A DNA stretch of 64,000 nucleotides. Origin: Dehalococcoidia bacterium (GTDB lineage Bacteria > Chloroflexota > Dehalococcoidia > SpSt-223). The stretch's first letter is position 1; every line of letters begins with the position of its first letter. This document shows positions 1 through 64,000 of this stretch, piece after piece. The stretch covers positions 124,001 to 188,000 of the forward strand of contig JANWZD010000004.1 in NCBI GenBank assembly GCA_025054935.1, in the 5' to 3' direction. The notes under the pieces were generated by a model. That model had not been told where the DNA came from and ran no database searches. It saw only the letters and a program-made list of their open reading frames with translations. The translations under genes were made by a program, and so were the position numbers.

Positions 1-472
1 CGAGCAGCTCTTGCGCGACCTTGCTGACGCCGTACGGACTGAGTGGCCGCAGCGGCATCGTCTCGACGATCGGGCAGTCCTCCGGCCGGATGAAGCCATA
101 TTCCGCGCTCGAACCGGCGACATGGACAGCAGTGTGCGGCGAGCGATGGCGGACCGTCTCGAGGAGGTTGATCGTGCCGATGACGTTTGCTTGGACGGTG
201 AGGGCGGGGGCGTCCCACGACTCTGAGGGATAGCTCTGGGCCGCGAGGTGGAAGATGCGGTCCGGCCGGCTGATCGCGACGGCGCGCTCGACGGAGGAAC
301 GGTCTTCGATATCGCCCTCGATGATCTCGATGCGGCCGATAAGGTGGCGGATAGTTGCCGGGTCGCTGCGCCAACGCTTGAAGCCGTAGACCTTCACTCC
401 TGGCTGCTCAAGCAGGTATTCAGCCAGATGACTGCCGACGAGGCCGGTGATGCCAGTGATCAGCACGTTCAT
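1..472 (-). CDS. NAD-dependent nucleotide-sugar dehydratase/epimerase (GDP-mannose 4,6-dehydratase/RMD-like), partial
   Basis: The first 157 codons of a short-chain dehydrogenase-type sugar-nucleotide enzyme, cut off by the left edge of the window. The N-terminus reads MNVLITGITGLVGSHLAEYL, carrying the TGxxGxxG NAD(P)-binding loop. HLAAQSYP and GSSAEYG follow, the latter holding the catalytic Ser region, and YGVSK (YxxxK) lies just before the truncation. The family makes or reduces GDP-4-keto-6-deoxymannose for surface glycans, but the exact substrate cannot be fixed from the N-terminal half. A good ribosome binding site (AAGGAAAG) precedes the ATG, and the start overlaps the stop of the decayed upstream reading frame by ATGA. 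The protein is cytosolic. Confidence 0.85.
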   Translation of the reverse strand, partial: MNVLITGITGLVGSHLAEYLLEQPGVKVYGFKRWRSDPATIRHLIGRIEIIEGDIEDRSSVERAVAISRPDRIFHLAAQSYPSESWDAPALTVQANVIGTINLLETVRHRSPHTAVHVAGSSAEYGFIRPEDCPIVETMPLRPLSPYGVSKVAQELL

Positions 473-1500
473 CGTTCTTTCCTTCGAACCGAGCGCCCCT
501 GCTGGCGGATGATGCAAAAGCCGCCGTCGTTGAACAGCGCGGAGATCGCCGGCGGGCGCATCCCAAGCACAAGGCCGGGCTGAAACCGCTGCCCAGCCGC
601 ATCGGACACGGCCGCGACGCTCGGGTTTGGCGGTCTGAGAAGCTCTTGCACGTTCGACAAAGCTTGACGGATGCGGTCGCCCAGGGCAAGCAGCGTCGGC
701 TGGCTGGCGGCCGCTCGATGCCGGACGGCGGCCGACCGGCCGCTGCCGGGTGCTGGTCGGCTTCCCGCTGACAGCGTAGACCGCCTCCGGATCGGAGAGG
801 GAGAAACCTGCCCGCGCGGCTCCCCCGCTCGACCGGCTCGGCGCGGCGCGGCGGGGGAGACCCCGGAACCGGCCCGCGACCGGCCCGGCCGGCAGCAGAA
901 TGCCAGCGCCTCCGCTGCGGCTGGAGCAGCGCGGTCCCGATCCCAGCCAGCACGAGCGCCGCTGCGAGCGAGAAGAACTCGGCGGCGGAGGGGCCGCGAG
1001 GCCGCCTCGCGCTGGCGCCTCGCCGGCGACGGCGGCAACCGCGTCGGCGGTGTAGCAGCGGTCCGCCGACTGCTTCGCCATGGCGCGCTGGCAGATGTCG
1101 TCCGCTGCCAACCAGCTTAGCGATCCCGACGTCAGCCGGCTTCACCCGGGGCTGGCGGAGTGGGGCGCCGTTGTCGGCTCCTCGCAGCAGAACATTCGAC
1201 AGCTACAGGTCGCGATGGACGATGCCGCGGCCGCGAGCGAAATCGAGGGCGGCGGCAAGGTGCTGAACGACGGGCAGGGGGAGCGATCTCGCGGGGACGG
1301 CATCGCGCAGGGGGCTGCCGGCAGCGTAGAGAGGCGATACCGTCCGATGCGCCGAAGGGACGATCGGGGAGGAGCTACCGCTGCTCAAGGCGCCCGTCGC
1401 CGCAGCCCCTGCCGGAAGCGCTCGAGGAAGGTCAAGTCGTGCTGGAACGAGGGCGGCAGCGCCGGCCATTCTCCCCTCACGCCGGCGCCGCCTTCGTCCG
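469..1500 (-). pseudogene. Decayed serine/threonine protein kinase (PknB-like)
   Basis: Kinase motifs are spread over several frames of the minus strand. FQHDLTFLERFRQ (about 1430-1470) resembles the region before helix C. In a second frame, LPLPVVQHLAAALDF and then GIVHRDL form the catalytic loop, followed by an in-frame TAG (1205-1203) exactly where the loop lysine belongs. Beyond the stop the same frame continues LSNVLLRG and then ADVGIAKLVGSG (about 1115-1135), where DFG has become DVG. A hydrophobic stretch, FFSLAAALVLAGIGTALL (about 920-975), fits the usual transmembrane helix after the kinase domain. The last ~70 codons (ending 469, ..FNDGGFCIIRQQG..) are open in a third frame and overlap the next gene by ATGA. 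No intact kinase can be made. Boundaries are approximate. Confidence 0.72.
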
Positions 1501-1567
1501 CCGCTCTCGCGCGGGTGCTGTCAGCGCACAGCCGTGCGCGCCGGCAGCGGCACGCCGACAGCTCTGT

Positions 1568-2209
1568 CTAGTCGCCGGCGAGCACCTTGAGGCGGCGCCG
1601 AACGACTGCGACCACCGGCGGCGGATCGGACTGGCGCCGAAAGCGCAGCGTGGGGAACGTCAGCCGCTCTCGGCGTACGAGGAATTGCAGCACCGTCAGC
1701 ACGACGGCGAAGGCGGCGCCAAAGGCGAGCGCGGCCTGCGTGCCGAAGAGGGGCCGAACATCCCCGGTCACCTTCAGGGCAAAGACAGCGCCGGCAGCGC
1801 TTTGGCGGAGCGAGACGCGCTGCGCCGCGACGATCCCGACTGCGGCCTGGTCGACACGCGCCCGCCGGCCGGCGAGCACGACCGGCGCCCGGCTCTGGTC
1901 GAGCGTGACATCGCGCCCCGCCACCATGCCGGCTGCGGCATTCGGGCCGAGCCGGACTGTGCCGCCGGTGACCGCGCCGGCGCCGCTTTGGAGGAGGTCC
2001 ACCTGCTGCGCCGAGACGCGGCCGAGGCCGGCTTGGCGGACAGTGACGACGTCGGCGTGAACATCGCGCAGGCTGCTCTGCCGGATATCGACCCGCCGGC
2101 CGACGACATCCCGCACGCCGTCCTGCTCGATCTCGCGCCGCTTCGGCAGGTCCTCGGCCGCCCGTGCGGGAGGAACTTGTCGTAGCCGCTGTCCGTTGTC
2201 ATTCGTCAT
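1568..2209 (-). CDS. Beta-repeat membrane-anchored protein, function unknown
   Basis: A 213-residue protein with about seven repeats of 15-16 residues between residues ~40 and ~150. Each follows V-x-[VL]-x-Q-[SA]-x-x-G-x-V-x-A (examples VDLLQSGAGAVTGG and VSLRQSAAGAVFALK). Such a period suggests a right-handed beta-helix or bactofilin-like solenoid. A hydrophobic helix at ~165-185 is followed by a basic C-terminus, so the solenoid is probably tethered to the membrane. I know similar repeat proteins from Chloroflexota but no assigned function. Two ATGs lie 3 nt apart. The second (2209) is better spaced from GGAGG (2218-2214), so it is used here. The gene stands alone, with a decayed gene downstream. 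Confidence 0.7.
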   Translation of the reverse strand: MTNDNGQRLRQVPPARAAEDLPKRREIEQDGVRDVVGRRVDIRQSSLRDVHADVVTVRQAGLGRVSAQQVDLLQSGAGAVTGGTVRLGPNAAAGMVAGRDVTLDQSRAPVVLAGRRARVDQAAVGIVAAQRVSLRQSAAGAVFALKVTGDVRPLFGTQAALAFGAAFAVVLTVLQFLVRRERLTFPTLRFRRQSDPPPVVAVVRRRLKVLAGD

Positions 2210-2257
2210 CATTCCTCCACCGAGCGCTCGCGGGGATGGTCGTGGCGCGCTGACTGA

Positions 2258-5038
2258 TTAGCGCGGCGTGGTCAGTTCTACCAATCGGCGGAGGTCAGCC
2301 TCCAGCCGCCGAATATACTCGCCGTAGCCGGCGAAGTCGCCCGCCCGCAGCCGCTCGTGCGCCCGATCGTACTGCTCTTGGGCCGACCGGGCGAGCGCAG
2401 CGATGTCGCTCGAGACGGAGGGGGGCAGCCCGGTCGGCGTGGTCGGTCCGGCAGGCGGCGTGCCCGTGGGCCGCTGGCCGTCGAGCAGCCGTGCCAGCGC
2501 CTCCTCGAAGGTCGGCTCCATCACGATCCGGGTGGCGGTTGCCAGCACGACGCGCTTCAGCTCCGGAAGTTGGCTCCGCTCGGCTTGGAGGTAGATCGGC
2601 TCGACATAGAGCAGCGTCTGCTCGAGCGGAATGACGAGCAGATTGCCGCGCCCGACCCGTGTCCCCTGCTGGTTCCAGAGGGCGAACTGCGAGGAGATGA
2701 CGGGGTCTTGGTTGATGCGCGCCCCGATTTGGGCCGGACCGAAGACGACCCGGTCTTTCGGGAAGCGGATCGCGACCAGCTTGCCGTACTGATCGCCGTC
2801 CGACCGCGCGGCGAGCCACGCGATCATGTTGTCGCGCCGGTTCGGCGTGTAGGGAAGGATCTGGACAAATTCCTCCCGCGTCTCCCCCGGAATGCGGAGG
2901 ATGACATAGTACGGCTCCATCGGGGGAGTGCCGGCGCCGTAGACATCGGTCGGGATCGACCACTGGTCCTCGCGGTTGTAGAAGACCTGCGGGTCCGTCA
3001 TGTGATAGGTCTGAAACATCGTCGCTTGGATCGTGAAGATCAGTTCGGGATAGCGCCGATGGGCGAGCAGATTCGCCGGCATCTCGCTCAGCGGCCGGAT
3101 CATGCCCGGGAACACCCGCGACCAGGTCCGGATGATGGGGTCGTCTGGGTCGGCGAGGTAGAGGATGACCGAGCCGTCGTAGGCGTCGATTGTCGCCTTG
3201 ACGCTGTTGCGGATGTAGCGGATCGTGCGATCGCCGCGGCGGTACGGCTCGGCATAGGGGAACTGGTCTGAGATCGTGTAGCCGTCGAGCATCCAGACGA
3301 GCCGTCCGTTATCGACGACGAGATACGGGTCGGGGTCGATGAGGAGAAACGGCGCGATCCGCGCCAGCCGCTCGCGGATGTTGCGGGCGAACAGGATCTG
3401 CGAATTCGGCCCGATGTACTGCGAGAGGACGATATTGCCATCGGCGAAACGCCAAGCGAAGAGCAGCCGCTTCCACGGCTGGTCGAGGCGGACGCCGCCG
3501 CTGCCGCGGAACTCGGTCGAGACGTTCTCCTCGCCGCGCGGGTAGTCGAACTCGAGGTCGGGCACGGTAGTGTTGACGATGACGTAGCCGTCGGTCCGCT
3601 CGCCGAAATAGATCGCCGGCCGCGTCAGCGGGATGTCGCCGACTGGCGGCACGTCGCGGATGAGAAAGCGCGGCAGCCCCTCGGGGGTCACCTCGTTGGC
3701 CGTGCTCATCGCGACGCCGTAGCCGTGGGTAAACTGCAGCCGCCGCGTCACCCAGTTTTGGGCGCGGTCGGGCAGGCGTGCCTGCACCAGTTCGCGCGCG
3801 CCGAGCATCACTTGGCGAAGCTGCCCGTTGATGACATAGCGGTCGACATCGATGTCGGGGAACTCGTAGTACAGCCGGATGCTCTGGATCTGGTTGTAGG
3901 TGTCGCGCAGGAAGCGATAGTCCCAGAGGCGCAAGTTGGCAAGCGTCTGACTGTTGCGCGCGACGTCGGCGGCGGTCAGCTCATCCCGCGGGGTAAAGGG
4001 GCGTTCCTCGATGGCGTCAAGGCCGAATGCCCGGCGCGTGAAAGCGATGTTCCGCTCAAGATAAGGCAGCTCGTTCGACAGTTCGCTCGGCTCGACGACG
4101 AAGCGCTGGACGGCAGCAGGCCACACCCCGAGCAGGATGACTGCCATCGTCACCCAGACCCCGGCGGCGACGGCAAGCGGCCAGAGAGCGCGGACCCAGA
4201 GATTAGCGAGCAGCGCAACCGCGCCGAGCGCCGTGATGCTGCCGAGGATCTCGAGCGCGGGCAGCCGGGCGTTGACATCGGTGTAGCCTGCTCCGTAGAC
4301 CGCTCGGCCGGCAGAGAAAAGCACCTCGTAGCGGTCCAGCCAGTAGCCGCCCGCGACCAGCAGAAGGAGGAGAGCCGCCAAAACGGAGCCGTGCCCAATG
4401 ACGGGACGGCTGCGCGCCGCGCGCAGCCCGTCGCCTGCTAGCAGGATGACATAGGTCACGACCACGGCGACAAGGGTCAGGAAGACGAGCGAGAGTGCGG
4501 TGCTGTGCGCGAGGCGGAGCAGTGGCAGCGTGAAGAAATAGAAACTGATGTCGTTGCCGAAGACGGGATCGGCGAGGCCGAAGCGCTCCGCGTTGAGGGC
4601 GAGCAGGATCGTCGCCCACTCGCTGCCGACGGCAAGCCCGATGATCAGCGCGACCGCGCCGGCGGCGAGGACGACCGCCCAGTTCGGCCCGGCGCCGGGT
4701 CCCACCCATTCCTCCCGCGGGATGTACGACGGCAGCCGCGGTCCGCCGATGCGGCGGGCGATGACGAGGTTGACAAGCACAAAGAGAAACGCGGCCGCCC
4801 CACTGGCGAAGGCGAGTGTCCAGCGCGCTGTCACTGCTGTCAGAAAGACGGCGCCGTAGCCGAGCGCGTCGAACCAGAGGAAATCGGCGACCTGGCCGCC
4901 GACGATAAGCAGCAGCAGGAACATCGCTGCGACAACAAGGGCAGCGATGCCGATGGCGCGGGCGCAGCCGCTCGGGCGCGTGCTTGGCAGCCGCGAGGGC
5001 ATCCGCCCCGGGTTTGGCCAGCGCTCAAACGTCGTCAT
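2258..5038 (-). CDS. UPF0182 family integral membrane protein
   Basis: A 926-residue protein of the UPF0182/COG1615 family. The N-terminal third holds about seven hydrophobic helices (residues ~25-300), starting with a segment such as AALVVAAMFLLLLIVGG and the family-typical FLWFDALGYGAVF. The long C-terminal portion is soluble, with conserved-looking stretches (NIAFTRRAFGLD, GWVTRRL-like and YTPNRRDNMIAW) and a coiled, charged C-terminus after a Pro/Thr-rich linker. Its function is unknown in all organisms; it is common in actinobacteria, cyanobacteria and Chloroflexota. It begins 6 nt after the argB stop on the same strand, so it is probably co-transcribed with argB. Its own ribosome binding site is weak, which fits translational coupling. 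Confidence 0.93.
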   Translation of the reverse strand: MTTFERWPNPGRMPSRLPSTRPSGCARAIGIAALVVAAMFLLLLIVGGQVADFLWFDALGYGAVFLTAVTARWTLAFASGAAAFLFVLVNLVIARRIGGPRLPSYIPREEWVGPGAGPNWAVVLAAGAVALIIGLAVGSEWATILLALNAERFGLADPVFGNDISFYFFTLPLLRLAHSTALSLVFLTLVAVVVTYVILLAGDGLRAARSRPVIGHGSVLAALLLLLVAGGYWLDRYEVLFSAGRAVYGAGYTDVNARLPALEILGSITALGAVALLANLWVRALWPLAVAAGVWVTMAVILLGVWPAAVQRFVVEPSELSNELPYLERNIAFTRRAFGLDAIEERPFTPRDELTAADVARNSQTLANLRLWDYRFLRDTYNQIQSIRLYYEFPDIDVDRYVINGQLRQVMLGARELVQARLPDRAQNWVTRRLQFTHGYGVAMSTANEVTPEGLPRFLIRDVPPVGDIPLTRPAIYFGERTDGYVIVNTTVPDLEFDYPRGEENVSTEFRGSGGVRLDQPWKRLLFAWRFADGNIVLSQYIGPNSQILFARNIRERLARIAPFLLIDPDPYLVVDNGRLVWMLDGYTISDQFPYAEPYRRGDRTIRYIRNSVKATIDAYDGSVILYLADPDDPIIRTWSRVFPGMIRPLSEMPANLLAHRRYPELIFTIQATMFQTYHMTDPQVFYNREDQWSIPTDVYGAGTPPMEPYYVILRIPGETREEFVQILPYTPNRRDNMIAWLAARSDGDQYGKLVAIRFPKDRVVFGPAQIGARINQDPVISSQFALWNQQGTRVGRGNLLVIPLEQTLLYVEPIYLQAERSQLPELKRVVLATATRIVMEPTFEEALARLLDGQRPTGTPPAGPTTPTGLPPSVSSDIAALARSAQEQYDRAHERLRAGDFAGYGEYIRRLEADLRRLVELTTPR

Positions 5039-5044
5039 TGTCGG

Positions 5045-5830
5045 TCACGCTGTCGAGGGGGTCGGCGCGCCGAGCACGAGCGTGCCGCTCTCTTCACGGA
5101 GCGCTCGGCCAAGCGCGCCGGGCAACCGGCCGTCGGCGATGACGGCGCGTCCCGCTGCAAGCCCAGCCTCGACCTTCGGGATCATGCCGCTGGCGATCAC
5201 GCCGGCATCGATCAGCGCGCGCGCCGTTACCGGGTCGAGAGCGGGAAGGAGCGACCCGTCCGCGCCGCGCACCCCCGCGACGTCGGTGAGAAAGATCAGC
5301 CGCTCGGCCTCGAGGGCGGCCGCGATCGCCCCGGCGGCAGTATCGGCGTTCAGGTTGTAGAGCGCGCCGTCGCGCCGGCCGAGCCCGATCGGCGCGACAA
5401 CAGGCACAAGCCCGGCGTCAAGCAGCTGGCGCAGAATTGCGGGGCGGACCTCGGCGATGGCGCCGACGAAACCGAGCTCCGGGTCGGCCGGCTCGACGAG
5501 CAGCAGGCCGCCATCGGCGCCCGTCAGCCCCACGGCCGGAGCGCCGGCGCGCCCCAGTTCGGCGACGAGCTGGGTGTTGACGAGGCCGCCGAGGACGCCG
5601 AGCACCACCTCGAGGCTCATTGCGTCGGTGACGCGCAAGCCGCGGACGAAGCGTGTCGGCGCGCCGAGGCGGCGCAGCCACTCAGTGATCGCTTTGCCGC
5701 CGCCGTGGACGACGACGACGGGCAGACCGGCGCGGGCGAGCGCGGCGAGATCGGCAAGGGAGGTGTCGTGGTCGCCCAGCGTGCTGCCGCCAAGCTTGAC
5801 GACAATCGGCCGCTGCGAATGGTCCGCCAT
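5045..5830 (-). CDS. argB: Acetylglutamate kinase
   Basis: ArgB phosphorylates N-acetylglutamate in the second step of cytosolic arginine (ornithine) synthesis. The 261-residue protein shows the amino-acid-kinase signatures in order: VVKLGGSTLG (phosphate-binding Lys), VVVVHGGGKAIT, RFVRGLRVTD, a central YNLNADTAAGAIAAAL, FLTDVAGVRG, and SGMIPKVEAG near the C-terminus. Length is close to the family norm (~260-300). GCAGGAG sits 5 nt before the ATG at 5830, which makes this start better than the upstream ATG at 5854. No other arg gene is present in the window. It is the first gene of a two-gene unit with UPF0182 and is divergent from the epimerase gene at 5931. Confidence 0.95.
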   Translation of the reverse strand: MADHSQRPIVVKLGGSTLGDHDTSLADLAALARAGLPVVVVHGGGKAITEWLRRLGAPTRFVRGLRVTDAMSLEVVLGVLGGLVNTQLVAELGRAGAPAVGLTGADGGLLLVEPADPELGFVGAIAEVRPAILRQLLDAGLVPVVAPIGLGRRDGALYNLNADTAAGAIAAALEAERLIFLTDVAGVRGADGSLLPALDPVTARALIDAGVIASGMIPKVEAGLAAGRAVIADGRLPGALGRALREESGTLVLGAPTPSTA

Positions 5831-5893
5831 CGGCACTCCTGCAGAATGGTTCACGTAATCCTACACGCTCGCGCACCGTCAAGCTGCAGCCGC

Positions 5894-5922
5894 TTGTCGA
5901 AACTTGCCCTGCCGAGTACAAC
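5894..5922 (+). promoter_or_regulatory. Candidate promoter of the epimerase gene (leaderless)
   Basis: TTGTCG (5894-5899) and TACAAC (5917-5922) are separated by 17 nt. The expected transcription start falls at or next to the ATG at 5931, and no Shine-Dalgarno sequence precedes that ATG. This fits a leaderless mRNA. It is a prediction from spacing and hexamers only. Confidence 0.45.
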
Positions 5923-5930
5923 CTAGTTCG

Positions 5931-6908
5931 ATGCGCGTGCTGATCACGGGCGGAACGGGATTTCTCGGCCAGCAGATCGCCCGCGAGCTGATTGCGGCCG
6001 ACGAGACGCCCGTGATTGCGGGACGCGCCCTCGACCGGCTTGACCCCGCGCTCGCCCGGGCGGTCGAGACGCGCTCCCTCGACCTGCGTGAGCACGAGGC
6101 GGTCGTCGCGGCGTGTGCCGGCGTCGAGGCGGTCGTCCACGCCGGCGCGCTCTCGGCGCCGTGGGGCCCGCCGCGCCTCTTCCGCGCCGTCAACATCGGC
6201 GGCACCGCATCTGTCATCGCCGGCTGCCGCCGTCATGGGGTCCGGCGGCTGGTCTATGTCTCGTCGCCGAGCGTTGTCTTCGACGGCCGCGATGTCGTGC
6301 GCGCCACTGAAGCGGCGCCCTTTCCCCGCCGCTTTCTCTCCGACTATGCGCTGACGAAGAAGATCGGCGAAGACCTCGTCCGTGAGGCAGCGGGCGACCT
6401 CGAGACGGTGATCGTGCGCCCGAAAGCGCTGTTCGGTCCGGGCGACACGGCGCTCCTTCCGCGCCTGATCGCGGCGGCGCGCCGGCGCCGGCTGCCCCTT
6501 ATCGGCGATGGACGGAACCTCGTCGACCTGACCTACGTGGAGAATGCGGCGCAGGCTATCGTCCTCGCCCTGCGCTGCCCGCGCGCTGTCGGCCGGACGT
6601 ACACGATCACGAATGGTGAGCCGGCGCTGCTCTGGGAGGTTATCCGCCGCGTGCTCGCTCACCTCGGCCTTCCCCCGCCCGGTCCGCGGCTGCCGCTGCG
6701 CGCAGCCCTTGTCCTCGCCCGCATTCTGGAGGCTGCTGCCGCGCGCAGCGGCCGCGAGCCGGCGCTCACCCGCTACACCGTTCTGCTGCTCGCTCGAACC
6801 CAGACCTACGACATCGCGGCGGCGCGCTGCGATCTCGGCTATCAGCCCCGGATCTCCCTCGAGGAGGGAATTGCCCGCACGCTGGCGGCGCTGCGGCAGG
6901 CGGCATGA
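5931..6908 (+). CDS. NAD-dependent epimerase/dehydratase, 3-beta-hydroxysteroid dehydrogenase-like
   Basis: A 325-residue extended SDR enzyme. MRVLITGGTGFLGQQIA gives the TGGTGFLG nucleotide-binding loop; LVYVSSPSVVFDG holds the catalytic Ser and DYALTKKIGE the YxxxK pair (Y-A-L-T-K). RPKALFGPGD and DLTYVENAAQAI are typical of the 3-beta-HSD/dihydroflavonol-reductase branch, which oxidises or reduces hydroxy/keto groups with NAD(P). The substrate is unknown. The start at 5931 is preferred over upstream in-frame codons because the promoter at 5894 would place the mRNA start there and the protein begins directly with the Rossmann strand. Its stop overlaps the next (broken) gene by ATGA, so the two formed an operon; loss of the partner may have changed its role. 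Confidence 0.88.
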   Translation: MRVLITGGTGFLGQQIARELIAADETPVIAGRALDRLDPALARAVETRSLDLREHEAVVAACAGVEAVVHAGALSAPWGPPRLFRAVNIGGTASVIAGCRRHGVRRLVYVSSPSVVFDGRDVVRATEAAPFPRRFLSDYALTKKIGEDLVREAAGDLETVIVRPKALFGPGDTALLPRLIAAARRRRLPLIGDGRNLVDLTYVENAAQAIVLALRCPRAVGRTYTITNGEPALLWEVIRRVLAHLGLPPPGPRLPLRAALVLARILEAAAARSGREPALTRYTVLLLARTQTYDIAAARCDLGYQPRISLEEGIARTLAALRQAA

Positions 6909-7688
6909 CCGCAGGTGCCTTCGACCTGCTCGACACCGGTTCCTGCCGTGCCTCCGAACATCACCCCGTGCGGGGCAGCGCGCGGCGCGCCCGTCGCTGC
7001 CGCGCCCTTGTCGGCCTGAACCGCCATCCGGAGCATGGGGTCGTTCTCTGGGAGGCGGGCTATGCGCCCCGCATTCTCGCCGTGACGGCGCGCTTTCCGT
7101 ATCGGCGCTCCCGGCTCGCGACGCCGCTTCTGCTCGACGGGCGGCTGCCGCCGCTGCCGAGTTGGCCGCACGGGATCGCTGCGAGCGAGGTCCGGACGAT
7201 CAGATCACATCGCTGGCCTCCCCGATCTTCCGGCGGCGCGGATCGTTGCCCCAGCCGGAGCATGGGAGGATGCCGCGGGCTGCGGCGGGGCGTGCTTCCG
7301 GCGCTGCTGCCGAGCCGGGCGCGGCGTCAGCCGATCGCGTGCTTCGAGGGCCCGACCCTGCCCGGCCTTGGCCCACCCTACACCCTGCTTGGCGACGGCA
7401 GGGTCCGGCTGGTCCGTCTCCCGGGCCACCGCCGCGGCCAGCTCGGCGCGCTGCTGCGCACCATCGATGGGCTGCTGTTGCTCGCCGCCGACGCCTGTTG
7501 GTATAGCTGCTCGCTGCGCGAGGAGCGGCTGCCGCACCCGACCACGAACCCGTTCGTCGACGATCGCGTGCTGTCCGCGCGCCGATCGGGGCGCGCTTCA
7601 CTGCCCCCGGCCCGCTCTCCCGATCGTCCCGACACACTGCCCTGAAGCGTATCAGCGGCAGTTCGGCCGCTCGGCGTATCTCGAATGA
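6905..7688 (+). pseudogene. Broken metallo-beta-lactamase-fold hydrolase
   Basis: MBL-fold sequence is recognisable but needs at least three frame changes. The start overlaps the upstream epimerase by ATGA. Frame 1 gives LNRHPEHGVVLWEAGY. From about 7200 another frame continues SDHIAGLPDLPAARIVAPAG, where a HxHxDH metal-binding motif should stand; only the final Asp-His survive. Reading then returns to frame 1 (GRVRLVRLPGHRRGQLG, LLLLAADACWY) and near 7570-7600 shifts again to end ALPIVPTHCPEAYQRQFG with TGA at 7686-7688. The first two metal-ligand histidines are absent, so no active hydrolase can be made. The decay looks recent because the surviving blocks are well preserved. A sequencing or assembly error could explain some shifts but hardly all of them. 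Confidence 0.72.
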
Positions 7689-7860
7689 GCCTCGCGCTCC
7701 AGTTCGTCCGCGCTCGGCTGCGCGGCGGCGGGCTTCTCCGCTTTCGGAACCGCCGAGCGCGGGCGATCGTCCGCTCGCCGTTCAGCACGCGCCTTCCTGC
7801 CGCGAGCGGTGGCGGGGTGCCGCGCTGCCGGGCGCGCCGGGGAATGAGCCGGCCGTTCTC

Positions 7861-7889
7861 TTGTTCGCCTTGGGGGGGCTTCCTATACT
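7861..7889 (+). promoter_or_regulatory. Candidate promoter of the glycosyltransferase operon
   Basis: TTGTTC (7861-7866), a 17-nt spacer and TATACT (7884-7889). The start site is predicted near 7896, about 40 nt before the GTG at 7936, leaving room for GAGGAG at 7919-7924. Confidence 0.55.
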
Positions 7890-7935
7890 TCGCCGCGCTG
7901 CCTCCGCCCATCGTGGATCGAGGAGCGGCAATGCT

Positions 7936-10900
7936 GTGACCGCTTTCCGTTTCCGCCTTTCGTTTGACCGCGTGGGCTCTCTGCTCGCGGTGCTCGCCGC
8001 GATCCCGGCGGCGCTACCCTTGCTCAGCGCCAGCTATCTGCAGGTTCACGACGGCTTTGCCCATCTCTTTCGCCTCGTCGTCCTCGACAGCGCGATGAAG
8101 CAGGGGGTCTTCCTGCCGCGCTGGTCGCCCGAGCTCGTCTTTGGATTCGGCTATCCGATTTTCAACTTCTATAACCCGCTCGTCTCGTACGCTGCTCAGC
8201 TGTTTCACCTCCTCGGCTTCACCTATGCCGACTCCCTCCGGCTGCTCGTCGGGATCGGAGTGCTGGCAGCGGGCGGGCTGATGTACTGGTATCTCCGGCC
8301 GTGGGTGGGGACGTGGGCAGCGCTGTTCGGTGCTGCTGCCTACGTCTATGTTCCCTATCATCTGCTGAACATCTACGTGCGCGGTTCGTTCGCCGAGCAG
8401 CTTTGCTACCCGCTCTTTCCGCTGGCGCTCGGGCTGGCCGACCGCGCCTTTCGCGACGACGGCGCGGTGCGCCTGCGGCCTGCTGTCGGGCTGGCGCTCG
8501 TCGTCGCCGCGTTGCTGCTCGCGCACAACCCGTCCGTGCTCTTCTTCAGCGGCGTGCTCGTCGCCTCGATCGCGTGGCGCTGGCGGCCGCGCGGCCTCCG
8601 GTCGGCGCTGGCGTGGGCCGGCGGGCTGGCGGGGGTCTTCGCCGTTGCCCTGAGCCTGACCGCGTTCTTCTGGCTGCCGTTCCTCGCCGAGCTGCCGGAC
8701 ACCTGGATCGGGACGTTCCGCGGCGGCGTCGAAGATTTCTACCGTTCGCTTCAGCCGCCCGACCGCTTGGTGCAATGGGCGCTGCAGTATGACTACGACA
8801 TCGTCTGGGACAGCTTTATCGCTGTCGGAACGGTCCAAGCGGCGCTGGCGCTGCTGGGCGCGCTGGCGGTGCCGTTCCTCCGGCCGGGAGCGCGCCAGCG
8901 CGCAGCCTTCGGCGTGGCGCTCGCCCTCGCCCTCGCCCTCTTGATGACGCCGGTGAGCGAGCCGTTCTGGCGCTCGCTGCCGATCGCCTCGCTGATGACG
9001 TTTCCTTGGCGGCTGCAGGGGGGAATGGGCCTTGCGACGGCAATCGCGGCGGCAGCGCTGCCGGCGGCGGCCGGCCGCTGGGCGCCCCTGCCGGCGCTTG
9101 GCCTTGGGGCGGCGATGGTCTGGGCGTCGCTCAGCAGCCTTACCCCGAATCCTCTCGCCCTCGACGACGCGATGGTCAGCCGGGCGAGCGCGACGCGCCT
9201 CGACGTGAGCGGCGCCCTCACGGGCACAACCAGCCCGCCTCAGTTCGTTCCGCGCTGGGTGGACGGCCCGGTCCAGAAGTTCGCCGTCCCAGCGGACGCG
9301 CCGACGCAGGCTCCTGCGGCTCGTCTCGCGGCGGCTGAGGCGCTCTCCTTCGACGGTTGGCGCTATCGGCTGCGGCTGAACATCGTCGAACCGGGACCGC
9401 TTCGGCTGCGCACCTTTTACTTCCCCGGCTGGCAGGCGACAGTGGACGGCGCGCCGGTCGCTGTCGAGCCGTCTGGGCCGGCGGGCGAGATCGCGCTCGA
9501 ACTGCCAGCGGGCTGGCACGAGGTGACCATCGCCTTCGGGGAGACCCCGCCGCGGCGGCTTGGGGAGATCGTCTCGGCCGCCAGCCTGATCTTGCTGCTG
9601 CTCGCGGGCGCGCTGATGCTGCGAAGCCGGGGGGGCCGCCTTGCCGCGCGCGGGGCGCTCGCCGCGGTGCTGGCGCTTGCGCTGCTGCCCCGCGCGCCCG
9701 CCGCCGAGGCGCTGACCCGCACCGACATTGCCTTCGGTTCGTCCTTGCGCTTGCTCGGCTGGAAGGCAGATTACGCCGACCTCGATCGGCGCGGCGTCGT
9801 CCGGCTGGATCTGCTCTGGCTGACGGCGGAGCCGGTCGGCCGCGAGATCCGCACCCGCCTGCGGCTGCTCGACCCGGCTGGTCAGGCGGTTACGGTCCAA
9901 GATCGGCTGCCGGTCTATGGGGCGGCGCCGTCCTCGCGCTGGCTCGGCGCGACGATTGTGGCCGACAGCTACGACCTTCCCCTGCCCGACCGCCTGCCGG
10001 CTGGGAGCTATCGGCTCGAGGTCGCCGTGCGGCCGGATGGCGAAACCGAGTGGCTCGGCGCCCCTGCCATTGTTGGCGACCTGACTGTTCCCCGCTCGCC
10101 GCGCCTCCCGCCGCCGAGTTCGCCGGCGACTGTCACCGACTATCGATTTGGCGGGCTGGCGGTACTGCGCGGCTTCGACCTTGCCGGCGCGCGCGGCGGA
10201 CGCATTCCCACCGTCACCGCCGGCGGCAGCCTCCGGGTCACGCTCCATTGGACAGCGCTCGCCCCGATCGATCGGGACTATTCGACCTTTCTCCACCTCT
10301 CGGACGACGCGTACCGGCCGGTCGCCCAGCAGGATAGCTTCGGCGGCTTCGACCTGCGCTTCACTTCGATCTGGGAGGTTGGCCGGCCGGTGCGCGATCA
10401 GTACGACCTTGTCGTGCCCCGTTCGACGCCGCCCGGCCGCTACTGGCTGCGGGCCGGGCTGTTTGATCGCGACGACCACGCGCGCCTTCCTGCCACGACC
10501 GCTGATGGCCGTCCGCTCGACTCGGCGACGCCGCTCACCCCGATCCTTGTCACTCCTGCCAGCCCGCTTCCTGCGCCGAGCTCCCCAGCGAGCGGTGATT
10601 GGCAGGGGGTCGGGCGGCTTCTCGGCTATGACCTTCCGGGAGCGAGCGCGGCGGCGGCGGCGGATTGCGCGGCGCTCGGCGCGGCCTGCGAGGAGGCGGT
10701 CGTGCTGCATTGGGAAGCGACCGGCCGGCCGGCGGATGATCTCGCCGTCTTCCTGCATGTTCGTGACGCGAGCGGCCGGGTCGTGCTTCAGGCAGATGGC
10801 CCGCCGCGGCTCGGGCGCTATCCCACCAGTGTCTGGTCGCCCGGCGACCGGCTGCTCGACCCGCGGCCGCTGCCGGGCCTGCGGCGGCTGCCGGCGGGCC

Positions 10901-11001
10901 GCTATCAGATCGTGGTCGGCTGGTACCGCCCGAGCGATGGCGGGCGTCTCCCGGTCGGCGAGGGCGACGCCGTGACCATCGGCGACTACGTCGTCCGGTG
11001 A
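7936..11001 (+). CDS. Large polytopic membrane protein, PTPS-related/GT-C glycosyltransferase-like, with C-terminal beta modules
   Basis: About 1,021 residues. Residues ~10-450 contain roughly ten or more hydrophobic helices. An early lumenal loop, YLQVHDGFAHLFRLVVLD, resembles the acidic first loop of GT-C enzymes and the PF10131 family of '6-pyruvoyl-tetrahydropterin synthase related' membrane proteins. A YfhO-like beta domain follows (FYFPGWQATVDGAPV, ~500). The C-terminus then holds three modules (starting ~620, ~765, ~918) with the pattern L-x-W ... FLHL.D..G..V.Q.D .. PTS.W.PG .. LP.G.Y. The same modules occur in the next gene and at 54709. It probably transfers a lipid-linked sugar at the outer face, but the donor and acceptor are unknown. 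GTG at 7936 follows GAGGAG and directly precedes the first helix. Confidence 0.75.
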   Translation: MTAFRFRLSFDRVGSLLAVLAAIPAALPLLSASYLQVHDGFAHLFRLVVLDSAMKQGVFLPRWSPELVFGFGYPIFNFYNPLVSYAAQLFHLLGFTYADSLRLLVGIGVLAAGGLMYWYLRPWVGTWAALFGAAAYVYVPYHLLNIYVRGSFAEQLCYPLFPLALGLADRAFRDDGAVRLRPAVGLALVVAALLLAHNPSVLFFSGVLVASIAWRWRPRGLRSALAWAGGLAGVFAVALSLTAFFWLPFLAELPDTWIGTFRGGVEDFYRSLQPPDRLVQWALQYDYDIVWDSFIAVGTVQAALALLGALAVPFLRPGARQRAAFGVALALALALLMTPVSEPFWRSLPIASLMTFPWRLQGGMGLATAIAAAALPAAAGRWAPLPALGLGAAMVWASLSSLTPNPLALDDAMVSRASATRLDVSGALTGTTSPPQFVPRWVDGPVQKFAVPADAPTQAPAARLAAAEALSFDGWRYRLRLNIVEPGPLRLRTFYFPGWQATVDGAPVAVEPSGPAGEIALELPAGWHEVTIAFGETPPRRLGEIVSAASLILLLLAGALMLRSRGGRLAARGALAAVLALALLPRAPAAEALTRTDIAFGSSLRLLGWKADYADLDRRGVVRLDLLWLTAEPVGREIRTRLRLLDPAGQAVTVQDRLPVYGAAPSSRWLGATIVADSYDLPLPDRLPAGSYRLEVAVRPDGETEWLGAPAIVGDLTVPRSPRLPPPSSPATVTDYRFGGLAVLRGFDLAGARGGRIPTVTAGGSLRVTLHWTALAPIDRDYSTFLHLSDDAYRPVAQQDSFGGFDLRFTSIWEVGRPVRDQYDLVVPRSTPPGRYWLRAGLFDRDDHARLPATTADGRPLDSATPLTPILVTPASPLPAPSSPASGDWQGVGRLLGYDLPGASAAAAADCAALGAACEEAVVLHWEATGRPADDLAVFLHVRDASGRVVLQADGPPRLGRYPTSVWSPGDRLLDPRPLPGLRRLPAGRYQIVVGWYRPSDGGRLPVGEGDAVTIGDYVVR

Positions 11002-13331
11002 CGTTTCCCCTTCGGCCGACGCTCGCCGCGCTGCTGCTTGTGGCAGCGGCGCTGCGCTTCCTTGACCTTCAGACGGCACCGCCAGGCTTCTGGTACGACG
11101 AAGGGCTGAACGGCCGCTTTGCACGCGACATTCTCGCCGGCGATCTCCGGCTGTTCTACGGCGATCGCGAAGGACTGTTCTTCTATCTCCTCGCCGGCGC
11201 AACGGTGCTCTTCGGCGAATCGATCTTCGCGCTGCGCTGGCTGACGGCGGCGGTCGGCGTGCTGACCGTGGCGGCGCTCTTTGCCCTCGGTCGGCGGCTG
11301 CTCGGGACGCCGGCCGGCCTGATCGCGGCGGCCGGTCTTGCAGTCTCGGTGTGGCATTTCGGCGTCAACCGCTTCGCCGAGCGCGTCAATCTGCTGCCCC
11401 TTGCTGAGATCGTCACCGTCTCCTGTCTCTGGCGAGCGCTCTACCCGAAGAAGGGCGAGAACAGCCGACTCTTCGCTGTGCTGGCCGGGCTTGCTGGCGG
11501 CTTGACGCTCTACACCTATCTCGCCTCGCGCCTCTTCCCGTTCGTGCTCGGCGGCTTTCTCCTCTGGCAGCTCGTCTTCGACCGGCGGACGCTGCGCGAG
11601 CGATGGCTGGTTTGGCCGACCGTCGCGCTGGTGGCGGCGCTGGTCTTCCTGCCGCTCGGGCTGCACTACCTCCGCTTTCCGAACGACTTCATTCTCCGCC
11701 CCAGTCAGGTCTGGCCGTACGGCGGGCTGGACGGCGGGGCGCTTCTTGGCGAGCTGGCGCGGCAGTTCGGGGTCACCCTCATGATGTTCCCCGCAGCGGG
11801 CGATGCGAACTGGCGGCACAATCTCGCCGGCCGGCCGGCCTTCGACGCGGTCGCCGCTGTCGCCCTCGGGGTGGGGCTGCTGCGGGTCGTGGCCCGCCCG
11901 CGGCGCGCCTCGACGGCGCTGGTGGCGATCTGGTTCGTCGTCATGCTGCTGCCGAGCGTGCTGGCGAGCGACAACCCGCATTTCCTGCGCAGCTTCGGCG
12001 CGATCCCCTCGGCTTGGCTGCTTGCCGCCCACGGCGCGGTCTGGAGTGCTGCCTTGGCCGCCGTCACCGGCATCGGCTGGCGGCTGCCAGCCGCAGGCGG
12101 CGTGATCTGGTTTCTCGTTGTGGCGGGGCTCGCGGTCCGGACGTACTTCGTCGAGTGGCGTGTTCACCCCGAGGTCCTCGCCGCGTTTGAAGCGGAGATC
12201 CCGGCGGGCGCAGCGGCGATCAATCGTCTCCCGGCTGACCTCCCTGTCTACGGCTCGGCGTGGATCCGGCCCCATCCGGCGGTCGAGTATCTGCTTGAGC
12301 GAGGGCGCGCGGTCCGCTGGTTCTCCGGCGTTGACGGGCTGGCCCTGCCGGGCAACCGCGAGGCGGCGGTGGCGCTCTTCGGTCCGGCCGAGGTCGCAGA
12401 GACGATCCTGCAGCTGCTCGGGGCGCGTTTGGAGACCGCCGCGGTCGCGGGCGCGGACGGCGCGCCGCGCTTCCGGCTGTACCGTGTGCCGCCGCTCGCT
12501 CCGCTGCCCGCGCGCGCTGACTTCGGCGGGGTGCTGGTCCTCGAGGATGCCGCATGGGAGGTGGCCCGTGATGGGGCAGGGCTGCCGGTCGCGGAGCCGG
12601 GAACGAGCGTGCCGGTGACGCTGCGCTTTCGGGTACTCGCGCCGCCGGGCCGGCCGGACCTCGCCTTCTCGCTCCGGCTGACGGAGGGCGGGCGGACGCT
12701 CTTCCAAGACGACTCCTCGCCCTATTTCAGCGCTCTCTGGCAGCCGGGCGAACTGATCTTCGCTCACTACGCGATCGAGATCCCGTCAGACGCCGCGCCG
12801 GGCGTTCGGACTGTCGACCTCGCAGTCTACGAGCGGGACGGCCGGCTGCTCGAGGCGCACGGACCGGCCGGCGAGCGGCTGGGCGACCGGGTCATCATCG
12901 GTCGGCTCAAGACACGTTCGCGGGAGCCGCTGCCGACTGGCCCGCCCGCGGCGCTCTTCGATGATCGGGTCGCCCTCCGGTCGGCAGCGTTTGAGCCGGA
13001 GCCGTGTCCGGCGCGGGTTTGTCCCGGCACGCTCCGCCTTCTCTGGGAAGCGCGCGCTCCGCTGCATGATGACCTCGCGGTATTTGTCCATCTTGCGGGA
13101 CCGGATGACCGGCCGCTCGCGCAAGCCGATGGTCCGCCGGCAGGCGGTCGCTTCCCAACCTCCGCGTGGGCGCCGGGCGAGGCGATCGCCGAGACACGCC
13201 GGCTCGAGCCGCCTGCCGATCTCCCTGCTGGACCGCTGCGGCTCCTCGTCGGACTCTATGACCCGCGGAGCGGCGTGCGGCTCGCCTTGCCTGACGGCCG
13301 GACCGCATTCGAGCTGCCGCTCGCGCCCTGA
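10998..13331 (+). CDS. Glycosyltransferase family 39-like membrane protein (ArnT/PMT type)
   Basis: A 777-residue GT-C type glycosyltransferase. The first periplasmic loop has PPGFWYDEGLNGRFARDIL, with the Asp-Glu pair typical of dolichyl/undecaprenyl-phosphate-sugar transferases. GLFFYLLAGATVLFGES and RWLTAAVGVLTVAALFALG follow as in PMT_2 proteins. About ten helices extend to residue ~390. The C-terminal half is extracellular and has two beta modules (from ~537 and ~677) matching those of the preceding gene (FVHLAGPDDRPLAQADGPP). The GTG start overlaps the upstream stop as GTGA, so translation is coupled and the two proteins are likely to act in the same surface-glycan pathway. The donor sugar cannot be inferred. 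Confidence 0.8.
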   Translation: MTFPLRPTLAALLLVAAALRFLDLQTAPPGFWYDEGLNGRFARDILAGDLRLFYGDREGLFFYLLAGATVLFGESIFALRWLTAAVGVLTVAALFALGRRLLGTPAGLIAAAGLAVSVWHFGVNRFAERVNLLPLAEIVTVSCLWRALYPKKGENSRLFAVLAGLAGGLTLYTYLASRLFPFVLGGFLLWQLVFDRRTLRERWLVWPTVALVAALVFLPLGLHYLRFPNDFILRPSQVWPYGGLDGGALLGELARQFGVTLMMFPAAGDANWRHNLAGRPAFDAVAAVALGVGLLRVVARPRRASTALVAIWFVVMLLPSVLASDNPHFLRSFGAIPSAWLLAAHGAVWSAALAAVTGIGWRLPAAGGVIWFLVVAGLAVRTYFVEWRVHPEVLAAFEAEIPAGAAAINRLPADLPVYGSAWIRPHPAVEYLLERGRAVRWFSGVDGLALPGNREAAVALFGPAEVAETILQLLGARLETAAVAGADGAPRFRLYRVPPLAPLPARADFGGVLVLEDAAWEVARDGAGLPVAEPGTSVPVTLRFRVLAPPGRPDLAFSLRLTEGGRTLFQDDSSPYFSALWQPGELIFAHYAIEIPSDAAPGVRTVDLAVYERDGRLLEAHGPAGERLGDRVIIGRLKTRSREPLPTGPPAALFDDRVALRSAAFEPEPCPARVCPGTLRLLWEARAPLHDDLAVFVHLAGPDDRPLAQADGPPAGGRFPTSAWAPGEAIAETRRLEPPADLPAGPLRLLVGLYDPRSGVRLALPDGRTAFELPLAP

Positions 13332-13464
13332 GCGCCGCCAGCCAGTGTCTTGGTCTTCGTCGGGCGACCGCGCGTAGGCGCCCGCCGAGCCAGCCGAGGG
13401 CGACGAACTGCCGTCAAGGACGCGGGGGTCGCCTGCCGGGACGCGAGGGACGATGAGCGACCGG

Positions 13465-13744
13465 TGCTGCAGCTTCGAGCGCCGAGTTCTATCGCCGCGG
13501 GGCTGATCGACTGGGGCGTGCCGAAGGCACTGGTCGAGGCGACGGCGGGCCAAGGAGAGGGCGGCCAAGAGCCCGGTCGCCATCCGGCGGGCAAAAGAGG
13601 TGCTGAACCGGATCGAGTTCATGGACCGACAGTCCGGCTACGAACTGGAGCAGGCGTACACGGGGGCTGATGGGGTTCGAGGATGCGAACGAGGCAGCGC
13701 GGGCGGTCCTCGAGCGTCGGCCGCCCATGTTCACGGGACGCTGA
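13465..13744 (+). pseudogene. C-terminal remnant of an enoyl-CoA hydratase/isomerase
   Basis: Three reading frames give one continuous crotonase C-terminus: APSSIAAGLIDWGVPKALVE, then AKERAAKSPVAIRRAKEVLN and IEFMDRQSGYELEQAYTGA, then LMGFEDANEAARAVLERR with PPMFTGR and a stop at 13742-13744. This is the family's ending (GL.d.VvP..L...A, sP.A.r.aK, e..eg..AFlekR.P.F.G). The N-terminal oxyanion-hole region is missing; upstream lies the end of the glycosyltransferase gene. The remnant overlaps the 3' end of the GH1 gene on the other strand by 14 nt. At least two frameshifts make it non-functional. Confidence 0.75.
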
Positions 13745-15032
13745 GCGCGGCGCGCCAGTCGGCGGGGTCGAGGGCGTTGCGCCGGCAGATGCGGGCGTAG
13801 AGCAGCGCCGAGGGTTTAGGCGTCCGCTTGCCGGTCGCGAAATCGACGTGGACAAGGCCGAAGCGCATCCGCAGCCCCTCGGCCCATTCGAAGTTGTCGA
13901 ACGCGGTCCAGTGGAGGTACCCGCGGACGTCGGCCCCGCGGCGGATCGCGGCGTGGACAGCGCGGAGATGGTCGACAATGAAGCGCGGCCGGAGGGTGTC
14001 GCCCTCTTCGGCGACACCGTTCTCGGTGATCACGATCGGCAGCCGATACGGCTTGAGGGCGAGCAGCAGGTCGCGCAATCCGCGCGGATACACCTCCCAC
14101 CCGAAGAGGGTCTTGGGCCCCCGCCGGCCGGGGAGGTGTTCGGCAAAGAGGGAGCGGGGCCGAGCGGGCGCGAACCGCACCTCGCTGCGGGTGTAATAGT
14201 TGATGCCGATGAAGTCGAGCGCGGCCGGCCGACGCGGGGGGAGGAGCGCCCGCGCCGCCATCCGCGCTGGAGCGGGGTCGTCGAGGCCGGCGAGGATAGC
14301 GTGATTGAGCAGCCGGTCGTGCAGCCACGCCATCAGCCGGTCTGCCGGGCGCGAGGAGAAGGGCGTGTAGGCTGCGACGTGATGGCTGAGACCGACCATC
14401 GCCTCCGGCTGAAGGCGGTGAATGAGGGCATAGGCGCGCCGGTGGGCTGTCAGCAGATGACGGATGACGCGGGCGGCGCTGCGCAGACTGTGATCGCCGG
14501 GCGGATGAATCCCTTCGACGTAGCCGAGATTGGCGTAGACCCCTGGCTCATTGACAGTGATCCACCAGCGGACAAGGTCGCGATACGTGGCGACGACCGT
14601 CTCGACGAAGTGGAGGAAGTCGTCGACTTGGTCGACGCGCCAGCTGCCGCGCTGCTCGAACCAGCGCGGATTAGTGAAATGGTGGAGGGTGACGAAGGGT
14701 TCAATCTGGTGCTCGCGGAGGCATTCGAGCACGCGCCGGTAGTGATCGAGCGCAGCGCGGTCGACCTCTCCCGGCGCGGGCACAACGCGGCTCCATTCGA
14801 TCGAGAGGCGGTGGGCGCTATGGCCGAGCTCGGCGAGGAGAGCGAAATCCTCCTCGAAGCGGGTCCACTGGTCGACGCCGGGATGAGAGCGCGTCCCGTC
14901 GCGGATGCGGCCCGGCTGCTGCTCCCAATCCCACCAGTTGTTGGCGAAGTTGTGCCCCTCGACCTGATGGGCGGCAGTGGCGGCGCCCCAAAGAAACCCC
15001 TCGGGAAAAGCGAGCCGGCGCGGAACGCTCAT
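13731..15032 (-). CDS. Beta-glucosidase-like glycoside hydrolase family 1
   Basis: A 433-residue retaining beta-glycosidase. The N-terminus FPEGFLWGAATAAHQVEG is the GH1 signature with the Gln and His of the -1 subsite nearby. WWITVNEPGV (~residue 165) carries the acid/base Glu (T-V-N-E-P), and LPIVITENGVAEEGD (~345) the nucleophile Glu (I-T-E-N-G). WTAFDNFEWAEG gives the aglycone-side Trp and Glu. No signal peptide is visible, so it is cytosolic and probably cleaves imported disaccharides or glycosides. The sugar specificity (gluco, galacto or fuco) cannot be decided. The ATG at 15032 overlaps the stop of the upstream HAD-like gene (ATGA), with AAAGG close before it. Confidence 0.92.
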   Translation of the reverse strand: MSVPRRLAFPEGFLWGAATAAHQVEGHNFANNWWDWEQQPGRIRDGTRSHPGVDQWTRFEEDFALLAELGHSAHRLSIEWSRVVPAPGEVDRAALDHYRRVLECLREHQIEPFVTLHHFTNPRWFEQRGSWRVDQVDDFLHFVETVVATYRDLVRWWITVNEPGVYANLGYVEGIHPPGDHSLRSAARVIRHLLTAHRRAYALIHRLQPEAMVGLSHHVAAYTPFSSRPADRLMAWLHDRLLNHAILAGLDDPAPARMAARALLPPRRPAALDFIGINYYTRSEVRFAPARPRSLFAEHLPGRRGPKTLFGWEVYPRGLRDLLLALKPYRLPIVITENGVAEEGDTLRPRFIVDHLRAVHAAIRRGADVRGYLHWTAFDNFEWAEGLRMRFGLVHVDFATGKRTPKPSALLYARICRRNALDPADWRAALSVP

Positions 15033-15640
15033 CCTTTGTGCGCGAGCTCCGCCTCGCGGGCGCGAATGTCGTCGGCAATGGCGGGGAGGACGCTCACCCG
15101 GATCACGTTCGGCGGGTAGGGCAGCCCACGGTTGAAGAACCACTCCCGCAGGTAGACGCGCTCGAGGCCGTTGCGGGCGAGGTAGTAGGCGACGGAGCCG
15201 TCGTCGTCAACGTGCTCGCGAATGCCACGGAGCAAGGCGATCCGGAGCTTGTGCTGGCCGGGCGAGAGCCGCGTGTTGTTGCCGACGATGTCGGCAATGT
15301 ACTGGCGCAGGCCGTGGATCTCAAGCCACCGCTCGATGATCGGGCGGCCGATGGCGTTGCGCGCGGTGACGATAATCGGGGTGCGGAACTCGCTCACCGC
15401 CTCCAGTCCATCGCGGGCATCGGGCAGCGGACGCCGGCCGAAATATTTCAGGGTCTCGAGCCCGTAGCGCAGCAGGTGGAGACCGCGTATTCGGTCCACC
15501 TCGCGCTCGCTGATCTCGGGGGGGAGCGGCTGCGTCCGTAGCGAGCGGCTGATCGCGACATTGAACCCGAGCGGCGGTCGGCAGATGACGCCGTCGAGGT
15601 CGAAGGCGATCTCCGGTTTTGCACCGTCTGGCTGGGGCAC
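15029..15640 (-). CDS. HAD-superfamily hydrolase-like protein
   Basis: About 203 residues. EIAFDLDGVICRPPLG near the N-terminus is the HAD motif I (DxDGV), followed by a cap-like helical insert and PIIVTARNAIGRPIIERWL, a motif II (hhT/S). Further on, SPGQHKLRIALL could supply the motif III Lys, and HVDDDGSVAYYLA could supply the acidic motif IV. This fits a small phosphatase or 5'-nucleotidase-like enzyme; the substrate is unknown. The GTG at 15640 is preferred because AGGAG lies 5 nt upstream and motif I then starts about ten residues in; longer starts read through low-complexity sequence. It is coupled to the GH1 gene downstream by ATGA. Confidence 0.75.
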   Translation of the reverse strand: MPQPDGAKPEIAFDLDGVICRPPLGFNVAISRSLRTQPLPPEISEREVDRIRGLHLLRYGLETLKYFGRRPLPDARDGLEAVSEFRTPIIVTARNAIGRPIIERWLEIHGLRQYIADIVGNNTRLSPGQHKLRIALLRGIREHVDDDGSVAYYLARNGLERVYLREWFFNRGLPYPPNVIRVSVLPAIADDIRAREAELAHKG

Positions 15641-15651
15641 CTCGTCTCCTG

Positions 15652-15683
15652 CTGCGGAGGACGGCGCCAGCCGCCCTCCGCAG
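15652..15683 (-). other. Long hairpin just upstream of the HAD-like gene
   Basis: Inverted repeat CTGCGGAGG... with arms of 14 bp (one G-U pair) and a 4-nt loop. It lies between the lipoprotein gene stop (15705) and the start region at 15640. No T-run follows, so it is not a standard terminator. Immediately downstream on the minus strand is the ribosome binding site of the HAD-like gene. It could be a terminator of the cof operon lacking a T-tract or a leader structure. Confidence 0.45.
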
Positions 15684-15704
15684 GAGTCTAGCACGAGGCC
15701 GGCG

Positions 15705-16718
15705 CTACTTTCGGCCGAGCGCCTCGCGCCGGATCGAGTCGTCGATATGCCGGTCGATGTCGATGGGCTTGGAGATGACGCCGAGCTGATAGGCGAGAGC
15801 GGCGATGTCGCGCCACTGCTCGGCGGAGACGGCGAGCAGGCCGTTCTTCTCAACCATCGGACCCTCGAGCGATTCGATCTCGACCCGCAGCATAGCGGCC
15901 TGATGGGCGCGATCTTCGCCGGGCGCATAACGCATGACGATATCGAGCGCCGCGTCGGGGTTTTGGCGGATCCATTCGGTTGCGGCAAGGGTGGCCCGCA
16001 TGAAGCGGACGAGGAGCGATCGCTGCCGCTCCACGCTGTCGCGCGTGGCGATGTAGGTCAGGCCGATCGTCGGCACGCCGTACTCCTCCGGCGTGATCAG
16101 CCGCACCTCTTGACCGAGCGAGCGCAGCACGTAGGGCTCGTTTGAGCGGAAGACGGGGAGGACATCGACGCGGCCGGTGAGCAGGATGCGCGGGTCGAAG
16201 CCGACGTTCACTTCCTGGATCTTGGAGCGGTCGACGCCGGCAGCTCGGATCATCGCGAGATATTCCGCGCTCGGCATCCCCTTGTAGCCGACGACCTTGC
16301 CTTCGAAGTCTTTCGCTGTGCGGATCGGCGACTCGGCACGGACGGCAAATGCCTGATCGCTGCGCTGGCCGAAGACAGCGAACGCGACGAGCGGCAGACC
16401 GGATTCGGCGGCCAAGGTGATGACATTCATGCCGGCTGCGGTCGTGACCTGAACCACCCCGGCGGTCAGCAGGCGGACATGCTCGCCTTGGCCGGCGCTG
16501 TGCTGAATCTCGACCTCGAGGTTCTGCTCGCGGAAATACCCGCGGTCTTTGGCGACATAGGCGGCAACGAACGGCATGTTCGCTTGCGGCTTGTAGCCCG
16601 CCATGAAGACCATCCGGTCAGGAGGAGCAGGCGGGGGTGGGACATTGCCTGCTGTCGGGGCGGCCGGCGCGCAGGCGACGGCAATGAGGACGAGCAGCGC
16701 GGGCAAGATCCGAAACAT
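15705..16718 (-). CDS. ABC-type substrate-binding lipoprotein, NMT1/THI5/SsuA-like
   Basis: A 337-residue periplasmic-type binding protein. The signal sequence ends LLVLIAVACAP, a lipobox with Cys at ~16, followed by an Ala/Pro-rich linker. YFREQNLEVEIQ, AAYVAKDRG and the VVGYKGMPSAEYLAMIRAAG block match the NMT1/SsuA family, which binds pyrimidine precursors, sulfonates or nitrate-like ligands. No permease or ATPase lies nearby. A strong GGAGGTGACC precedes the ATG, and the gap to the cofC stop is 3 nt, so it is read with cofD-cofC. That link to F420 synthesis is unusual; the ligand is unknown. Confidence 0.85.
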   Translation of the reverse strand: MFRILPALLVLIAVACAPAAPTAGNVPPPPAPPDRMVFMAGYKPQANMPFVAAYVAKDRGYFREQNLEVEIQHSAGQGEHVRLLTAGVVQVTTAAGMNVITLAAESGLPLVAFAVFGQRSDQAFAVRAESPIRTAKDFEGKVVGYKGMPSAEYLAMIRAAGVDRSKIQEVNVGFDPRILLTGRVDVLPVFRSNEPYVLRSLGQEVRLITPEEYGVPTIGLTYIATRDSVERQRSLLVRFMRATLAATEWIRQNPDAALDIVMRYAPGEDRAHQAAMLRVEIESLEGPMVEKNGLLAVSAEQWRDIAALAYQLGVISKPIDIDRHIDDSIRREALGRK

Positions 16719-16721
16719 GGG

Positions 16722-17360
16722 TCACCTCCGGACGACATAGGAGTGTGAGAACGCCTCACGAGTGCCAAGAGCAAGAAGGCGGTCGACAATCTGCCGCGGA
16801 AGAGCGGCGAGATCGTCGGGGAGATCGAGGTCGAACGCGAACGCGGGGTCGGAGTGAACGGCGAGGAGAGCGCCGGCGGCAGCGGCGGCCTGCCGATGGG
16901 CGGCGAAGCTGCCCGGACCGAACGCGGGCGACAGGAGCGTCGGCGGGGTGAGCAGCAGCGCATTCGTTCCATCGTGCCGTCGGTCTGGCGCGATAACGAC
17001 ATGGGGTACGTCGGCGATGGGCGCACGCCGTTCCACTAGCTGCGCGATAGCGGCTGGAGAGAGAAACGGGAGGTCTGCCGGCACGACGAGGACGGCGTCG
17101 GCGTTGCGGGCGGCGGCGACCCCGGCGGCGACAGCCGCGTTCAGCCCGAGGGTAGGGTCGGGGATGGTGAGAACGGCGGGATGCGCGACAGGCTCGCCGA
17201 CGACGACAAGGCGGTCGATCGGAGAGGCGCTGAGGAGGACATCAAGGGTATGACGGAAGAGGCCGCGGGCGAGCGCTTCGCGGTCCGCCGGGCTGAGCAC
17301 CCCGGCAAGGCGCGACTTGGCGCTGGGAAAGGGCTTGACCGGCACGACGGCGACGATCAT
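16722..17360 (-). CDS. cofC: 2-phospho-L-lactate guanylyltransferase (CofC/FbiD)
   Basis: CofC activates the three-carbon phospho-acid (2-phospholactate, PEP or 3-phosphoglycerate depending on lineage) with GTP, making the donor for CofD in coenzyme F420 synthesis. The 212-residue protein starts MIVAVVPVKPFPSAKSRLAG, the nucleotidyltransferase P-loop-like signature of this family. VLVVPADLPFLSP gives the acidic metal site, and DGTNALLLTPP and FGPGSFAAHR are further family motifs. Length is normal. The start ATG overlaps the cofD stop (ATGA), so the pair is translationally coupled. The substrate acid cannot be told from sequence alone. Confidence 0.93.
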   Translation of the reverse strand: MIVAVVPVKPFPSAKSRLAGVLSPADREALARGLFRHTLDVLLSASPIDRLVVVGEPVAHPAVLTIPDPTLGLNAAVAAGVAAARNADAVLVVPADLPFLSPAAIAQLVERRAPIADVPHVVIAPDRRHDGTNALLLTPPTLLSPAFGPGSFAAHRQAAAAAGALLAVHSDPAFAFDLDLPDDLAALPRQIVDRLLALGTREAFSHSYVVRR

Positions 17361-18280
17361 CGCAGCGCTCCCAACACTGCCCGCGCGAGCTGCGCGCGTT
17401 CCTGGGGGCCGCGCATGATCGTGTTGGTGACCAGAACCCGCAGCCCGAGCGCCTCGACCGCCGGGGCGAGAGAGGCGTCGAGGGTGTCGAGGACGAAGAG
17501 GTCGACGAGGTCGCGATAGAGACGGGCAACGCCGAGCGCGCTCGGTTCGTGGCCGAGGGTGACGAGCATTTTGTCGGCCGGCCCCTTCAGGGCGCGTCCG
17601 CCGACAATCGGGCTGATCGCGACCTTGGTCGCTGGCGAGGCGGCAATCGCCTCACGCATTCCCGGAACGGCGAGGATTGTGCCGATGCTGACGAAGGGGT
17701 TGCTCGGCGCGATGATGAGGGCGTGTGCGCTTGCGATCGCCTCGCGCACAGCAGGAGTAGGGCGCGCTGTCTCCGCGCCGGCGTAGCGCAGGCCGAGCAC
17801 GTCGTCTTGCTGGCCGCGGGTGACGAAATACTCTTGAAAGGCGAGCTCACCGGCCGGCGTCTGGACGATCGTCCGCACGGGCTCGTCCGCCATGGGGAGA
17901 ATGCGGGCGCGGACGCCGAGGCGCTCGGCGAGCAGCGCCGTGACCTCGGTGAGCGTTTTGCCGGCGTGCAGGAGGCTGGTCCGGAACAGATGCGTCGCGA
18001 GGTCGCGGTCGCCAAGCCGGAAGGTAGTCTGCTCGCCGAGCGCTGCCAGCGCGTCGAGGACGATTGTGGTATCGCCGGCAATCCCCCAGCCGCGCTCGGG
18101 GTCAACGCGGCCGGAGAGCGTATAGAGAACGGTGTCGATATCCGGCGAGATCGCGAGGCCGTACAGGGTGAGGTCATCCCCGGTGTTGACGATAGCGACA
18201 ACCTGTTCCGGGGGAACGACGGCGGTAAGACCGGCGAGGAACCGAGCAGCGCCGACGCCGCCCGCCAGCGTCACGTACAC
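17357..18280 (-). CDS. cofD: 2-phospho-L-lactate transferase (CofD/FbiA)
   Basis: CofD transfers the phospho-acid moiety to the deazaflavin Fo, giving F420-0 (or its dehydro form). The 307-residue protein begins VYVTLAGGVGAARFLAG, the CofD GGxGAxxF loop. VNTGDDLTLYGLAISPDIDT, GWGIAGDT, FVTRGQQDDV (Fo/phosphate contacts) and ALIIAPSNPFVSIGTIL follow. The GTG at 18280 has GGAG 8 nt upstream and starts directly with the first beta strand; the longer frame lacks similarity. It heads the cofD-cofC-lipoprotein operon and is divergent from the PP2C gene. CofE and the Fo synthase genes are not in the window. Confidence 0.95.
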   Translation of the reverse strand: MYVTLAGGVGAARFLAGLTAVVPPEQVVAIVNTGDDLTLYGLAISPDIDTVLYTLSGRVDPERGWGIAGDTTIVLDALAALGEQTTFRLGDRDLATHLFRTSLLHAGKTLTEVTALLAERLGVRARILPMADEPVRTIVQTPAGELAFQEYFVTRGQQDDVLGLRYAGAETARPTPAVREAIASAHALIIAPSNPFVSIGTILAVPGMREAIAASPATKVAISPIVGGRALKGPADKMLVTLGHEPSALGVARLYRDLVDLFVLDTLDASLAPAVEALGLRVLVTNTIMRGPQERAQLARAVLGALR

Positions 18281-18597
18281 GCAATCTACTCCGTGTGCTT
18301 GGCACGCCAAGCGACTCGATGTGATGTCAGGCGGCTCCCCCAGCAGCGCTATCGTTCCGAGCGCTGCTCGAGTGCCAGAGCCATCACCCGGGCGGTTGAC
18401 GGAAAGCGAGCCGGGTACTCGGCTCGCCACGCACACGCGGGGCGGCGAAGACGTATTCGGTTGCCCGGGAGTGTAGCGCGAAGGCGGGGAAGTCGTCTAC
18501 TGCTGGCGGTGAGCGGCCTCCGGTGGCTCGCCCATTTGGGCTACTATGCGGACGATGTCCCCGCGCCTGCCGTGAGTTTCGCCCTGCGAGGGAGCGC
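18281..18597. other. Divergent intergenic region cofD / PP2C with a palindrome
   Basis: A gene-free stretch of 317 bp between divergent genes. It contains the perfect inverted repeat GCTTGGC-AC-GCCAAGC at 18297-18312, 17 nt before the cofD start, a plausible operator. TACTAT at 18542-18547 could be a -10 for the PP2C gene; no convincing -35 was seen for either direction. Open frames here look non-coding. Confidence 0.4.
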
Positions 18598-19359
18598 ATG
18601 ACTGAACTGACCCTGCCCGAGGTGGTCGCGAAGACCGACCCGGGCCGCTCCAGAGGCCACAACGAGGATTACGTTGGCCATCGGGTCGAACGCCGCGAGA
18701 ATGGCACGTTTCTTGCGGTGTTCGTCGTCTGCGATGGGATGGGCGGGCATCCCGCGGGAGAAGTCGCCGCCGCAATCGGCGCGACAACGATCCTCGAAGC
18801 GGCGTTTCGTCTTGACGCCGCTCCGCCGCGCGATCGCTTGCGCCACGCCGTGCTTGCGGCGAATGCCGCGATCCTGCAGGAGGGAGGGCGCGACCCTGCG
18901 AAGCGAGGGATGGGGGCGACCTGTGTCGCCGCGCTGCTTGCGGGTGAACGGCTTGTCATCGCCCATGCAGGGGACTGCCGCGGCTATCTCGTCAGCCCGA
19001 CAGCAATCCGGCGGCTGACTGCCGACCACAGCTGGGTGGGCGAGCAGGTGCGTGCCGGGCTGCTGACCGAGTGGCAGGCGCAGGCGAGCCCCTATCGGAG
19101 CGTGGTGACGCGCGCGCTCGGTCTGGACCCCTTGCTTGAGCCGGAGGTGCGCGAGGAACGGCTCGGCAGGGAAGAAGTGCTGCTGCTCTGTTCCGACGGC
19201 TTGTGGGATGTCGTCAACGACGATGAAATGCAAGCGGTTATCGCCGCCGCTCCCTCGCTCTCTGCTGCCGCGGACCGTCTTATCGATCTCGCCAACGAGC
19301 GCGGCGGTCCGGACAACATCAGCGTTCTGCTCGCTCGTCAGGGGGCGGCGAGCGCCTAG
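18598..19359 (+). CDS. PP2C-family serine/threonine protein phosphatase (Stp/PrpC-like)
   Basis: A 253-residue metal-dependent phosphatase that removes phosphate from Ser/Thr (and often reverses PknB-type kinases). Motifs in order are DPGRSRGHNEDYVG, VVCDGMGGHPAGEVA (metal Asp), GMGATCVAAL, IAHAGDCRGYLV, LTADHSWV, LLLCSDGLWDVV (metal Asp) and RGGPDNISVLLA (D-N metal/catalytic motif). All metal-binding Asp residues are present, so it should be active. It is soluble. The ATG at 18598 follows GAGGGAG. No intact kinase lies in the window; the only kinase trace is the decayed one at 469-1500, so its kinase partner must be elsewhere. Confidence 0.94.
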   Translation: MTELTLPEVVAKTDPGRSRGHNEDYVGHRVERRENGTFLAVFVVCDGMGGHPAGEVAAAIGATTILEAAFRLDAAPPRDRLRHAVLAANAAILQEGGRDPAKRGMGATCVAALLAGERLVIAHAGDCRGYLVSPTAIRRLTADHSWVGEQVRAGLLTEWQAQASPYRSVVTRALGLDPLLEPEVREERLGREEVLLLCSDGLWDVVNDDEMQAVIAAAPSLSAAADRLIDLANERGGPDNISVLLARQGAASA

Positions 19360-19411
19360 CCGCTTCCGCGGCTGAGAGGAAGGTCGCTACTATTCGGGGC
19401 GCGGAGGGCTC

Positions 19412-20113
19412 GTGGGACGCACGCTCGTGTTGATCGGGGGGATCATCCTGCTGATTGGGTGCTCCTGCAGTTCACTCGGCGCTGCTGGCTACTATGTGGC
19501 CAATCAGCATATGGTCGACAGTCTTCTCCAGTCGCTTCCTCCCCCGACCCCCGAGCCGACCCGGCCCTTGCCCTCGAATGTCAGCCGAACACCGACGGCG
19601 ACCCCGTCTCCGCTGCCTTCCCCAACGATGCCGGCCGGCGCGAACCGTTCTGCCGATGCCCAGCGAGGGGTTTTCCGTGAGCAGTGGGCTATCGCGGCGA
19701 CGGCAAGCAGCGAATTTGCGAGCCCGCAGTTCTCGGCGCTCCAAGCCACCGGGCCGCCGAACACGCCGCGCTGTGGCGATTTTGAGACAGCGTGGGCGAG
19801 CGCGAAGAAGAACCCGATCGAATGGCTGGAGGTCCGGTTCGCGGTGCCAGTCCGGGCAACAGGGGTTGTCATCTATCAGACCTTCAAGCCCGGGCGGGTG
19901 GTCCAAGTCGATCTGCGTGAGCCGAACGGGACACTCCACACGGTCTTTAAGGGCAAGGACCCGACGACAACCTGTCCCGGCCAGTTTGCGCCACAGTTTC
20001 CGCCAACCAGCTTTCTGGTCAATGCGGTCCGCATTTATGTCGAAGAGCCCCCCGAGCCGGACGCCTATGCTGAGATCGACGCTGTCCAGCTGCTCGGCTA
20101 CGAGCCGACCTAG
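19412..20113 (+). CDS. Membrane-anchored discoidin-like (F5/8 type C-like) protein
   Basis: A 233-residue protein with an N-terminal hydrophobic segment (LVLIGGIILLIGCSCSSLG) that acts as a membrane anchor or, through LIGCS, as a lipoprotein signal. A Pro/Thr/Ser-rich linker (~40-75) follows. The C-terminal ~150 residues contain WAIAATASSEF, QATGPPNTPRCGD, WLEVRFAVPVRATGVVIYQT and VNAVRIYVEEP, the jelly-roll pattern of discoidin/F5-F8 type C domains that bind carbohydrates or lipids. The ligand is unknown. It starts with GTG at 19412; TACTAT at about 19387 is a possible -10, the same hexamer as before the PP2C gene. It is probably exported to the cell surface. Confidence 0.72.
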   Translation: MGRTLVLIGGIILLIGCSCSSLGAAGYYVANQHMVDSLLQSLPPPTPEPTRPLPSNVSRTPTATPSPLPSPTMPAGANRSADAQRGVFREQWAIAATASSEFASPQFSALQATGPPNTPRCGDFETAWASAKKNPIEWLEVRFAVPVRATGVVIYQTFKPGRVVQVDLREPNGTLHTVFKGKDPTTTCPGQFAPQFPPTSFLVNAVRIYVEEPPEPDAYAEIDAVQLLGYEPT

Positions 20114-20234
20114 GCGGCCAAGGGCAGTTGTCGCTATAGCCAGCGCTCGTGACGCTCCTCCTCGTTCTTGATTGCAGCGGAGCTGTTGCAATCGTCTCCC
20201 GAGAGGAGTAGCCGAGCAGCGCGATCGCTAGGCT

Positions 20235-20950
20235 GTCATGGCGAAGTCCGCCGCAGGCGGGCCGCGGCAATCCCGAGCGCGGTGAGAGGGCGCTGTTGCT
20301 GAAGGGTGCGCCCTCGTGATCGATCGGGGTTGCTTCGCCTGCTTCGCAGGCTCGCAACGGCTTTCCGTGCGAACCCTCCTCTCACTCCGCATCCTCCCAG
20401 TCTCCGCTGAGCCGGAGAGGTGCACCTCGTGTTCGTCATTGCGAGCCCGCGCCTCGGGTCGTCCTGCGAGGCATTCGGACGGGTTGCACGGGAAAGCGCT
20501 TATGTTCGTCATTGCGAGCCAGCGTGCGTTTGCTCCGGCGGATTCCCGCCAGTTGCACGGGAAAGCGCTTATTCGTCATTGCGAGGGCATGCGGATATGA
20601 TAGCAAGCTGCGTGCCAAAACCAGTTGCACGGGAAAGCGCTTATTCGTCATTGCGAGGCCCGCCGCAGGCGGGCCGTGGCAATCCCGAGCAAGGCCGTGA
20701 TCGATCGGGGTTGCTTCGCCTGCTTCGCAGGCTCGCAACGACGTTAGGGGGGGGAAGCGAGGATGACCGGCTCGCCTCGAGGAAGTTGCTTCGCCTGCTT
20801 CGCAGGCTCGCAACGACGTTAAGAGGCTGTACCCGCCTGTCTGCTGCCAGCCTGCTTCGCAAGCTCGCAATACCGTTCTGATCGAACTGCGCGGTCCGGT
20901 GACGGGTCGGGCCGTCCGAGGAGGCGAACAGCTACTCGCAATGACGTCCT
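20235..20950. repeat. REP-like intergenic repeat cluster
   Basis: A gene-free block rich in a dispersed repeat family. One component is a hairpin, GTTGCTTCGCCTGCTTCGCA continued by GGCTCGCAAC, found at 20329-20358, 20710-20739 and 20785-20814, with a degenerate copy near 20844-20875. Two of these are preceded by GTGATCGATCGGGG. The other component is CGTCATTGCGAG, ending in some copies with GGCAATCCCGAGC (20235-20280, 20645-20690). An inverted copy (CTCGCAATGACG) lies near 20934. Short open frames here come from the repeats themselves. It resembles the CATTGCGAG-type extragenic repeats of other bacteria. Confidence 0.8.
20483..20660 (+). repeat. Three tandem ~35-bp repeats with ~33-37-bp variable intervals
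   Basis: GTTGCACGGGAAAGCGCTTA plus TTCGTCATTGCGAG occurs at about 20483, 20552 and 20624 (the first copy has two extra bases). The intervals are 33 and 37 bp and unrelated in sequence. The geometry imitates CRISPR, but the second half of each unit is the dispersed CGTCATTGCGAG element, a further half-unit precedes the array, and no cas gene is nearby. A tandem extragenic repeat is the better reading. Confidence 0.6.
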
Positions 20951-21806
20951 GAGCGAACCACTCAGCTGCGAAGAATGGAACCGGCGAACGGTTTCCCGGC
21001 AGGCTGGCAGCGCTGCTCCGGGCAACCGGCCGGTCGCCGCCTCCTTTGGCGCGCTGACCGTGACGGAGCGCAACACCAAGCCGTTGCGGGAGAGGGAAGC
21101 GCGTTGTCGAGGAGCAGCAGGTCCGTACCCCGGACGCCACGTTGTTCGCGAGGCGTCTTGTCGTCCCGGCGCATGCTTCGCTGTCCCCTCTCGCTCAGGC
21201 GGCAGGCATCACCCTCGTGCGCTGCTCTCGTCCGCTGACGACTGCGCGATGGGGCCGTACGGGAGCATGAACAGCGTCGGCTCCGGCGGAAACGCCACTC
21301 TGAGCTGGGAGGCGGCCATTACGGCAGCGGTCCTGCTCGGTACGCAATCTCCCTCCGAGGAGAGCGCCATTTGCTGACGCGCGAGCGCCCTCGCGTACAT
21401 CGGCGGCTTCTCCTCTGGTGAGGCGGGCGCGGGCCTAACGCCCCGCGAACGCCCCACGGGGGCGGACTGGCAGCCCGCCACGAGCGAGGAAGGAGGGCGC
21501 TGTATCGCTCGTGCTTTCCCGCCTTGCCCGGCCTCGCCCAGGCGCTGGCCGGCGCCGAGCGATCTGCAGCGGGGCGCTCCTCAGCGTAGAGGCGCCGCTG
21601 CACGGCTGGCAGGCGGAGACGGTACGGTCTCGCCAGCGCAGGAAGCCGTCTGCCTGCGGCTCGGTGACTATCGTGCTGCGCCGGGCGCGCATGGAGCGAA
21701 ACAACTCGGTCGCTCTGCTACTCTTGGCAAAGGTAGGATTGCGTCCGACCATGGGATGGTCTCGGGTGAGGGTGGGGATGCAGCGCAGCCGGCTAAGGGG
21801 TGACCG
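20951..21806. other. Gene-free region with no recognised feature
   Basis: About 850 bp between the repeat cluster and the cyclase gene. Open frames on both strands have arginine/proline-rich, non-protein-like composition and match no family I know. One plus-strand stretch (..LSPLAQAAGITLVRC.., about 21180-21230) reads better than its surroundings and could be the relic of a lost gene. The last bases carry AAGGGGTG, a ribosome binding site for the next gene. No promoter is clear. Confidence 0.4.
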
Positions 21807-24800
21807 ATGACCCCGAACGGGGCGTGCCCGACATGCGGAGGGCCGGTCGCGCCCGGAGGCGGCGTCTGCGGTCGCTGCGGCGATCGTCTTGCGTGGAGCT
21901 GTCTGCGCTGCGGGATCGCATACCCCTCGTCTCCTCGCTTCTGTCCCGATTGTGGGCGAGCCTTCGGCGCACCTGACTCGCATGGCGAACGACGGCTCCT
22001 CACCATCCTGTTCGCCGATATCGAAGGATTTGTTGCCGCAACTGCGGGGCTTGACCCTGAAGCGGTCGCCGAGCTCACGAACCGCTATTTCGCCCGAGTG
22101 GCGGAAGCGGTCGATCGATTTGGCGGCACAATCGCCACCTCCATGGGGGATGCCGTGATGGCGCTGTTCGGCGCCCCGACGGCCCACGAGGATGATGCCG
22201 AGCGCGCAATCCATGCTGCCCTCGCAATTCAAGACCGTCTCCGCGAGATGCGCGAGACCGCGGTCGGCGACCGGCGCATTGCCCTGCGCAGCCGGATCGG
22301 CATTGCAACCGGCGAAGCGCTGTATGGGGCGGTCGGCCTTCCCGGCCACGCCGTGATGACGGCGCTCGGAGAGACGGTTGCCCTCGCCGCTCGGCTTGAG
22401 CGCGTCGCGCCGGCGGGCGGCGTGCTCGTCTCGGAAGCGACCTATCGCCTCACCACGCATCGCTTCGCCTTTCTCCCGCCGTCGCAAATACAGCTCGCCG
22501 GGTTCGCTGCTCCGATCACTGCCTATCTAGTTCGCGGCGAAGTCGGCGCTGCAGCTAGCGGCGGAGGGGCGGCGGGCAGCGGCGGCTCGTTCGTGGGGCG
22601 GAGGCGGGAGCTTGCGAGAGCGCGGCACGCACTCCGCAGCGCTCGGCGCGGAAAGACAACCGCGCTTGAGATCCTCGGGGAGGCAGGGATCGGCAAAAGC
22701 CGTTTTGTCGCGGAGCTGATCGCCGCTGCCGGGGAGGCGACGGTCATCTCCGGGCAGAGCTCGCCGTACGATCAGGCAGCCCCATTCGGCCTCGTCCGCG
22801 GTCTTGTCCGCAAGTTGCTGTCGCCGGAGACCCCGTTCCCCGCGGAGATCGATGGAGATGAGCGCGAGGTGCTGGCTGCGCTGCGCGAAGAAAGCGCGGT
22901 GCCGCAGCCGGTCTTGGAGCGCCCGATGGACGAAACGGCGCAGACCGCCGGCGCAGCGTTGGCCAAGCTGCTGGGGCGCCCGGCGCCCTCGCTCGTTGTT
23001 CTCATCGCTGAGGACCTGCAGTGGGCTGACCAGCTATCGCTCCTTGCGCTGCGTTCGCTCGTGGAACGGGTGCCCGATGCTCAGCTGCTCCTTGTCCTCG
23101 TCTCCCGCTCAGGCACCCTTGATACCAGCACGTGGTCGCCGCGAACGCGATGGCGCCGGCTTCTGCTCGACTCCCTCGATCGGGCGGCGTCGCGCACCCT
23201 CCTGCTCCATCTCGTGGGCGATGGTGTGCTCAGCGGCGAACTCGAACGGACTATTCTTGACCGAGCGGCCGGCAATCCCCTCTTCGTAAGAGAATTTGTC
23301 CGGGCGGTGACCGAGGGCGGCACCCGCGGCGGTCTCTCCGCAGGTCATCGACCCCATGATCTCCTCCCCAGCGATCTGATCCCCCTGTCGCTGCGCGGGA
23401 TGATCGCCGCGCAAATCGACCGGCTGGCCGACGCCGACCGCTTGCGCCTGCGTCAAGCCGCGGTGTTGGGCGATTGCTTCGACGGGGCATTGCTTGCCGC
23501 CGTCACCGGCGAGGAGGGGAGGCTGGAGGAGCACTTGGAACGGCTTGTCGCCAGCGGGCTCCTCTCGCGGGAGCCGGACCGCCCCGGCTGGTTTGCCTTC
23601 AAGCGCCCCGTAGTTCGGGACGTCGCCTACGGGATGCTTCCTCTCGCCCTGCGGCGGAGACTGCATCGAGCGGCAGCGACCGCGCTTCAGAAAAGCGGAC
23701 CGCCAAGCGACCGGCTCGGCGAGCTGCTGTTTCACCTAGAGCGTGACGAGCAGTGGGAACTGGCGGCGGCAGCGGCGTGCCGAGCGGCGGAGGCTGCCCA
23801 GCGGCGGCACGCACCCCGTGAGGCGATCGCTCTCTACGGCCGAGCGCTCGCCGTGCTGGAACGGTGTCGCGGTGAGGCAGCGCCGAGGCAGGGCGAATCA
23901 GGGGGCGGGTCGCCTCTCCCCGGGCACGACACCGCCGAAATGGCGCGCATTCGTCTTGCCCGTGCTGAGGTGGCAGCTCTTGTCGGCGACTACAGCGAGG
24001 CGATCGCGGATCTCGATGCCGCCTTCGTCTTGGCGCGGCGCGACCGCCCGCTGCGAGCCGCTCTCTATGGCCAGCTCGGCGAGGTGCGCGAACGCCTCGG
24101 CCGCTATCCTGAGGCCCTCGAGGCGCTCAACGCTGGGCTTGCCGAACTGGACCCCACCGACCATCCTGAGACGCGGGCTCGTCTCCTCTCTTCGATCAGC
24201 TTCATCTCCTATTTGCAAGGCGACCGCGAGCGTGCAGCAAGCTTGGCTGCCGAAGCGCTGCGCCGAGGAGGCGCGGGCGGCGACCACCGTCAGAGCTCGC
24301 GCGACTATCTCGCCCTCAGTCGCGCCGACACTGTCAGCGAGGAGCCGGAAGCAGCGGCTGACCTCGCTCGCCTCCAGCATGCGCTGGAGGAGGCGATCGT
24401 CGCGGGCGATGAGACCGCAGCGGCACAGCTAGAGTCGCGTCTTGGCAGCACGTACGCCCGGCGGCGCGACCTGCACCGCAGCGCCGACTATCTCCGGCGC
24501 GGCGCAGACCGCTGGGAGCGGCTCGGAGATCTCGCGGCGGCGGCGGGCGTGCTCCTCAATTTAGCGGTCGTTCAAGAGCATGCCGGCGACCTCGCGGCAG
24601 CGGCCGCAAGCGCGCGCCGCGGGCAGGAGCTCTTTGAGCGCGCGGGCGACCGCTGCGGCCAAGCGCAGGCGATGGCGCGGCTCGGCGTGATTGCAGGCGC
24701 GCGGGCTGCGGTCGGCGAGGGAATAGCGCTGCTCGAGGGCGCGCTCGAGCTTGTTACCAGCATCGAGGCCCGAACGCACTATCCCGAATACTATCGGCGG

Positions 24801-25067
24801 CTTGCCGAGCTCACCCGTGCCGCTGCGCTGCCAGACCGGATGTCAGAAGCAGCCCAGGCCGCCTTGGAGTGGGCGCGGCAGATCGGCAACCGCTACGAAG
24901 AAGCGCACGCTCAGCGGCTGCTCGGGCTGGCTGCTGCTCGAGCCGATCGTCAGCAGGAGGCGACCACGCTGCTGCAGGCCAGCCTCGCCCTCTTCGAGAA
25001 GATGGGCGCTCCGAGAGAGGCCGAACAGGTGCGCCGCGATCTCGCCGCGCTTCACCCGTCGGTCTGA
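21807..25067 (+). CDS. Class III adenylate/guanylate cyclase with zinc ribbon, AAA ATPase and TPR repeats
   Basis: A 1,086-residue multidomain regulator. Residues ~5-55 hold a double zinc ribbon (CPTCGG, CGRCGD, CLRCG, CPDCG). Residues ~65-240 form a class III nucleotide cyclase: LLTILFADIEGF (first metal Asp), TSMGDAVMALFGAP (second Asp) and RIGIATGEALYG. Residues ~255-550 are an AAA/STAND ATPase with Walker A ILGEAGIGKSRF and Walker B LVVLIAEDLQWAD. The C-terminal half is helical TPR-type repeats (e.g. SEAIADLDAAFVLARR, YPEALEALNAGLAEL). Such proteins make cAMP or act as signal integrators; the nucleotide is not certain. It stands alone, with AAGGGGTG as ribosome binding site, and is convergent with the molybdenum hydroxylase large subunit. 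Confidence 0.92.
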   Translation: MTPNGACPTCGGPVAPGGGVCGRCGDRLAWSCLRCGIAYPSSPRFCPDCGRAFGAPDSHGERRLLTILFADIEGFVAATAGLDPEAVAELTNRYFARVAEAVDRFGGTIATSMGDAVMALFGAPTAHEDDAERAIHAALAIQDRLREMRETAVGDRRIALRSRIGIATGEALYGAVGLPGHAVMTALGETVALAARLERVAPAGGVLVSEATYRLTTHRFAFLPPSQIQLAGFAAPITAYLVRGEVGAAASGGGAAGSGGSFVGRRRELARARHALRSARRGKTTALEILGEAGIGKSRFVAELIAAAGEATVISGQSSPYDQAAPFGLVRGLVRKLLSPETPFPAEIDGDEREVLAALREESAVPQPVLERPMDETAQTAGAALAKLLGRPAPSLVVLIAEDLQWADQLSLLALRSLVERVPDAQLLLVLVSRSGTLDTSTWSPRTRWRRLLLDSLDRAASRTLLLHLVGDGVLSGELERTILDRAAGNPLFVREFVRAVTEGGTRGGLSAGHRPHDLLPSDLIPLSLRGMIAAQIDRLADADRLRLRQAAVLGDCFDGALLAAVTGEEGRLEEHLERLVASGLLSREPDRPGWFAFKRPVVRDVAYGMLPLALRRRLHRAAATALQKSGPPSDRLGELLFHLERDEQWELAAAAACRAAEAAQRRHAPREAIALYGRALAVLERCRGEAAPRQGESGGGSPLPGHDTAEMARIRLARAEVAALVGDYSEAIADLDAAFVLARRDRPLRAALYGQLGEVRERLGRYPEALEALNAGLAELDPTDHPETRARLLSSISFISYLQGDRERAASLAAEALRRGGAGGDHRQSSRDYLALSRADTVSEEPEAAADLARLQHALEEAIVAGDETAAAQLESRLGSTYARRRDLHRSADYLRRGADRWERLGDLAAAAGVLLNLAVVQEHAGDLAAAAASARRGQELFERAGDRCGQAQAMARLGVIAGARAAVGEGIALLEGALELVTSIEARTHYPEYYRRLAELTRAAALPDRMSEAAQAALEWARQIGNRYEEAHAQRLLGLAAARADRQQEATTLLQASLALFEKMGAPREAEQVRRDLAALHPSV

Positions 25068-25090
25068 ACTGCTACCGCCCCGCCACGCCG

Positions 25091-27316
25091 TCAATGGGTG
25101 TGACCGTGCTCCTGCTGGCGCTGAAGGGCGCGGTAGATCTTCTCGGCGGTTAGCGGCAGGTCGACAATGCGCACGCCGACCGCATCCTCCACCGCGTTGG
25201 CGATCGCGGCCGCGGTCGGCACATTGGGGGTCTCGCCGATCGCCTTGGCAGCAAAGGGACCAGGTCCGAGCGGCGCGGGCAGGAGAACGATCTCTAGGTT
25301 GGGGATATCGCCCATAGCTGGCATCTTGTATTCAGCGAGGCTTTGGGTCGTGACATACCCGTCGACGACCGGCAGCTCCTCCATGAGGGCGTAGCCGAGC
25401 CCTTGGATGACGCCGCCGGCGATTTGCCCTTCATGGCCGAGGGGATTGATCACTTGGCCGGTGTCGTGCGCTGAGACGATGCGGAGCACTTCGACCTTGC
25501 CGGTCTCGCGGTCGACCCGCACCTCGGCAACTTGAGCGCAGAACCCGGTGACGTGGGGCGCCCCTGCGGCGTCGTAGGTCTCTTCCACCTCCACAGGCCC
25601 GATGAGCGCGAAGGGGTCGGCAAGGCAGCCGTCCGGCTGGCGGAGAGAGCCGCTTTCCCACTGCAGGTGGTCGGCGGGGAGGCCGAGGGCAGCGGCGGCA
25701 CGGCGGCAGATCGTTTCGCGGAGCGCTGTCGCCGCCGCGAGCGATGCCTGCCCATACACATGAGTGACTCGGCTGCCGCCGACACCGAAGTCGAACGGGA
25801 AAGCGAGCGTGTGGCTTGTCTCGATGCGCACTGCCGCCGGCGGAACGCCGAGCGCTTCGGCGGCGACCTGCTGCATGACGGTGTGGGAGCCGGTGCCGGT
25901 GTCGGGCGCGCCGGTCCGCAGGTAGAACCCGCGCTCATCGAGGCCGGCCTGGATTGTGCAGGTGCCGGCACCGGCGCCATGCTCGGCAATGGCAATCCCC
26001 CGTCCGACATTCTCGGGAAGGGGCGTGCCCCAGCCGGCGGCCCGGGCAGCGGCTTCGAGGGTCTCCACCGCGCGCACCTGCTCCCACCGCTCGCCTGCCG
26101 GGGTCATCTCTCCGTCTCGGATCAGGTTCCGGCGGCGAAATTCGACCGGATCCATCTCGATCGCGCGCGCGAGCGCATCGATGTGGCTCTCGAGAGCAAA
26201 CACGGCTTGGGGAAGCCCCGGCGCGCGCATGTGCCCCGCGGGGAAGGTGTTGGTGTAGACGATCAGCGCCTCGATGGAGACGTTCTCCATCCGATACGCT
26301 CCGCCGAGCCGGCTGTTGCCCATCAGCTCAAGGGTCGGCGACGGCTTAAACGCGCCGTAGGCACCGCTGTCGAAGATGGCGCGCACTTGGTGGGCAACGA
26401 TCGTCCCGTCGCGTTTTACGCCGGTCTTCATCGTGATCTGCGCAGCGTGACGGCTCGCTGCGGCGGTCAGCTCTTCGACGTAGCTCATCACCATGCGAAC
26501 GGGACGCCCGCAGGCTTTGGAGAGGTAGTAGGCGACCGGGGCATCCATCACCGAGCCTTTTCCCCCAAAATCGCCGCCAAGCGTCGTGACATGGATCTTC
26601 AGCCATTCTTTCGGGATGCCGAGCGCCTTTGCGAGCTGCTCCTGCGCTTGAAACGGCGTCTTGTTGGTCAGCCACACTTCTGCTGTCCCGTCGGGCGCTG
26701 TCGAGACGAGGCATGCGTGCGGTTCGAGATAGCCCTGATGCTGGCGGGGAACGGTGTAGCGACGCTGGATGATGACGTCGGCGCGGCGAAATCCTTCGTC
26801 AATGTCGCCATAGGCATAGACCCGCCGAGAGAGCACATTTGGCTGGGCAGGGGGGGGGCCGGGAAAGCCATCGTAGCTTGCGAGGTCGGGATGAAGAACC
26901 GGCGCCCCAGGGGCGAGCGCGTCACGAGGGGTGAGCACTGCCGGAAGCTCCTCGTACTCGACCACGATCGCCTGGGCGGCGGCTTCGGCAGTCGCGCGGT
27001 CTTCGGCGGCGACGGCAGCGACACGCTCGCCGACGAAGCGGACGGTATCGACTGCTAAGATCGGGAGGTCGCGCAGCCGGCGTCCCACGCGACCGGGGGG
27101 AATGTCTTTGCCCGTGATCACGGCCAGCACCCCGGGCATCGCGCGTGCTGCCGAGGTGTCGATCGAGACAATCCGCGCATGCGGGAGGGTGCTCCGAACG
27201 ACGGCACCCCAAGCGGTGTTCGGCAAGCGGATGTCGGCGGTGTAGAGCGCCCGTCCGGTCACCTTCAGCGGGCCTGCCACTTGGCCGACCGGTTGACCAA
27301 CCGTTTTGAGCTCCAT
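25091..27316 (-). CDS. Xanthine dehydrogenase/CO dehydrogenase family molybdopterin-binding (large) subunit
   Basis: A 741-residue molybdenum hydroxylase large subunit. KVTGRALYTADIRLP, VAAVAAEDRATAEAAA, HQGYLEPHAC (Q-x-x-x-E-P), LGGDFGGKG, GHMRAPGLPQAVFALES and the C-terminal AKAIGETPNVPTAAAIANA match the family, the last giving the catalytic Glu (G-E). The form I CO dehydrogenase loop (AYxCSFR) is not present, so CO is unlikely to be the substrate; purines, aldehydes or other heteroaromatics are possible. CGAGGAA before the ATG at 27316 supports this start over longer frames. It ends in a short His-rich tail (EHGHTH). The partner subunits are divergent at 27428-29237, an unusual split. Confidence 0.92.
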   Translation of the reverse strand: MELKTVGQPVGQVAGPLKVTGRALYTADIRLPNTAWGAVVRSTLPHARIVSIDTSAARAMPGVLAVITGKDIPPGRVGRRLRDLPILAVDTVRFVGERVAAVAAEDRATAEAAAQAIVVEYEELPAVLTPRDALAPGAPVLHPDLASYDGFPGPPPAQPNVLSRRVYAYGDIDEGFRRADVIIQRRYTVPRQHQGYLEPHACLVSTAPDGTAEVWLTNKTPFQAQEQLAKALGIPKEWLKIHVTTLGGDFGGKGSVMDAPVAYYLSKACGRPVRMVMSYVEELTAAASRHAAQITMKTGVKRDGTIVAHQVRAIFDSGAYGAFKPSPTLELMGNSRLGGAYRMENVSIEALIVYTNTFPAGHMRAPGLPQAVFALESHIDALARAIEMDPVEFRRRNLIRDGEMTPAGERWEQVRAVETLEAAARAAGWGTPLPENVGRGIAIAEHGAGAGTCTIQAGLDERGFYLRTGAPDTGTGSHTVMQQVAAEALGVPPAAVRIETSHTLAFPFDFGVGGSRVTHVYGQASLAAATALRETICRRAAAALGLPADHLQWESGSLRQPDGCLADPFALIGPVEVEETYDAAGAPHVTGFCAQVAEVRVDRETGKVEVLRIVSAHDTGQVINPLGHEGQIAGGVIQGLGYALMEELPVVDGYVTTQSLAEYKMPAMGDIPNLEIVLLPAPLGPGPFAAKAIGETPNVPTAAAIANAVEDAVGVRIVDLPLTAEKIYRALQRQQEHGHTH

Positions 27317-27427
27317 CGTGCGTTCCTCGGAGTGGGGTGGGAAGATTGTCTTGGCTCGCCGGCTCCCCGCGCAACTGGCAGGCGTTGATGCTAGACTGAG
27401 GCACGCTGCTGCTCGATGAGGAGGCCA

Positions 27428-27886
27428 ATGCCCCAGCAGATCACGGTGACGGTGAACGGCCTTCCGTATACGCTCACTGTGCCTGCCGATCGGATGCTGA
27501 TCGACGTCCTGCGCTACGACCTCGCCCTGACGGGGACAAAGGAGGCGTGCGGGGTCGGCGTCTGCGGCGTCTGCACGGTTTTGCTCGATGGCGAGATGGT
27601 CAGCAGCTGCCTCGTTTTTGCGATCCAAGCCGATGGCCGGGCGGTCACTACCATCGAGGGGCTGGGCGACCCGGAGCATCTCTCCCCGCTGCAGCGCGCG
27701 TTTATCGAGCAGGGAGGGTTTCAGTGCGGGATCTGCACGCCCGGCCAGATCGTCGCGGCAACGGCACTGCTGAGGGAGCACCCTGCGCCGAGCGAGGATG
27801 AGATCAAAGCGTGGATGAGCGGCAATCTCTGCCGCTGCACCGGCTATTACCAGATCCTGCGGGCGATTAAGGCAGCGGCATCGTGA
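27428..27886 (+). CDS. [2Fe-2S] small subunit of the molybdenum hydroxylase
   Basis: A 152-residue electron-transfer subunit with two [2Fe-2S] sites. The N-terminal plant-ferredoxin-type cluster is in KEACGVGVCGVCTVLLDG plus a downstream Cys (SSCLVFA), and the C-terminal helical cluster is in FQCGICTPGQIV and LCRCTGYYQI. It passes electrons from the molybdenum site of the large subunit to FAD. The ATG at 27428 sits only 3 nt after AGGAGG, whereas an in-frame ATG at 27416 lies before that box; the exact start is uncertain by four codons. Its stop overlaps the GTG of the next gene (GTGA). TAGACT with an upstream TG (near 27390) is a possible extended -10. Confidence 0.93.
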   Translation: MPQQITVTVNGLPYTLTVPADRMLIDVLRYDLALTGTKEACGVGVCGVCTVLLDGEMVSSCLVFAIQADGRAVTTIEGLGDPEHLSPLQRAFIEQGGFQCGICTPGQIVAATALLREHPAPSEDEIKAWMSGNLCRCTGYYQILRAIKAAAS

Positions 27887-28752
27887 GCGACTTCGCGGTG
27901 TTCCGGCCGCACACGGTTGAGGAGGCGGTGGCGCTGCTCGCCCAGTACGGGGAGGAAGCGCGGCCGCTGGCGGGAGGAACGGCGCTTGCGCTCCTTGTCA
28001 AGCAGCGCCTCGTCCACCCGACGGCGCTTATCTCGCTTGCTGCGATCCCGGAGCTCCGCGGGGTCCGGCGCGAGGCAGATGGGCTTCACCTGGGCGCAAT
28101 GACGCCCCACGCTGAGGTGGAACGGCTGGACGGCGCAGCGGGAGTGCCCCCCCTGCTGGTCGAGACCTATCGCCGTGTCGCGACACGGCGTATCCGCAAC
28201 CAAGCAACCGTGGGCGGTGGCCTAGCGCACGGCGACCCCGCTCAGGACCCGCCGGCCGCCCTGCTGGCGCTCGACGCGCTTGTGCGTCTCGTAGGGCCGG
28301 CAGGCGAGCGCGTCCTCCCCGTGGAGGCGTTCTTCGTCGACTACTATCAGACGGCGCTGCAGCCGGGCGAGCTGCTCACCGAGGTGATCATTCCGCCGCA
28401 GCCGGAACGAGCGGCTGGCGTCTATCTGAAATTCCTGCCCCGCACGGTGGATGACTATGCCACGGTTGCCGTCGCAGTGCGGCTGTCGTTGGCGGGACGC
28501 GAATTGACCGATGTCCGCATCGCCTTTGTCGCGGCAGGGCCGACGCCGATCCGGGCGCGAGCGATCGAGGCCATGCTCGACGGGGAAGTTCCCCGGCCCG
28601 GGCTCCTGCGCGAGGCAGGGGAGCGGGCGAAAACGATCGTCGACCCGCTTGATGACGTGCGAGGCTCAGCGGCGTACAAGCGCGAGATGGCAGCCGTTTT
28701 CTTACGCCGGGCGCTCGAAAGCGCGGTGGAGCGAGCGAGGGCAGGGAGATGA
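27883..28752 (+). CDS. FAD-binding medium subunit of the molybdenum hydroxylase
   Basis: A 289-residue FAD subunit (CoxM/CutM type). FAVFRPHTVEEAVALLAQY begins the family fold; ARPLAGGTALALLVKQ is the first FAD pyrophosphate loop, and NQATVGGGLAHGDPAQDPP the second, with the conserved ATxGGxxxxxxPxxD pattern. YLKFLPRTVDDYATVAVAV is in the C-terminal CO_deh_flav_C domain. It takes electrons from the iron-sulfur subunit and passes them to NAD or the respiratory chain. GTG start with GTGA overlap upstream and ATGA overlap downstream; the three genes form one operon. Confidence 0.94.
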   Translation: MSDFAVFRPHTVEEAVALLAQYGEEARPLAGGTALALLVKQRLVHPTALISLAAIPELRGVRREADGLHLGAMTPHAEVERLDGAAGVPPLLVETYRRVATRRIRNQATVGGGLAHGDPAQDPPAALLALDALVRLVGPAGERVLPVEAFFVDYYQTALQPGELLTEVIIPPQPERAAGVYLKFLPRTVDDYATVAVAVRLSLAGRELTDVRIAFVAAGPTPIRARAIEAMLDGEVPRPGLLREAGERAKTIVDPLDDVRGSAAYKREMAAVFLRRALESAVERARAGR

Positions 28753-29237
28753 AGTTTGAATACGCCGTCCGGGTCTCCTTGCCGGCGGCGCAGGTGACGG
28801 CCTTTGTGTTCGATGTGCCGGCAGTAGCGGCCTGTGTGCCGGGGGTTGAACGGGTCGAGGCCGAAGGGGGCGGAGTTTACCGCGGCGTGATGAAGGTCGT
28901 CATCGGGCCGGTCGCGCTCACGCTCACGGGCCACGTGCGCGAGGAGGTCCGCGACGCGGCGACGGGGACGGTACGCCTGCGTGCTGAAGCGGCCGACCGC
29001 CGCGTCGGAGGCTCGGTGCGGGCGACGCTGCTGCTCAGCATTGTCGCGCTCCATGACGATGAAACAGAAGTGCGGATCGTCTCCGAGGCCTACTTGCTCG
29101 GCAAGCTCGGCGAATTTGGCCAGCCGCTGATCCGGAAGAAGGCCGACCAAGTGTTCAGCGCATTCAGCGAAACGCTTCGCCAGCGCCTCAGCAGCGCACC
29201 GCAGAGCAGCGGCCTTGACCTGCTAGCTGCCCAGTGA
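28749..29237 (+). CDS. CoxG-like SRPBCC protein, molybdenum hydroxylase accessory factor
   Basis: A 162-residue protein of the START/SRPBCC fold, CoxG branch. VSLPAAQVTAFVFDVPAVAAC with VPGVERVEAE is the family's opening (..P.e.vw..l.D...va.ciPG), and LLGKLGEFGQPLIRKKADQV matches the conserved C-terminal helix (lg.lgq.li...a). Related CoxG proteins are peripheral membrane proteins that anchor the dehydrogenase or help its maturation. Its position directly after the medium subunit supports the same job. Its 3' end overlaps the convergent aminotransferase gene by 15 nt. Confidence 0.88.
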   Translation: MKFEYAVRVSLPAAQVTAFVFDVPAVAACVPGVERVEAEGGGVYRGVMKVVIGPVALTLTGHVREEVRDAATGTVRLRAEAADRRVGGSVRATLLLSIVALHDDETEVRIVSEAYLLGKLGEFGQPLIRKKADQVFSAFSETLRQRLSSAPQSSGLDLLAAQ

Positions 29238-30434
29238 GGCGTCGTAGCGAGCCATTGCCCGCCCCATCCGGCGGACGCCCTCGGCGAGCTGGTCCGCGGG
29301 CAGGAAGCTGAACGAAAGGCGGAAGTATTCCGGCTGGGGGTCGCTCACGAAGAACATGCGGCCGGTGTTAATGACGACCCCTTCCTCAGGACACAGGTTG
29401 CCCATCTCAGTGGCGTTGCCGCGCTTCAGCCGCAGCCAGAGAAAGAACCCGCCGGCAGGGGTCCGCCACGTGACATAGGGAGCGCAGTGCTCCTCTAACG
29501 CCGCGACGATCGTTGCAAGCTTGTGGCGATAGACTGTGAGCGCGTTCGCAAGATGGGGCGCGAAGGCGCCAGCCTTGAGGAAGCGCCCGACGAGGCGCTG
29601 CATCATCGGGGTGGTGCCCATGTCGGTCCGCATCGCATTGAGCGTGGCGGCGATCGGGGGGGAGGCCATCATCCAGCCGACGCGCAGCCCCGGGCCGATC
29701 GACTTGCTGAAAGTCCCCAGTTCGATCGTGTGCTGCGGCGCGAGCCGGAAGATCGACTCCGGGCGGACATCGCCGAGCCGGATGTCCCCGTAGGCATCGT
29801 CTTGGAGGATGATGAAGTTGTAGCGCTCGGCCAATTCGGCGAGCCGCCGGCGGCGCGCGTTCGAAAGGACGGTTCCCGTGGGGTTTTGGAAGTTCGTGAT
29901 CGTATAGAGCAGTTTGACCCGCTCGCCTGCCGTGCGCAGGCGGAGTAGGGTCTCTTCTAAGGCGTCAACGATCAGGCCATCGTCATCGAGAGGGACGGTG
30001 ACGATATTCGCGCGCTCGATCCGGAAGGTGCCGACCGAGCCGGGGAAGGTGGTCTGCTCGACGATGACGGTGTCGCCCGGATCGAGAAAGGTTTGGGCGG
30101 CAAGCGCCACCCCTTGGGAGATACCGTTGGTGATCGTGAATTGGTCGATCGTCGGTTCAAAGCCGTCACGCTCCAGCACATGGGCGGCGATGCCTTCGCG
30201 CAGGCCTGTATACCCGGCCACGCCGCCGTAGTTCCACGCCGCATGACGATCTTCGAGTAAGACTTCCCGAAACGCCTCGCCAAACCACTCGACCGGATAG
30301 GTAGCGGGGTCGGGGATCCCGCCTCCGAAGCGGATGAGCGAGTCGTTGATGACCGGCAGCGCGCCGAAACGGGGAGCATACGCGGTGCGGGCGGCGTAGA
30401 GAGACGCCGGATCAAAGAGCGCTTTCTCGACCAT
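29223..30434 (-). CDS. PLP-dependent aminotransferase, class I/II (2-aminoadipate transaminase-like)
   Basis: A 403-residue fold-type I aminotransferase. SLIRFGGGIPDPATYPVEWF is the typical N-terminal arm of the LysN/aminoadipate/MocR-type branch. YGGVAGYTGLREGIAAHV, NFQNPTGTVLS, LQDDAYGDIRL (PLP-ring Asp and Tyr) and GTFSKSIGPGLRVGW (Schiff-base Lys) are all present, as is the substrate-carboxylate Arg in YFRLSFS. No DNA-binding domain is fused. It is cytosolic. Likely substrates are aromatic or 2-aminoadipate-type amino acids, not fixed by context. A possible promoter lies at 30467-30493. Confidence 0.9.
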   Translation of the reverse strand: MVEKALFDPASLYAARTAYAPRFGALPVINDSLIRFGGGIPDPATYPVEWFGEAFREVLLEDRHAAWNYGGVAGYTGLREGIAAHVLERDGFEPTIDQFTITNGISQGVALAAQTFLDPGDTVIVEQTTFPGSVGTFRIERANIVTVPLDDDGLIVDALEETLLRLRTAGERVKLLYTITNFQNPTGTVLSNARRRRLAELAERYNFIILQDDAYGDIRLGDVRPESIFRLAPQHTIELGTFSKSIGPGLRVGWMMASPPIAATLNAMRTDMGTTPMMQRLVGRFLKAGAFAPHLANALTVYRHKLATIVAALEEHCAPYVTWRTPAGGFFLWLRLKRGNATEMGNLCPEEGVVINTGRMFFVSDPQPEYFRLSFSFLPADQLAEGVRRMGRAMARYDASLGS

Positions 30435-30466
30435 GGGAACCTCTCGGCGCGGAAGGGCGCGTCGAG

Positions 30467-30493
30467 AGTATACCCAAGGCCGGCTTCCGACAA
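30467..30493 (-). promoter_or_regulatory. Candidate promoter of the aminotransferase gene
   Basis: On the minus strand, TTGTCG (30493-30488) and TATACT (30472-30467) with a short 15-nt spacer. The predicted start is about 26 nt before the ATG at 30434. On the plus strand TACAAT (30496-30501) lies 15 nt before the next gene and could serve it. Confidence 0.35.
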
Positions 30494-30515
30494 GCTACAA
30501 TCGAAGCGAGAGGCA

Positions 30516-31001
30516 ATGATGCCGTTCAATCCCTACGAACTGGGCGATATTCCTGCCGACCTGGCGGCGCGCTACGATCAGCTTGCCCGCGAGCTCCTCG
30601 CCAGCCGCGAGCGGGCGCTGGCCGCGCGGGACCAACGCTGGATCTACCCGGCGTTCGATCCCGAGGGGCTGGTTCTCGATGCGGCGCATGAAGCCGACCG
30701 CGCTCATCCCTACTTTGCCCTGATCGACTCGCTGCTGCAGCAGACGTTTGTCCCCTATGCCGCCGGCCACGACGGCGACCTCGGCCTCGTTGGGATTGTC
30801 GGCCCGGTGGTGGTGATCCACAAGACGGCCGGCTGCGGCGACTGCGGTGGGGCAGTGACGACAGACCTCGGCATCCAGGCATTTCTGCGCCGCTACTTCG
30901 AGAACCCCTACCTGCTGGTCATTGCGCTCGATGATGACGCCATCGAGTCCCCCCTCTCGATTGAGGAACTTGTCGGGGCCGCCGCGGCACAGCTGCGCTA
31001 A
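30516..31001 (+). CDS. Hypothetical protein with a CGDCGG motif
   Basis: A 161-residue soluble protein I do not recognise. The N-terminal half is helical and charged (LAARYDQLARELLASRERAL). The C-terminal half looks like alternating beta strands and helices (GIVGPVVVIHKT, NPYLLVIALDDDAI) around AGCGDCGGAVTTD at ~105-118. The two Cys spaced by two residues could bind a metal or be redox active. GAGAGG lies 3-6 nt before the two adjacent ATGs (30516 and 30519). Downstream is the convergent TlpA gene, only 5 nt away, so any link to the thiol-redox pair is positional only. Confidence 0.65.
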   Translation: MMPFNPYELGDIPADLAARYDQLARELLASRERALAARDQRWIYPAFDPEGLVLDAAHEADRAHPYFALIDSLLQQTFVPYAAGHDGDLGLVGIVGPVVVIHKTAGCGDCGGAVTTDLGIQAFLRRYFENPYLLVIALDDDAIESPLSIEELVGAAAAQLR

Positions 31002-31006
31002 GGCTG

Positions 31007-31501
31007 TCAGGAAGAGGGGCCCACGATCGCTTTCAGGCGATCCTCGAGCGTCTTCTCGTCGAGCGGACCGAGGTAGACCGACTGGATGATGCCCGCCCGG
31101 TCGACGAAGACTGTGGTGGGGAGGCCGCGGACCCGGTAGCGGCTCACGACGTCGCCGTTCTTGTCCAGAAGCACCGGGAAGGTCAGGCCGAATTCCTCGA
31201 CGAAGGGACGGACTAGGGCTTCCCCCTCTTGGACGTCGACTGCCAGCACCGTCAGCCCGGTCGCCCCGTAGCGGAGGAAGGCAGTCTGCAGGAGCGGCAT
31301 CTCCTCGCGGCAAGGAGCGCACCAGGTCGCCCAGAAGTTGATCACGACCGGCCTGCCCCGCAGGCTCGAGAGCGAAAGCGAGCGGCCATCGAGCGTCGGC
31401 AGGGTGAAGTCCGGCGCTGTGCCGCCGATCGCGGGGGCGCCGCTAGCCGGCTGGCATGCACTGAGCAGGAGCGCACCGAGCGCCAGCAGCGTGCGGATCA
31501 C
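31007..31501 (-). CDS. TlpA/ResA-like thioredoxin-fold lipoprotein
   Basis: A 164-residue extracytoplasmic thiol-disulfide oxidoreductase. The lipobox LLLSACQP places the lipid-modified Cys at ~16. APDFTLPTLDGRSLSL, VINFWATWCAPCREEMPLL (active-site CxxC) and VRGLPTTVFVDRAG (cis-Pro) follow. The family reduces apocytochrome c haem-binding cysteines or other periplasmic disulfides. The start GTG at 31501 overlaps the ccdA stop (GTGA), so electrons likely flow from cytosolic thioredoxin through CcdA to this protein. Longer starts upstream read into the ccdA frame and are not used. Confidence 0.92.
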   Translation of the reverse strand: MIRTLLALGALLLSACQPASGAPAIGGTAPDFTLPTLDGRSLSLSSLRGRPVVINFWATWCAPCREEMPLLQTAFLRYGATGLTVLAVDVQEGEALVRPFVEEFGLTFPVLLDKNGDVVSRYRVRGLPTTVFVDRAGIIQSVYLGPLDEKTLEDRLKAIVGPSS

Positions 31502-32226
31502 AAGGTGAGGCCGGGGCCAAAAAGCTGGGTGAGGAACCCTGCCAGCCAGAGCAGCTGGCCGCTGAAAAGCAAGATACCCATCACGACGAGCACTGCTCCG
31601 CCGAGGCGAGGAACAAGAGCGAGCAGCGGACGGGCGCTTCGGAGGAAGCGGATAACTTGCTGAAAGGCAAGGGCACTCACAATAAAGGGGATGCCAAGCC
31701 CGAAGGCGTAGAGGGCGAGCAGCATCATCCCCTGCCAGACGGTGCTCTCCTGACTGGCGAGACCAAGAACGCCAGCAAGAAAGGGGCCAATGCAGGGGCT
31801 CCAGCCGACGCCAAAGGCGGCTCCCATGAGATACGGGCCGACCCGGCCGGCGGGTTTGGTCCACGCAAGGCGGGCGTATCGTTGCAGGAGAGGGATCTGG
31901 AAGAGCCCCATCATCTGCAGCCCGAGGATGATGATCACCACGCCGGCAACCTGCATAACGACGGGCTGATATTCGATGAGGAAACGGCCGACAAGCGAGG
32001 CGGTGGCGCCGAAAAGGGTGAAAGTGGTCGCAAGACCGGCGACGAAGAGGAGTGCGCCGGCGACAACGCGGCTCCGCATGCCGCTCGAGTTCTCCTGAAG
32101 CGCGTCCACCGTTGTTCCGCCCAAGTAGCTGAGATAGGCGGGCAGCAGAGGAAGAACGCAGGGGGAGAGAAATGAGAGGAGACCCGCAACCACCGCGAGG
32201 CCGATCGAGACGAGGTTCAGCTCCAT
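31498..32226 (-). CDS. ccdA: Cytochrome c biogenesis protein CcdA (DsbD-like transmembrane reductase)
   Basis: A 242-residue protein with about six transmembrane helices that carries reducing power across the membrane. The conserved Cys pair is present: LLSFLSPCVLPLLPAYLSYL in the first helix and FGVGWSPCIGPFLAGVLG in the fourth. Length and topology are those of CcdA rather than full DsbD. The start is ATG 32226, preceded by AAGGATGA. TATACT centred at 32255 is palindromic enough to serve as -10 in both directions, toward ccdA and toward rpiA. Translation of the TlpA-like gene is coupled to it. Confidence 0.94.
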   Translation of the reverse strand: MELNLVSIGLAVVAGLLSFLSPCVLPLLPAYLSYLGGTTVDALQENSSGMRSRVVAGALLFVAGLATTFTLFGATASLVGRFLIEYQPVVMQVAGVVIIILGLQMMGLFQIPLLQRYARLAWTKPAGRVGPYLMGAAFGVGWSPCIGPFLAGVLGLASQESTVWQGMMLLALYAFGLGIPFIVSALAFQQVIRFLRSARPLLALVPRLGGAVLVVMGILLFSGQLLWLAGFLTQLFGPGLTL

Positions 32227-32353
32227 GTCAGTCGTTCATCCTTCTGGCGGGGAGTATACTACCCTCGCGTACGGCCCGAGCCACATATCCCCGGCTTTCT
32301 CAGGGAGAAGCGACGTCGATGCGCGATACCGCGGAGCGCTGGCGGGAGACGGG

Positions 32354-33061
32354 GTGAGCGTCGACCCTGCGATGTCCGCTAAGCAGGCAGCAGTCGCTCG
32401 CGCTGCGCAGGAGATCCAGAACGGGATGATGCTCGGTCTTGGGACGGGCAGCACGGCGGAACTGCTCTTCCCGATCTTGCGTCAGCGTCTTGCGGAAGGG
32501 TGGCAATTGACTGCGGTGGCGACCTCGGAGCGGACTGCCGCGCTGGCGGCGGCGATTGGGGTTCCACTCCTCCCGCTCCGGCATGCCGTGCAGGTGGACC
32601 TGACTATCGATGGCGCGGACGAGGTCGACCCCGCCCTGCGCCTCGTCAAAGGGCGCGGCGGGGCGTTGCTGCGCGAGAAAATGGTTGCCCAAGCGTCCCG
32701 CCGCGCGATTATTGTCGTCGACGACTCGAAGCTGGTGCCGACGCTCGGCACTCGCGCTCCCCTCCCGGTAGAGGTGGTCCAGTTCGGCTGGGAAGCGGTG
32801 AGCGAGCGGTTGGCCGCCCTTGGAGCGAGCGAGGTGACGTTGCGCGAGCAGGCGGGGAAGCCGGTCCTCACCGATAGCGGAAATTATCTCCTCGACTGCC
32901 GCTTCCCGGGCATCGCTGACCCAGAGGCGCTCGACGTGGCGATCCACCGAATTGCGGGCGTGGTCGAACATGGGCTCTTTCTCGGCCTCGCCGACACCGT
33001 CATCGTCGGCAGCGCCGACGGGTCGACGGCCGTACTGTCCCAGAGTAAGGAGCGTCTGTGA
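32354..33061 (+). CDS. rpiA: Ribose-5-phosphate isomerase A
   Basis: RpiA interconverts ribose 5-phosphate and ribulose 5-phosphate in the pentose phosphate pathway. The 235-residue protein shows MMLGLGTGSTAELLFPIL (phosphate loop), VATSERTAALA, VDLTIDGADEVDPALRLVKG (catalytic Asp and Glu), GRGGALLREKM and VVDDSKLVPTLG. The GTG at 32354 has GGGAG 5 nt upstream and gives the usual length; an ATG at 32372 is a second possibility. It is coupled to the next gene by GTGA. Confidence 0.94.
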   Translation: MSVDPAMSAKQAAVARAAQEIQNGMMLGLGTGSTAELLFPILRQRLAEGWQLTAVATSERTAALAAAIGVPLLPLRHAVQVDLTIDGADEVDPALRLVKGRGGALLREKMVAQASRRAIIVVDDSKLVPTLGTRAPLPVEVVQFGWEAVSERLAALGASEVTLREQAGKPVLTDSGNYLLDCRFPGIADPEALDVAIHRIAGVVEHGLFLGLADTVIVGSADGSTAVLSQSKERL

Positions 33062-33612
33062 CGTCCGCCCTCGAGCGCATCGAACAGTACTTTCAAGAGA
33101 GAGCTATCCGCTACCGTCGCACCGACGATGCTATCGAGGTGTCGTTCTACGGTTATCCGATTGCCGAGCGCTACCGGATTGTCTACCTCGAACGAGCGGA
33201 TGCGGTGCTCGTTTCCAGCCACGGCATCGCTTATCCCCGGCTGAGTCAGGAAGAGCGGGTGCTGCGAGCGGTGCTGACTTGGAACCATGAGGCAATAGGC
33301 GCGTGCTGGAGCTACGACCAAGAGACGCGCGGGATCTGCGCTGACACGACCCTCTATCTCGCGGGAGAGCCACTCAGTCTCGCTCAGTTCGACCGCCACT
33401 TCAACGGGCTAGTCACGCAGGTGCGCAGGAGGCTGCCCGACCTCCTGCGCCTGATCGTTGAAGAGCCGGAGAGCGCCCTTGACCCTGCTGTCAAGGCGCA
33501 GCTCGAAACGATCCTCCAGCAGCAGGAGCAGACGGATGATGACCGCGGCGAGGATGGCTCGGAGACAGCCCGCGACGGCAGCGACCCGCCTGGCCCCTCT
33601 GCCGAGCATTGA
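33058..33612 (+). CDS. YbjN-like protein of unknown function
   Basis: A 184-residue soluble protein. Residues ~1-130 form a mixed alpha/beta pattern with WNHEAIGACWSYDQETRGI, GICADTTLYLAGEPLSLAQF and a helix DLLRLIVEEPE; this resembles the YbjN/type III secretion chaperone-like fold but the match is weak. The last ~35 residues are acidic and disordered (EQTDDDRGEDGSETARDGS). GTG start overlapping the rpiA stop (GTGA) means the two are co-translated. I cannot assign a function. Confidence 0.65.
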   Translation: MTSALERIEQYFQERAIRYRRTDDAIEVSFYGYPIAERYRIVYLERADAVLVSSHGIAYPRLSQEERVLRAVLTWNHEAIGACWSYDQETRGICADTTLYLAGEPLSLAQFDRHFNGLVTQVRRRLPDLLRLIVEEPESALDPAVKAQLETILQQQEQTDDDRGEDGSETARDGSDPPGPSAEH

Positions 33613-33627
33613 GCGTTCCTTTCCCCG

Positions 33628-36138
33628 CTAGAGCGGGCCGCCGAGTTCGACAACCGCTTGGGCGCGCCGAACGGCGCCATGCCGGTCGAGGGCAGTGAGC
33701 CGCAGCGTCGCCGGGCCGCGCAGGTCGCCCGGTTTCCACACCGTCAGCGGGCGGTTGATCACTGGCCCGTTCCCGCGCGCCAGCAGCGTCCACTCTTTGG
33801 GCTCTTTCCCAGCGCCGACATGCAGTTCCCAGCGGATCAGGTCGTCGCCGGTCACCGTGCCGATAATCTCGACCCGGTCGGTAATCGGCCGCGTGATCGG
33901 CGCGAGGTGGACAGAAACTGCTGTCCAAGAGAGGGAGGAGATAGCGCTGCCCACGCTCTGAAGCCAGCCTGTCGCCTCGGGCGGGAGGACGACGGCCACC
34001 CTCGTCTGCCCGCCCTCTTGGATTGGCCGGTGGACGGGGCAGATCATCGTCGGTGCCTGCCCTTTAACAACCACTTCTCGAGCGAGCGGACAGAAGGCGG
34101 TAGGACGTTGTCCCGAAATGGCGCAGACGGTGGCGTACTCAATGTCTGAGGGGAGGGTGAAGCGCTTCACCTCCCTACCGGCGAGCGCCGCCGTCATGAA
34201 GGCGTTCCAGATGGGGGCAGCGGTCGTCGAACTGAACGCGGGCTTCATCGGCTGGTTATTGGTGTTGCCGACCCAGACGCCGACAGCGAGCTGGGGCGTG
34301 TAGCCGATGGTCCAGAAGTCGCGGTAATCGTTCGTCGTTCCGGTCTTGACGGCGGCCGGCCGGCCGCTCACAACGAGCGGACTGGCGACCCCGAACATCG
34401 GCGCGCGCGCGATGTTGTCGGTGAGGATGTCGGTCACCAGAAAGGTCTCAGCTTCTGGAACGACCCGCTGGGTGCGCGGTTTGTAGTGCTCTTCGATGAT
34501 ATTGCCCCACGGGTCGCGCACTTCGATGATGACGGTCGGCTCGATTGTGCGCAGCCCCGGCGTCTGGCGGAAGGGCGGCACCGAGGAGCCGGCCATCACG
34601 CCGCCGTTGGCGAGAACGCTGTAGGCATAGGTGAGGTCGAGCAGCTTCACCTCGCCGCTGCCGAGAGCGAGCGACAGCCCATAGCGGTTCTGGGCGCGCA
34701 GGTCGGTGATCCCTAGCCGGTGAGCGAGGGCTACGACGTCGTTCACGCCCGCAAACTGCAGCGCCTTCACAGCGGGAGGGTTGAGCGACTGGGCAAGCGC
34801 TTCACGCGCGCGGACGGGACCGCGGTACTTGCCGTCGGCGTTTTGGGGAATGAAGTCGCCGTTTCGTCCGTCGGGATAGCGGCTGGGGATGTCGAGCAGC
34901 ATCGTCGCGGGGGAATATCCCTTCAGGAAGGCGGCAAGATACGCGATCGGCTTGAAGGCGGAGCCGGGCTGACGCGGGCTGAGAGCGACATTCACCTGAC
35001 CGCGGATCGAGTCGTCCCAAAAGTTGGCGGAGCCGACCATGGCGAGGATCTCGCCCGTGGACGGCTCGATCGCCACGAGCGCCGCGTTCGTCGCATTGAT
35101 GGCTGCAAGCCGCTTGACGCCGTCGGCGACTGCTTGTTCGGCCTTGCGCTGCAGGTCGAGGTCGAGGGTGGTGATCACGCGGAAGCCCCCCTGCTCGATC
35201 AGCCGCCGGCCGTAGGTCGCTTCTAAGCGGTCGCGGACGTAGTTGACGAAGTGAGGGGCGATGATCGGCGAACTCGGCGGTTGAAACCGCAGCTCCGCGG
35301 CCTTCGCGGCCTCTGCCTCTGCAGCGCTGATCATCCCGCGCCGCACCATCAGGTCGAGCACATCGGCTTGGCGCGCCTTCGCGGCGGCGGGGTCGGTATA
35401 GGGGGAGTAGCGGGATGGCGCCTGCACTAAGCCGGCGAGCAAGGCCGACTCAGCGAGCGTCAGGTCGACAGCGCTTTTGCCGAAATAGGTGCGCGCGGCG
35501 GCTTCGACGCCGTAGCTCAGGTTGCCGTAGTAGACCTCGTTCAAATACCACTCGAGGATCTGGTCCTTGGAATAGCGGCGGGTGATCTCGAAGGCAAGCA
35601 CGGCCTCGCGCAGCTTGCGGTCGAATGACTGGACCGCTCGCTCTTCAGGCGGGATGATGACGTTCTTGACAAGCTGCTGAGTGATGCCGCTTCCCCCCTC
35701 GACGATCTCGCCGGCGCGCAGGTTGTTCAGTGCGGCACGAATAATTCCGCGAAGCGAGACGCCGGGATTGGAGTAGAAATCAGCATCTTCAGTCGCAATT
35801 GTGGCGTCACGGAGCGACTGCGGGATGCGCGAGAGCGGAACGATCGTTCGCTTGCCGCCCGACGGGTCGAAGATCTCGAAGAGGAACGTGCCATTGCGGT
35901 CGTAAATCTTGGTACTCGAAGGCGGGATGCGGCGCGCCACCGTTTCTGGGGGGGCGAGCGTCCCGACGTAGTCGTTGTAGGCCCAGACTGCGGCGGCGAG
36001 GAGCGCCCCTAGGAGAACGAGGCTGCCTGTGAGACGGGCGAGACAGCTTCCGCCCCGCCCCGGAGGCACTGCTGCTGCCTTGGGCGCGCGCTTCGCCTGC
36101 GTCGGCGGAGAGGGAAGCGTTGCGGAAGAGCGCGCCAT
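33628..36138 (-). CDS. Class A penicillin-binding protein (transglycosylase/transpeptidase)
   Basis: A bifunctional peptidoglycan synthase of about 836 residues. A basic N-terminus and one helix (LTGSLVLLGALLAAAVWAY, ~35-55) anchor it. The GT51 domain has ATEDADFYSNPG (catalytic Glu in E-D-x-x-F), GGSGITQQLVKN and a second Glu in WYLNEVYYGN. The transpeptidase domain has PGSAFKPIAY (SxxK), SLNPPAV (SxN) and AAVKTGTTNDYRD (KTG). A C-terminal ~130-residue beta domain follows a zinc-ribbon-like Cys-containing stretch (AISGQRPTAFCPL, TMICPVHRP). The ATG overlaps the upstream methyltransferase stop by TGATG, so they share an mRNA. Confidence 0.95.
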   Translation of the reverse strand: MARSSATLPSPPTQAKRAPKAAAVPPGRGGSCLARLTGSLVLLGALLAAAVWAYNDYVGTLAPPETVARRIPPSSTKIYDRNGTFLFEIFDPSGGKRTIVPLSRIPQSLRDATIATEDADFYSNPGVSLRGIIRAALNNLRAGEIVEGGSGITQQLVKNVIIPPEERAVQSFDRKLREAVLAFEITRRYSKDQILEWYLNEVYYGNLSYGVEAAARTYFGKSAVDLTLAESALLAGLVQAPSRYSPYTDPAAAKARQADVLDLMVRRGMISAAEAEAAKAAELRFQPPSSPIIAPHFVNYVRDRLEATYGRRLIEQGGFRVITTLDLDLQRKAEQAVADGVKRLAAINATNAALVAIEPSTGEILAMVGSANFWDDSIRGQVNVALSPRQPGSAFKPIAYLAAFLKGYSPATMLLDIPSRYPDGRNGDFIPQNADGKYRGPVRAREALAQSLNPPAVKALQFAGVNDVVALAHRLGITDLRAQNRYGLSLALGSGEVKLLDLTYAYSVLANGGVMAGSSVPPFRQTPGLRTIEPTVIIEVRDPWGNIIEEHYKPRTQRVVPEAETFLVTDILTDNIARAPMFGVASPLVVSGRPAAVKTGTTNDYRDFWTIGYTPQLAVGVWVGNTNNQPMKPAFSSTTAAPIWNAFMTAALAGREVKRFTLPSDIEYATVCAISGQRPTAFCPLAREVVVKGQAPTMICPVHRPIQEGGQTRVAVVLPPEATGWLQSVGSAISSLSWTAVSVHLAPITRPITDRVEIIGTVTGDDLIRWELHVGAGKEPKEWTLLARGNGPVINRPLTVWKPGDLRGPATLRLTALDRHGAVRRAQAVVELGGPL

Positions 36139-36869
36139 CAGAACTGTTTGCGGACGACGACGTAGTGCGACAGCCCAAACCATTTGAGCGGGGAACGCTC
36201 GAGGGCGTAGAGGACGCGCCGCAGCAGCGCGCCGAGACGGGGTCGGCGCGCGGCGATGTTGTCGAAGCCCGGGTAAATCGCCGTCTCGACAACGACCCGG
36301 CCCGGAAGGCCGCGGAACAGTCGGCGAATAGCGCCGGGAAGGTAGGCGCGCACATGCGGCGCGAGGCGGTTGCGCAGCGGCGAGGGAAGGTAGCCGAGAA
36401 GAGGGATGTTGCCGAAGACATAGCCGCGGCCTGGCAGGTAGGCCCCGTGCGTTTCAAAGGGAAAGAGCCGGTTTGGCGCAAAGATCACGATCGTGCCGCC
36501 CCATTTGGTGACGCGGTGCGCTTCGCGGATCGTCTCGCGATCGTCGAAGACGTGCTCGATCACTTCGTGGAGCAGCACCATGTCGAAGGTGTTGTCGGCA
36601 AACGGCAGAAACTCCGAGGCGGCTTGAACGATGAAAGGCAGCGTTCGTCCGGCTTCGACGGCGCGCGCGCGGTCGAACTCGACGCCGTACGCTTCGTCGG
36701 TGAAGCGCCGAAAGGCGTGGACATACTTCCCAATCCCGCAGCCGATGTCGAGCACGCGCCGGCCTTCGAGGGGGCTGAACTGGCGGATCAAGGCGAGCCG
36801 GCGCTCTTGGCCGAAGCGCCAGACAGAGCTTGGGTTTCCTAGCGCGATCGCGCGATCCTCGTCGTTCAC
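36138..36869 (-). CDS. Class I SAM-dependent methyltransferase
   Basis: A 243-residue methyltransferase. RRVLDIGCGIGKYVHAFRRF is motif I, YGVEFD motif II, FADNTFDMVLLHEVIEHV motif IV and a Methyltransf_11-type fold. The C-terminal half is basic and hydrophobic (LPSPLRNRLAPHVRAYLPGA), suggesting a membrane-near lipid or glycan substrate. GTG at 36869 follows AAGGGG; the longer ATG start at 36941 adds residues unlike the family. A consensus-like promoter lies at 36899-36927. It is co-transcribed with the penicillin-binding protein, a hint of cell-envelope work, but the substrate is unknown. Confidence 0.85.
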   Translation of the reverse strand: MNDEDRAIALGNPSSVWRFGQERRLALIRQFSPLEGRRVLDIGCGIGKYVHAFRRFTDEAYGVEFDRARAVEAGRTLPFIVQAASEFLPFADNTFDMVLLHEVIEHVFDDRETIREAHRVTKWGGTIVIFAPNRLFPFETHGAYLPGRGYVFGNIPLLGYLPSPLRNRLAPHVRAYLPGAIRRLFRGLPGRVVVETAIYPGFDNIAARRPRLGALLRRVLYALERSPLKWFGLSHYVVVRKQF

Positions 36870-36898
36870 TCGCCGTTCCCCTTGCCGCGCTTCATGAT

Positions 36899-36927
36899 AC
36901 TGTAGAGAAGCAGCTGACTGACCGCAA
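36899..36927 (-). promoter_or_regulatory. Candidate promoter of the methyltransferase-PBP operon
   Basis: On the minus strand TTGCGG (36927-36922), 17-nt spacer, TACAGT (36904-36899). The predicted start lies about 20 nt before the GTG at 36869, leaving the AAGGGG ribosome binding site inside the leader. Confidence 0.5.
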
Positions 36928-36961
36928 GAAGTTGCAGCCAATCAGACAGGATCGCGCATGC

Positions 36962-38416
36962 CTAGCGCCTAACCGGCTCGGGAAGGCGCAGCGGGTGGTC
37001 CTGAAGGTAGACGGCACCCGGGGTGCGGAGCGCGATCTCCGCCTTGGCGAGTTCCCCGCCGATGTGGAGCGCGTGGTCGATCTGGGAAAAGTACGGCTTG
37101 ATCTGGAGCGCCAGCTCGGCCGCGCTTGTGCCGCGAAACTCCTGCAGGCGGACGCCCTGCGGCGAATAGTGGACGACGACGATCGCGCCGTCTTCAACTC
37201 GAATGACGAATGAGCCGCGGGGGTCGCGCTCCTCTTGGCGCGGCCGGCGCGGGGTGCGGCGCTGCCGCTGCTCGATCACGTCGCGGGCGAGGTCCCAGGC
37301 GTCGTCGGCGATGTAGGCCGCGTGGATCAGCGTAGAGAGAGAACCGAGCTTCAGCTGCCCGACGCTGTCGGCGATTAGGCGCTGGAGACGGCGCAGCGTG
37401 AAGGCGGTCTCAGGCCATGAGCGGTAGAGATCGACCGACCGCAGGTAGGCGGTGAGGAGAAGCGCTCCTGCCCGCCGGCGCGCTTGAATGAGCATGAGGT
37501 TGGGGGCGGTCGGCCGCGCTGGGTCGCGGTGGGGGTCCCAGAGGGCGGCAGTGGCGGCGTGGGTGCCGGGGTGGTCGCGCAGCGTGGCGATGAGGCTGGC
37601 GATCTGATCCCGGCCGCCGTAGTCGAAAAGCCGCTGTCCTTCGGTGTCGGCCAGCTCCGGCGGCGGGGTGGGCGAAAGGAGGAGCGGATAGGCGATCTCT
37701 TCGAGGTAGTTCGGCGTCACCGGCAGCCACGGCGGCAGGTGAGGTGCCTCGGGGCGCTCGTCGCTGACAACGAGCAGCAGGTCCGCAAGGTCTTTCTGGC
37801 GGCCGCCGAACGGCCCATCGTGAATGACGCCAAACTGCATCACAAGGCGCAGCGCCTCGACCCAGACGTCAGCGACGCGCCGGCCGCGCGCGACCATCCC
37901 CGGCCCTTCCGCGGGAAAGACATCTGCTTGGGGTTCGGTGATCGGAAAAACGCGGGGCGGCGCGAAGGGGGGGAGGTAGGGCAGCGCGCGCAGGGTCTCC
38001 CGCAGACGCTCTGGATCGAGAGGCCCGCGGCGGTCGATCAGCTGGACAGAGCGCCGGAAGTCCTCGATTGCGTCGCGCGGGAGGGCGCGGTCGATCAGGC
38101 CGACATCGCCGATGATCCGGTATTCCTCGTCAATGCCGTTCTGGGCGAACTTGAGGAACGCCTCTCCGCTGCCAGTGAGGTCGACCCCGCAGACGACGAT
38201 GTAGCGCACGACCGGGTCGGCGAGCACGTTACGGATGATGTGGTTGATGCCGTCGCGCGAATACAGATTGCCGATTCGGCCGTATTCGCTCGGCTGGAGC
38301 ACGCGCGCTACTTTCTCCTGCGGTGTCCAGAGCGTGCAGATGCCGATGGGGTTCGCGGGGTCGCCAACGGTGAGCGTTTGGTAGGTGTAGGTCGTGCCTT
38401 GCGCGTTGAGAACCAT
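36962..38416 (-). CDS. MtrA-like / thymidylate synthase-like / DUF4346 fusion protein
   Basis: About 484 residues. The N-terminal ~135 resemble tetrahydromethanopterin S-methyltransferase subunit A (VGDPANPIGICTLWT, RYIVVCGVDLTGSGEAFL). The centre (~160-370) resembles thymidylate synthase: RSVDLYRSWPETAFTLRRLQ is the RSxD..xG.P.N block and LGSLSTLIHAAYI the Ser/His region. The C-terminal ~100 are DUF4346-like (VEDGAIVVVHYSPQGVRLQE). Where canonical thymidylate synthase has its P-C-H nucleophile, this protein reads PTAPNLMLIQ, with no Cys. Such fusions are known in Chloroflexota; the role is unclear. TAGAAT ends 6 nt before the ATG at 38416, suggesting a leaderless mRNA and favouring this start over an upstream TTG. 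Confidence 0.8.
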   Translation of the reverse strand: MVLNAQGTTYTYQTLTVGDPANPIGICTLWTPQEKVARVLQPSEYGRIGNLYSRDGINHIIRNVLADPVVRYIVVCGVDLTGSGEAFLKFAQNGIDEEYRIIGDVGLIDRALPRDAIEDFRRSVQLIDRRGPLDPERLRETLRALPYLPPFAPPRVFPITEPQADVFPAEGPGMVARGRRVADVWVEALRLVMQFGVIHDGPFGGRQKDLADLLLVVSDERPEAPHLPPWLPVTPNYLEEIAYPLLLSPTPPPELADTEGQRLFDYGGRDQIASLIATLRDHPGTHAATAALWDPHRDPARPTAPNLMLIQARRRAGALLLTAYLRSVDLYRSWPETAFTLRRLQRLIADSVGQLKLGSLSTLIHAAYIADDAWDLARDVIEQRQRRTPRRPRQEERDPRGSFVIRVEDGAIVVVHYSPQGVRLQEFRGTSAAELALQIKPYFSQIDHALHIGGELAKAEIALRTPGAVYLQDHPLRLPEPVRR

Positions 38417-38422
38417 CGCCAA

Positions 38423-38428
38423 ATTCTA
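38423..38428 (-). promoter_or_regulatory. Candidate -10 element of the MtrA/TS-like gene (leaderless)
   Basis: TAGAAT on the minus strand (38428-38423) is followed by six bases and then the ATG at 38416. No Shine-Dalgarno is present. No clear -35 was found. The pattern repeats at several other genes of this window. The remaining ~240 bp up to the stop of the 2-oxoglutarate dehydrogenase gene hold nothing I recognise. Confidence 0.4.
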
Positions 38429-38665
38429 GAGCGAAGCGCCGCGCTCTTGGCAGCCTCTCGCCTTCCTGCGCCGGCGGCGTGCGGCAAAGCGGAGGAGACG
38501 AAAGCGGGACGCTCGATCCTCGTGCCGGTGCGGCAGCAGGAGGTGCTCCCTCGAGCGCGAAGCTGTGCCCTGCCTCCTCTCGCTCGCCGGAGGAGGGCGC
38601 TTCAGCGAGTAAAGCGCCCCTTGATGAGGTGCACGCCTTCCTCTGCTGCTCGGCGCAGGGGGTGA

Positions 38666-41386
38666 TTAGTCGGCGAAGGCGGCGGCGATGATCCGCGCCT
38701 GCTCAGCGGCATGCCGAAGCGTGGAGCCTTCGGCTGGGCTGGCTTTCTCGCGGCGGCCGATGTAGCGCAGCCGGACGCCCGCCGGCAGCAGGGTCCACAG
38801 CCGCGGGAAGACGAAGCTGTAGGCGCCCATGTTGCGCGGCTCTTCTTGGAGCCAGACGACCTCATGCACGTTGGGATACTCCGCGAGCAGCCGCGCCAAA
38901 TGACCGGTGGGGAAGGGAGCGATCTCCTCGAGCCGGACGATCGCCACGTTCGGGTGCTTCGGTCGTGCCGGGTTGGTCAGCAGCTCGATCGCGACCTTTC
39001 CGCTTGCGAGGATGAGCCGCCGCACCTCGGCACGCCGCGCTGCTGCGTCGGGGTCATCGATCACGGGGAGGAAGCTGCCGGAGGTCAGGCGCTCGAGGGT
39101 CGCTGCTGCGGCTGGGTTGCGCAGCAGGCTCTTCGGCGAAAACAGGATCAGGGGGCGGGCCTCGCCGCGCCGGATGAAGGCGGCTTGCCGCCGCAGCACG
39201 TGGAAATACTGGTCTGCCGTGCTCGGAATGACAACGCGGATGTTGTCTTCGGCAAAGAGCTGGAGAAAGCGCTCAATCCGCGCGCTTGAGTGCTCCGGGC
39301 CCTGGCCTTCGTAGCCGTGAGGAAGCAGCAGCACGATCGCAGAGCGCTCTCTCCACTTCGCCCACGAGGAGACGATGAACTGGTCGATGATCGGCTGGGC
39401 GACGTTGGCGAAGTCGCCGTACTGCGCTTCCCAAAGGACAAGCGCCTCGGGGGCGCCGACGCTGTAGCCGTATTCGAAGCCGAGCGCACCGGTCTCCGAA
39501 AGCGGGCTGTTGTAGACGGCGAAGCTCGCCCGGGCTTGGGGAAGCAGGTGCAGGGGCGAAAATTTCGCTCCTGTCAGCCGGTCGTGCAGCACGAGGTGGC
39601 GGTGGGAAAAGGTGCCGCGCTCACTGTCCTCGCCGGCAAGCCGGATGGGAGTGCCGTCCGCGAGGATGCTCGCAAACGCGAGCGCTTCGGCATGGCCCCA
39701 GTCGATCAGCTTGCCCGGCTCGAGGACGGCACGGGCGCGCTGGAGCTGCTGGTCGAGCTTCGCGACTGGCGTGAAGCCCTCGGGTCGGCGCAGCAGTTCT
39801 GCGTTGAGCGCGCGCAGCGTCTCGAGGGGAACGGCCGTGTCGACATTCGTCTGGCTGGCGCGCGGCCGCTCCGCGACCGCCGGGCCGCTCGGCGCGCCGC
39901 CTTCTGCCGCGGCACGCAGCTCGGCATCGATCTGGGCGAGGAGCTGGTCCGCCTCGCCCGGCCGGATCACTCCGCGCTCCTCAAGCCGGCGCGCCCACAG
40001 TTCACGGACGGTCGGGTGCTGGGCGATCTTGGCGTAGAGCAAGGGCTGGGTATACGCCGGCTCATCGCCCTCGTTGTGGCCCCAGCGCCGATAGCCGACC
40101 ACGTCAATGACGACATCACGGTGGAAGCGCTGCCGGAAGGCGTAGGCGAGGCGAAGGGCAGCAGCGCACGCTTCGACGTCGTCGGCATTGACATGGAAAA
40201 CAGGGACGTCGAAGCCTTTCGCGAGGTCGGAAGCATAGAGGGTGGACCGGCCCTCGACGGGGTCGGTCGTAAAGCCGACTTGGTTGTTGGCGATGAGATG
40301 GATCGTTCCGCCGGTGGTGTAGCCCTCAAGCCGGGCGAGGTTCAGCGTTTCGGCAACGACGCCTTGGCCGGGGAAGGCGGCATCGCCGTGGATCAGGATG
40401 GTCAGCGCGCGATGGGGGTCATGGCGCGGCGCTCCGCCGCGAGAGCGATCGTCCTGCAGGGCGCGCGTATATCCTTCGGCGACCGGATTGACGAATTCCA
40501 GATGGCTCGGGTTCGGCCGCAGATGCACCAGCGGACCGCCGGCATCCGCTGAGCGCCGCCCGATCGCGCCGAGGTGATACTTGACATCGCCGGGGTCGTC
40601 GCTTGCGGCGCCGCTGCCCCGCGCTGCCTCAGCAAAAGCATGAAAAGTGACCGCGAACGGCACCCCGGTGACGAAGGTGCGGGTTGCGAGCCGCCCGCGG
40701 TGCGCCATGCCAAGCACGACGTGCTGAATCCCGTCGCGCTCTGCGAAGCGGACGACGTCGTCGATCATCGGGATCAGGATGTCGAGCCCTTCTCCAGAGA
40801 ACCGTTTCTGGCCGACAAAAGCGCGATGCAGGATCCGCTCAAACGCCTCGACGCGCGTCAGCCGCTCGAGCAGCAGACGCGCCTCGTCGTCATTCAGGCC
40901 GGGCGCATATTCTCGCGACTCGATGGCGTTAGCGAGCCATTGCCGTTCTTCGGCGGAGACAAGGTGCGCGAATTCGTAGCCGATCCGCGTGCAGTACACC
41001 TCGCGCAGGGCGGCGATGGCGGCAGCGGCGTTCGGCGACCCTTCGACGAGCGGTCCGCGCACGATCGCGGCGGGGAGATGGCGCAATTCTTCCTCGGAGA
41101 TGCCGAACTGGGCCAGATCAAGACCGGGGTCTTCCACCGGGCTCTGCCCAAAAGGATCGAGAGGGACAAGGGCGTGGCCACGCTGGCGGATCGCCTCAGC
41201 GAGCAGCACGGCGCGCGCGGCGGTCATGTAGGTCGCTTGGGGGGTTGCTGCGAGGCGCACCGCTGCCCGTTCAGCATGGGGCTGCCCGCTCGCCTCTGGG
41301 GCGCTCTGGGAGATGTCCGCTGGCCGACGACGGCTCTCGACGTCGAGGTCGTGCCCGGAGAAGTCGCCATGGTTCATGCTTCGCAT
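38666..41386 (-). CDS. sucA: 2-oxoglutarate dehydrogenase E1 component
   Basis: A 906-residue thiamine-diphosphate decarboxylase of the TCA cycle (E1o). VVLGMAHRGRLATRTF, LRPNPSHLEFVNPVAEGYTR, ILIHGDAAFPGQGVVAE (TPP/Mg GDA motif), IANNQVGFTTDP and RWGHNEGDEPAYTQPLLY match SucA. HGYEGQGPEHSSARIERFLQ with the EH of the active site is in the pyrimidine domain. It decarboxylates 2-oxoglutarate and passes the succinyl group to an E2 subunit; no E2 or E3 gene lies nearby. The N-terminus has a ~45-residue charged extension. ATG 41386 is the longest start; ATG 41377 is equally possible. A -10 like TATGAT lies at 41437-41432. Confidence 0.94.
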   Translation of the reverse strand: MRSMNHGDFSGHDLDVESRRRPADISQSAPEASGQPHAERAAVRLAATPQATYMTAARAVLLAEAIRQRGHALVPLDPFGQSPVEDPGLDLAQFGISEEELRHLPAAIVRGPLVEGSPNAAAAIAALREVYCTRIGYEFAHLVSAEERQWLANAIESREYAPGLNDDEARLLLERLTRVEAFERILHRAFVGQKRFSGEGLDILIPMIDDVVRFAERDGIQHVVLGMAHRGRLATRTFVTGVPFAVTFHAFAEAARGSGAASDDPGDVKYHLGAIGRRSADAGGPLVHLRPNPSHLEFVNPVAEGYTRALQDDRSRGGAPRHDPHRALTILIHGDAAFPGQGVVAETLNLARLEGYTTGGTIHLIANNQVGFTTDPVEGRSTLYASDLAKGFDVPVFHVNADDVEACAAALRLAYAFRQRFHRDVVIDVVGYRRWGHNEGDEPAYTQPLLYAKIAQHPTVRELWARRLEERGVIRPGEADQLLAQIDAELRAAAEGGAPSGPAVAERPRASQTNVDTAVPLETLRALNAELLRRPEGFTPVAKLDQQLQRARAVLEPGKLIDWGHAEALAFASILADGTPIRLAGEDSERGTFSHRHLVLHDRLTGAKFSPLHLLPQARASFAVYNSPLSETGALGFEYGYSVGAPEALVLWEAQYGDFANVAQPIIDQFIVSSWAKWRERSAIVLLLPHGYEGQGPEHSSARIERFLQLFAEDNIRVVIPSTADQYFHVLRRQAAFIRRGEARPLILFSPKSLLRNPAAAATLERLTSGSFLPVIDDPDAAARRAEVRRLILASGKVAIELLTNPARPKHPNVAIVRLEEIAPFPTGHLARLLAEYPNVHEVVWLQEEPRNMGAYSFVFPRLWTLLPAGVRLRYIGRREKASPAEGSTLRHAAEQARIIAAAFAD

Positions 41387-41730
41387 CCGTCAACGCTGAC
41401 GTTCGGTCAGCAGATTCCTAGGGTCGTCTTCATCATACTCCAGTTTTGGTAGGGTGGCGACTGCTCGCTCTCTCCATCCCGCATGCCGGCGGAGAATGGC
41501 GCGGAGGAGCACGGCCTGGGGAGGGGCGCTCCTCTCCCCCTCGTGTCGGCCTGAAAGGCGGCGGCGCGGTCCCTTCGGCTGCTGTTTGGCCGCCTCCCCG
41601 CTCCGCGCGCCGGACCTGCCCAGCGGCGAAGTCGGGCGTCTCGGCGGGACGAGCGTGCTGGCGGAGCGCGCCGAGCGGCGCCATCGGCTGCAGGGCTGAC
41701 GGGACTAGCCGATTTAGGCCGAATGGCAGA
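41387..41730. other. Gene-free region upstream of the methyltransferase cluster
   Basis: About 340 bp without a credible gene. It contains a small hairpin (CTGAC-GTTCG-GTCAG, 41397-41411) next to the sucA start and an imperfect GC-rich palindrome (GGGGAGGGGCGCTCCTCTCC, about 41518-41537). The open frames are rich in Arg, Pro and Gly and look non-coding. Confidence 0.4.
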
Positions 41731-41759
41731 TTGATCAAATGCCCGAGGCGCGGTATGTT
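41731..41759 (+). promoter_or_regulatory. Candidate promoter of the first tandem methyltransferase
   Basis: TTGATC (41731-41736), 17-nt spacer, TATGTT (41754-41759). The predicted start near 41766 gives a leader of about 95 nt before the ATG at 41861, unusually long for this window. Confidence 0.5.
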
Positions 41760-41860
41760 TTACGTAGTTTGGTCGTGATGCGCGCCGAAAGGGAGCGGCG
41801 CGCGTTGACGATCGAAGAGAACGAGCGCGCGTCAGCGCCGATGCGATGAAAGGAGAGAGC

Positions 41861-42931
41861 ATGGTCGACCGCGGTTTCCTCGGAACGATGCCGCTCGCCA
41901 CGGAGCGAGACAGCGACGCGTATCTCGACTTTGTTGAAGGCATCCGAGTTTTCAACGCGGCGCAGGTCGGTCCGGTCTTCCAGCAGAAGGGGACCGAAGC
42001 GATCGAAGAGTATCGGGCGAAGACCGGCAAGCCCGTCACCACCCTTGCTGAGGTGAAGCAGATCGTCGAGCACGAGCCGGTGGTGGCGACCCGCAACCGG
42101 GTGTGGCGGTGGAGCCAAGAAGGCATTTGGAACGGCGCCCGCGAAGCGTATAAGGGGCGGGAAGCGGAGCTGCTGGCGGAGCTGGACCGCTACGACAAGA
42201 TGGGGCCCGGCTCGGTGCAGTGGGACCCGAACTTCCAGTATCCGGAGTACTTCGCGAAGGTCGATTTCCACATCCAGCCGGGCGGCTACTACGCTGACCC
42301 GCTCGCCGGCTACATCTACCACTACGGCACGAAGGTGTTCTTCACCGGCCGCAACAACAACGATGATGTCCAGCGCGGGCTGTGCCAGCTACTGCCGACG
42401 CCGGCCGATGGGCAGGTGCGGCGCATCCTTGACCTTGCCTGCTCGGTGGGGCAGTTTACGACGGCGTTCAAGGAGCGCTTCCCGCAGGCCGAGGTCTGGG
42501 GGATCGATGCCAGCGCGCCGATGGTGCGCTATGCCCACAAGCGGGCGGTGGACATGGGGCTGGAGGTGCACTTCGCCCAGCGCCTTGCGGAGAACACGGG
42601 CTTTCCGGACAACTACTTCGACATCATCAACGCCTTCATTCTGTTCCATGAGGTGCCGGGAGACATCGCCGAGCGGATTGTGGCGGAGGCGGCGCGGATG
42701 CTGCGGCCGGGCGGCATCTTCTGCGTTGAGGATTTCGCGAACCGGAAGCTTGGCGAAGTGGCGCCGATGGCGGAGTACTCGGGGTTCATTGACAGCACGT
42801 ACAATGGGGAGCCGTACGCGCCGGCGTTTGTGCATTCGGACTTCACGGGGCTGCTGAAGAAGTATTTCCGTGAGGTGAACCCGAACTACACGGACAAGTC
42901 GTGGCTGCCGATTCGGGTGGCGGTGAAGTAA
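41861..42931 (+). CDS. Tandem methyltransferase paralogue 1 (class I SAM)
   Basis: A 356-residue protein. The C-terminal half (~185-356) is a class I SAM-dependent methyltransferase: RRILDLACSVGQFTTAFKER (motif I), EVWGIDASAPMVRYA (motif II), FPDNYFDIINAFILFHEVPG (motif IV) and RMLRPGGIFCVEDF (post-motif). The N-terminal ~180 residues are not a known domain to me and contain the block DPNFQYPEYFAKVDFHIQPG, then YIYHYGTKVFFTGRNNNDDV, shared nearly unchanged with the next two genes. AAAGGAG lies 5 nt before the ATG at 41861, which rules for this start over ATG 41846. It has its own promoter and a strong terminator. The substrate is unknown; there is no signal peptide. Confidence 0.82.
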   Translation: MVDRGFLGTMPLATERDSDAYLDFVEGIRVFNAAQVGPVFQQKGTEAIEEYRAKTGKPVTTLAEVKQIVEHEPVVATRNRVWRWSQEGIWNGAREAYKGREAELLAELDRYDKMGPGSVQWDPNFQYPEYFAKVDFHIQPGGYYADPLAGYIYHYGTKVFFTGRNNNDDVQRGLCQLLPTPADGQVRRILDLACSVGQFTTAFKERFPQAEVWGIDASAPMVRYAHKRAVDMGLEVHFAQRLAENTGFPDNYFDIINAFILFHEVPGDIAERIVAEAARMLRPGGIFCVEDFANRKLGEVAPMAEYSGFIDSTYNGEPYAPAFVHSDFTGLLKKYFREVNPNYTDKSWLPIRVAVK

Positions 42932-42955
42932 GGCGCATTACGGGCTGGAGCGCTG

Positions 42956-42985
42956 CCCCCTCGCCAATCCGGCGAGGGGGTTTTT
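42956..42985 (+). terminator. Intrinsic terminator after methyltransferase 1
   Basis: Perfect 10-bp stem CCCCCTCGCC / GGCGAGGGGG with a 5-nt loop (AATCC), followed directly by TTTTT (42981-42985). It begins 25 nt after the stop codon at 42931. Confidence 0.92.
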
Positions 42986-43010
42986 GCTGTGCCGGCGTTT
43001 GCGCCCGGCA

Positions 43011-43039
43011 TTGACGGCTGAGCAAAGCTCAAGTAAAGT
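43011..43039 (+). promoter_or_regulatory. Candidate promoter of methyltransferase 2
   Basis: TTGACG (43011-43016), 17-nt spacer, TAAAGT (43034-43039). It lies between the terminator of gene 1 and the ATG at 43094, so gene 2 is transcribed separately from gene 1. Confidence 0.6.
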
Positions 43040-43093
43040 CTTCTCATCGTCGAACGTCTCGACGACAGGGCGAATTGAGCGAAAGAGGGAACA

Positions 43094-44173
43094 ATGGTCG
43101 ATCGCGGACATCTCGGAACCATGCCGCTCGGCGCAGAGCGGGATGACGACTCCTATCTCGATTTTGTTGAAGGCGTGCGCATTTTCACCCAAGCTCAGAT
43201 CTCGCCGATCGTGGCCCAGAAATCGAATGAGGCGGTTGCGGCTTACGAGGCGCGAACCGGCGAAAAAGTAACCACTATTGAGAAGCTTCGCGAAGTGCTC
43301 GACCCGGTGCCGGTGGTCGCGACGCGAAATCGTCTCGCCCGCTCCAGCCAAGAGATGATGTGGCAGAAGGTGATCGAGACGTACCGCAAGCGCGAGCCCG
43401 AACTGCTGCGCGAACTCGAGATCGCTGACCGATCGGGCCCGGGCACGGTTGAGTACGACCCCAACTTCCAGCTGCCCGACTACTTCACCAAGGTTGAGTT
43501 TCACATTCAGCCGGGGAACTACCACGCTGACCCGCTTGCCGGCTACATCTACCACTACGGCACGAAGGTGTTCTTCACCGGCCGCAACAACAACGATGAT
43601 GTCCAGCGTTCGGCGGTGATGTCGTCGCCGCTTCCGAAGGACGGCGTCGTGCGGCGCATTCTTGACCAAGCCTGCTCGATCGGCCAGAGCACGACGGCTT
43701 GGAAGGAGCGCTTCCCGCAGGCGGAGGTGTGGGGCATCGATGCTGGCGCGCCGATGGTGCGCTATGCCCACAAGCGGGCGGTCGATATGGGGCTGGAGGT
43801 GCACTTCGCCCAGCGCCTCGCAGAGGACTGCAAGTTCCCCGACAACTACTTTGACATCGTCTACGCCTTCATCATGTATCACGAAGTGCCGCAGCACATC
43901 ATGAAGGCGATCATCCGCGAGACCCACCGCGTCCTCCGGCCGGGCGGCGTCTACATCATCGTCGACTTCCCGACCCGCGGTCCGAACGGCAGGGCGAGCA
44001 ATCCGGCATCAGACTACTTCCGCGATTTCGACACCCACGACAACGGCGAGCCGTATGCGAGCGACTTCGTCTACTCCGATTTCCACGGCGAGCTGCGCAA
44101 GGTCTTCAGCGAGGTGATCGAGAACTACGAGGGCGCAAAGACCTTCTTGCCGATGCGGGTGTGCTACAAATAG
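43094..44173 (+). CDS. Tandem methyltransferase paralogue 2 (class I SAM)
   Basis: A 359-residue paralogue of the genes on either side. The N-terminal region again has the DPNFQLPDYFTKVEFHIQPG and YIYHYGTKVFFTGRNNNDDV blocks. The SAM domain shows RRILDQACSIGQSTTAWKER, EVWGIDAGAPMVRYA, FPDNYFDIVYAFIMYHEVPQ and HRVLRPGGVYIIVDF. It shares a 71-bp identical stretch with gene 1 (43538-43608 and 42305-42375), which points to gene conversion or recent duplication. It has its own promoter (43011) and GAGGGA ribosome binding site. A hairpin follows at 44207. The substrate is unknown. Confidence 0.82.
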   Translation: MVDRGHLGTMPLGAERDDDSYLDFVEGVRIFTQAQISPIVAQKSNEAVAAYEARTGEKVTTIEKLREVLDPVPVVATRNRLARSSQEMMWQKVIETYRKREPELLRELEIADRSGPGTVEYDPNFQLPDYFTKVEFHIQPGNYHADPLAGYIYHYGTKVFFTGRNNNDDVQRSAVMSSPLPKDGVVRRILDQACSIGQSTTAWKERFPQAEVWGIDAGAPMVRYAHKRAVDMGLEVHFAQRLAEDCKFPDNYFDIVYAFIMYHEVPQHIMKAIIRETHRVLRPGGVYIIVDFPTRGPNGRASNPASDYFRDFDTHDNGEPYASDFVYSDFHGELRKVFSEVIENYEGAKTFLPMRVCYK

Positions 44174-44206
44174 CTCATCCGTCACGCACCCTCGCTTGAA
44201 AGGAAG

Positions 44207-44236
44207 AAAGGCTGGGACTTAGCGGTCCCAGCCTTT
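44207..44236 (+). terminator. Terminator or attenuator between methyltransferases 2 and 3
   Basis: A 12-bp perfect stem, AAAGGCTGGGAC / GTCCCAGCCTTT, with loop TTAGCG. The tail is GTTGG, poor in T, so termination may be partial and let transcription run into gene 3 at 44258, for which no separate promoter was seen. Confidence 0.75.
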
Positions 44237-44257
44237 GTTGGCAGAGAAGGGAGAGAG

Positions 44258-45328
44258 ATGGACCGCGGCTTTCTCGGGACGTTGCCTCTGGCGGATGAGC
44301 GGGATGACGACTCGTATCTCGACTTTGTCGAGGGCGTGCGAATCTTCACCCTTACCCAACTGACGCCCGTGATCAAGGAGCGGACTGCGGCGGCGATCGC
44401 CGAATATGAGGCGCGCGTCGGCCGCAAAGCTGCCTCGATCGACGATGCGCGCGCCGCGCTCGACCCCGTGCCCGTGATCGCGACGCGCAACCGCCTGATG
44501 CGCTCGAGCCAAGAGATGATGTGGCGGCGGATTGCGGAAGTCTATCACCGCCGCGAGGCCGAACTGCTCGCCGAACTCGACCGCTACGACCGGCTTGGGC
44601 CGGGCACGGTCGAATGGGACCCGAACTTCGTCTACCCCGACTACTACGCCAAGGTCGAGTTTCACATCCAGCCGGGGAACTACCACGCTGACCCCTTGGC
44701 GGGCTACATCTACCACTACGGCACGAAAATCTTCTACACCGGCCGCAACAACAACGATGACGTTCAGCGCGAATGGGTCAATCTCGCTCCTGTGCCGGCA
44801 GATGGGGTCGTTCGCCGCGTCTTGGACCAGGCCTGCTCTGCGGGGCAGAGCACAACGGCGTTGAAAGAGCGGTTCCCGCAGGCCGAGGTCTGGGGGATCG
44901 ACATTGCCGCGCCGATGGTGCGCTATGCCCACAAGCGGGCAGTCGATATGGGCATCGAGGTACACTTCGCCCAGCGCGCCGCCGAAGACACCAAATTCCC
45001 CGACAACTTCTTCGACATCGTCTACTCGCGGATCCTCTTCCACGAGCTGCCGCCCGACATCGCCGAACAGGTCGTCCGCGAGAGCTACCGCATTCTGCGC
45101 CCGGGCGGGCTGTTCATCGTGATCGACTTTGCCAACCGCCCGCCGGGGCTCACCTCGCCGGCAGAGGACTACTTCCGCGATTTCGATACCCACGACAACG
45201 GCGAGCCGTACGCGAGCCTCTTCGTCTACTCCGATTTCACGGGGATGCTCCGCCGCGCCGGCTTCCGCAACGTCATCGAGAACTATACGCCGCACATGTA
45301 TCAGCCGATGCGCGTCTGCGAGAAGTAG
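44258..45328 (+). CDS. Tandem methyltransferase paralogue 3 (class I SAM)
   Basis: A 356-residue third copy. The N-terminus MDRGFLGTLPLADERDDDSY matches the openings of copies 1 and 2. The conserved block is DPNFVYPDYYAKVEFHIQPG, then YIYHYGTKIFYTGRNNNDDV. The SAM domain shows RRVLDQACSAGQSTTALKER, EVWGIDIAAPMVRYA, FPDNFFDIVYSRILFHELPP and YRILRPGGLFIVIDF. It begins just 21 nt after the hairpin at 44207-44236, with GGGAG as ribosome binding site, and probably depends on read-through from gene 2. It is convergent with the D-aminoacylase gene (6-nt gap). It is the most diverged of the three at DNA level. Confidence 0.82.
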   Translation: MDRGFLGTLPLADERDDDSYLDFVEGVRIFTLTQLTPVIKERTAAAIAEYEARVGRKAASIDDARAALDPVPVIATRNRLMRSSQEMMWRRIAEVYHRREAELLAELDRYDRLGPGTVEWDPNFVYPDYYAKVEFHIQPGNYHADPLAGYIYHYGTKIFYTGRNNNDDVQREWVNLAPVPADGVVRRVLDQACSAGQSTTALKERFPQAEVWGIDIAAPMVRYAHKRAVDMGIEVHFAQRAAEDTKFPDNFFDIVYSRILFHELPPDIAEQVVRESYRILRPGGLFIVIDFANRPPGLTSPAEDYFRDFDTHDNGEPYASLFVYSDFTGMLRRAGFRNVIENYTPHMYQPMRVCEK

Positions 45329-45334
45329 CGAGCT

Positions 45335-46903
45335 TCAGCTGCCGCGCAGCACGCGGCCGGGGAGGACAGCGCGCTGGCCTTCCGGCGCGACGACAACGCG
45401 GCCGTTGACGATCACCCACTGCACCCCCACTGGGAACCGGTGGGGGTGCTCATACGTTGCGCGGTCGCTGATGGCTGCCGGGTCGAAGATGACAAGGTCA
45501 GCAAATGCGCCCGGTGCGAGGACCCCGCGATCGCGGAGGCCGAACCGGCGCGCAGGCATGCTCGTCATCCGCGGGATGAGCGCTGCCATCTCGCGAAGCG
45601 AGCGGCCCTTGAGCAAGCGGGGGAAGGTGCCGTAGCCGCGCGGATGCGGCTGTCCGCGTCCGAGACGGCCCTGCGGCGCCCGCGCGGCGCTGTCGGTGCC
45701 GAAAACAGTCCAAGGATGGGCGATCGCCGCCGCGACATCGTCATCGCTCAGGACATGGAAAATCGCTCCGACCATCCCCTCGGCAGCGAGCAGCAGGTCG
45801 ATCACCTCATCGAGAGGATGCCGGCCGCTGGCGGCCGCGAGCGCTGCCACTGAGCGGCCCGCAGCGTCGGGGCGGCCGCGAGCGCCAGTGATGACGATGC
45901 CTTCCCAGCCTGCGTCGAGGGCGAGGCTCGGCCAGCCGCCCTCCTCGAAGGCGGCGCGAATGCGCGGCCGAACAGCAGGGTCGCGCAGCCGGGCGAGCAA
46001 GGCGTCGGGCCCGCCATCGTGGAGCCACGGCGGCAAGGTCGCGGCCAGCAGCGTGCTCGCAGCCGTGTAGGGGTAGACATCCCACCCGAGGTCGACCCCG
46101 CTGGCGCGCAGGGCGTCGAGCCACGCCAGCGTCGCGGCGAGCGTTCCCCGCTGCAGCGCGCCGCTCGCCTTCAAATGGGAGATCTGCAGCCGCGCTCCGC
46201 TTGTGCGCGCTGTCGTCACTGCCTCGTCGATGGCGGCGCGCAGCCCTCGCCCCTCATCGCGCAGGTGGGTTGCGTAGATCCCGCGGCCGGCAACGACCTG
46301 GGCGAGCGCGGTGATCTCCGCTGGCGATGCGAACGCGCCGGGCGTATAGGCGAGCCCGGTCGACAATCCGATCGCGCCCTCGCGCAGCGACCGATCGAGC
46401 AGCCGCTGCATCGCTCGGATCTCCGCAGCATCAGCTGGGCGTGCCGCAGCGCCGATGACAGAGTGCCGCAGCGCGTCGTGCCCAACGAGCATCGCGATAT
46501 TGATCGCCACGCCTTCCGCTTCGACCGCACTCAAGTACTCTCCGACTGACCGCCAGCGGAGGGAAACGCCCAGGCGGTCGAGTTCGGCGGCCGTGAGGGC
46601 GACCGCCGGCCCGGCCAGCGGGGCGAGGCTGGCGCCGCAGTTGCCGAGTACTTCGGTTGTGATGCCCTGCCGGACTTTGCTCTCCATGGCGCGGTTCAGA
46701 AACAGCGCTGAGTCCGAATGACCGTGCACGTCGATAAAGCCCGGGGCGACAACGCAGCCGGTTGCGTCGAGAACCGCTGCGGCGCGCTCGGGGGCGGTTC
46801 CGATCGCGGCGATCCGGTCGCCGCTGACGGCGACATCGCAGCGCTGCGCCGGCGTTCCGGTGCCGTCAAGAACAAGGCCGCCCGTGATGAGCAGATCGAC
46901 CAT
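45335..46903 (-). CDS. N-acyl-D-amino-acid deacylase/D-aminoacylase family amidohydrolase
   Basis: A 522-residue metal-dependent amidohydrolase. LLITGGLVLDGTGTPAQRCD opens the fold; VVAPGFIDVHGHSDSAL gives the HxH metal pair, TEVLGNCGASLAP the conserved Cys ligand, IYATHLRDEG and LQISHLKASG further histidines, and VFGTDSAARAP the catalytic Asp. Family members remove acyl groups from D-amino acids or cleave dihydro-pyrimidine-like rings; the substrate is open. It is cytosolic. ATG 46903 begins directly with the first beta strand, and longer frames are unlikely. It is divergent from the hypothetical gene at 46982. Confidence 0.9.
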   Translation of the reverse strand: MVDLLITGGLVLDGTGTPAQRCDVAVSGDRIAAIGTAPERAAAVLDATGCVVAPGFIDVHGHSDSALFLNRAMESKVRQGITTEVLGNCGASLAPLAGPAVALTAAELDRLGVSLRWRSVGEYLSAVEAEGVAINIAMLVGHDALRHSVIGAAARPADAAEIRAMQRLLDRSLREGAIGLSTGLAYTPGAFASPAEITALAQVVAGRGIYATHLRDEGRGLRAAIDEAVTTARTSGARLQISHLKASGALQRGTLAATLAWLDALRASGVDLGWDVYPYTAASTLLAATLPPWLHDGGPDALLARLRDPAVRPRIRAAFEEGGWPSLALDAGWEGIVITGARGRPDAAGRSVAALAAASGRHPLDEVIDLLLAAEGMVGAIFHVLSDDDVAAAIAHPWTVFGTDSAARAPQGRLGRGQPHPRGYGTFPRLLKGRSLREMAALIPRMTSMPARRFGLRDRGVLAPGAFADLVIFDPAAISDRATYEHPHRFPVGVQWVIVNGRVVVAPEGQRAVLPGRVLRGS

Positions 46904-46945
46904 CGCGCGTGACGATAGCAGTTGTCTCCTGGGCCGGCGAGCCGC

Positions 46946-46975
46946 TTGTTCGCTGTGGAAGGAGCCTGGTAGCCT
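46946..46975 (+). promoter_or_regulatory. Candidate promoter of the 46982 gene (leaderless)
   Basis: TTGTTC (46946-46951), 18-nt spacer, TAGCCT (46970-46975), six bases, then the ATG at 46982. The predicted RNA start coincides with the start codon. GGAG lies inside the spacer, too far away to act as a ribosome binding site. Confidence 0.4.
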
Positions 46976-46981
46976 CAACCG

Positions 46982-47725
46982 ATGGCTGAGCAGGAGTGGG
47001 AAGCGCGCTGCCGCGAAGTTGAGCAGCTGCTTAGCGCGCTCTCGCCGCCGGATGACGACAGAGTGCGCTGGGCCCTCGGCGCGGCCCGGCTGTGGTGGGA
47101 AGCTGCCGCGTGCGCGCATTGGTCGGGCGACGACGCTGGGCGCGAGCGCGCGCTGGGTCACGCTGCGGCCGCCTTCGACCAGCTGGCTGTCGCGCTTCGC
47201 GACGAGTACGAAGGGCACCCCCTTGTCGACGTTGAGGTCATCCTCGACGGGATCCTAATCGCGTGGGCAGCAGGACGGGACGAGGTGGCAGAACGGCTGG
47301 GACGGCTGCCGACCCAGCGCTTCCGGCCGCGTGGCCGCGCCAAGCCGGACGAGCCGCTGATGTTCGCCACCTTCGCCGTGGCGAGTGCTGCCCGCGGCAA
47401 CGCGCCGGCGCGTGACCGCGCGATTGCCAACGCGCGCGAGGCGATCGCCGCGGGGCGGACGGCCGACCTGACGCGAGCCCGCGGGGCGATCGCCCCGTTG
47501 CTCGACGGAGTGGAGGCGGTCGCCCGCGGGCGGGGCAAAGCGCTCGAGCGCGCCCTCAGCAAGCTGGTCCGCTATCACCGCTGGCGGTATCGTGAGCGCG
47601 AAACCCCGCTGGCGGCGCTCGATGTCCGCGGGAGCGCACTGGCGCGCTGGGCGGCACGCTGCGGCGTGAGCTGCCAGGTCACCGACCCTCTCCTTGCGCC
47701 AGTGGCGGCTGGAGCGACGCGGTGA
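46982..47725 (+). CDS. Hypothetical alpha-helical protein
   Basis: A 247-residue protein with no match I recognise. It is almost entirely helical and rich in Ala, Arg and Glu (WEARCREVEQLLSALS, RVRWALGAARLWWEAAACA, GHAAAAFDQLAVALRDEY, RERALGHAAA), which suggests a helical-repeat or immunity-protein-like solenoid. No signal peptide or membrane helix. The last ~40 residues (YRERETPLAALDVRGSALAR) look like a separate small lobe. Its stop overlaps the GTG of the threonine dehydratase-like gene, so the two are translated together; that does not reveal the function. Confidence 0.62.
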   Translation: MAEQEWEARCREVEQLLSALSPPDDDRVRWALGAARLWWEAAACAHWSGDDAGRERALGHAAAAFDQLAVALRDEYEGHPLVDVEVILDGILIAWAAGRDEVAERLGRLPTQRFRPRGRAKPDEPLMFATFAVASAARGNAPARDRAIANAREAIAAGRTADLTRARGAIAPLLDGVEAVARGRGKALERALSKLVRYHRWRYRERETPLAALDVRGSALARWAARCGVSCQVTDPLLAPVAAGATR

Positions 47726-48684
47726 GCCTCGATCTCGACGACGTGCGGGCAGCGGGAGCGCTTCTTGCAGGAATTGCCCATCGCACGCCGGTGCTCACCT
47801 CGCGGACCCTCAACGCAGTGACCGGCCGACAGGTCTTCTTGAAGTGCGAGAACATGCAGCGCAGCGGCTCGTTCAAGTTTCGCGGTGCCTACACTGCGCT
47901 CTCGCGCCTCAGCCCGAGCTGCCGCCGGGCCGGCGTCGTGGCCTTCTCGTCCGGGAATCACGCTCAGGCGGTCGCCCTCGCTGGTCGGCTGCTCGGCGTG
48001 CCGACCACCATTTTTATGCCGACCGATGCGCCTGCCGCGAAGGTAGCCGCGACGAGAAGCTACGGAGCGGCGATCCGCTGGTACGACCGGGAGACCGAGG
48101 ACCGGGCGGCGCTGGCGGCGGAGTTTGCTGCCGCGATGGGGGCGACCCTGCTCCCGCCGTTCGATCATCCGGACATCATCGCGGGGCAAGGAACCGCTGC
48201 TCTCGAACTGCTGGAGGAGATCCCCGACCTCGACACGATGCTCGTGCCGGTTGGCGGCGGGGGATTGATCGCCGGCTCGCTGCTGGTCACCGCCGGACGC
48301 GGGGTCGCGGTCTTTGGGGTCGAGCCGGCGGCCGCTGACGATACGACACAGTCGCTTCGGGCAGGACGACGAGTGGCGATCTCCCCGCCCCAGACGATCG
48401 CCGACGGGCTGCGCGCAACTATGCCGGGGGAACTAACCTTCCCGATCCTCCAGCGCTGCGTCGCAGGGATCCTCACCGTTTCCGAGGAGGCGATCGCCGC
48501 GGCAGTTCGGTTCCTCCTGCTGCGGCTGAAGCTGCTCGTTGAACCAAGCGGCGCCGTCGGCGTTGCCGCGTTGCTCAGCGGCACGCTTCGGGGCGGACGG
48601 CGCGTGGGGGTCATCCTCTCGGGGGGAAATGTCGACCCGGGAGCGCTGGCGGCGCTTCTCGTCGGCGAGAGTGGGGGGGCCTAG
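47722..48684 (+). CDS. Threonine/serine dehydratase or racemase family PLP enzyme
   Basis: A 320-residue fold-type II PLP enzyme. HRTPVLTSRTLNAVTG and LKCENMQRSGSFKFRGAYTA (Schiff-base Lys in S-F-K-F-R-G-A) open the catalytic domain. VAFSSGNHAQAVALAGRLLG binds the phosphate/substrate, VPVGGGGLIAGSLL is the PLP-phosphate glycine loop and VILSGGNVDP closes it. No regulatory ACT domain follows, so it is of the short catabolic threonine dehydratase/serine racemase type. It yields 2-oxobutyrate or pyruvate plus ammonia, or racemises Ser. Which reaction dominates is not visible. GTG start with GTGA overlap to the upstream hypothetical gene; 4-nt convergent overlap with the TrkA-like gene. Confidence 0.92.
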   Translation: MSLDLDDVRAAGALLAGIAHRTPVLTSRTLNAVTGRQVFLKCENMQRSGSFKFRGAYTALSRLSPSCRRAGVVAFSSGNHAQAVALAGRLLGVPTTIFMPTDAPAAKVAATRSYGAAIRWYDRETEDRAALAAEFAAAMGATLLPPFDHPDIIAGQGTAALELLEEIPDLDTMLVPVGGGGLIAGSLLVTAGRGVAVFGVEPAAADDTTQSLRAGRRVAISPPQTIADGLRATMPGELTFPILQRCVAGILTVSEEAIAAAVRFLLLRLKLLVEPSGAVGVAALLSGTLRGGRRVGVILSGGNVDPGALAALLVGESGGA

Positions 48685-49343
48685 ACGCCGGCGAGCATGC
48701 GGCGCAGCCGCGTCTCTTGGTCGATCGGGGTGACCGCAATCAACTCATCGCCGGGCATCAGGACGAGGGACGGGTTCGGCGCTTGGGGGCCGCCTCGTGA
48801 CGTAATGACGACCGAGATGAAGGCCCCCGCCGGCAGCAGCACATCGCCGAGGCGCTGCCCGCGGACCGGGCTGTCATCGCCAATGACGATGTCGACGATC
48901 TCCATCCCAAACCGCGAGAGATCCATCAGATGCATGAGAGGATGCTGCGGCACTTCGTGCTCGATATGTTCGAGAATGACTTGGGTGCTGCTGACGGGCG
49001 CGTCGATGCCCAACAGACGGAAGATGCGGTCGTTCTTCGGGTTGTTGATGCGCGCGATGGTCCGGCGGACGCCGAAGCGCACTTTCGCGACTTGGCAGCT
49101 GACGAGGTTGTCTTCGTCTTCGCCTGTCACTGCGATGAAGACGTCGGCGCGGCCGGCCCCGACATCTTCGAGCGTGGCTGCTTCGCAGCCATCGCCGCGA
49201 ACGCAGACGCTGCCGAGGTCTTCATTGATCCGTTCGCAAGTGCGGGCGTCTTTTTCGATGAGCAGGACTTCGTGCCCTTCGGCGATCAGCTCTTTGGCGA
49301 GGTGGTAACCCACTTGGCCGCCGCCAACGATGATGATGTACAT
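48681..49343 (-). CDS. TrkA-like RCK protein (TrkA_N + TrkA_C), potassium uptake regulator
   Basis: A 220-residue cytosolic regulator. MYIIIVGGGQVGYHLAKELI is the NAD-binding GxGxxG Rossmann motif, LLIEKDARTCERI the acidic end of strand 2, and IAVTGEDEDNLVSCQVAKVR the TrkA_N signature. After a linker (~135) comes a TrkA_C domain (FGMEIVDIVIGDDSPVRGQR, LMPGDELIAVTP). It gates a Trk/Ktr potassium channel in response to nucleotide binding. No channel subunit lies in the window. It follows a second, shorter TrkA_N protein on the same strand with a 5-nt gap. Confidence 0.92.
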   Translation of the reverse strand: MYIIIVGGGQVGYHLAKELIAEGHEVLLIEKDARTCERINEDLGSVCVRGDGCEAATLEDVGAGRADVFIAVTGEDEDNLVSCQVAKVRFGVRRTIARINNPKNDRIFRLLGIDAPVSSTQVILEHIEHEVPQHPLMHLMDLSRFGMEIVDIVIGDDSPVRGQRLGDVLLPAGAFISVVITSRGGPQAPNPSLVLMPGDELIAVTPIDQETRLRRMLAGV

Positions 49344-49348
49344 CGCGC

Positions 49349-49780
49349 TTACCGACCGATGGGCGGCAGGGCCGGGGTCGGCTTGCCGACAACAAGGGCG
49401 TACATGTAGTGAGCGCCGACGACGGTTGGTGAGAACGTCTCTAAGCCGAGTTCGCGGTACATCTGCTCGCGAATGGGGTCGTAGATCCGGCTGACGACGC
49501 GCCGCACGCCGAAGATGTGCTTGGCGATCTGCGCCGCCATGACGTTGCGGTTATCGCCTTGCGTGGCGGCGACAAAGACGTCAGCTTCCGCAATGCCAGC
49601 GCGAACGAGGACGTCTTGGTCAGTGCCATTCCCGACGAGGGCGGTGCCCCGGAATGTCGCGGGCAGGCGGCGGAAGGAGTACGGGTCGATGTCGAGGATC
49701 GTGACGTGATGCCCTTCGTCGTCGAGTAGTTTGGCGAGGGTGGCGCCGACGCGGCCGCAGCCCATGATGATGACGTTCAT
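49349..49780 (-). CDS. Short TrkA_N domain protein
   Basis: A 143-residue protein with only the RCK nucleotide-binding domain: MNVIIMGCGRVGATLAKLLD (GxGxxG), VTILDIDPYSFRRL, FVAATQGDNRNVMAAQIAKH, and no TrkA_C domain. It resembles the first half of a two-RCK TrkA and may pair with the protein encoded next to it (48681-49343) to form a split TrkA. It overlaps the upstream stress-protein gene by ATGA. It ends in a Pro-rich tail (GKPTPALPPIGR). Confidence 0.9.
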   Translation of the reverse strand: MNVIIMGCGRVGATLAKLLDDEGHHVTILDIDPYSFRRLPATFRGTALVGNGTDQDVLVRAGIAEADVFVAATQGDNRNVMAAQIAKHIFGVRRVVSRIYDPIREQMYRELGLETFSPTVVGAHYMYALVVGKPTPALPPIGR

Positions 49781-50226
49781 CGCCGCAGCGCCTCAACCGG
49801 TGCCGGCTCGCGCAAGACCCAAACCGCGCACGGGGCGTGTTTCAAGACATAGGGCATCGTTCGCCCCGGGTCGAATTCGCCGAAGCGGCGCTTGTAGCTG
49901 GTGCCCATGATAATCAAGTCGACATCGCGCTCAATCGCTTCGTCGACGATCGCCGGGCCGACTTCGCGCGCCTGCATCAGCTCCGTGCTGATCGCAAAGT
50001 CGTGGCGCGCCGCCGCCTCTTCTGCCGTCTGGAGGACGCGCTCACCTCGTTGCAGCTCTTCGTCAATTTCGACGTCGATCGGCAACGATCGCTTCACTTC
50101 GATAACGTAAATCGCGAAGACCTGACCACGATCGCGTTTTGCAAGCGTGCAGGCCAACCCGATTGCCTCTGCATCGGTCGGATAGCCCTTCACGGGCACA
50201 AGAATCCGGCGAAAACGGGTCGCCAC
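49777..50226 (-). CDS. Universal stress protein (UspA family)
   Basis: A 149-residue Usp fold protein. RRILVPVKGYPTDAEAIGLA begins it, and VDLIIMGTSYKRRF (G-T/x-x-x-x nucleotide loop) and MPYVLKHAPCAVWVLRE close it. The ATP-binding G-2x-G-9x-G(S/T) pattern is only partly kept (MGTSYKRRFGEFDPGRTMPY), so nucleotide binding is possible. GTG at 50226 is preferred because it precedes the first strand by few residues and GGGGGCGA lies upstream; a TTG at 50265 is less likely. It heads the Usp-TrkA-TrkA operon; a Usp with potassium regulators suggests osmotic or ionic stress control. Confidence 0.88.
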   Translation of the reverse strand: MATRFRRILVPVKGYPTDAEAIGLACTLAKRDRGQVFAIYVIEVKRSLPIDVEIDEELQRGERVLQTAEEAAARHDFAISTELMQAREVGPAIVDEAIERDVDLIIMGTSYKRRFGEFDPGRTMPYVLKHAPCAVWVLREPAPVEALRR

Positions 50227-50279
50227 ACTCGCCCCCGATTCTTTCCCTTCTGCCGCTCCACGCAACAGAAGCGTATGAA

Positions 50280-50285
50280 ATTATA
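50280..50285 (-). promoter_or_regulatory. Candidate -10 element of the usp-trk operon
   Basis: A perfect TATAAT on the minus strand (50285-50280), about 55 nt before the GTG at 50226. It lies just after the stop of the DUF1015 gene (50307). No clear -35 was seen. Confidence 0.5.
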
Positions 50286-50306
50286 CCGACGCCCAAAAAC
50301 GAGGTG

Positions 50307-51599
50307 CTATGCATTCGGCCCGATCCCGCGGAGGACAAGCCCCGTCCTCATCTTCGGGTAGAAGTAGGTCGACTTGTGCGGCATTCGATCCCCTGCTGCC
50401 GCAACCGCCCGAATCGTGCGCGGGTCGGGCGGGCTGAGAAACGCCGCAAGCTGAAGGTCGCCGCGGCGTACTCCCTCGAGCGCGCCCGCGCCATCCCGCG
50501 TAAAGCGCACCCGCCCCTCCCCTTCGCGGTCGACGTCGAGGTCGAGCAACGGTGCGAGAAAGAGGTAGTGGAGCGCCACAAGGTCGAGATGTCGCCACGC
50601 AGCGGACCGAGCCGGGAGCCGATCCTCCCACGCTCCCTTTGGGGTCAGGATCGACGCTTGGCCAGCCGGCAGCCCGGCGACTGCGAAGGCTGGCTGCCGC
50701 GCGCGGCAAAGCGCTGCCTCGATCTGCTCAAAGCGTATCTCGTCGAGCCGGCCAAGCGGCTCGATGGTGAACCCTTCGGCGGCGCGCGCCTCGAGCGTGG
50801 CGAGCCGGGGCGGGTCGACGCCCTGGACGGTGCGGTGCGTCGGATAGACGCGCAGTCCGGGGTCATCCTCGGCGACAAGCGCGATCAGGATGCCATCCGC
50901 GCCGGGCGGGGCAGCGGGCTGAGCGCTGTAGCCGAGCGCGGTTTCGTAGCGGTGATGTCCATCGGCGATCAGCACGGGCTGATCAGCGAGCGCACGGGTC
51001 ACGGCGGCGATAATCGCCGCATCGCGCACGACCCAGAGCCGGTGGCGCTCGCCCGCTTCGTCGACAAAGTCGGCGTCCGGCGGGGAGGCGATCACGCGGT
51101 CCGTCGCCGCTCGCGCTGCCTTTTCCGGGTCGGGGTAAAGCCCGAAGATCGGGCTGGTATTTGCTTGGACCGTCCGCAGGAGTTCGAACCGATCTGCCTT
51201 CGGGGCAGCCATCGTCTCCTCGTGCGGCAGGACGACGCCGCTCGCCCACGGCTCGAGCTTGAGGTCGACGAGGAGGGCGCGCCGCCGAGCGCGCCCTTCG
51301 CGGGTCGTGAATTCCTGCTCGTAGAGGTAAAACGCCGGCGCGGGGTCCTGCACGAGAATGCCTTCGGCGCGCCAGCGGTCGAGATCGGCACGGGCACGGG
51401 TGTAGCGGTTGTCGTGCGGGGAGTCGTCGGGCCGGGTCTCCCCAAACTCGACCCGGATGATGTTGTAGGGGCTGCGTTCGTAGAAGCGGCGCTGCTCCTC
51501 CGGGCTGATCACGTCGTAGGGGGGACAGGTGACGTCGGCGAGATTGCCAATCCGGTGGAGATTGTAGCGCCAGCCGCGAAACGGCCGGATCGTGGCCAT
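50307..51599 (-). CDS. DUF1015 family protein
   Basis: A 430-residue protein of the DUF1015 family (COG4198), function unknown. Diagnostic blocks are ATIRPFRGWRYN near the N-terminus, VTCPPYDVISPEEQRRFYER, NIIRVEFGE, DGHHRYETALGY (the most conserved motif) and the ending MPHKSTYFYPKMRTGLVLR. Members have been suggested as HPr kinase-like or SerC-associated proteins, without firm evidence. GAGGA lies 4 nt before the ATG at 51599; an ORF extension to 51728 is unlike the family. It is divergent from rnhB. Confidence 0.92.
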   Translation of the reverse strand: MATIRPFRGWRYNLHRIGNLADVTCPPYDVISPEEQRRFYERSPYNIIRVEFGETRPDDSPHDNRYTRARADLDRWRAEGILVQDPAPAFYLYEQEFTTREGRARRRALLVDLKLEPWASGVVLPHEETMAAPKADRFELLRTVQANTSPIFGLYPDPEKAARAATDRVIASPPDADFVDEAGERHRLWVVRDAAIIAAVTRALADQPVLIADGHHRYETALGYSAQPAAPPGADGILIALVAEDDPGLRVYPTHRTVQGVDPPRLATLEARAAEGFTIEPLGRLDEIRFEQIEAALCRARQPAFAVAGLPAGQASILTPKGAWEDRLPARSAAWRHLDLVALHYLFLAPLLDLDVDREGEGRVRFTRDGAGALEGVRRGDLQLAAFLSPPDPRTIRAVAAAGDRMPHKSTYFYPKMRTGLVLRGIGPNA

Positions 51600-51665
51600 A
51601 CTGTCCTCGAAGCGAGTGTCGCGGAACGTATACCATACCGCTCGCCGAGATTCCCGTGAGGGCCT

Positions 51666-52292
51666 ATGGTCGTCGTTCGAACATGGCCGACCCGTGAGCA
51701 GGAAGACCGCTTCTTCGCCGCCGGCCACGCCCTCGTAGCGGGTGTCGATGAGGTCGGCCGCGGGCCGCTCGCTGGACCGGTTGTTGCGGCCGCGGTGCTC
51801 GCTCCGCCGGATGCCCCGTGGGACCTGCCGGTCGCCGATTCGAAACAGCTGACAGCCTCGGAGCGCGAACGGCTGGCCGCCGCGATCGTCCGCGCGCTGC
51901 CCTGCGCCCTCGGCTTGGCGACGGTCGCCGAAATCGATGACCTCGGGGTCGCTGCCGCCACGCGCCTCGCCATGATGCGGGCGGTGCGCGCGCTTCCCCA
52001 GCAGCCAACGGCGCTCCTGATCGACGCCGTCGCTCTGCCGGGCCTCCGCATTGAGCAGCGCGCGATTGTCCGCGGCGATACCTGCTGCTGGACGATCGCG
52101 GCCGCCTCGGTCGTCGCCAAAGTTGAGCGCGACCGCCTGATGTATGAACTCGACCGCCGCTATCCGGACTATGGCCTAGCGCGCCATAAGGGCTACGCGA
52201 CGGCGGAGCACCTCGAGGCGCTCGCCCGGCTCGGCCCCACGCCGGAGCACCGGCGTTCCTTCGCGCCGCTGCGTCTCTCCCTCGAGCGGTGA
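51666..52292 (+). CDS. rnhB: Ribonuclease HII
   Basis: RNase HII removes ribonucleotides from DNA and degrades RNA-DNA hybrids. The 208-residue protein has HALVAGVDEVGRGPLAGPVV (catalytic Asp and Glu in D-E-x-G-R-G), VADSKQLTASERERL, LLIDAVALPG (third Asp), AASVVAKVERDRLM (Asp near V-x-R-D) and GLARHKGYATAEHLEAL. It ends LRLSLER. The stop overlaps the GTG of yraN, the usual rnhB-yraN pair in bacteria. GAGGG lies close upstream of the ATG. Confidence 0.95.
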   Translation: MVVVRTWPTREQEDRFFAAGHALVAGVDEVGRGPLAGPVVAAAVLAPPDAPWDLPVADSKQLTASERERLAAAIVRALPCALGLATVAEIDDLGVAAATRLAMMRAVRALPQQPTALLIDAVALPGLRIEQRAIVRGDTCCWTIAAASVVAKVERDRLMYELDRRYPDYGLARHKGYATAEHLEALARLGPTPEHRRSFAPLRLSLER

Positions 52293-52654
52293 AGCGCGAT
52301 CGGCTCGGCCGGCTTGGCGAGGCGATCGCTGCCGACGCGCTCGAGCGCGCCGGGCTGCACCTCCTTGCTCGGAACGTGCGTTTCCCCGAGGGCGAAATCG
52401 ACCTCGTCGCCGCAGAAGGCGACACCCTCGTCTTCGTCGAGGTGCGGACACGCCGCGGGGGCGCTTTCGGCTCGCCTGAGGAGTCGGTGACGCTGCGCAA
52501 ACAGGAGCGGCTAGTGCGGGCAGCGCAGCGCTATCTGCAGCAGGCTGGCCGCGAGACTGCCGACTGGCGCATTGATCTTGTCGCGGTCGAGCTCGACCCA
52601 GACGGCCGGCTGCTCCGGGTCGAGCATCTGCGCGCGGCGGTGGAAGAGCAGTGA
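52289..52654 (+). CDS. yraN: UPF0102 family protein YraN
   Basis: A 121-residue protein of the YraN/UPF0102 family with an endonuclease-like fold. LGRLGEAIAADALERAGLHL, LLARNVRFPEGEIDLVAAEG (E-I-D-L-V is the acidic core), LVFVEVRTRRGGAFGSPEE (E-V-K/R-x-R motif) and LRKQERLVRAAQRYLQ match well. Predicted to act on DNA or Holliday-junction-like substrates; experimental function is unknown. GTG start overlapping the rnhB stop. Confidence 0.93.
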   Translation: MKRDRLGRLGEAIAADALERAGLHLLARNVRFPEGEIDLVAAEGDTLVFVEVRTRRGGAFGSPEESVTLRKQERLVRAAQRYLQQAGRETADWRIDLVAVELDPDGRLLRVEHLRAAVEEQ

Positions 52655-52658
52655 GGCG

Positions 52659-52688
52659 TTGACGCTGCCGGGGCATCTTGCGGACAAT
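52659..52688 (+). promoter_or_regulatory. Candidate promoter of the E1 gene pair (leaderless)
   Basis: TTGACG (52659-52664), 18-nt spacer, GACAAT (52683-52688). The predicted start falls at about 52695-52696, exactly the ATG at 52696. No Shine-Dalgarno precedes it. An earlier ATG at 52687 lies inside the -10 and is therefore not used. Confidence 0.5.
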
Positions 52689-52695
52689 GCTCGCC

Positions 52696-53748
52696 ATGCT
52701 GGACCAGCGACGCGAGGTCCCAGTCCGGCTGCTGCGGGCAGCCGCGCTGCGCAGCGAGGAGCAGGCGCTTGTCCGCGTCGACGACGCGCTGCTGCGCGTG
52801 ATGTACGTTCGGATGATCCGGGTCCGCGCCTTCGAACTGCGGGTCGCTCGTCTGCTTGAGGAAGGGGTGCTGAAAGGGGTCCAGCTCTCAGCGGGGCAGG
52901 AGGCGGTAGCGGTCGGCGCGTGCTCGGCGCTGCGCGACGAGGACTATCTTGTCTCGACGGACCGGCCGCATGGCCATCTGCTGGCAAAAGGCGTCTCGCC
53001 GCGCGCCCTTCTCGCTGAGCTGCTGACAAAAGCCGATGGCCTCGCCAGTGGCAAGGGCGGCCCCACCTTTCTCTTCGACGCTGAGCGCGGCGTTCTCGGC
53101 ACGTTCGGGGGAGGCGACGGGCTGCCGATTGCGGTCGGGGCGGCCTTCAGCGCGCGCTCGCGCCAGCGTGACCTCGTCGTGCTCGCCTTCCTGAATGACG
53201 AGGCGGTCGGCTCAGGCGCCTTCGCTGAGGCGGCAAATCTCGCCGCTCTGCGTGCGCTGCCGGTGGTCTTCGTCTATGAAAACCTGCTCACCGAGCCGGA
53301 CGCCTATCGCGCCGTCCGAGCGCTCGACTCTCTGATCGCTCTCGCGCCCGGCTGGGGCATGGCCGGGGTCGCGGTCGATGGGGCGGACCCGCTGGCCGTC
53401 TTCCGGGCCGTGGGCGAGGCGGCGGCGCTCGCCCGCGCCGGCCGCGGCCCGAGCTTCATCGAGGCGCGGCTCGACCCGCCGCGCGCCGTGCTGGCTGGCG
53501 ATGGCGGAGCGGACGATGTGGTCCGCCGCCGCGACCCGATCGTCCGCTTCGCCGAGCGGCTGCGGATGATGGGCCTGCTGACCGCCGAGGACGAGGCTCT
53601 CGTCGAGCGGCGGGCGCGTGAGGAGGCGGATGCCGACCTCGCGTGGGCGCGCTCGTGGCCGGCGCCCGATCCCGGGACGCTGCTGCGCGACGTCTATCAG
53701 GCGCCGATCGATCGCGCGTGGCCGCGCCTTGGCGTGAACGATGGCTGA
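52696..53748 (+). CDS. Dehydrogenase E1-alpha-like protein, catalytic motifs degenerate
   Basis: A 350-residue homologue of pyruvate/branched-chain 2-oxoacid dehydrogenase E1-alpha. The fold is preserved: GVQLSAGQEAVAVGACSALR, DRPHGHLLAKGVSPRALLAE, LPIAVGAAFSARSRQ and AANLAALRALPVVFVYENLL. Key residues are not. The TPP/Mg motif GDG appears as NDE (LAFLNDEAVGSGAF). The GKGGSMH loop reads GKGGPTFLFD, losing the active-site His. The late HGHSxxD loop is replaced by LDPPRAVLAGDGG. So TPP-dependent catalysis by this chain looks unlikely although the reading frame is intact. It overlaps E1-beta by 8 nt. The start is set by the leaderless promoter. Confidence 0.8.
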   Translation: MLDQRREVPVRLLRAAALRSEEQALVRVDDALLRVMYVRMIRVRAFELRVARLLEEGVLKGVQLSAGQEAVAVGACSALRDEDYLVSTDRPHGHLLAKGVSPRALLAELLTKADGLASGKGGPTFLFDAERGVLGTFGGGDGLPIAVGAAFSARSRQRDLVVLAFLNDEAVGSGAFAEAANLAALRALPVVFVYENLLTEPDAYRAVRALDSLIALAPGWGMAGVAVDGADPLAVFRAVGEAAALARAGRGPSFIEARLDPPRAVLAGDGGADDVVRRRDPIVRFAERLRMMGLLTAEDEALVERRAREEADADLAWARSWPAPDPGTLLRDVYQAPIDRAWPRLGVNDG

Positions 53749-54712
53749 GCAGACGACAGAGGCGGCGCTCGCTGCGGCGATGCTGCGCGAGATGGCGCGG
53801 GACGAGACTGTCGTCGTGCTCGGCCGTGCTGGCGGCCACGGGCTGTTTCGGGTGAGCGGCGGCGCGGCCGAGCGGTTCGGCCCAGACCGGGCGTGGAATG
53901 TTCCCGGGAGCGGCGTCGGGCTGGCCGGCATCGCGATCGGGGCGGCGCTCACCGGGCTGCGGCCGGTTGTCGAACTGGGGACGGCCGAGCAGGCGGCGCC
54001 GGCACTCAGCCAGATCGCGGACCACGCCGCCAAGCTGCACTTCCGCTCGGGCGGACGGCTGCAGCTGCCGCTCGTCTTCATCATCACCACCGGAATGACG
54101 CGCTCCGGACCTCTGCGCAGCCAGTCGCTCGAGGCGTGGTTCGCTCACCTGCCAGGGCTGAAGGTCGTGATGCCGGCCACGCCCGCCGATGCTGCCGGCT
54201 TGCTGCGGAGCGCGGTTCGGGATGACGACCCGGTCGTCTTTGTGCTCGACAAGCGGGTGGCGCGCCACGCCGGCGAGACCCCCGACGACGAGCATGCGGT
54301 TCCCCTCGGCCGGGCGGCCGTTCGCCGCGCGGGGCATGACGTGACGATCGTCGCGAGCGGATGGATGGTGCATGAAGCGCTTGCGGCGGCGGACGATCTC
54401 GCTGCGGCGCGGCTGTCCGCTGAGGTGATCGATGTGCGCTCGCTCGTGCCGCTCGACCTAGGGACGATCGTCGCCTCGGTGCGCAAGACGGGCCGTCTTG
54501 TCGTTGCGCACGAGGCCGTCGTTTTCGCTGGCATCGGCGCCGAGATTGTCGCCTCGGTCGTGGAAGCCGCGCCGGGCGCCCTGACCGCTCGGCCGCGCCG
54601 CGTCGGCCTGCCGTTCGTCGTGCCGCCGGCCGATGTCCCGTCGATCGCGCTGGTGCTGCCGAGCCGCCGCGACATTGCGGGCGCTGCGCTCGCCGTCGTC
54701 CACGGGCGCTAA
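53741..54712 (+). CDS. Dehydrogenase E1-beta-like protein, catalytic motifs degenerate
   Basis: A 323-residue E1-beta homologue, translated from an ATG that overlaps the E1-alpha stop by 8 nt. Fold markers are clear: AALAAAMLREMARDETVVVL, GLAGIAIGAALTGLRPVVEL, HLPGLKVVMPATPADAAGLL and VEVIDVRSLVPLDLGTIVAS-like elements. The catalytic Glu of the motif (T)PISE is replaced (NVPGSGVGLAG), and the His of HSQS is Arg (GPLRSQSLEAW). VLGED is VLGRAG. Both losses match the decay of E1-alpha, so the pair may have evolved another function such as a structural or regulatory heterotetramer. There is no E2 or E3 gene next to it; the following gene is convergent with a 4-nt overlap. Confidence 0.8.
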   Translation: MAEQTTEAALAAAMLREMARDETVVVLGRAGGHGLFRVSGGAAERFGPDRAWNVPGSGVGLAGIAIGAALTGLRPVVELGTAEQAAPALSQIADHAAKLHFRSGGRLQLPLVFIITTGMTRSGPLRSQSLEAWFAHLPGLKVVMPATPADAAGLLRSAVRDDDPVVFVLDKRVARHAGETPDDEHAVPLGRAAVRRAGHDVTIVASGWMVHEALAAADDLAAARLSAEVIDVRSLVPLDLGTIVASVRKTGRLVVAHEAVVFAGIGAEIVASVVEAAPGALTARPRRVGLPFVVPPADVPSIALVLPSRRDIAGAALAVVHGR

Positions 54713-56973
54713 GGAAGGCGCAGCGGCCCGAGGTCAGCGCTGTCGCCGCCGTGCGCCAGCAGCACGCGCTGGCCCGTGACCGGGTCATACAGGCCGGCGA
54801 GCAGCCGATAGTCGCCCGGCGGCACGCTTCTCAGGGGGAGGCGACGCTCGTCCAGCAGCCGCTCGTCGGGCAGCCAGGCGTCGGTCGGCAGCGCGCCGTC
54901 CGCCGGCGGGCCGTCAGCCTGAGCAACGAGCCGTCCCGCTCCGTCGACGAGGTGGAGAAAGACCGTGAGCGGCGCAGGGGTCGGCCCGGCGGCGCGCCAG
55001 AACAGGCGCACGCGATCCCCGTCGACTGTCACGCCCTCAAGCTGGCCGACGCCGGGAAAGTCGGCGGCGAGCGGGCGGTCAGGAGCGACAACGGGAGGAC
55101 GAATGATCCGCACAGTGCCGAGCTCGACCGTGTCGCCGCTGGCTGTCGGCAGCCGGCGCACCGCCTCGTCGTAGGCGCCGGCGCGCAGGGAGTAGCGCCC
55201 GGCCGGCAGCGCCTCAGGCAGCCGCAGCTCATGGCGGTCGAGCAGCCGTTCGCCAGGGCGCCAGCGGCTGGTCGGATAGAACACTCCGCCCGGCGGCGCA
55301 TCGCTCTGGGCAACGAGCTGCCCTCGGTGGTCGAGGAGGTGGACGAAGGTCGTCAGGTTCTTTTCGGGCGGCGCGACGACTGACCACCAGAGCGCGACCG
55401 GCAGCGTCGCGCCCGCCGGCTGGGGGGGAAATTCCGCTCCGTCGAGCCGCAGGGCCGAACCGACAGCGGCGTCAAGCCGGGTTGGCGGCTCGCGGTCGAC
55501 GGCCGGTCCGACCACCCTCCAGACGGCGCCGACCGGCTCAAGCCGGTATTTCACGCTCAGCCCCGGCATCTCCTTGATGAGGAAGACCTGCTCGCCGGGG
55601 CCGAGCACGCCGTCGATCAGCCGCCCGAGGTCGGCGTACTCCGGGCTGTTGACAATGCCGGGGAAGAGGCCGACGAGGTCGGGACGCACCCCTTCGACGA
55701 GCGTAAAGTACCAGAGGGGTGTCAGGTCGTCGCGGTCGTCGGAGGCGAGGATGGCGCGCGGCGGGAGCGGTGCGGCGAGGATGCGCTCCCAACGCTGCCG
55801 GACCTCCCGGTCGCCGCTCCGGTCGACACGGGGCAGCGTGGTGAGCAGAGCGGCCCCCACGAGGAGCGCTGTCGCCGCGCCGCCGAGCGCGAGGCCGACT
55901 GCTAGCCGGCGTGCCGCCTCGACGAGCGCTCCGAGTGCCGTGCCTGCCGCCAGCGCCGCTGCCCAATACGCCGGGATGAAATAGACCTCGATGTCGCCGA
56001 TCCGGTAGAGCAGGGCGAAGGCGACCGTGACGGCGAAGATGCCCGTTACGAGCAGCCCCTCCCGCGGTCTCCGCACGAGCAACATTAGGGCCCCGAGCCC
56101 TGCCGCCAGCCAGACTGCGCTGGGCCACTGCCGCCCGGCGAGGCGGAGAAAGAGTGCCAGCCGCTCCTCAAGGCGCAGGGGGGAAGTCAGCTTGTCGGCA
56201 AAGACTCGGCCGGTCACCATATCGATAAAGCCGTCGAGGTCGTTCTGGAAGGAGACGATGCGGCGGCCGCCTGCCGTCTCTTGGGCGAGATAGGGCGAAT
56301 GGTCGGCGCGCAGGGGAATGTAGAGATAGAGCGCGAGGGGGAGGACAGCAAGCAGCGCCGTCAGCGCGAGGGAGCGCGGCGCGAGGAGCGCTCGGCCGCG
56401 GTCGGCAGCGAGAAAGAGCGCAAGGAGGGGCAGCGTCAGGAGCGCGGCGCGGTGGTGGGCGAGCGACAGCCCGACGATCAGCCCGACGAGGGGAAGCGGC
56501 CAGCGGCGGACGACGGCGAGGGTGAGGGCGGCGAGCAGCAGCAGTTGAAGCGCGTACACTTCGGCGATCACGGCCTGAGACCAGAGGTCGGAGGAGAGCG
56601 CGGCGAGCGCGGCGGCTGCGAACCCTCCCAGCCGCGCGGCAGCGGCCGGTCCGGGCAGGACCGTGATGGCGAGGAGCGTCGTCAGCGCGACGGCAGCTGC
56701 TGCTGCGACCGCGGAGAACAGGTTGATGCGGTAAGCGACGTCCCCGACCGGCAGGAAGGCGAACAGCCAGCCGAGGAGGAGATAGAGGGGGTAGCCGGTC
56801 GGGTGGACGAGGCCGAGTGTCGGCGCGGCGAACTGGAACTCGCCGCTATCGAAGGCGAGGACAGTCGGGGCGAGTGTTCGGACGTAGAGCGCAAGCGCCG
56901 CCAGCCCGGCCGCTGCGCCGAGCGTCAGGTCGAGCGCCCGGAGGGAGCGAGGAGCGGTCGCGTCTCCTCTCAT
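54709..56973 (-). CDS. DUF2723 membrane protein (GT-C/protein O-mannosyltransferase-like) with C-terminal beta modules
   Basis: A 754-residue integral membrane protein. The first loop VLAFDSGEFQFAAPTLGLVH, then PTGYPLYLLLGWLFAFLPVG, is diagnostic of DUF2723, a GT-C family related to protein O-mannosyltransferases. About ten helices extend to residue ~390. The C-terminal ~250 residues contain two beta modules (from ~524 and ~651; FVHLLDHRGQLVAQSDAPP, FLHLVDGAGRLVAQADGPP) identical in plan to those at 7936 and 10998. Likely a lipid-linked-sugar glycosyltransferase with an external sensing or binding part. ATG at 56973 overlaps the upstream stop by ATGA, so it shares an mRNA with the ILEI-domain protein. 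Confidence 0.85.
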   Translation of the reverse strand: MRGDATAPRSLRALDLTLGAAAGLAALALYVRTLAPTVLAFDSGEFQFAAPTLGLVHPTGYPLYLLLGWLFAFLPVGDVAYRINLFSAVAAAAAVALTTLLAITVLPGPAAAARLGGFAAAALAALSSDLWSQAVIAEVYALQLLLLAALTLAVVRRWPLPLVGLIVGLSLAHHRAALLTLPLLALFLAADRGRALLAPRSLALTALLAVLPLALYLYIPLRADHSPYLAQETAGGRRIVSFQNDLDGFIDMVTGRVFADKLTSPLRLEERLALFLRLAGRQWPSAVWLAAGLGALMLLVRRPREGLLVTGIFAVTVAFALLYRIGDIEVYFIPAYWAAALAAGTALGALVEAARRLAVGLALGGAATALLVGAALLTTLPRVDRSGDREVRQRWERILAAPLPPRAILASDDRDDLTPLWYFTLVEGVRPDLVGLFPGIVNSPEYADLGRLIDGVLGPGEQVFLIKEMPGLSVKYRLEPVGAVWRVVGPAVDREPPTRLDAAVGSALRLDGAEFPPQPAGATLPVALWWSVVAPPEKNLTTFVHLLDHRGQLVAQSDAPPGGVFYPTSRWRPGERLLDRHELRLPEALPAGRYSLRAGAYDEAVRRLPTASGDTVELGTVRIIRPPVVAPDRPLAADFPGVGQLEGVTVDGDRVRLFWRAAGPTPAPLTVFLHLVDGAGRLVAQADGPPADGALPTDAWLPDERLLDERRLPLRSVPPGDYRLLAGLYDPVTGQRVLLAHGGDSADLGPLRLP

Positions 56974-59693
56974 CCGCCGATGCTCACGCGCTCAACGGCG
57001 ATGCCGAGGGTCCGCTCATCAAGGGAGCGCCCGACGGCAAGGCGAACGGTCTCTGTTCCGCTTGCCTCGAGGGCCGTGCCGGGCGCTGCGCCCTTGACGC
57101 CGATCGCGGCGTGAGAGAGACGAAAGCCGCCGCGGAGGTCGGTAGCGATCCCCAGCGCGCGGAAGGCGGCGACGGCGTCCTCGCCGAGTTTGGCCGAGGC
57201 GTCGTCCTTGACGGCGAGGGCGACGATTGTTCCCGGGGGGAGGTCGGCGATCGCCTTGGCAAGCCGACCGGAGGCGCCATCGTCGGCAAATGTGTCGTAG
57301 CTCGCAGAGAGGAGGATACGGCCGCTCGCTGGGTCGAGGGCGACGAGGTTGTAGCCGCGCCGGTCGCGCGCGACTGACCGGCCGTCGACGACGATCCGCG
57401 CGGCATTGCCGGCGTTCAGTCCCGCCGACTCAACGCGCAGGTCGACGGGAGCGCGAATGCCGGTAGCGCCAATGGTCCGGTCGACGGGAAGGACATCCGC
57501 CGGGCGGACCAGGCGGTCGACCTCGACATCGAGCCGATTTGCGCCGGTGACGAACTGCGAAGCGGCGGCGGTCACTTGATAGTCGTGGAAGCCGCTGTGC
57601 AGGGGGAACTCTCCGAGCAGGTGGCCGTTGAGGCGCAGCCGGAGCGTTCCCTCTGGCCGGCCGGGATAGTCGAACGGCGCGGCGCGGACCGTCAGCGAAA
57701 CTGTCGCTGCTGCGCCGACGTTGGGGATGAAGATCCGCGCTGAGGAGCGGGTCGACCAGCGGACGGGGCGGCCCTGGTAGACCTCCTCGCCCGTCCAGCC
57801 GTCGCCGCGATACGGCCGTCCGGCCGGCTCTCCGAACGCGATCGCCACAGGGAGGGACACGGGTTGCGGCGTGATGCGATAGAGCGCGGTCGCGCCGTCA
57901 TCGCGGACGAGTTCGAGCGGGAGCACCCGCTGCGCGTACGCTTCAGCTTCTGCGACGCCGTAGGCGCGATGGACAGCGAGGAAGCGCAGGTCATAGAGCG
58001 CGATCAAGCGCGGCGCAGCGGCGCGGTCGGCAGCCTCGGTCGCCGCGTCGGGCTGCTCTCCCTGCTCGATGCGGGCGATCGTTCCGAAGACGGGCAGGTC
58101 GGAGAAGTAGACGAATTTGAAGGGCGGGTTGCGCGAGATGTTGCCGCCGAGCATGCGCTTCTGGTGGGCGTATTGGTAGGCTTGGATCGTCGTTCGCTCT
58201 TTGCCGAGCACGCCGTAGCTGTTGCGCCAGCCGAGCGGCAGCTGGACGATCGCGAAGTCGCCGGGTTCGGCGGCGATAAGCTGATAGATCGCTGGCGCGC
58301 GCAGGTTGTTCAGCGGCAGCGGCACGGCGATCTGGTCGAAGAGGAGGACGACGAGCAGGGCGCCGGCGGCGAGCCGCTCCCGCTGGGGGCGCAATGCCCG
58401 CAGCACGGCCGCCGCGCCGAAGGCGACGAGCACAGCAAGGCAGAGCGTCAGCGGGATGCTGAAACGGTTTGGGAAGCGGTTGGCGTTGATCAACGGAAGA
58501 TAGTGGAGCGCGATATAGGGAAGGGGGAAATTCGTCTCGATCCCGTCGAAGGTCCAGCGCGAGCGGCCGAGGATGTGAAGCACGGGGCCGAGACAGAGCA
58601 CGGCGAAGGCGACGGCCATCCATCCCCATCGCCGGGCCGCGTGAAACCGCCAGAGCGCAACGATCGTATTAAAAAGCACCCCATAGCCGATAAAGACAAT
58701 AGGAACATCGGTGAACTGGCTCGTCCACGGTGCAGCGAGAGGGCCAAGGATGGGGTGAAGGTGCGTGGGGAGGACAAAGGAAAGGAGGTCGGCGGAGAAG
58801 CCATCGGCGTAGCCCCAGCGATTGGTGAGATAGTGCCCCTCGAGGCGATCCTCATGCCACATCAGGGCAAGCAGGGGCGCGGCGACAAGCGCGCATCCCG
58901 CGCCGATTGCAGCGAGCGGGACGATCAGCCGCAGCGGCTGATGCCCGGCGCGGGCGGAGCGCCAGAGGTGATGGCCGATGAGGGGGAAGGCAAGGAACAA
59001 ACTGAAGGCGGCGAGCGTTAACTCGTTGTAGAAAAGACAGGCGAACCAAAGGACGGCCAGGGCCGGGTGGACCCAGGTCGTCCCTTTGGCGTCCCATCGA
59101 TCGAGGGTTTGAAGGAGGGAAAGCGCGAAGAGGGGAAGCGGCCACAGCGTCGTCAGATTGCTCGACCCGAACGACGCGTACACCCAGCGCGAGGCAGCGA
59201 ACGCGAAGATCGCGCCACCGAGAAACGCTGGAATGCCGGCAGGGCGGATCCCCTCGCGCACAAGTATATACCGACACAAGAGAAATGCGGCAAGACCATT
59301 TCCGGTCAACGAAAGCACCAACAGGACATTGATAGCGCCGATGGGCCCGATGAAGGGCTGCAGGGGAAGAGAGAGCAGGCCATTGAGAAAGGTAAGAGTG
59401 TAATACACCAAGCTGACGCCGACCGGATAGAAGATATAGTCGGTAAAGAAGGGAGAGACGCCGAGCGAGAAGATCGAAAAGCGGAGCCACCAAAGGTTCC
59501 AGACAAAGATCCCCTCGTCGACGTCGATCCCAACGACATGGTCGAGAAAATGCAGCGGAAGCGGCCACGTCAGGATGACGGCGAGAACGAAGTAGCTCGC
59601 CGCCGCAAGAAGCGGGCCGCGGAGCGAAACGACCAGCGAAACGCTCGTTACGGCCGGCTGGAACGCCGGATCGGAAGCGAGCCGGGATGTCAC
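56970..59693 (-). CDS. Large membrane protein (YfhO/GT-C-like) with C-terminal ILEI domain
   Basis: About 907 residues. Residues ~10-450 hold some ten to twelve hydrophobic helices with LTWPLPLHFLDHVVGIDVDE, an acidic loop like those of GT-C or YfhO proteins. A soluble middle part follows, including a beta-sandwich (LRLRLNGHLLGEFPLHSGFH, ~690). The C-terminus (~770-870) matches the ILEI/FAM3 domain: DRRGYNLVALDPASGRILLS, SYDTFADDGASGRLAKAIAD, LPPGTIVALAVKDDASAKLG and FRLSHAAIGVKG. Function unknown; lipid-linked sugar transfer plus glycan recognition is plausible. No ribosome binding site precedes the longer ATG start at 59723; TACCAT six bases before GTG 59693 suggests a leaderless start there. 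Confidence 0.75.
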   Translation of the reverse strand: MTSRLASDPAFQPAVTSVSLVVSLRGPLLAAASYFVLAVILTWPLPLHFLDHVVGIDVDEGIFVWNLWWLRFSIFSLGVSPFFTDYIFYPVGVSLVYYTLTFLNGLLSLPLQPFIGPIGAINVLLVLSLTGNGLAAFLLCRYILVREGIRPAGIPAFLGGAIFAFAASRWVYASFGSSNLTTLWPLPLFALSLLQTLDRWDAKGTTWVHPALAVLWFACLFYNELTLAAFSLFLAFPLIGHHLWRSARAGHQPLRLIVPLAAIGAGCALVAAPLLALMWHEDRLEGHYLTNRWGYADGFSADLLSFVLPTHLHPILGPLAAPWTSQFTDVPIVFIGYGVLFNTIVALWRFHAARRWGWMAVAFAVLCLGPVLHILGRSRWTFDGIETNFPLPYIALHYLPLINANRFPNRFSIPLTLCLAVLVAFGAAAVLRALRPQRERLAAGALLVVLLFDQIAVPLPLNNLRAPAIYQLIAAEPGDFAIVQLPLGWRNSYGVLGKERTTIQAYQYAHQKRMLGGNISRNPPFKFVYFSDLPVFGTIARIEQGEQPDAATEAADRAAAPRLIALYDLRFLAVHRAYGVAEAEAYAQRVLPLELVRDDGATALYRITPQPVSLPVAIAFGEPAGRPYRGDGWTGEEVYQGRPVRWSTRSSARIFIPNVGAAATVSLTVRAAPFDYPGRPEGTLRLRLNGHLLGEFPLHSGFHDYQVTAAASQFVTGANRLDVEVDRLVRPADVLPVDRTIGATGIRAPVDLRVESAGLNAGNAARIVVDGRSVARDRRGYNLVALDPASGRILLSASYDTFADDGASGRLAKAIADLPPGTIVALAVKDDASAKLGEDAVAAFRALGIATDLRGGFRLSHAAIGVKGAAPGTALEASGTETVRLAVGRSLDERTLGIAVERVSIGG

Positions 59694-59778
59694 TCCGGGA
59701 TGGTAGCACAGCCCGGAGGTCATCCTGAGAGGAACAGGGATGACAGAACCGCCTGTCTTGCGGTGAGGTGGAATGAAG

Positions 59779-60927
59779 ATGATGAACCGATTGATTGAAC
59801 GAGAGCATGAGCTCAGCCGCGAACACGGCGGGGCGCTTCATCTTGATGAGACGGGGTTCGGCCTGGCCGGCGTCCCGGTCGACCCGGAGCTGGTGCGCGA
59901 CTACCTCGGAACGGACGACCTTGGCGTGTCGGAGGGGCAGTTTGATGCTGCCCGCACGGGCGAAGTGCTCCGGCGCAGCCAGCGTGCCGCCGCGGAGGAG
60001 GCCGAAGACGAGTTCGACGGCGACTTGACCGGCGTCGAGGAGCCGATTGCTATCTATCTGCGCGAGATCGATCGGGTCCCGCTGCTGAAGCCGCACGAGG
60101 AGATCGAGCTTGCCAAGGCGATCGAGGCGGGCGAGATCGCCAAGAAGCAGCTGGCAGAAGGGGTGGGCGACCGCGCAGAACTGGAAAAGATCATTGAAGC
60201 GGGTGAAGCGGCGCGCCGCCACTTGACGGAGGCGAACTTGCGGCTCGTGGTGTCGGTGGCGAAGCGCTACCTCGGCCGGGGCCTGCCGCTGCTCGACCTG
60301 ATCCAGGAGGGCAACCTCGGCCTCCAGCGGGCGGTCGAGAAGTTCGACTACCGGCGGGGTTTCCGCTTCAGCACCTACGCCACCTGGTGGATCCGCCAGT
60401 CGGTCAGCCGCGCTGTCGCCGATCAGGCGCGGACGATCCGGATCCCCGTGCACATGATTGAGCAGATCGGGCAGTACTACCGGACGGCGCACGCGCTGCA
60501 CCAGGACCTTGGCCGTGACCCGACGGTCGAGGAAGTGGCGACCGCGATGGGATCGACCCCCGAGCGGGTTGAGAACATCATCCGCGCTGCGCGCCAACCG
60601 GTGTCGCTCGAGACGCCGCTCGGCGATGAAGATGAGTTGACGCTGGGCGATCTCGTCCCCGACCGCGTCAGCCAGGAGCCGTCGGCGGCAGTCGCGGAGA
60701 AGTCGCTGCGGGAAGAGCTCGATGAGGTGCTCGCCGAGCTGACCGAGCGGCAGCGGGCAGTGGTGAAGCTGCGGTTCGGGCTGGTCGACGGCCGCGCGCG
60801 GACATTGGAGGAGATCGGCAATGAGCTGAATCTCAGCCGCGAACGGGTCCGCCAGATCGAATCTGAGGCGTTCCACAAGCTGCGCCAGCCGCGCATCTGG
60901 GCGAAGCTGCGCGACTTCTTGGAGTAA
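59779..60927 (+). CDS. RNA polymerase sigma factor, sigma-70 family group 1/2 (RpoD/SigA-like)
   Basis: About 382 residues with the complete sigma-70 core. Region 1.2 is [18 protein letters not shown]; region 2 has [60 protein letters not shown] (2.3-2.4) and [12 protein letters not shown]. Region 4 ends [40 protein letters not shown] (helix-turn-helix for the -35). Region 1.1 is short and acidic (DEFDGDLTG). It is either the main sigma factor or a close group-2 paralogue; other loci would decide. GAGGTG is 8 nt before ATG 59779, while ATG 59773 is only 2 nt away, so 59779 is preferred. Confidence 0.94.
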
Positions 60928-60950
60928 GCGCGCCGCGCGGAGCGGCTCGC

Positions 60951-62123
60951 TCAGTCCCCGGTTCTTTCGGACCGGGGACAGTTCTTTTCGGCAGGATGGG
61001 CGATGGGGAGGGGAAACCGGATGGTCGCGACCGTGCCGCCGTTCGAGTGAAGTTCGAGCGTGCCTTTCAGGTCGTCCGCGATGAGGGCGCGCGCAATCCG
61101 CAGCCCGAGGTTCTGTCCCTCATCAAGCGAGAACCCCGGCGGAAGCCCAACCCCGTTGTCGATGACCCGCATCTCGCCCATCCCCTCGACCGTCGCAAAG
61201 ACCACCTCGATGCGGCCCTCCGGCTGGCCGCGCAGTCCATGCTCGATCGAGTTGCTGATCAGTTCGTTCAGCACGAGGGCGAGCGAAGTCGCAGCTTTCG
61301 TCGGGAGAGGCCAGGCCTCGCCTCGGACGCTGATGTCGATCGGCTGGTCGCCGGCGAGGGCGCGCACGGCAATCGCGGCGACCCGCGTCGCCAGCTCTCC
61401 CATGTTGTTGGACTCGCCCGCGTCGGGCGTGAGAAGGTCGTGAACGGCAGCGATACACCGCACGCGGGCGAGGCTCTCGCGCAGCGACTCCGCCGGCGGC
61501 TTGGTGATCCCGTTGGCGATCTCGAGCGAAAGGAGGTCAGCGATTGTCTGGAGGTTGTTGCGGACGCGGTGCTGCATCTCCTGATTGAGCAGCAGCAGCT
61601 GGCGGTTGCTGCGTTCGAGCGCTTCCTCGTTGCTCCGGATGATCCGGTCGCGCGCTTTCAGATACTCCTCCGAGATGGCGAACAGCTGGAGGTCGATCGC
61701 GGCATTGATGCGGGCGACCGCAGCGAGCACGTCGCTCGGCACGGCGAGCCAGAGGCGGCGAGCAAGCATGCGCTGCACAGTCGACTGGACGGCAGCGCGG
61801 AAGAGCGAGAGCGGCTGCAGCAGGTCGCTCAGTTCGAGTTCGTGCTCGATGCCCCACAGCGCGCGCTCGGCACCCCAGCGCGACGCTTCGGAGGCGACTT
61901 GGGACTCTTCCTCCGGGGTCTCAGCGCGGAGAGCGGCGACCAGCAGCCGAAGGTTATCGCGCCCACGGGCGACGATGCTTTCTGCGTCGCGTCGGGGGGT
62001 GTGGAGCTGGGCGTCGGCGAGGAGGCGGTGCCACTCCTGAAGGACGAGATGCTCGTGACGCTCGAGGTAGCGCGCAGTCTGTTCGAGCGCCAGCCGCCGC
62101 AGCCAGCGGAAGAGGGGGTTCAT
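60951..62123 (-). CDS. Sensor histidine kinase, HisKA_2 (HWE-like/LytS-type phosphoacceptor) family
   Basis: A 390-residue soluble kinase without membrane helices. Residues ~1-150 form a helical sensor part (TARYLERHEHLVLQEWHRLL) resembling the RsbR/RsbT-regulator N-terminal helical domains. A coiled coil (ISEEYLKARDRIIRSNEEAL) leads to the phosphoacceptor motif LNQEMQHRVRNNLQTIADLL (His at ~185, HisKA_2). The ATPase domain shows LALVLNELISNSIEHGLRG (N-box), RVIDNGVGLPPGF (G1) and NLGLRIARAL (G2). It begins 5 nt after the Xer recombinase stop, so they share an mRNA. No response regulator is adjacent. It is convergent with the sigma factor gene. Confidence 0.9.
   Translation of the reverse strand: MNPLFRWLRRLALEQTARYLERHEHLVLQEWHRLLADAQLHTPRRDAESIVARGRDNLRLLVAALRAETPEEESQVASEASRWGAERALWGIEHELELSDLLQPLSLFRAAVQSTVQRMLARRLWLAVPSDVLAAVARINAAIDLQLFAISEEYLKARDRIIRSNEEALERSNRQLLLLNQEMQHRVRNNLQTIADLLSLEIANGITKPPAESLRESLARVRCIAAVHDLLTPDAGESNNMGELATRVAAIAVRALAGDQPIDISVRGEAWPLPTKAATSLALVLNELISNSIEHGLRGQPEGRIEVVFATVEGMGEMRVIDNGVGLPPGFSLDEGQNLGLRIARALIADDLKGTLELHSNGGTVATIRFPLPIAHPAEKNCPRSERTGD
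60954..60988 (+). terminator. Intrinsic terminator of the sigma factor gene
   Basis: A 9-bp perfect stem GTCCCCGGT / ACCGGGGAC (60954-60962, 60971-60979) with an 8-nt loop, followed by AGTTCTTTT. It begins 27 nt after the sigma stop codon. It lies inside the last codons of the convergent histidine kinase gene. Confidence 0.8.
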
Positions 62124-62128
62124 CTGCG

Positions 62129-63010
62129 TTAGCGGCGCGCTCCGGCTGCTGGCTGCACGCGCTCGTAAATCTGGGTGGTCGTGATCGAAGCGTGGCCGAG
62201 CAGTTCTTGGACCGACTTCAGGTCGGCGCCCTCTGCGAGCTTGTGGGCGGCGAGGCTATGTCGCAGCGTATGGGGGGTGATAGCCACCTCCAGCCGCGCA
62301 GCACGGGCGTGCGCCTTGATGATGAGCCAGAAGCCTTGCCGGGTAAGCCGCTCGCCCCGGTGATTGACGAAGAGGGCGTCATGATCAGGGGCGCGCACGA
62401 GCAGCGGCCGCGCCTCGACGAGATAGGTCTGCACCGCGGCAGCAGCAGGAGCAGGCACGGGGAGGATGCGCTCTCGCCCTCCCTTGCCGACACAGCGGAC
62501 AAAGCCGGCCAGCAGGTTGACATCCGCCACGTTCAAAGCGACGAGCTCTGAGACCCGCATTCCCGTGGCGTACAGCAGTTCGAGCATCGCCTTGTCGCGC
62601 CGCGCTTCCGGGGTGTTCAGGCGTGCCGGCTGCTCGAGGAGCCGAGCGATGTCCTCCACCGAAACGGCGCGCGGCACGGGCTTCCCCACCTTGGGGCATT
62701 CAAGGTCTTCGGTGGGGTCCGCGCTGATAATGCCGCCGGTGCGAAGGAAGCGGAAGAACGATTTGAGCGCAGCAACTTTGCGGGCAACCGTTGCGGGCGC
62801 ATACTTGCGCTCGCGCAAGGAGAGGACATAGCTCTGGGTATCCTCCGCGGTGACGGCAGACCACTCCTCGAGCAGCTGAACAGCGGGGCATTCGGCGCGC
62901 AGCCAAGCGACAAACTGGGAGAGGTCATTCCGGTAGGCCGCCAGCGTATTGGGCGAGAACTTCCGCTCAATCTCGAGGAAACTTAGGAACTCAATGACAT
63001 CCGTCTCCAC
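62129..63010 (-). CDS. Tyrosine recombinase XerC/XerD family
   Basis: A 293-residue integrase-type recombinase. The N-terminal SAM-like domain has VIEFLSFLEIERKFSPNTLA and AYRNDLSQFVAWL. The catalytic set is complete: Arg in ATGMRVSELVAL, Lys in VGKGGRERILPV, H-x-x-R in ITPHTLRHSLAAH, His in LLGHASITTT and the nucleophile Tyr in TQIYERVQP. Length and motifs fit chromosomal XerC/XerD, which resolve chromosome dimers at dif, rather than a phage integrase; no dif site or prophage was seen. GGAGGG precedes GTG 63010. It is first in an operon with the histidine kinase. Confidence 0.93.
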   Translation of the reverse strand: METDVIEFLSFLEIERKFSPNTLAAYRNDLSQFVAWLRAECPAVQLLEEWSAVTAEDTQSYVLSLRERKYAPATVARKVAALKSFFRFLRTGGIISADPTEDLECPKVGKPVPRAVSVEDIARLLEQPARLNTPEARRDKAMLELLYATGMRVSELVALNVADVNLLAGFVRCVGKGGRERILPVPAPAAAAVQTYLVEARPLLVRAPDHDALFVNHRGERLTRQGFWLIIKAHARAARLEVAITPHTLRHSLAAHKLAEGADLKSVQELLGHASITTTQIYERVQPAAGARR

Positions 63011-63076
63011 GAATCGCCCTCCGCTCGCTCGTGGCCAGCTCGCGTGGGAGAGGCTTGGCCTCCCTCGCAATGGGGG

Positions 63077-63082
63077 ATTGTA
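63077..63082 (-). promoter_or_regulatory. Candidate extended -10 of the xer-histidine kinase operon
   Basis: TGATACAAT on the minus strand: TACAAT (63082-63077) preceded by TGA. The start is predicted near 63070, about 60 nt before GTG 63010. The element directly abuts the stop codon of the DUF711 gene (63083). No clear -35 was found, as is usual for extended -10 promoters. Confidence 0.5.
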
Positions 63083-64000
63083 TCACCGAGCGACGCCCGA
63101 TTCGTCTACTTCGCTCCGTCGGTCACCTCGCACCTGTCGGCGAAGGTCGAGCGTTGGCGTTTCGGCCAGCGTACCGGCAGGGCCGTCGGCAGCGAGCCGC
63201 GCTGTTGTCGAGTTGGCGAAGTAGGGGAAGGTGAAGCGTGTCCGCTCACCGGGACCAAGCCCCGGCACGGGGAGGAGCCGAGCAGTAAGGGGCTTCTCGA
63301 GCAGAACGGCGAGCGCGGCGACATCAAGCAAAATGCCGGTCAACTGAGCCTCGGTCGTCTCGCCCGGCAGGGGGATGGTGTCGAGCCCGGCACCGCAGAC
63401 AGCCGACATAAGGAGAAGGGTGTCGAGCGTGATTGTCCCTTCCGCGTGACGCTCAGCGAGGACGCTGTCTTCGAGCAGGGGGAGCATCACCCCGGAAAAT
63501 CCGCAGCGCGGGAGGTCGACGCGCCGCAGCGTGTCGGCAAGGAAGGCGACCGCTGCCAAGGTGCCGGGACCGCCGAAGCGGACGCCAAGCTGCTCAAGCG
63601 CAGCAACAATGCTGCGGTCTGGGGTGGGGAAAGGAGCAAGCGTCAGGTCGATCCCGGCGAATCGCACTTCTTCTTCTTCGCGGATGAGCGCGTGCGCAAT
63701 CGCGGCGAGACGCCCGCCCACCGCTTCCAGCGTCGCGACGAGGCGATCTCGGCAGGCGGCAAGCGTCCCCGCGCTGAACGCTGCAACGGCGAGGTCGGCC
63801 GCTTCGAGCGCAAGGGCGAACTGGGGAGAACCGCCGTCGTGATACCCGGTCGGGAAGAAGGGACCGCCCGGCGGTGTACAGGCCTGAACGGCGAAGCGAA
63901 GGTTGCCCATACCGTGGTCGGTCGCGCGCGCAAGCCGCTGAATTGCGCGCGCGCAGGCGCGTGCAGCGACGACGGAGACCCCTCCCTCGGCGTGCCCGAT
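63083..64000 (-). CDS. DUF711 (UPF0210) family protein, partial
   Basis: The C-terminal 305 codons of a DUF711/COG2848 protein; the start lies beyond the right edge because the frame stays open to 64000 (IGHAEGGVSVVAARACARAI). Family blocks seen are FFPTGYHDGGSPQFALALEA, VRFAGIDLTLAPFPTPDRSI, FGGPGTLAAVAFLADTLRRV and VCGAGLDTIPLPGETTEAQL. Related proteins adopt a pyruvate-formate-lyase-like barrel but the biochemical role is not known. Full-length members are ~420-450 residues. Located upstream of, and on the same strand as, the recombinase gene. Confidence 0.9.
   Translation of the reverse strand: MGHAEGGVSVVAARACARAIQRLARATDHGMGNLRFAVQACTPPGGPFFPTGYHDGGSPQFALALEAADLAVAAFSAGTLAACRDRLVATLEAVGGRLAAIAHALIREEEEVRFAGIDLTLAPFPTPDRSIVAALEQLGVRFGGPGTLAAVAFLADTLRRVDLPRCGFSGVMLPLLEDSVLAERHAEGTITLDTLLLMSAVCGAGLDTIPLPGETTEAQLTGILLDVAALAVLLEKPLTARLLPVPGLGPGERTRFTFPYFANSTTARLAADGPAGTLAETPTLDLRRQVRGDRRSEVDESGVAR

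Follow-up and report, generated by a model that had tools for sequence, protein, structure and literature searches.

An intact E1-family gene pair in Dehalococcoidia that probably encodes a two-chain pseudoenzyme conserved under purifying selection

Introduction

The closest described systems to the gene pair examined here are the PDH and branched-chain E1 components (PF00676; PF02779 and PF02780; structures 1ni4, 1umb, and 1w85). The pair resembles them in its domains, predicted fold, alpha-beta gene order, and conserved core. Unlike them, it lacks the ThDP-Mg motif, the activating Glu, the stacking Phe, and the catalytic His residues; its catalytic loop is cut, the presumed E2-anchoring acid is lost, and no E2 or E3 genes adjoin it. 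In split-chain transketolase, the two chains together constitute an active enzyme, not a pseudoenzyme, and in this they differ from the present pair. The likeness to that system (inactive beta4 form, 6yaj) is a related two-gene ThDP architecture.

Human TKTL1, a paralogue within the ThDP superfamily, has been retained despite damage to its cofactor site and is thought to act non-catalytically; His103, Asp155, and Asn187 are missing from it owing to a 38-residue deletion, and it reportedly does not bind ThDP (PMC12525540). It is a single-chain eukaryotic transketolase whose site was lost mainly via one deletion, whereas the losses described here are many substitutions spread across two separately encoded bacterial E1 chains. 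Inactive ThDP-fold paralogues are thus already known, e.g. TKTL1, and by analogy the putatively inactive E1 pair is a further variant. The trypanosome AdoMetDC prozyme is likewise a catalytically dead paralogue that is kept and used, although its fold is unrelated and it activates a live partner (PMC5201418). No description of an E1 pair that is dead in both chains yet conserved was found in full-text searches of an open-access library.

Results

The gene pair and its locus

The pair is harbored by a 3.57-Mb Dehalococcoidia-type MAG. The window, i.e. the whole stretch of DNA that was analyzed, comprises 64,000 nt of contig C4 (124001-188000), and the coordinates of the pair and its neighbors are given within it. 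The E1-alpha-like chain (350 aa) is encoded at 52696..53748 (+), and the E1-beta-like chain (323 aa) is encoded at 53741..54712 (+). Both frames were intact by ORF reading and overlapped by 8 nt (53741-53748), as an initial annotation of this DNA had stated. The alpha start at 52696 was picked by alignment to the start of the ortholog in a sister species (see below); an in-frame ATG is also found upstream, at 52687. Pfam assigned the E1_dh fold to alpha (126.8 bits) and the pyrimidine (Transket_pyr) and C-terminal (Transketolase_C) domains to beta, which is the domain make-up of an E1. NCBIfam PDH E1 models matched both chains, in each case under the curated cut-offs.

The neighbors of the pair are genes for RNase HII, YraN, and TMEM260-like proteins. 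Those for RNase HII (51666..52292, +; PF01351) and YraN/UPF0102 (52289..52654, +; PF02021) lie upstream; the former is part of the same tight gene cluster, with its order kept in the sister species, and the latter ends 41 nt ahead of alpha (44 nt in the sister species). Linkage to E2 and E3 genes, which is usual but not obligatory for an E1, was not observed: there is no E2 or E3 gene near the pair, and the two E2 genes of the host genome are located on contigs C15 and C7.

Between YraN and alpha, a promoter-like element, TTGACG-N18-GACAAT (52659..52688, +), was located 7 nt before the alpha ATG; it is a consensus match only. It was the sole sigma-70-like match in 3.4 kb, where 0.1 would be expected. 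The sister species has identical hexamers and spacing, 8 nt before its alpha ATG. The site suggests that the pair may have its own transcript, leaderless or nearly so.

Lost and retained active-site residues

For residue mapping, each chain was aligned with its homologues (30 for alpha, 26 for beta) and with a reference protein, human alpha or Geobacillus beta; losses are numbered as in human PDH E1. In that numbering, the Mg ligands are D167, N196, and Y198, and the residue that activates ThDP is Glu59 (PMC6168537). The losses mapped in alpha were H63Q, Y89D/E, G168E, Y198L, deletion of the Mg ligand N196, V138G with a one-residue deletion, and H263V in a shortened catalytic loop from which HGHS is absent. 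The ThDP-Mg motif, GDG-X(25-30)-N(N), was not found: the former GDG (53194..53202, +; coordinates from codons) reads N-D-E here and S-D-E in the sister species and is followed by EN-deletion-LL, with the Asp kept and the Asn ligand absent. Alpha retains R90, D167, and A169; D167 and R90 correspond to Asp174 and Arg96 in the window's chain. Because these two residues are kept, the chain may still bind ThDP or a diphosphate weakly.

In beta, the losses were E59G/A, F85Q (the pyrimidine-stacking Phe), H128R, and a change of the E-D of the GED motif to R-A. The former PISE (53903..53914, +; from codons 55-58) reads P-G-S-G here and P-A-S-A in the sister species, the activating Glu, present in 26/26 homologues, having been replaced by Gly and Ala, respectively. 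The former HSQS (54116..54127, +; from codons 126-129) reads R-S-Q-S in both species. All three active-site His residues are replaced in both species, and they are invariant among the homologues (30/30 for alpha H63, 30/30 for alpha H263, and 26/26 for beta H128). In a larger set of ca. 77 alpha and ca. 78 beta homologues, mostly of the same class, the site residues were intact almost without exception.

All five motif readings of the initial annotation (NDE, GKGGPTF, the missing HGHS, PGSG, and RSQS) were thus recovered. Its loss of GDG holds for both glycines; the Asp (the Mg ligand D167) is retained, as is Arg90. The loss is real, but its extent had been underestimated: alpha H63, Y89, V138, N196, and Y198, beta F85, and the E-D of GED had been missed. 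That the residues might be displaced but present was checked by alignment and mapping; they are missing, and the flanks are well aligned.

Among conserved columns, 55/85 in alpha and 55/72 in beta were kept in both species, as were most structural glycines. Of the 11 well-conserved positions that contact ThDP or substrate, eight were lost, compared to 32/146 other conserved columns (Fisher p = 0.0009, the division into contacts and non-contacts being the analyst's own choice). The losses concentrate at the cofactor site beyond chance.

In AlphaFold models built from locus-only alignments, the pLDDT was 87.8 for beta and 82.9 for alpha; two stretches of beta adjacent to the altered site, residues 31-33 and 121-124, were below 50. 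The best PDB matches were solved E1 chains, with query-length TM-scores of ca. 0.91-0.95 (beta; ca. 0.93-0.95 for the top E1-beta chains) and 0.70-0.78 (alpha). Both folds are predicted to be preserved.

Orthologue and distribution

A search for orthologues with the same substitutions yielded one such pair, in Dehalococcoidia bacterium KatS3mg060 (the sister species), where the chains are 78% (alpha) and 79% (beta) identical to those in the window and have the same gene order. Twelve genes, from a PALP dehydratase to a sigma factor, are collinear between the two carriers. No other degenerate relatives were found in 393 genomes of the class, in 400 of the phylum, or when 84,980 species genomes were scanned for two short peptide patterns (DDALLRVM and MIR[VI]RAFE), a scan that was hence non-exhaustive.

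The pair occurs in two of the three genomes of its order in the collection. The third, G001, is without it, and there the YraN gene and the TMEM260-like gene are each flanked by different genes. Either gain preceded the divergence of the two carriers, or G001 has lost the pair; since G001 is without it, the pair is dispensable there. By eye, the YraN and TMEM260-like genes of G001 adjoin genes resembling those for peptide-type ABC substrate-binding proteins (L133, 6328-7851, and L129, 9503-11296). A separate observation concerns an E1 beta homologue (L061, on contig C47 of G038) that seems to be without the HSQ stretch, its alpha keeping ENN; it may be a further degenerate example, or the alignment may simply have a gap there.

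Selection

Between the two carriers, dN/dS (NG86) was 0.148 for alpha (bootstrap 0.107-0.202) and 0.142 for beta (0.100-0.195); these values derive from one two-species comparison with dS near 1. A dN/dS near 1 had been named in advance as a result that would contradict retention by selection, and that reading thus stands. The flanking genes gave 0.04-0.23, a range within which the pair falls. The catalytic E1 pair on contig C8 of the host gave 0.067 and 0.043 between the same two genomes. Constraint on the pair is therefore 2-3 times weaker than on this catalytic pair, yet far from neutral.

The former active-site codons were no looser than the rest (dN/dS 0.109 and 0.116), and identity between the carriers was 81-82% at the former site vs. 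78% elsewhere. The peptides ENLLTEP, GKGGPTFL, and RSQSLEAW were unchanged between the species. When unselected change was simulated at 25% of sites, none of 2000 trials left an open double frame.

Origin and relation to the dehydrogenase complex

In separate trees, alpha and beta were both placed in one E1 group (genomes G022, G023, and G026; families f33, f70, and f20). The stem of the pair was very long (2.32 changes/site for alpha and 1.79 for beta), compared to only 0.35 and 0.45 between the carriers. Besides its two E2 genes, the host genome encodes C8 and C15, both catalytic E1 pairs, and the chains of the present pair are 36-49% identical to the host's catalytic chains. Descent from C8 or C15 was unsupported, both trees placing the pair in the other group (SH-aLRT 89 and 83; support for the placement is moderate, as these are quick trees with a long branch). 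In three checked members of that group, E2 was beside E1 in 3/3 and E3 in 2/3. By eye, no E2 or E3 gene stood out when the larger ORFs in the 12 kb around the catalytic C8 pair (L069, 4798-6849, G000; motifs intact) were inspected.

In 24/26 homologues, beta has Asp at position 282. We take this position to be the anchor for the subunit-binding domain of E2 (Geobacillus Glu285, human Asp289; 1w85). The residue there is not acidic in the two carriers (Thr/Lys), and the surrounding segment has been rewritten. Because the pair has no E2 or E3 neighbors and the presumed anchor acid has been lost, we infer that it has probably become detached from the dehydrogenase complex.

Discussion

The pair is probably an intact two-chain pseudoenzyme of the E1 family, conserved under purifying selection: catalytic residues have been lost, and the frames and predicted folds have been kept. 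As judged from the sequences, this points to a job that would be non-enzymatic or new. The initial annotation had argued that the changes were not random decay, and the low dN/dS and the frames open in both species bear this out.

The following course of events is proposed. An E1 pair of the kind usually found in an E1a-E1b-E2 operon would have been duplicated or acquired. It would then have evolved very fast; both chains would have been stripped of the ThDP-Mg site, and beta also of the presumed E2 anchor, before the pair was fixed and retained by purifying selection. The two chains would still pair with one another, as an alpha2beta2 assembly unable to decarboxylate, because they share an 8-nt translational overlap and because joint loss would be needless were each chain joined to a catalytic partner. 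This assembly would act via binding, at a remodelled interface pocket or a surface, instead of ThDP chemistry, and probably apart from an E2 core. The fuller version of this proposal, in which an alpha2beta2 pseudoenzyme has left the complex, its old interface pocket has become a binding site for something else, and it is expressed from its own conserved promoter within the RNase HII-YraN cluster, is put forward tentatively, with somewhat less than even confidence.

The leading functional rival is that the dead pair regulates a live dehydrogenase, filling E1 sites on E2 or mixing chains with catalytic E1 and thereby tuning flux. Inactive paralogues (the trypanosome prozyme and human TKTL1) have been proposed to work in this way, and activation of a partner by a dead paralogue is documented (PMC5201418). 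The host could supply targets in its two catalytic E1 pairs and two E2 genes, and the predicted models keep their folds. Against this, the presumed E2-anchoring acid of beta is Thr/Lys in a rewritten segment, identity to the host's catalytic chains is merely 36-49%, and no dehydrogenase gene adjoins the pair; such regulation appears unlikely.

A little less likely still is that a cofactor or a substrate analogue binds to the pair, which would catalyze a different reaction, one that is ThDP-light or ThDP-independent. Constraint at the former site is no weaker than elsewhere in the chains, Asp174, Arg96, and GKGG are kept, and three site peptides are identical between the species. However, neither the Mg-ligand Asn nor the activating Glu survives, three His residues and the stacking Phe are gone as well, and no new conserved catalytic constellation was identified in their place.

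It is highly improbable that the pair is simply an active E1 whose site is a variant and whose alignment is misleading. The equivalents of Asp167 and Arg90 are retained, and some ThDP enzymes, such as glyoxylate carboligase, function without the activating Glu; but here the motifs are substituted in place between well-aligned residues of both chains, and the Mg ligand is missing together with the Glu, the stacking Phe, and the substrate His. Equally improbable are decaying pseudogenes that still lack stops: the catalytic pair has a dN/dS 2-3 times lower, and G001 is without the present pair, but decay was rejected because dN/dS is low, constraint lies within the range of the neighboring genes, the frames are uninterrupted in the two species despite a dS near 1, simulated unselected change breaks them, and the folds are confidently predicted.

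If the preferred reading of a conserved pseudoenzyme is true, core machinery of central metabolism would be re-usable in bacteria as a non-catalytic two-chain protein, and the pair would be a clean, testable case of neofunctionalization, with catalytic paralogues in the same genome. It would also be a warning for annotation pipelines, as its domains identify the pair as PDH E1 although both chains are under the NCBIfam cut-offs.

Two further genes in the window were noted. A 917-aa protein with a C-terminal ILEI (interleukin-like EMT inducer) domain by Pfam is encoded at 56970-59723 (-) and adjoins a TMEM260-like gene, and an OGDH-type E1 (SucA-like by Pfam) is encoded at 38666-41386 (-), ca. 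11 kb from the pair.
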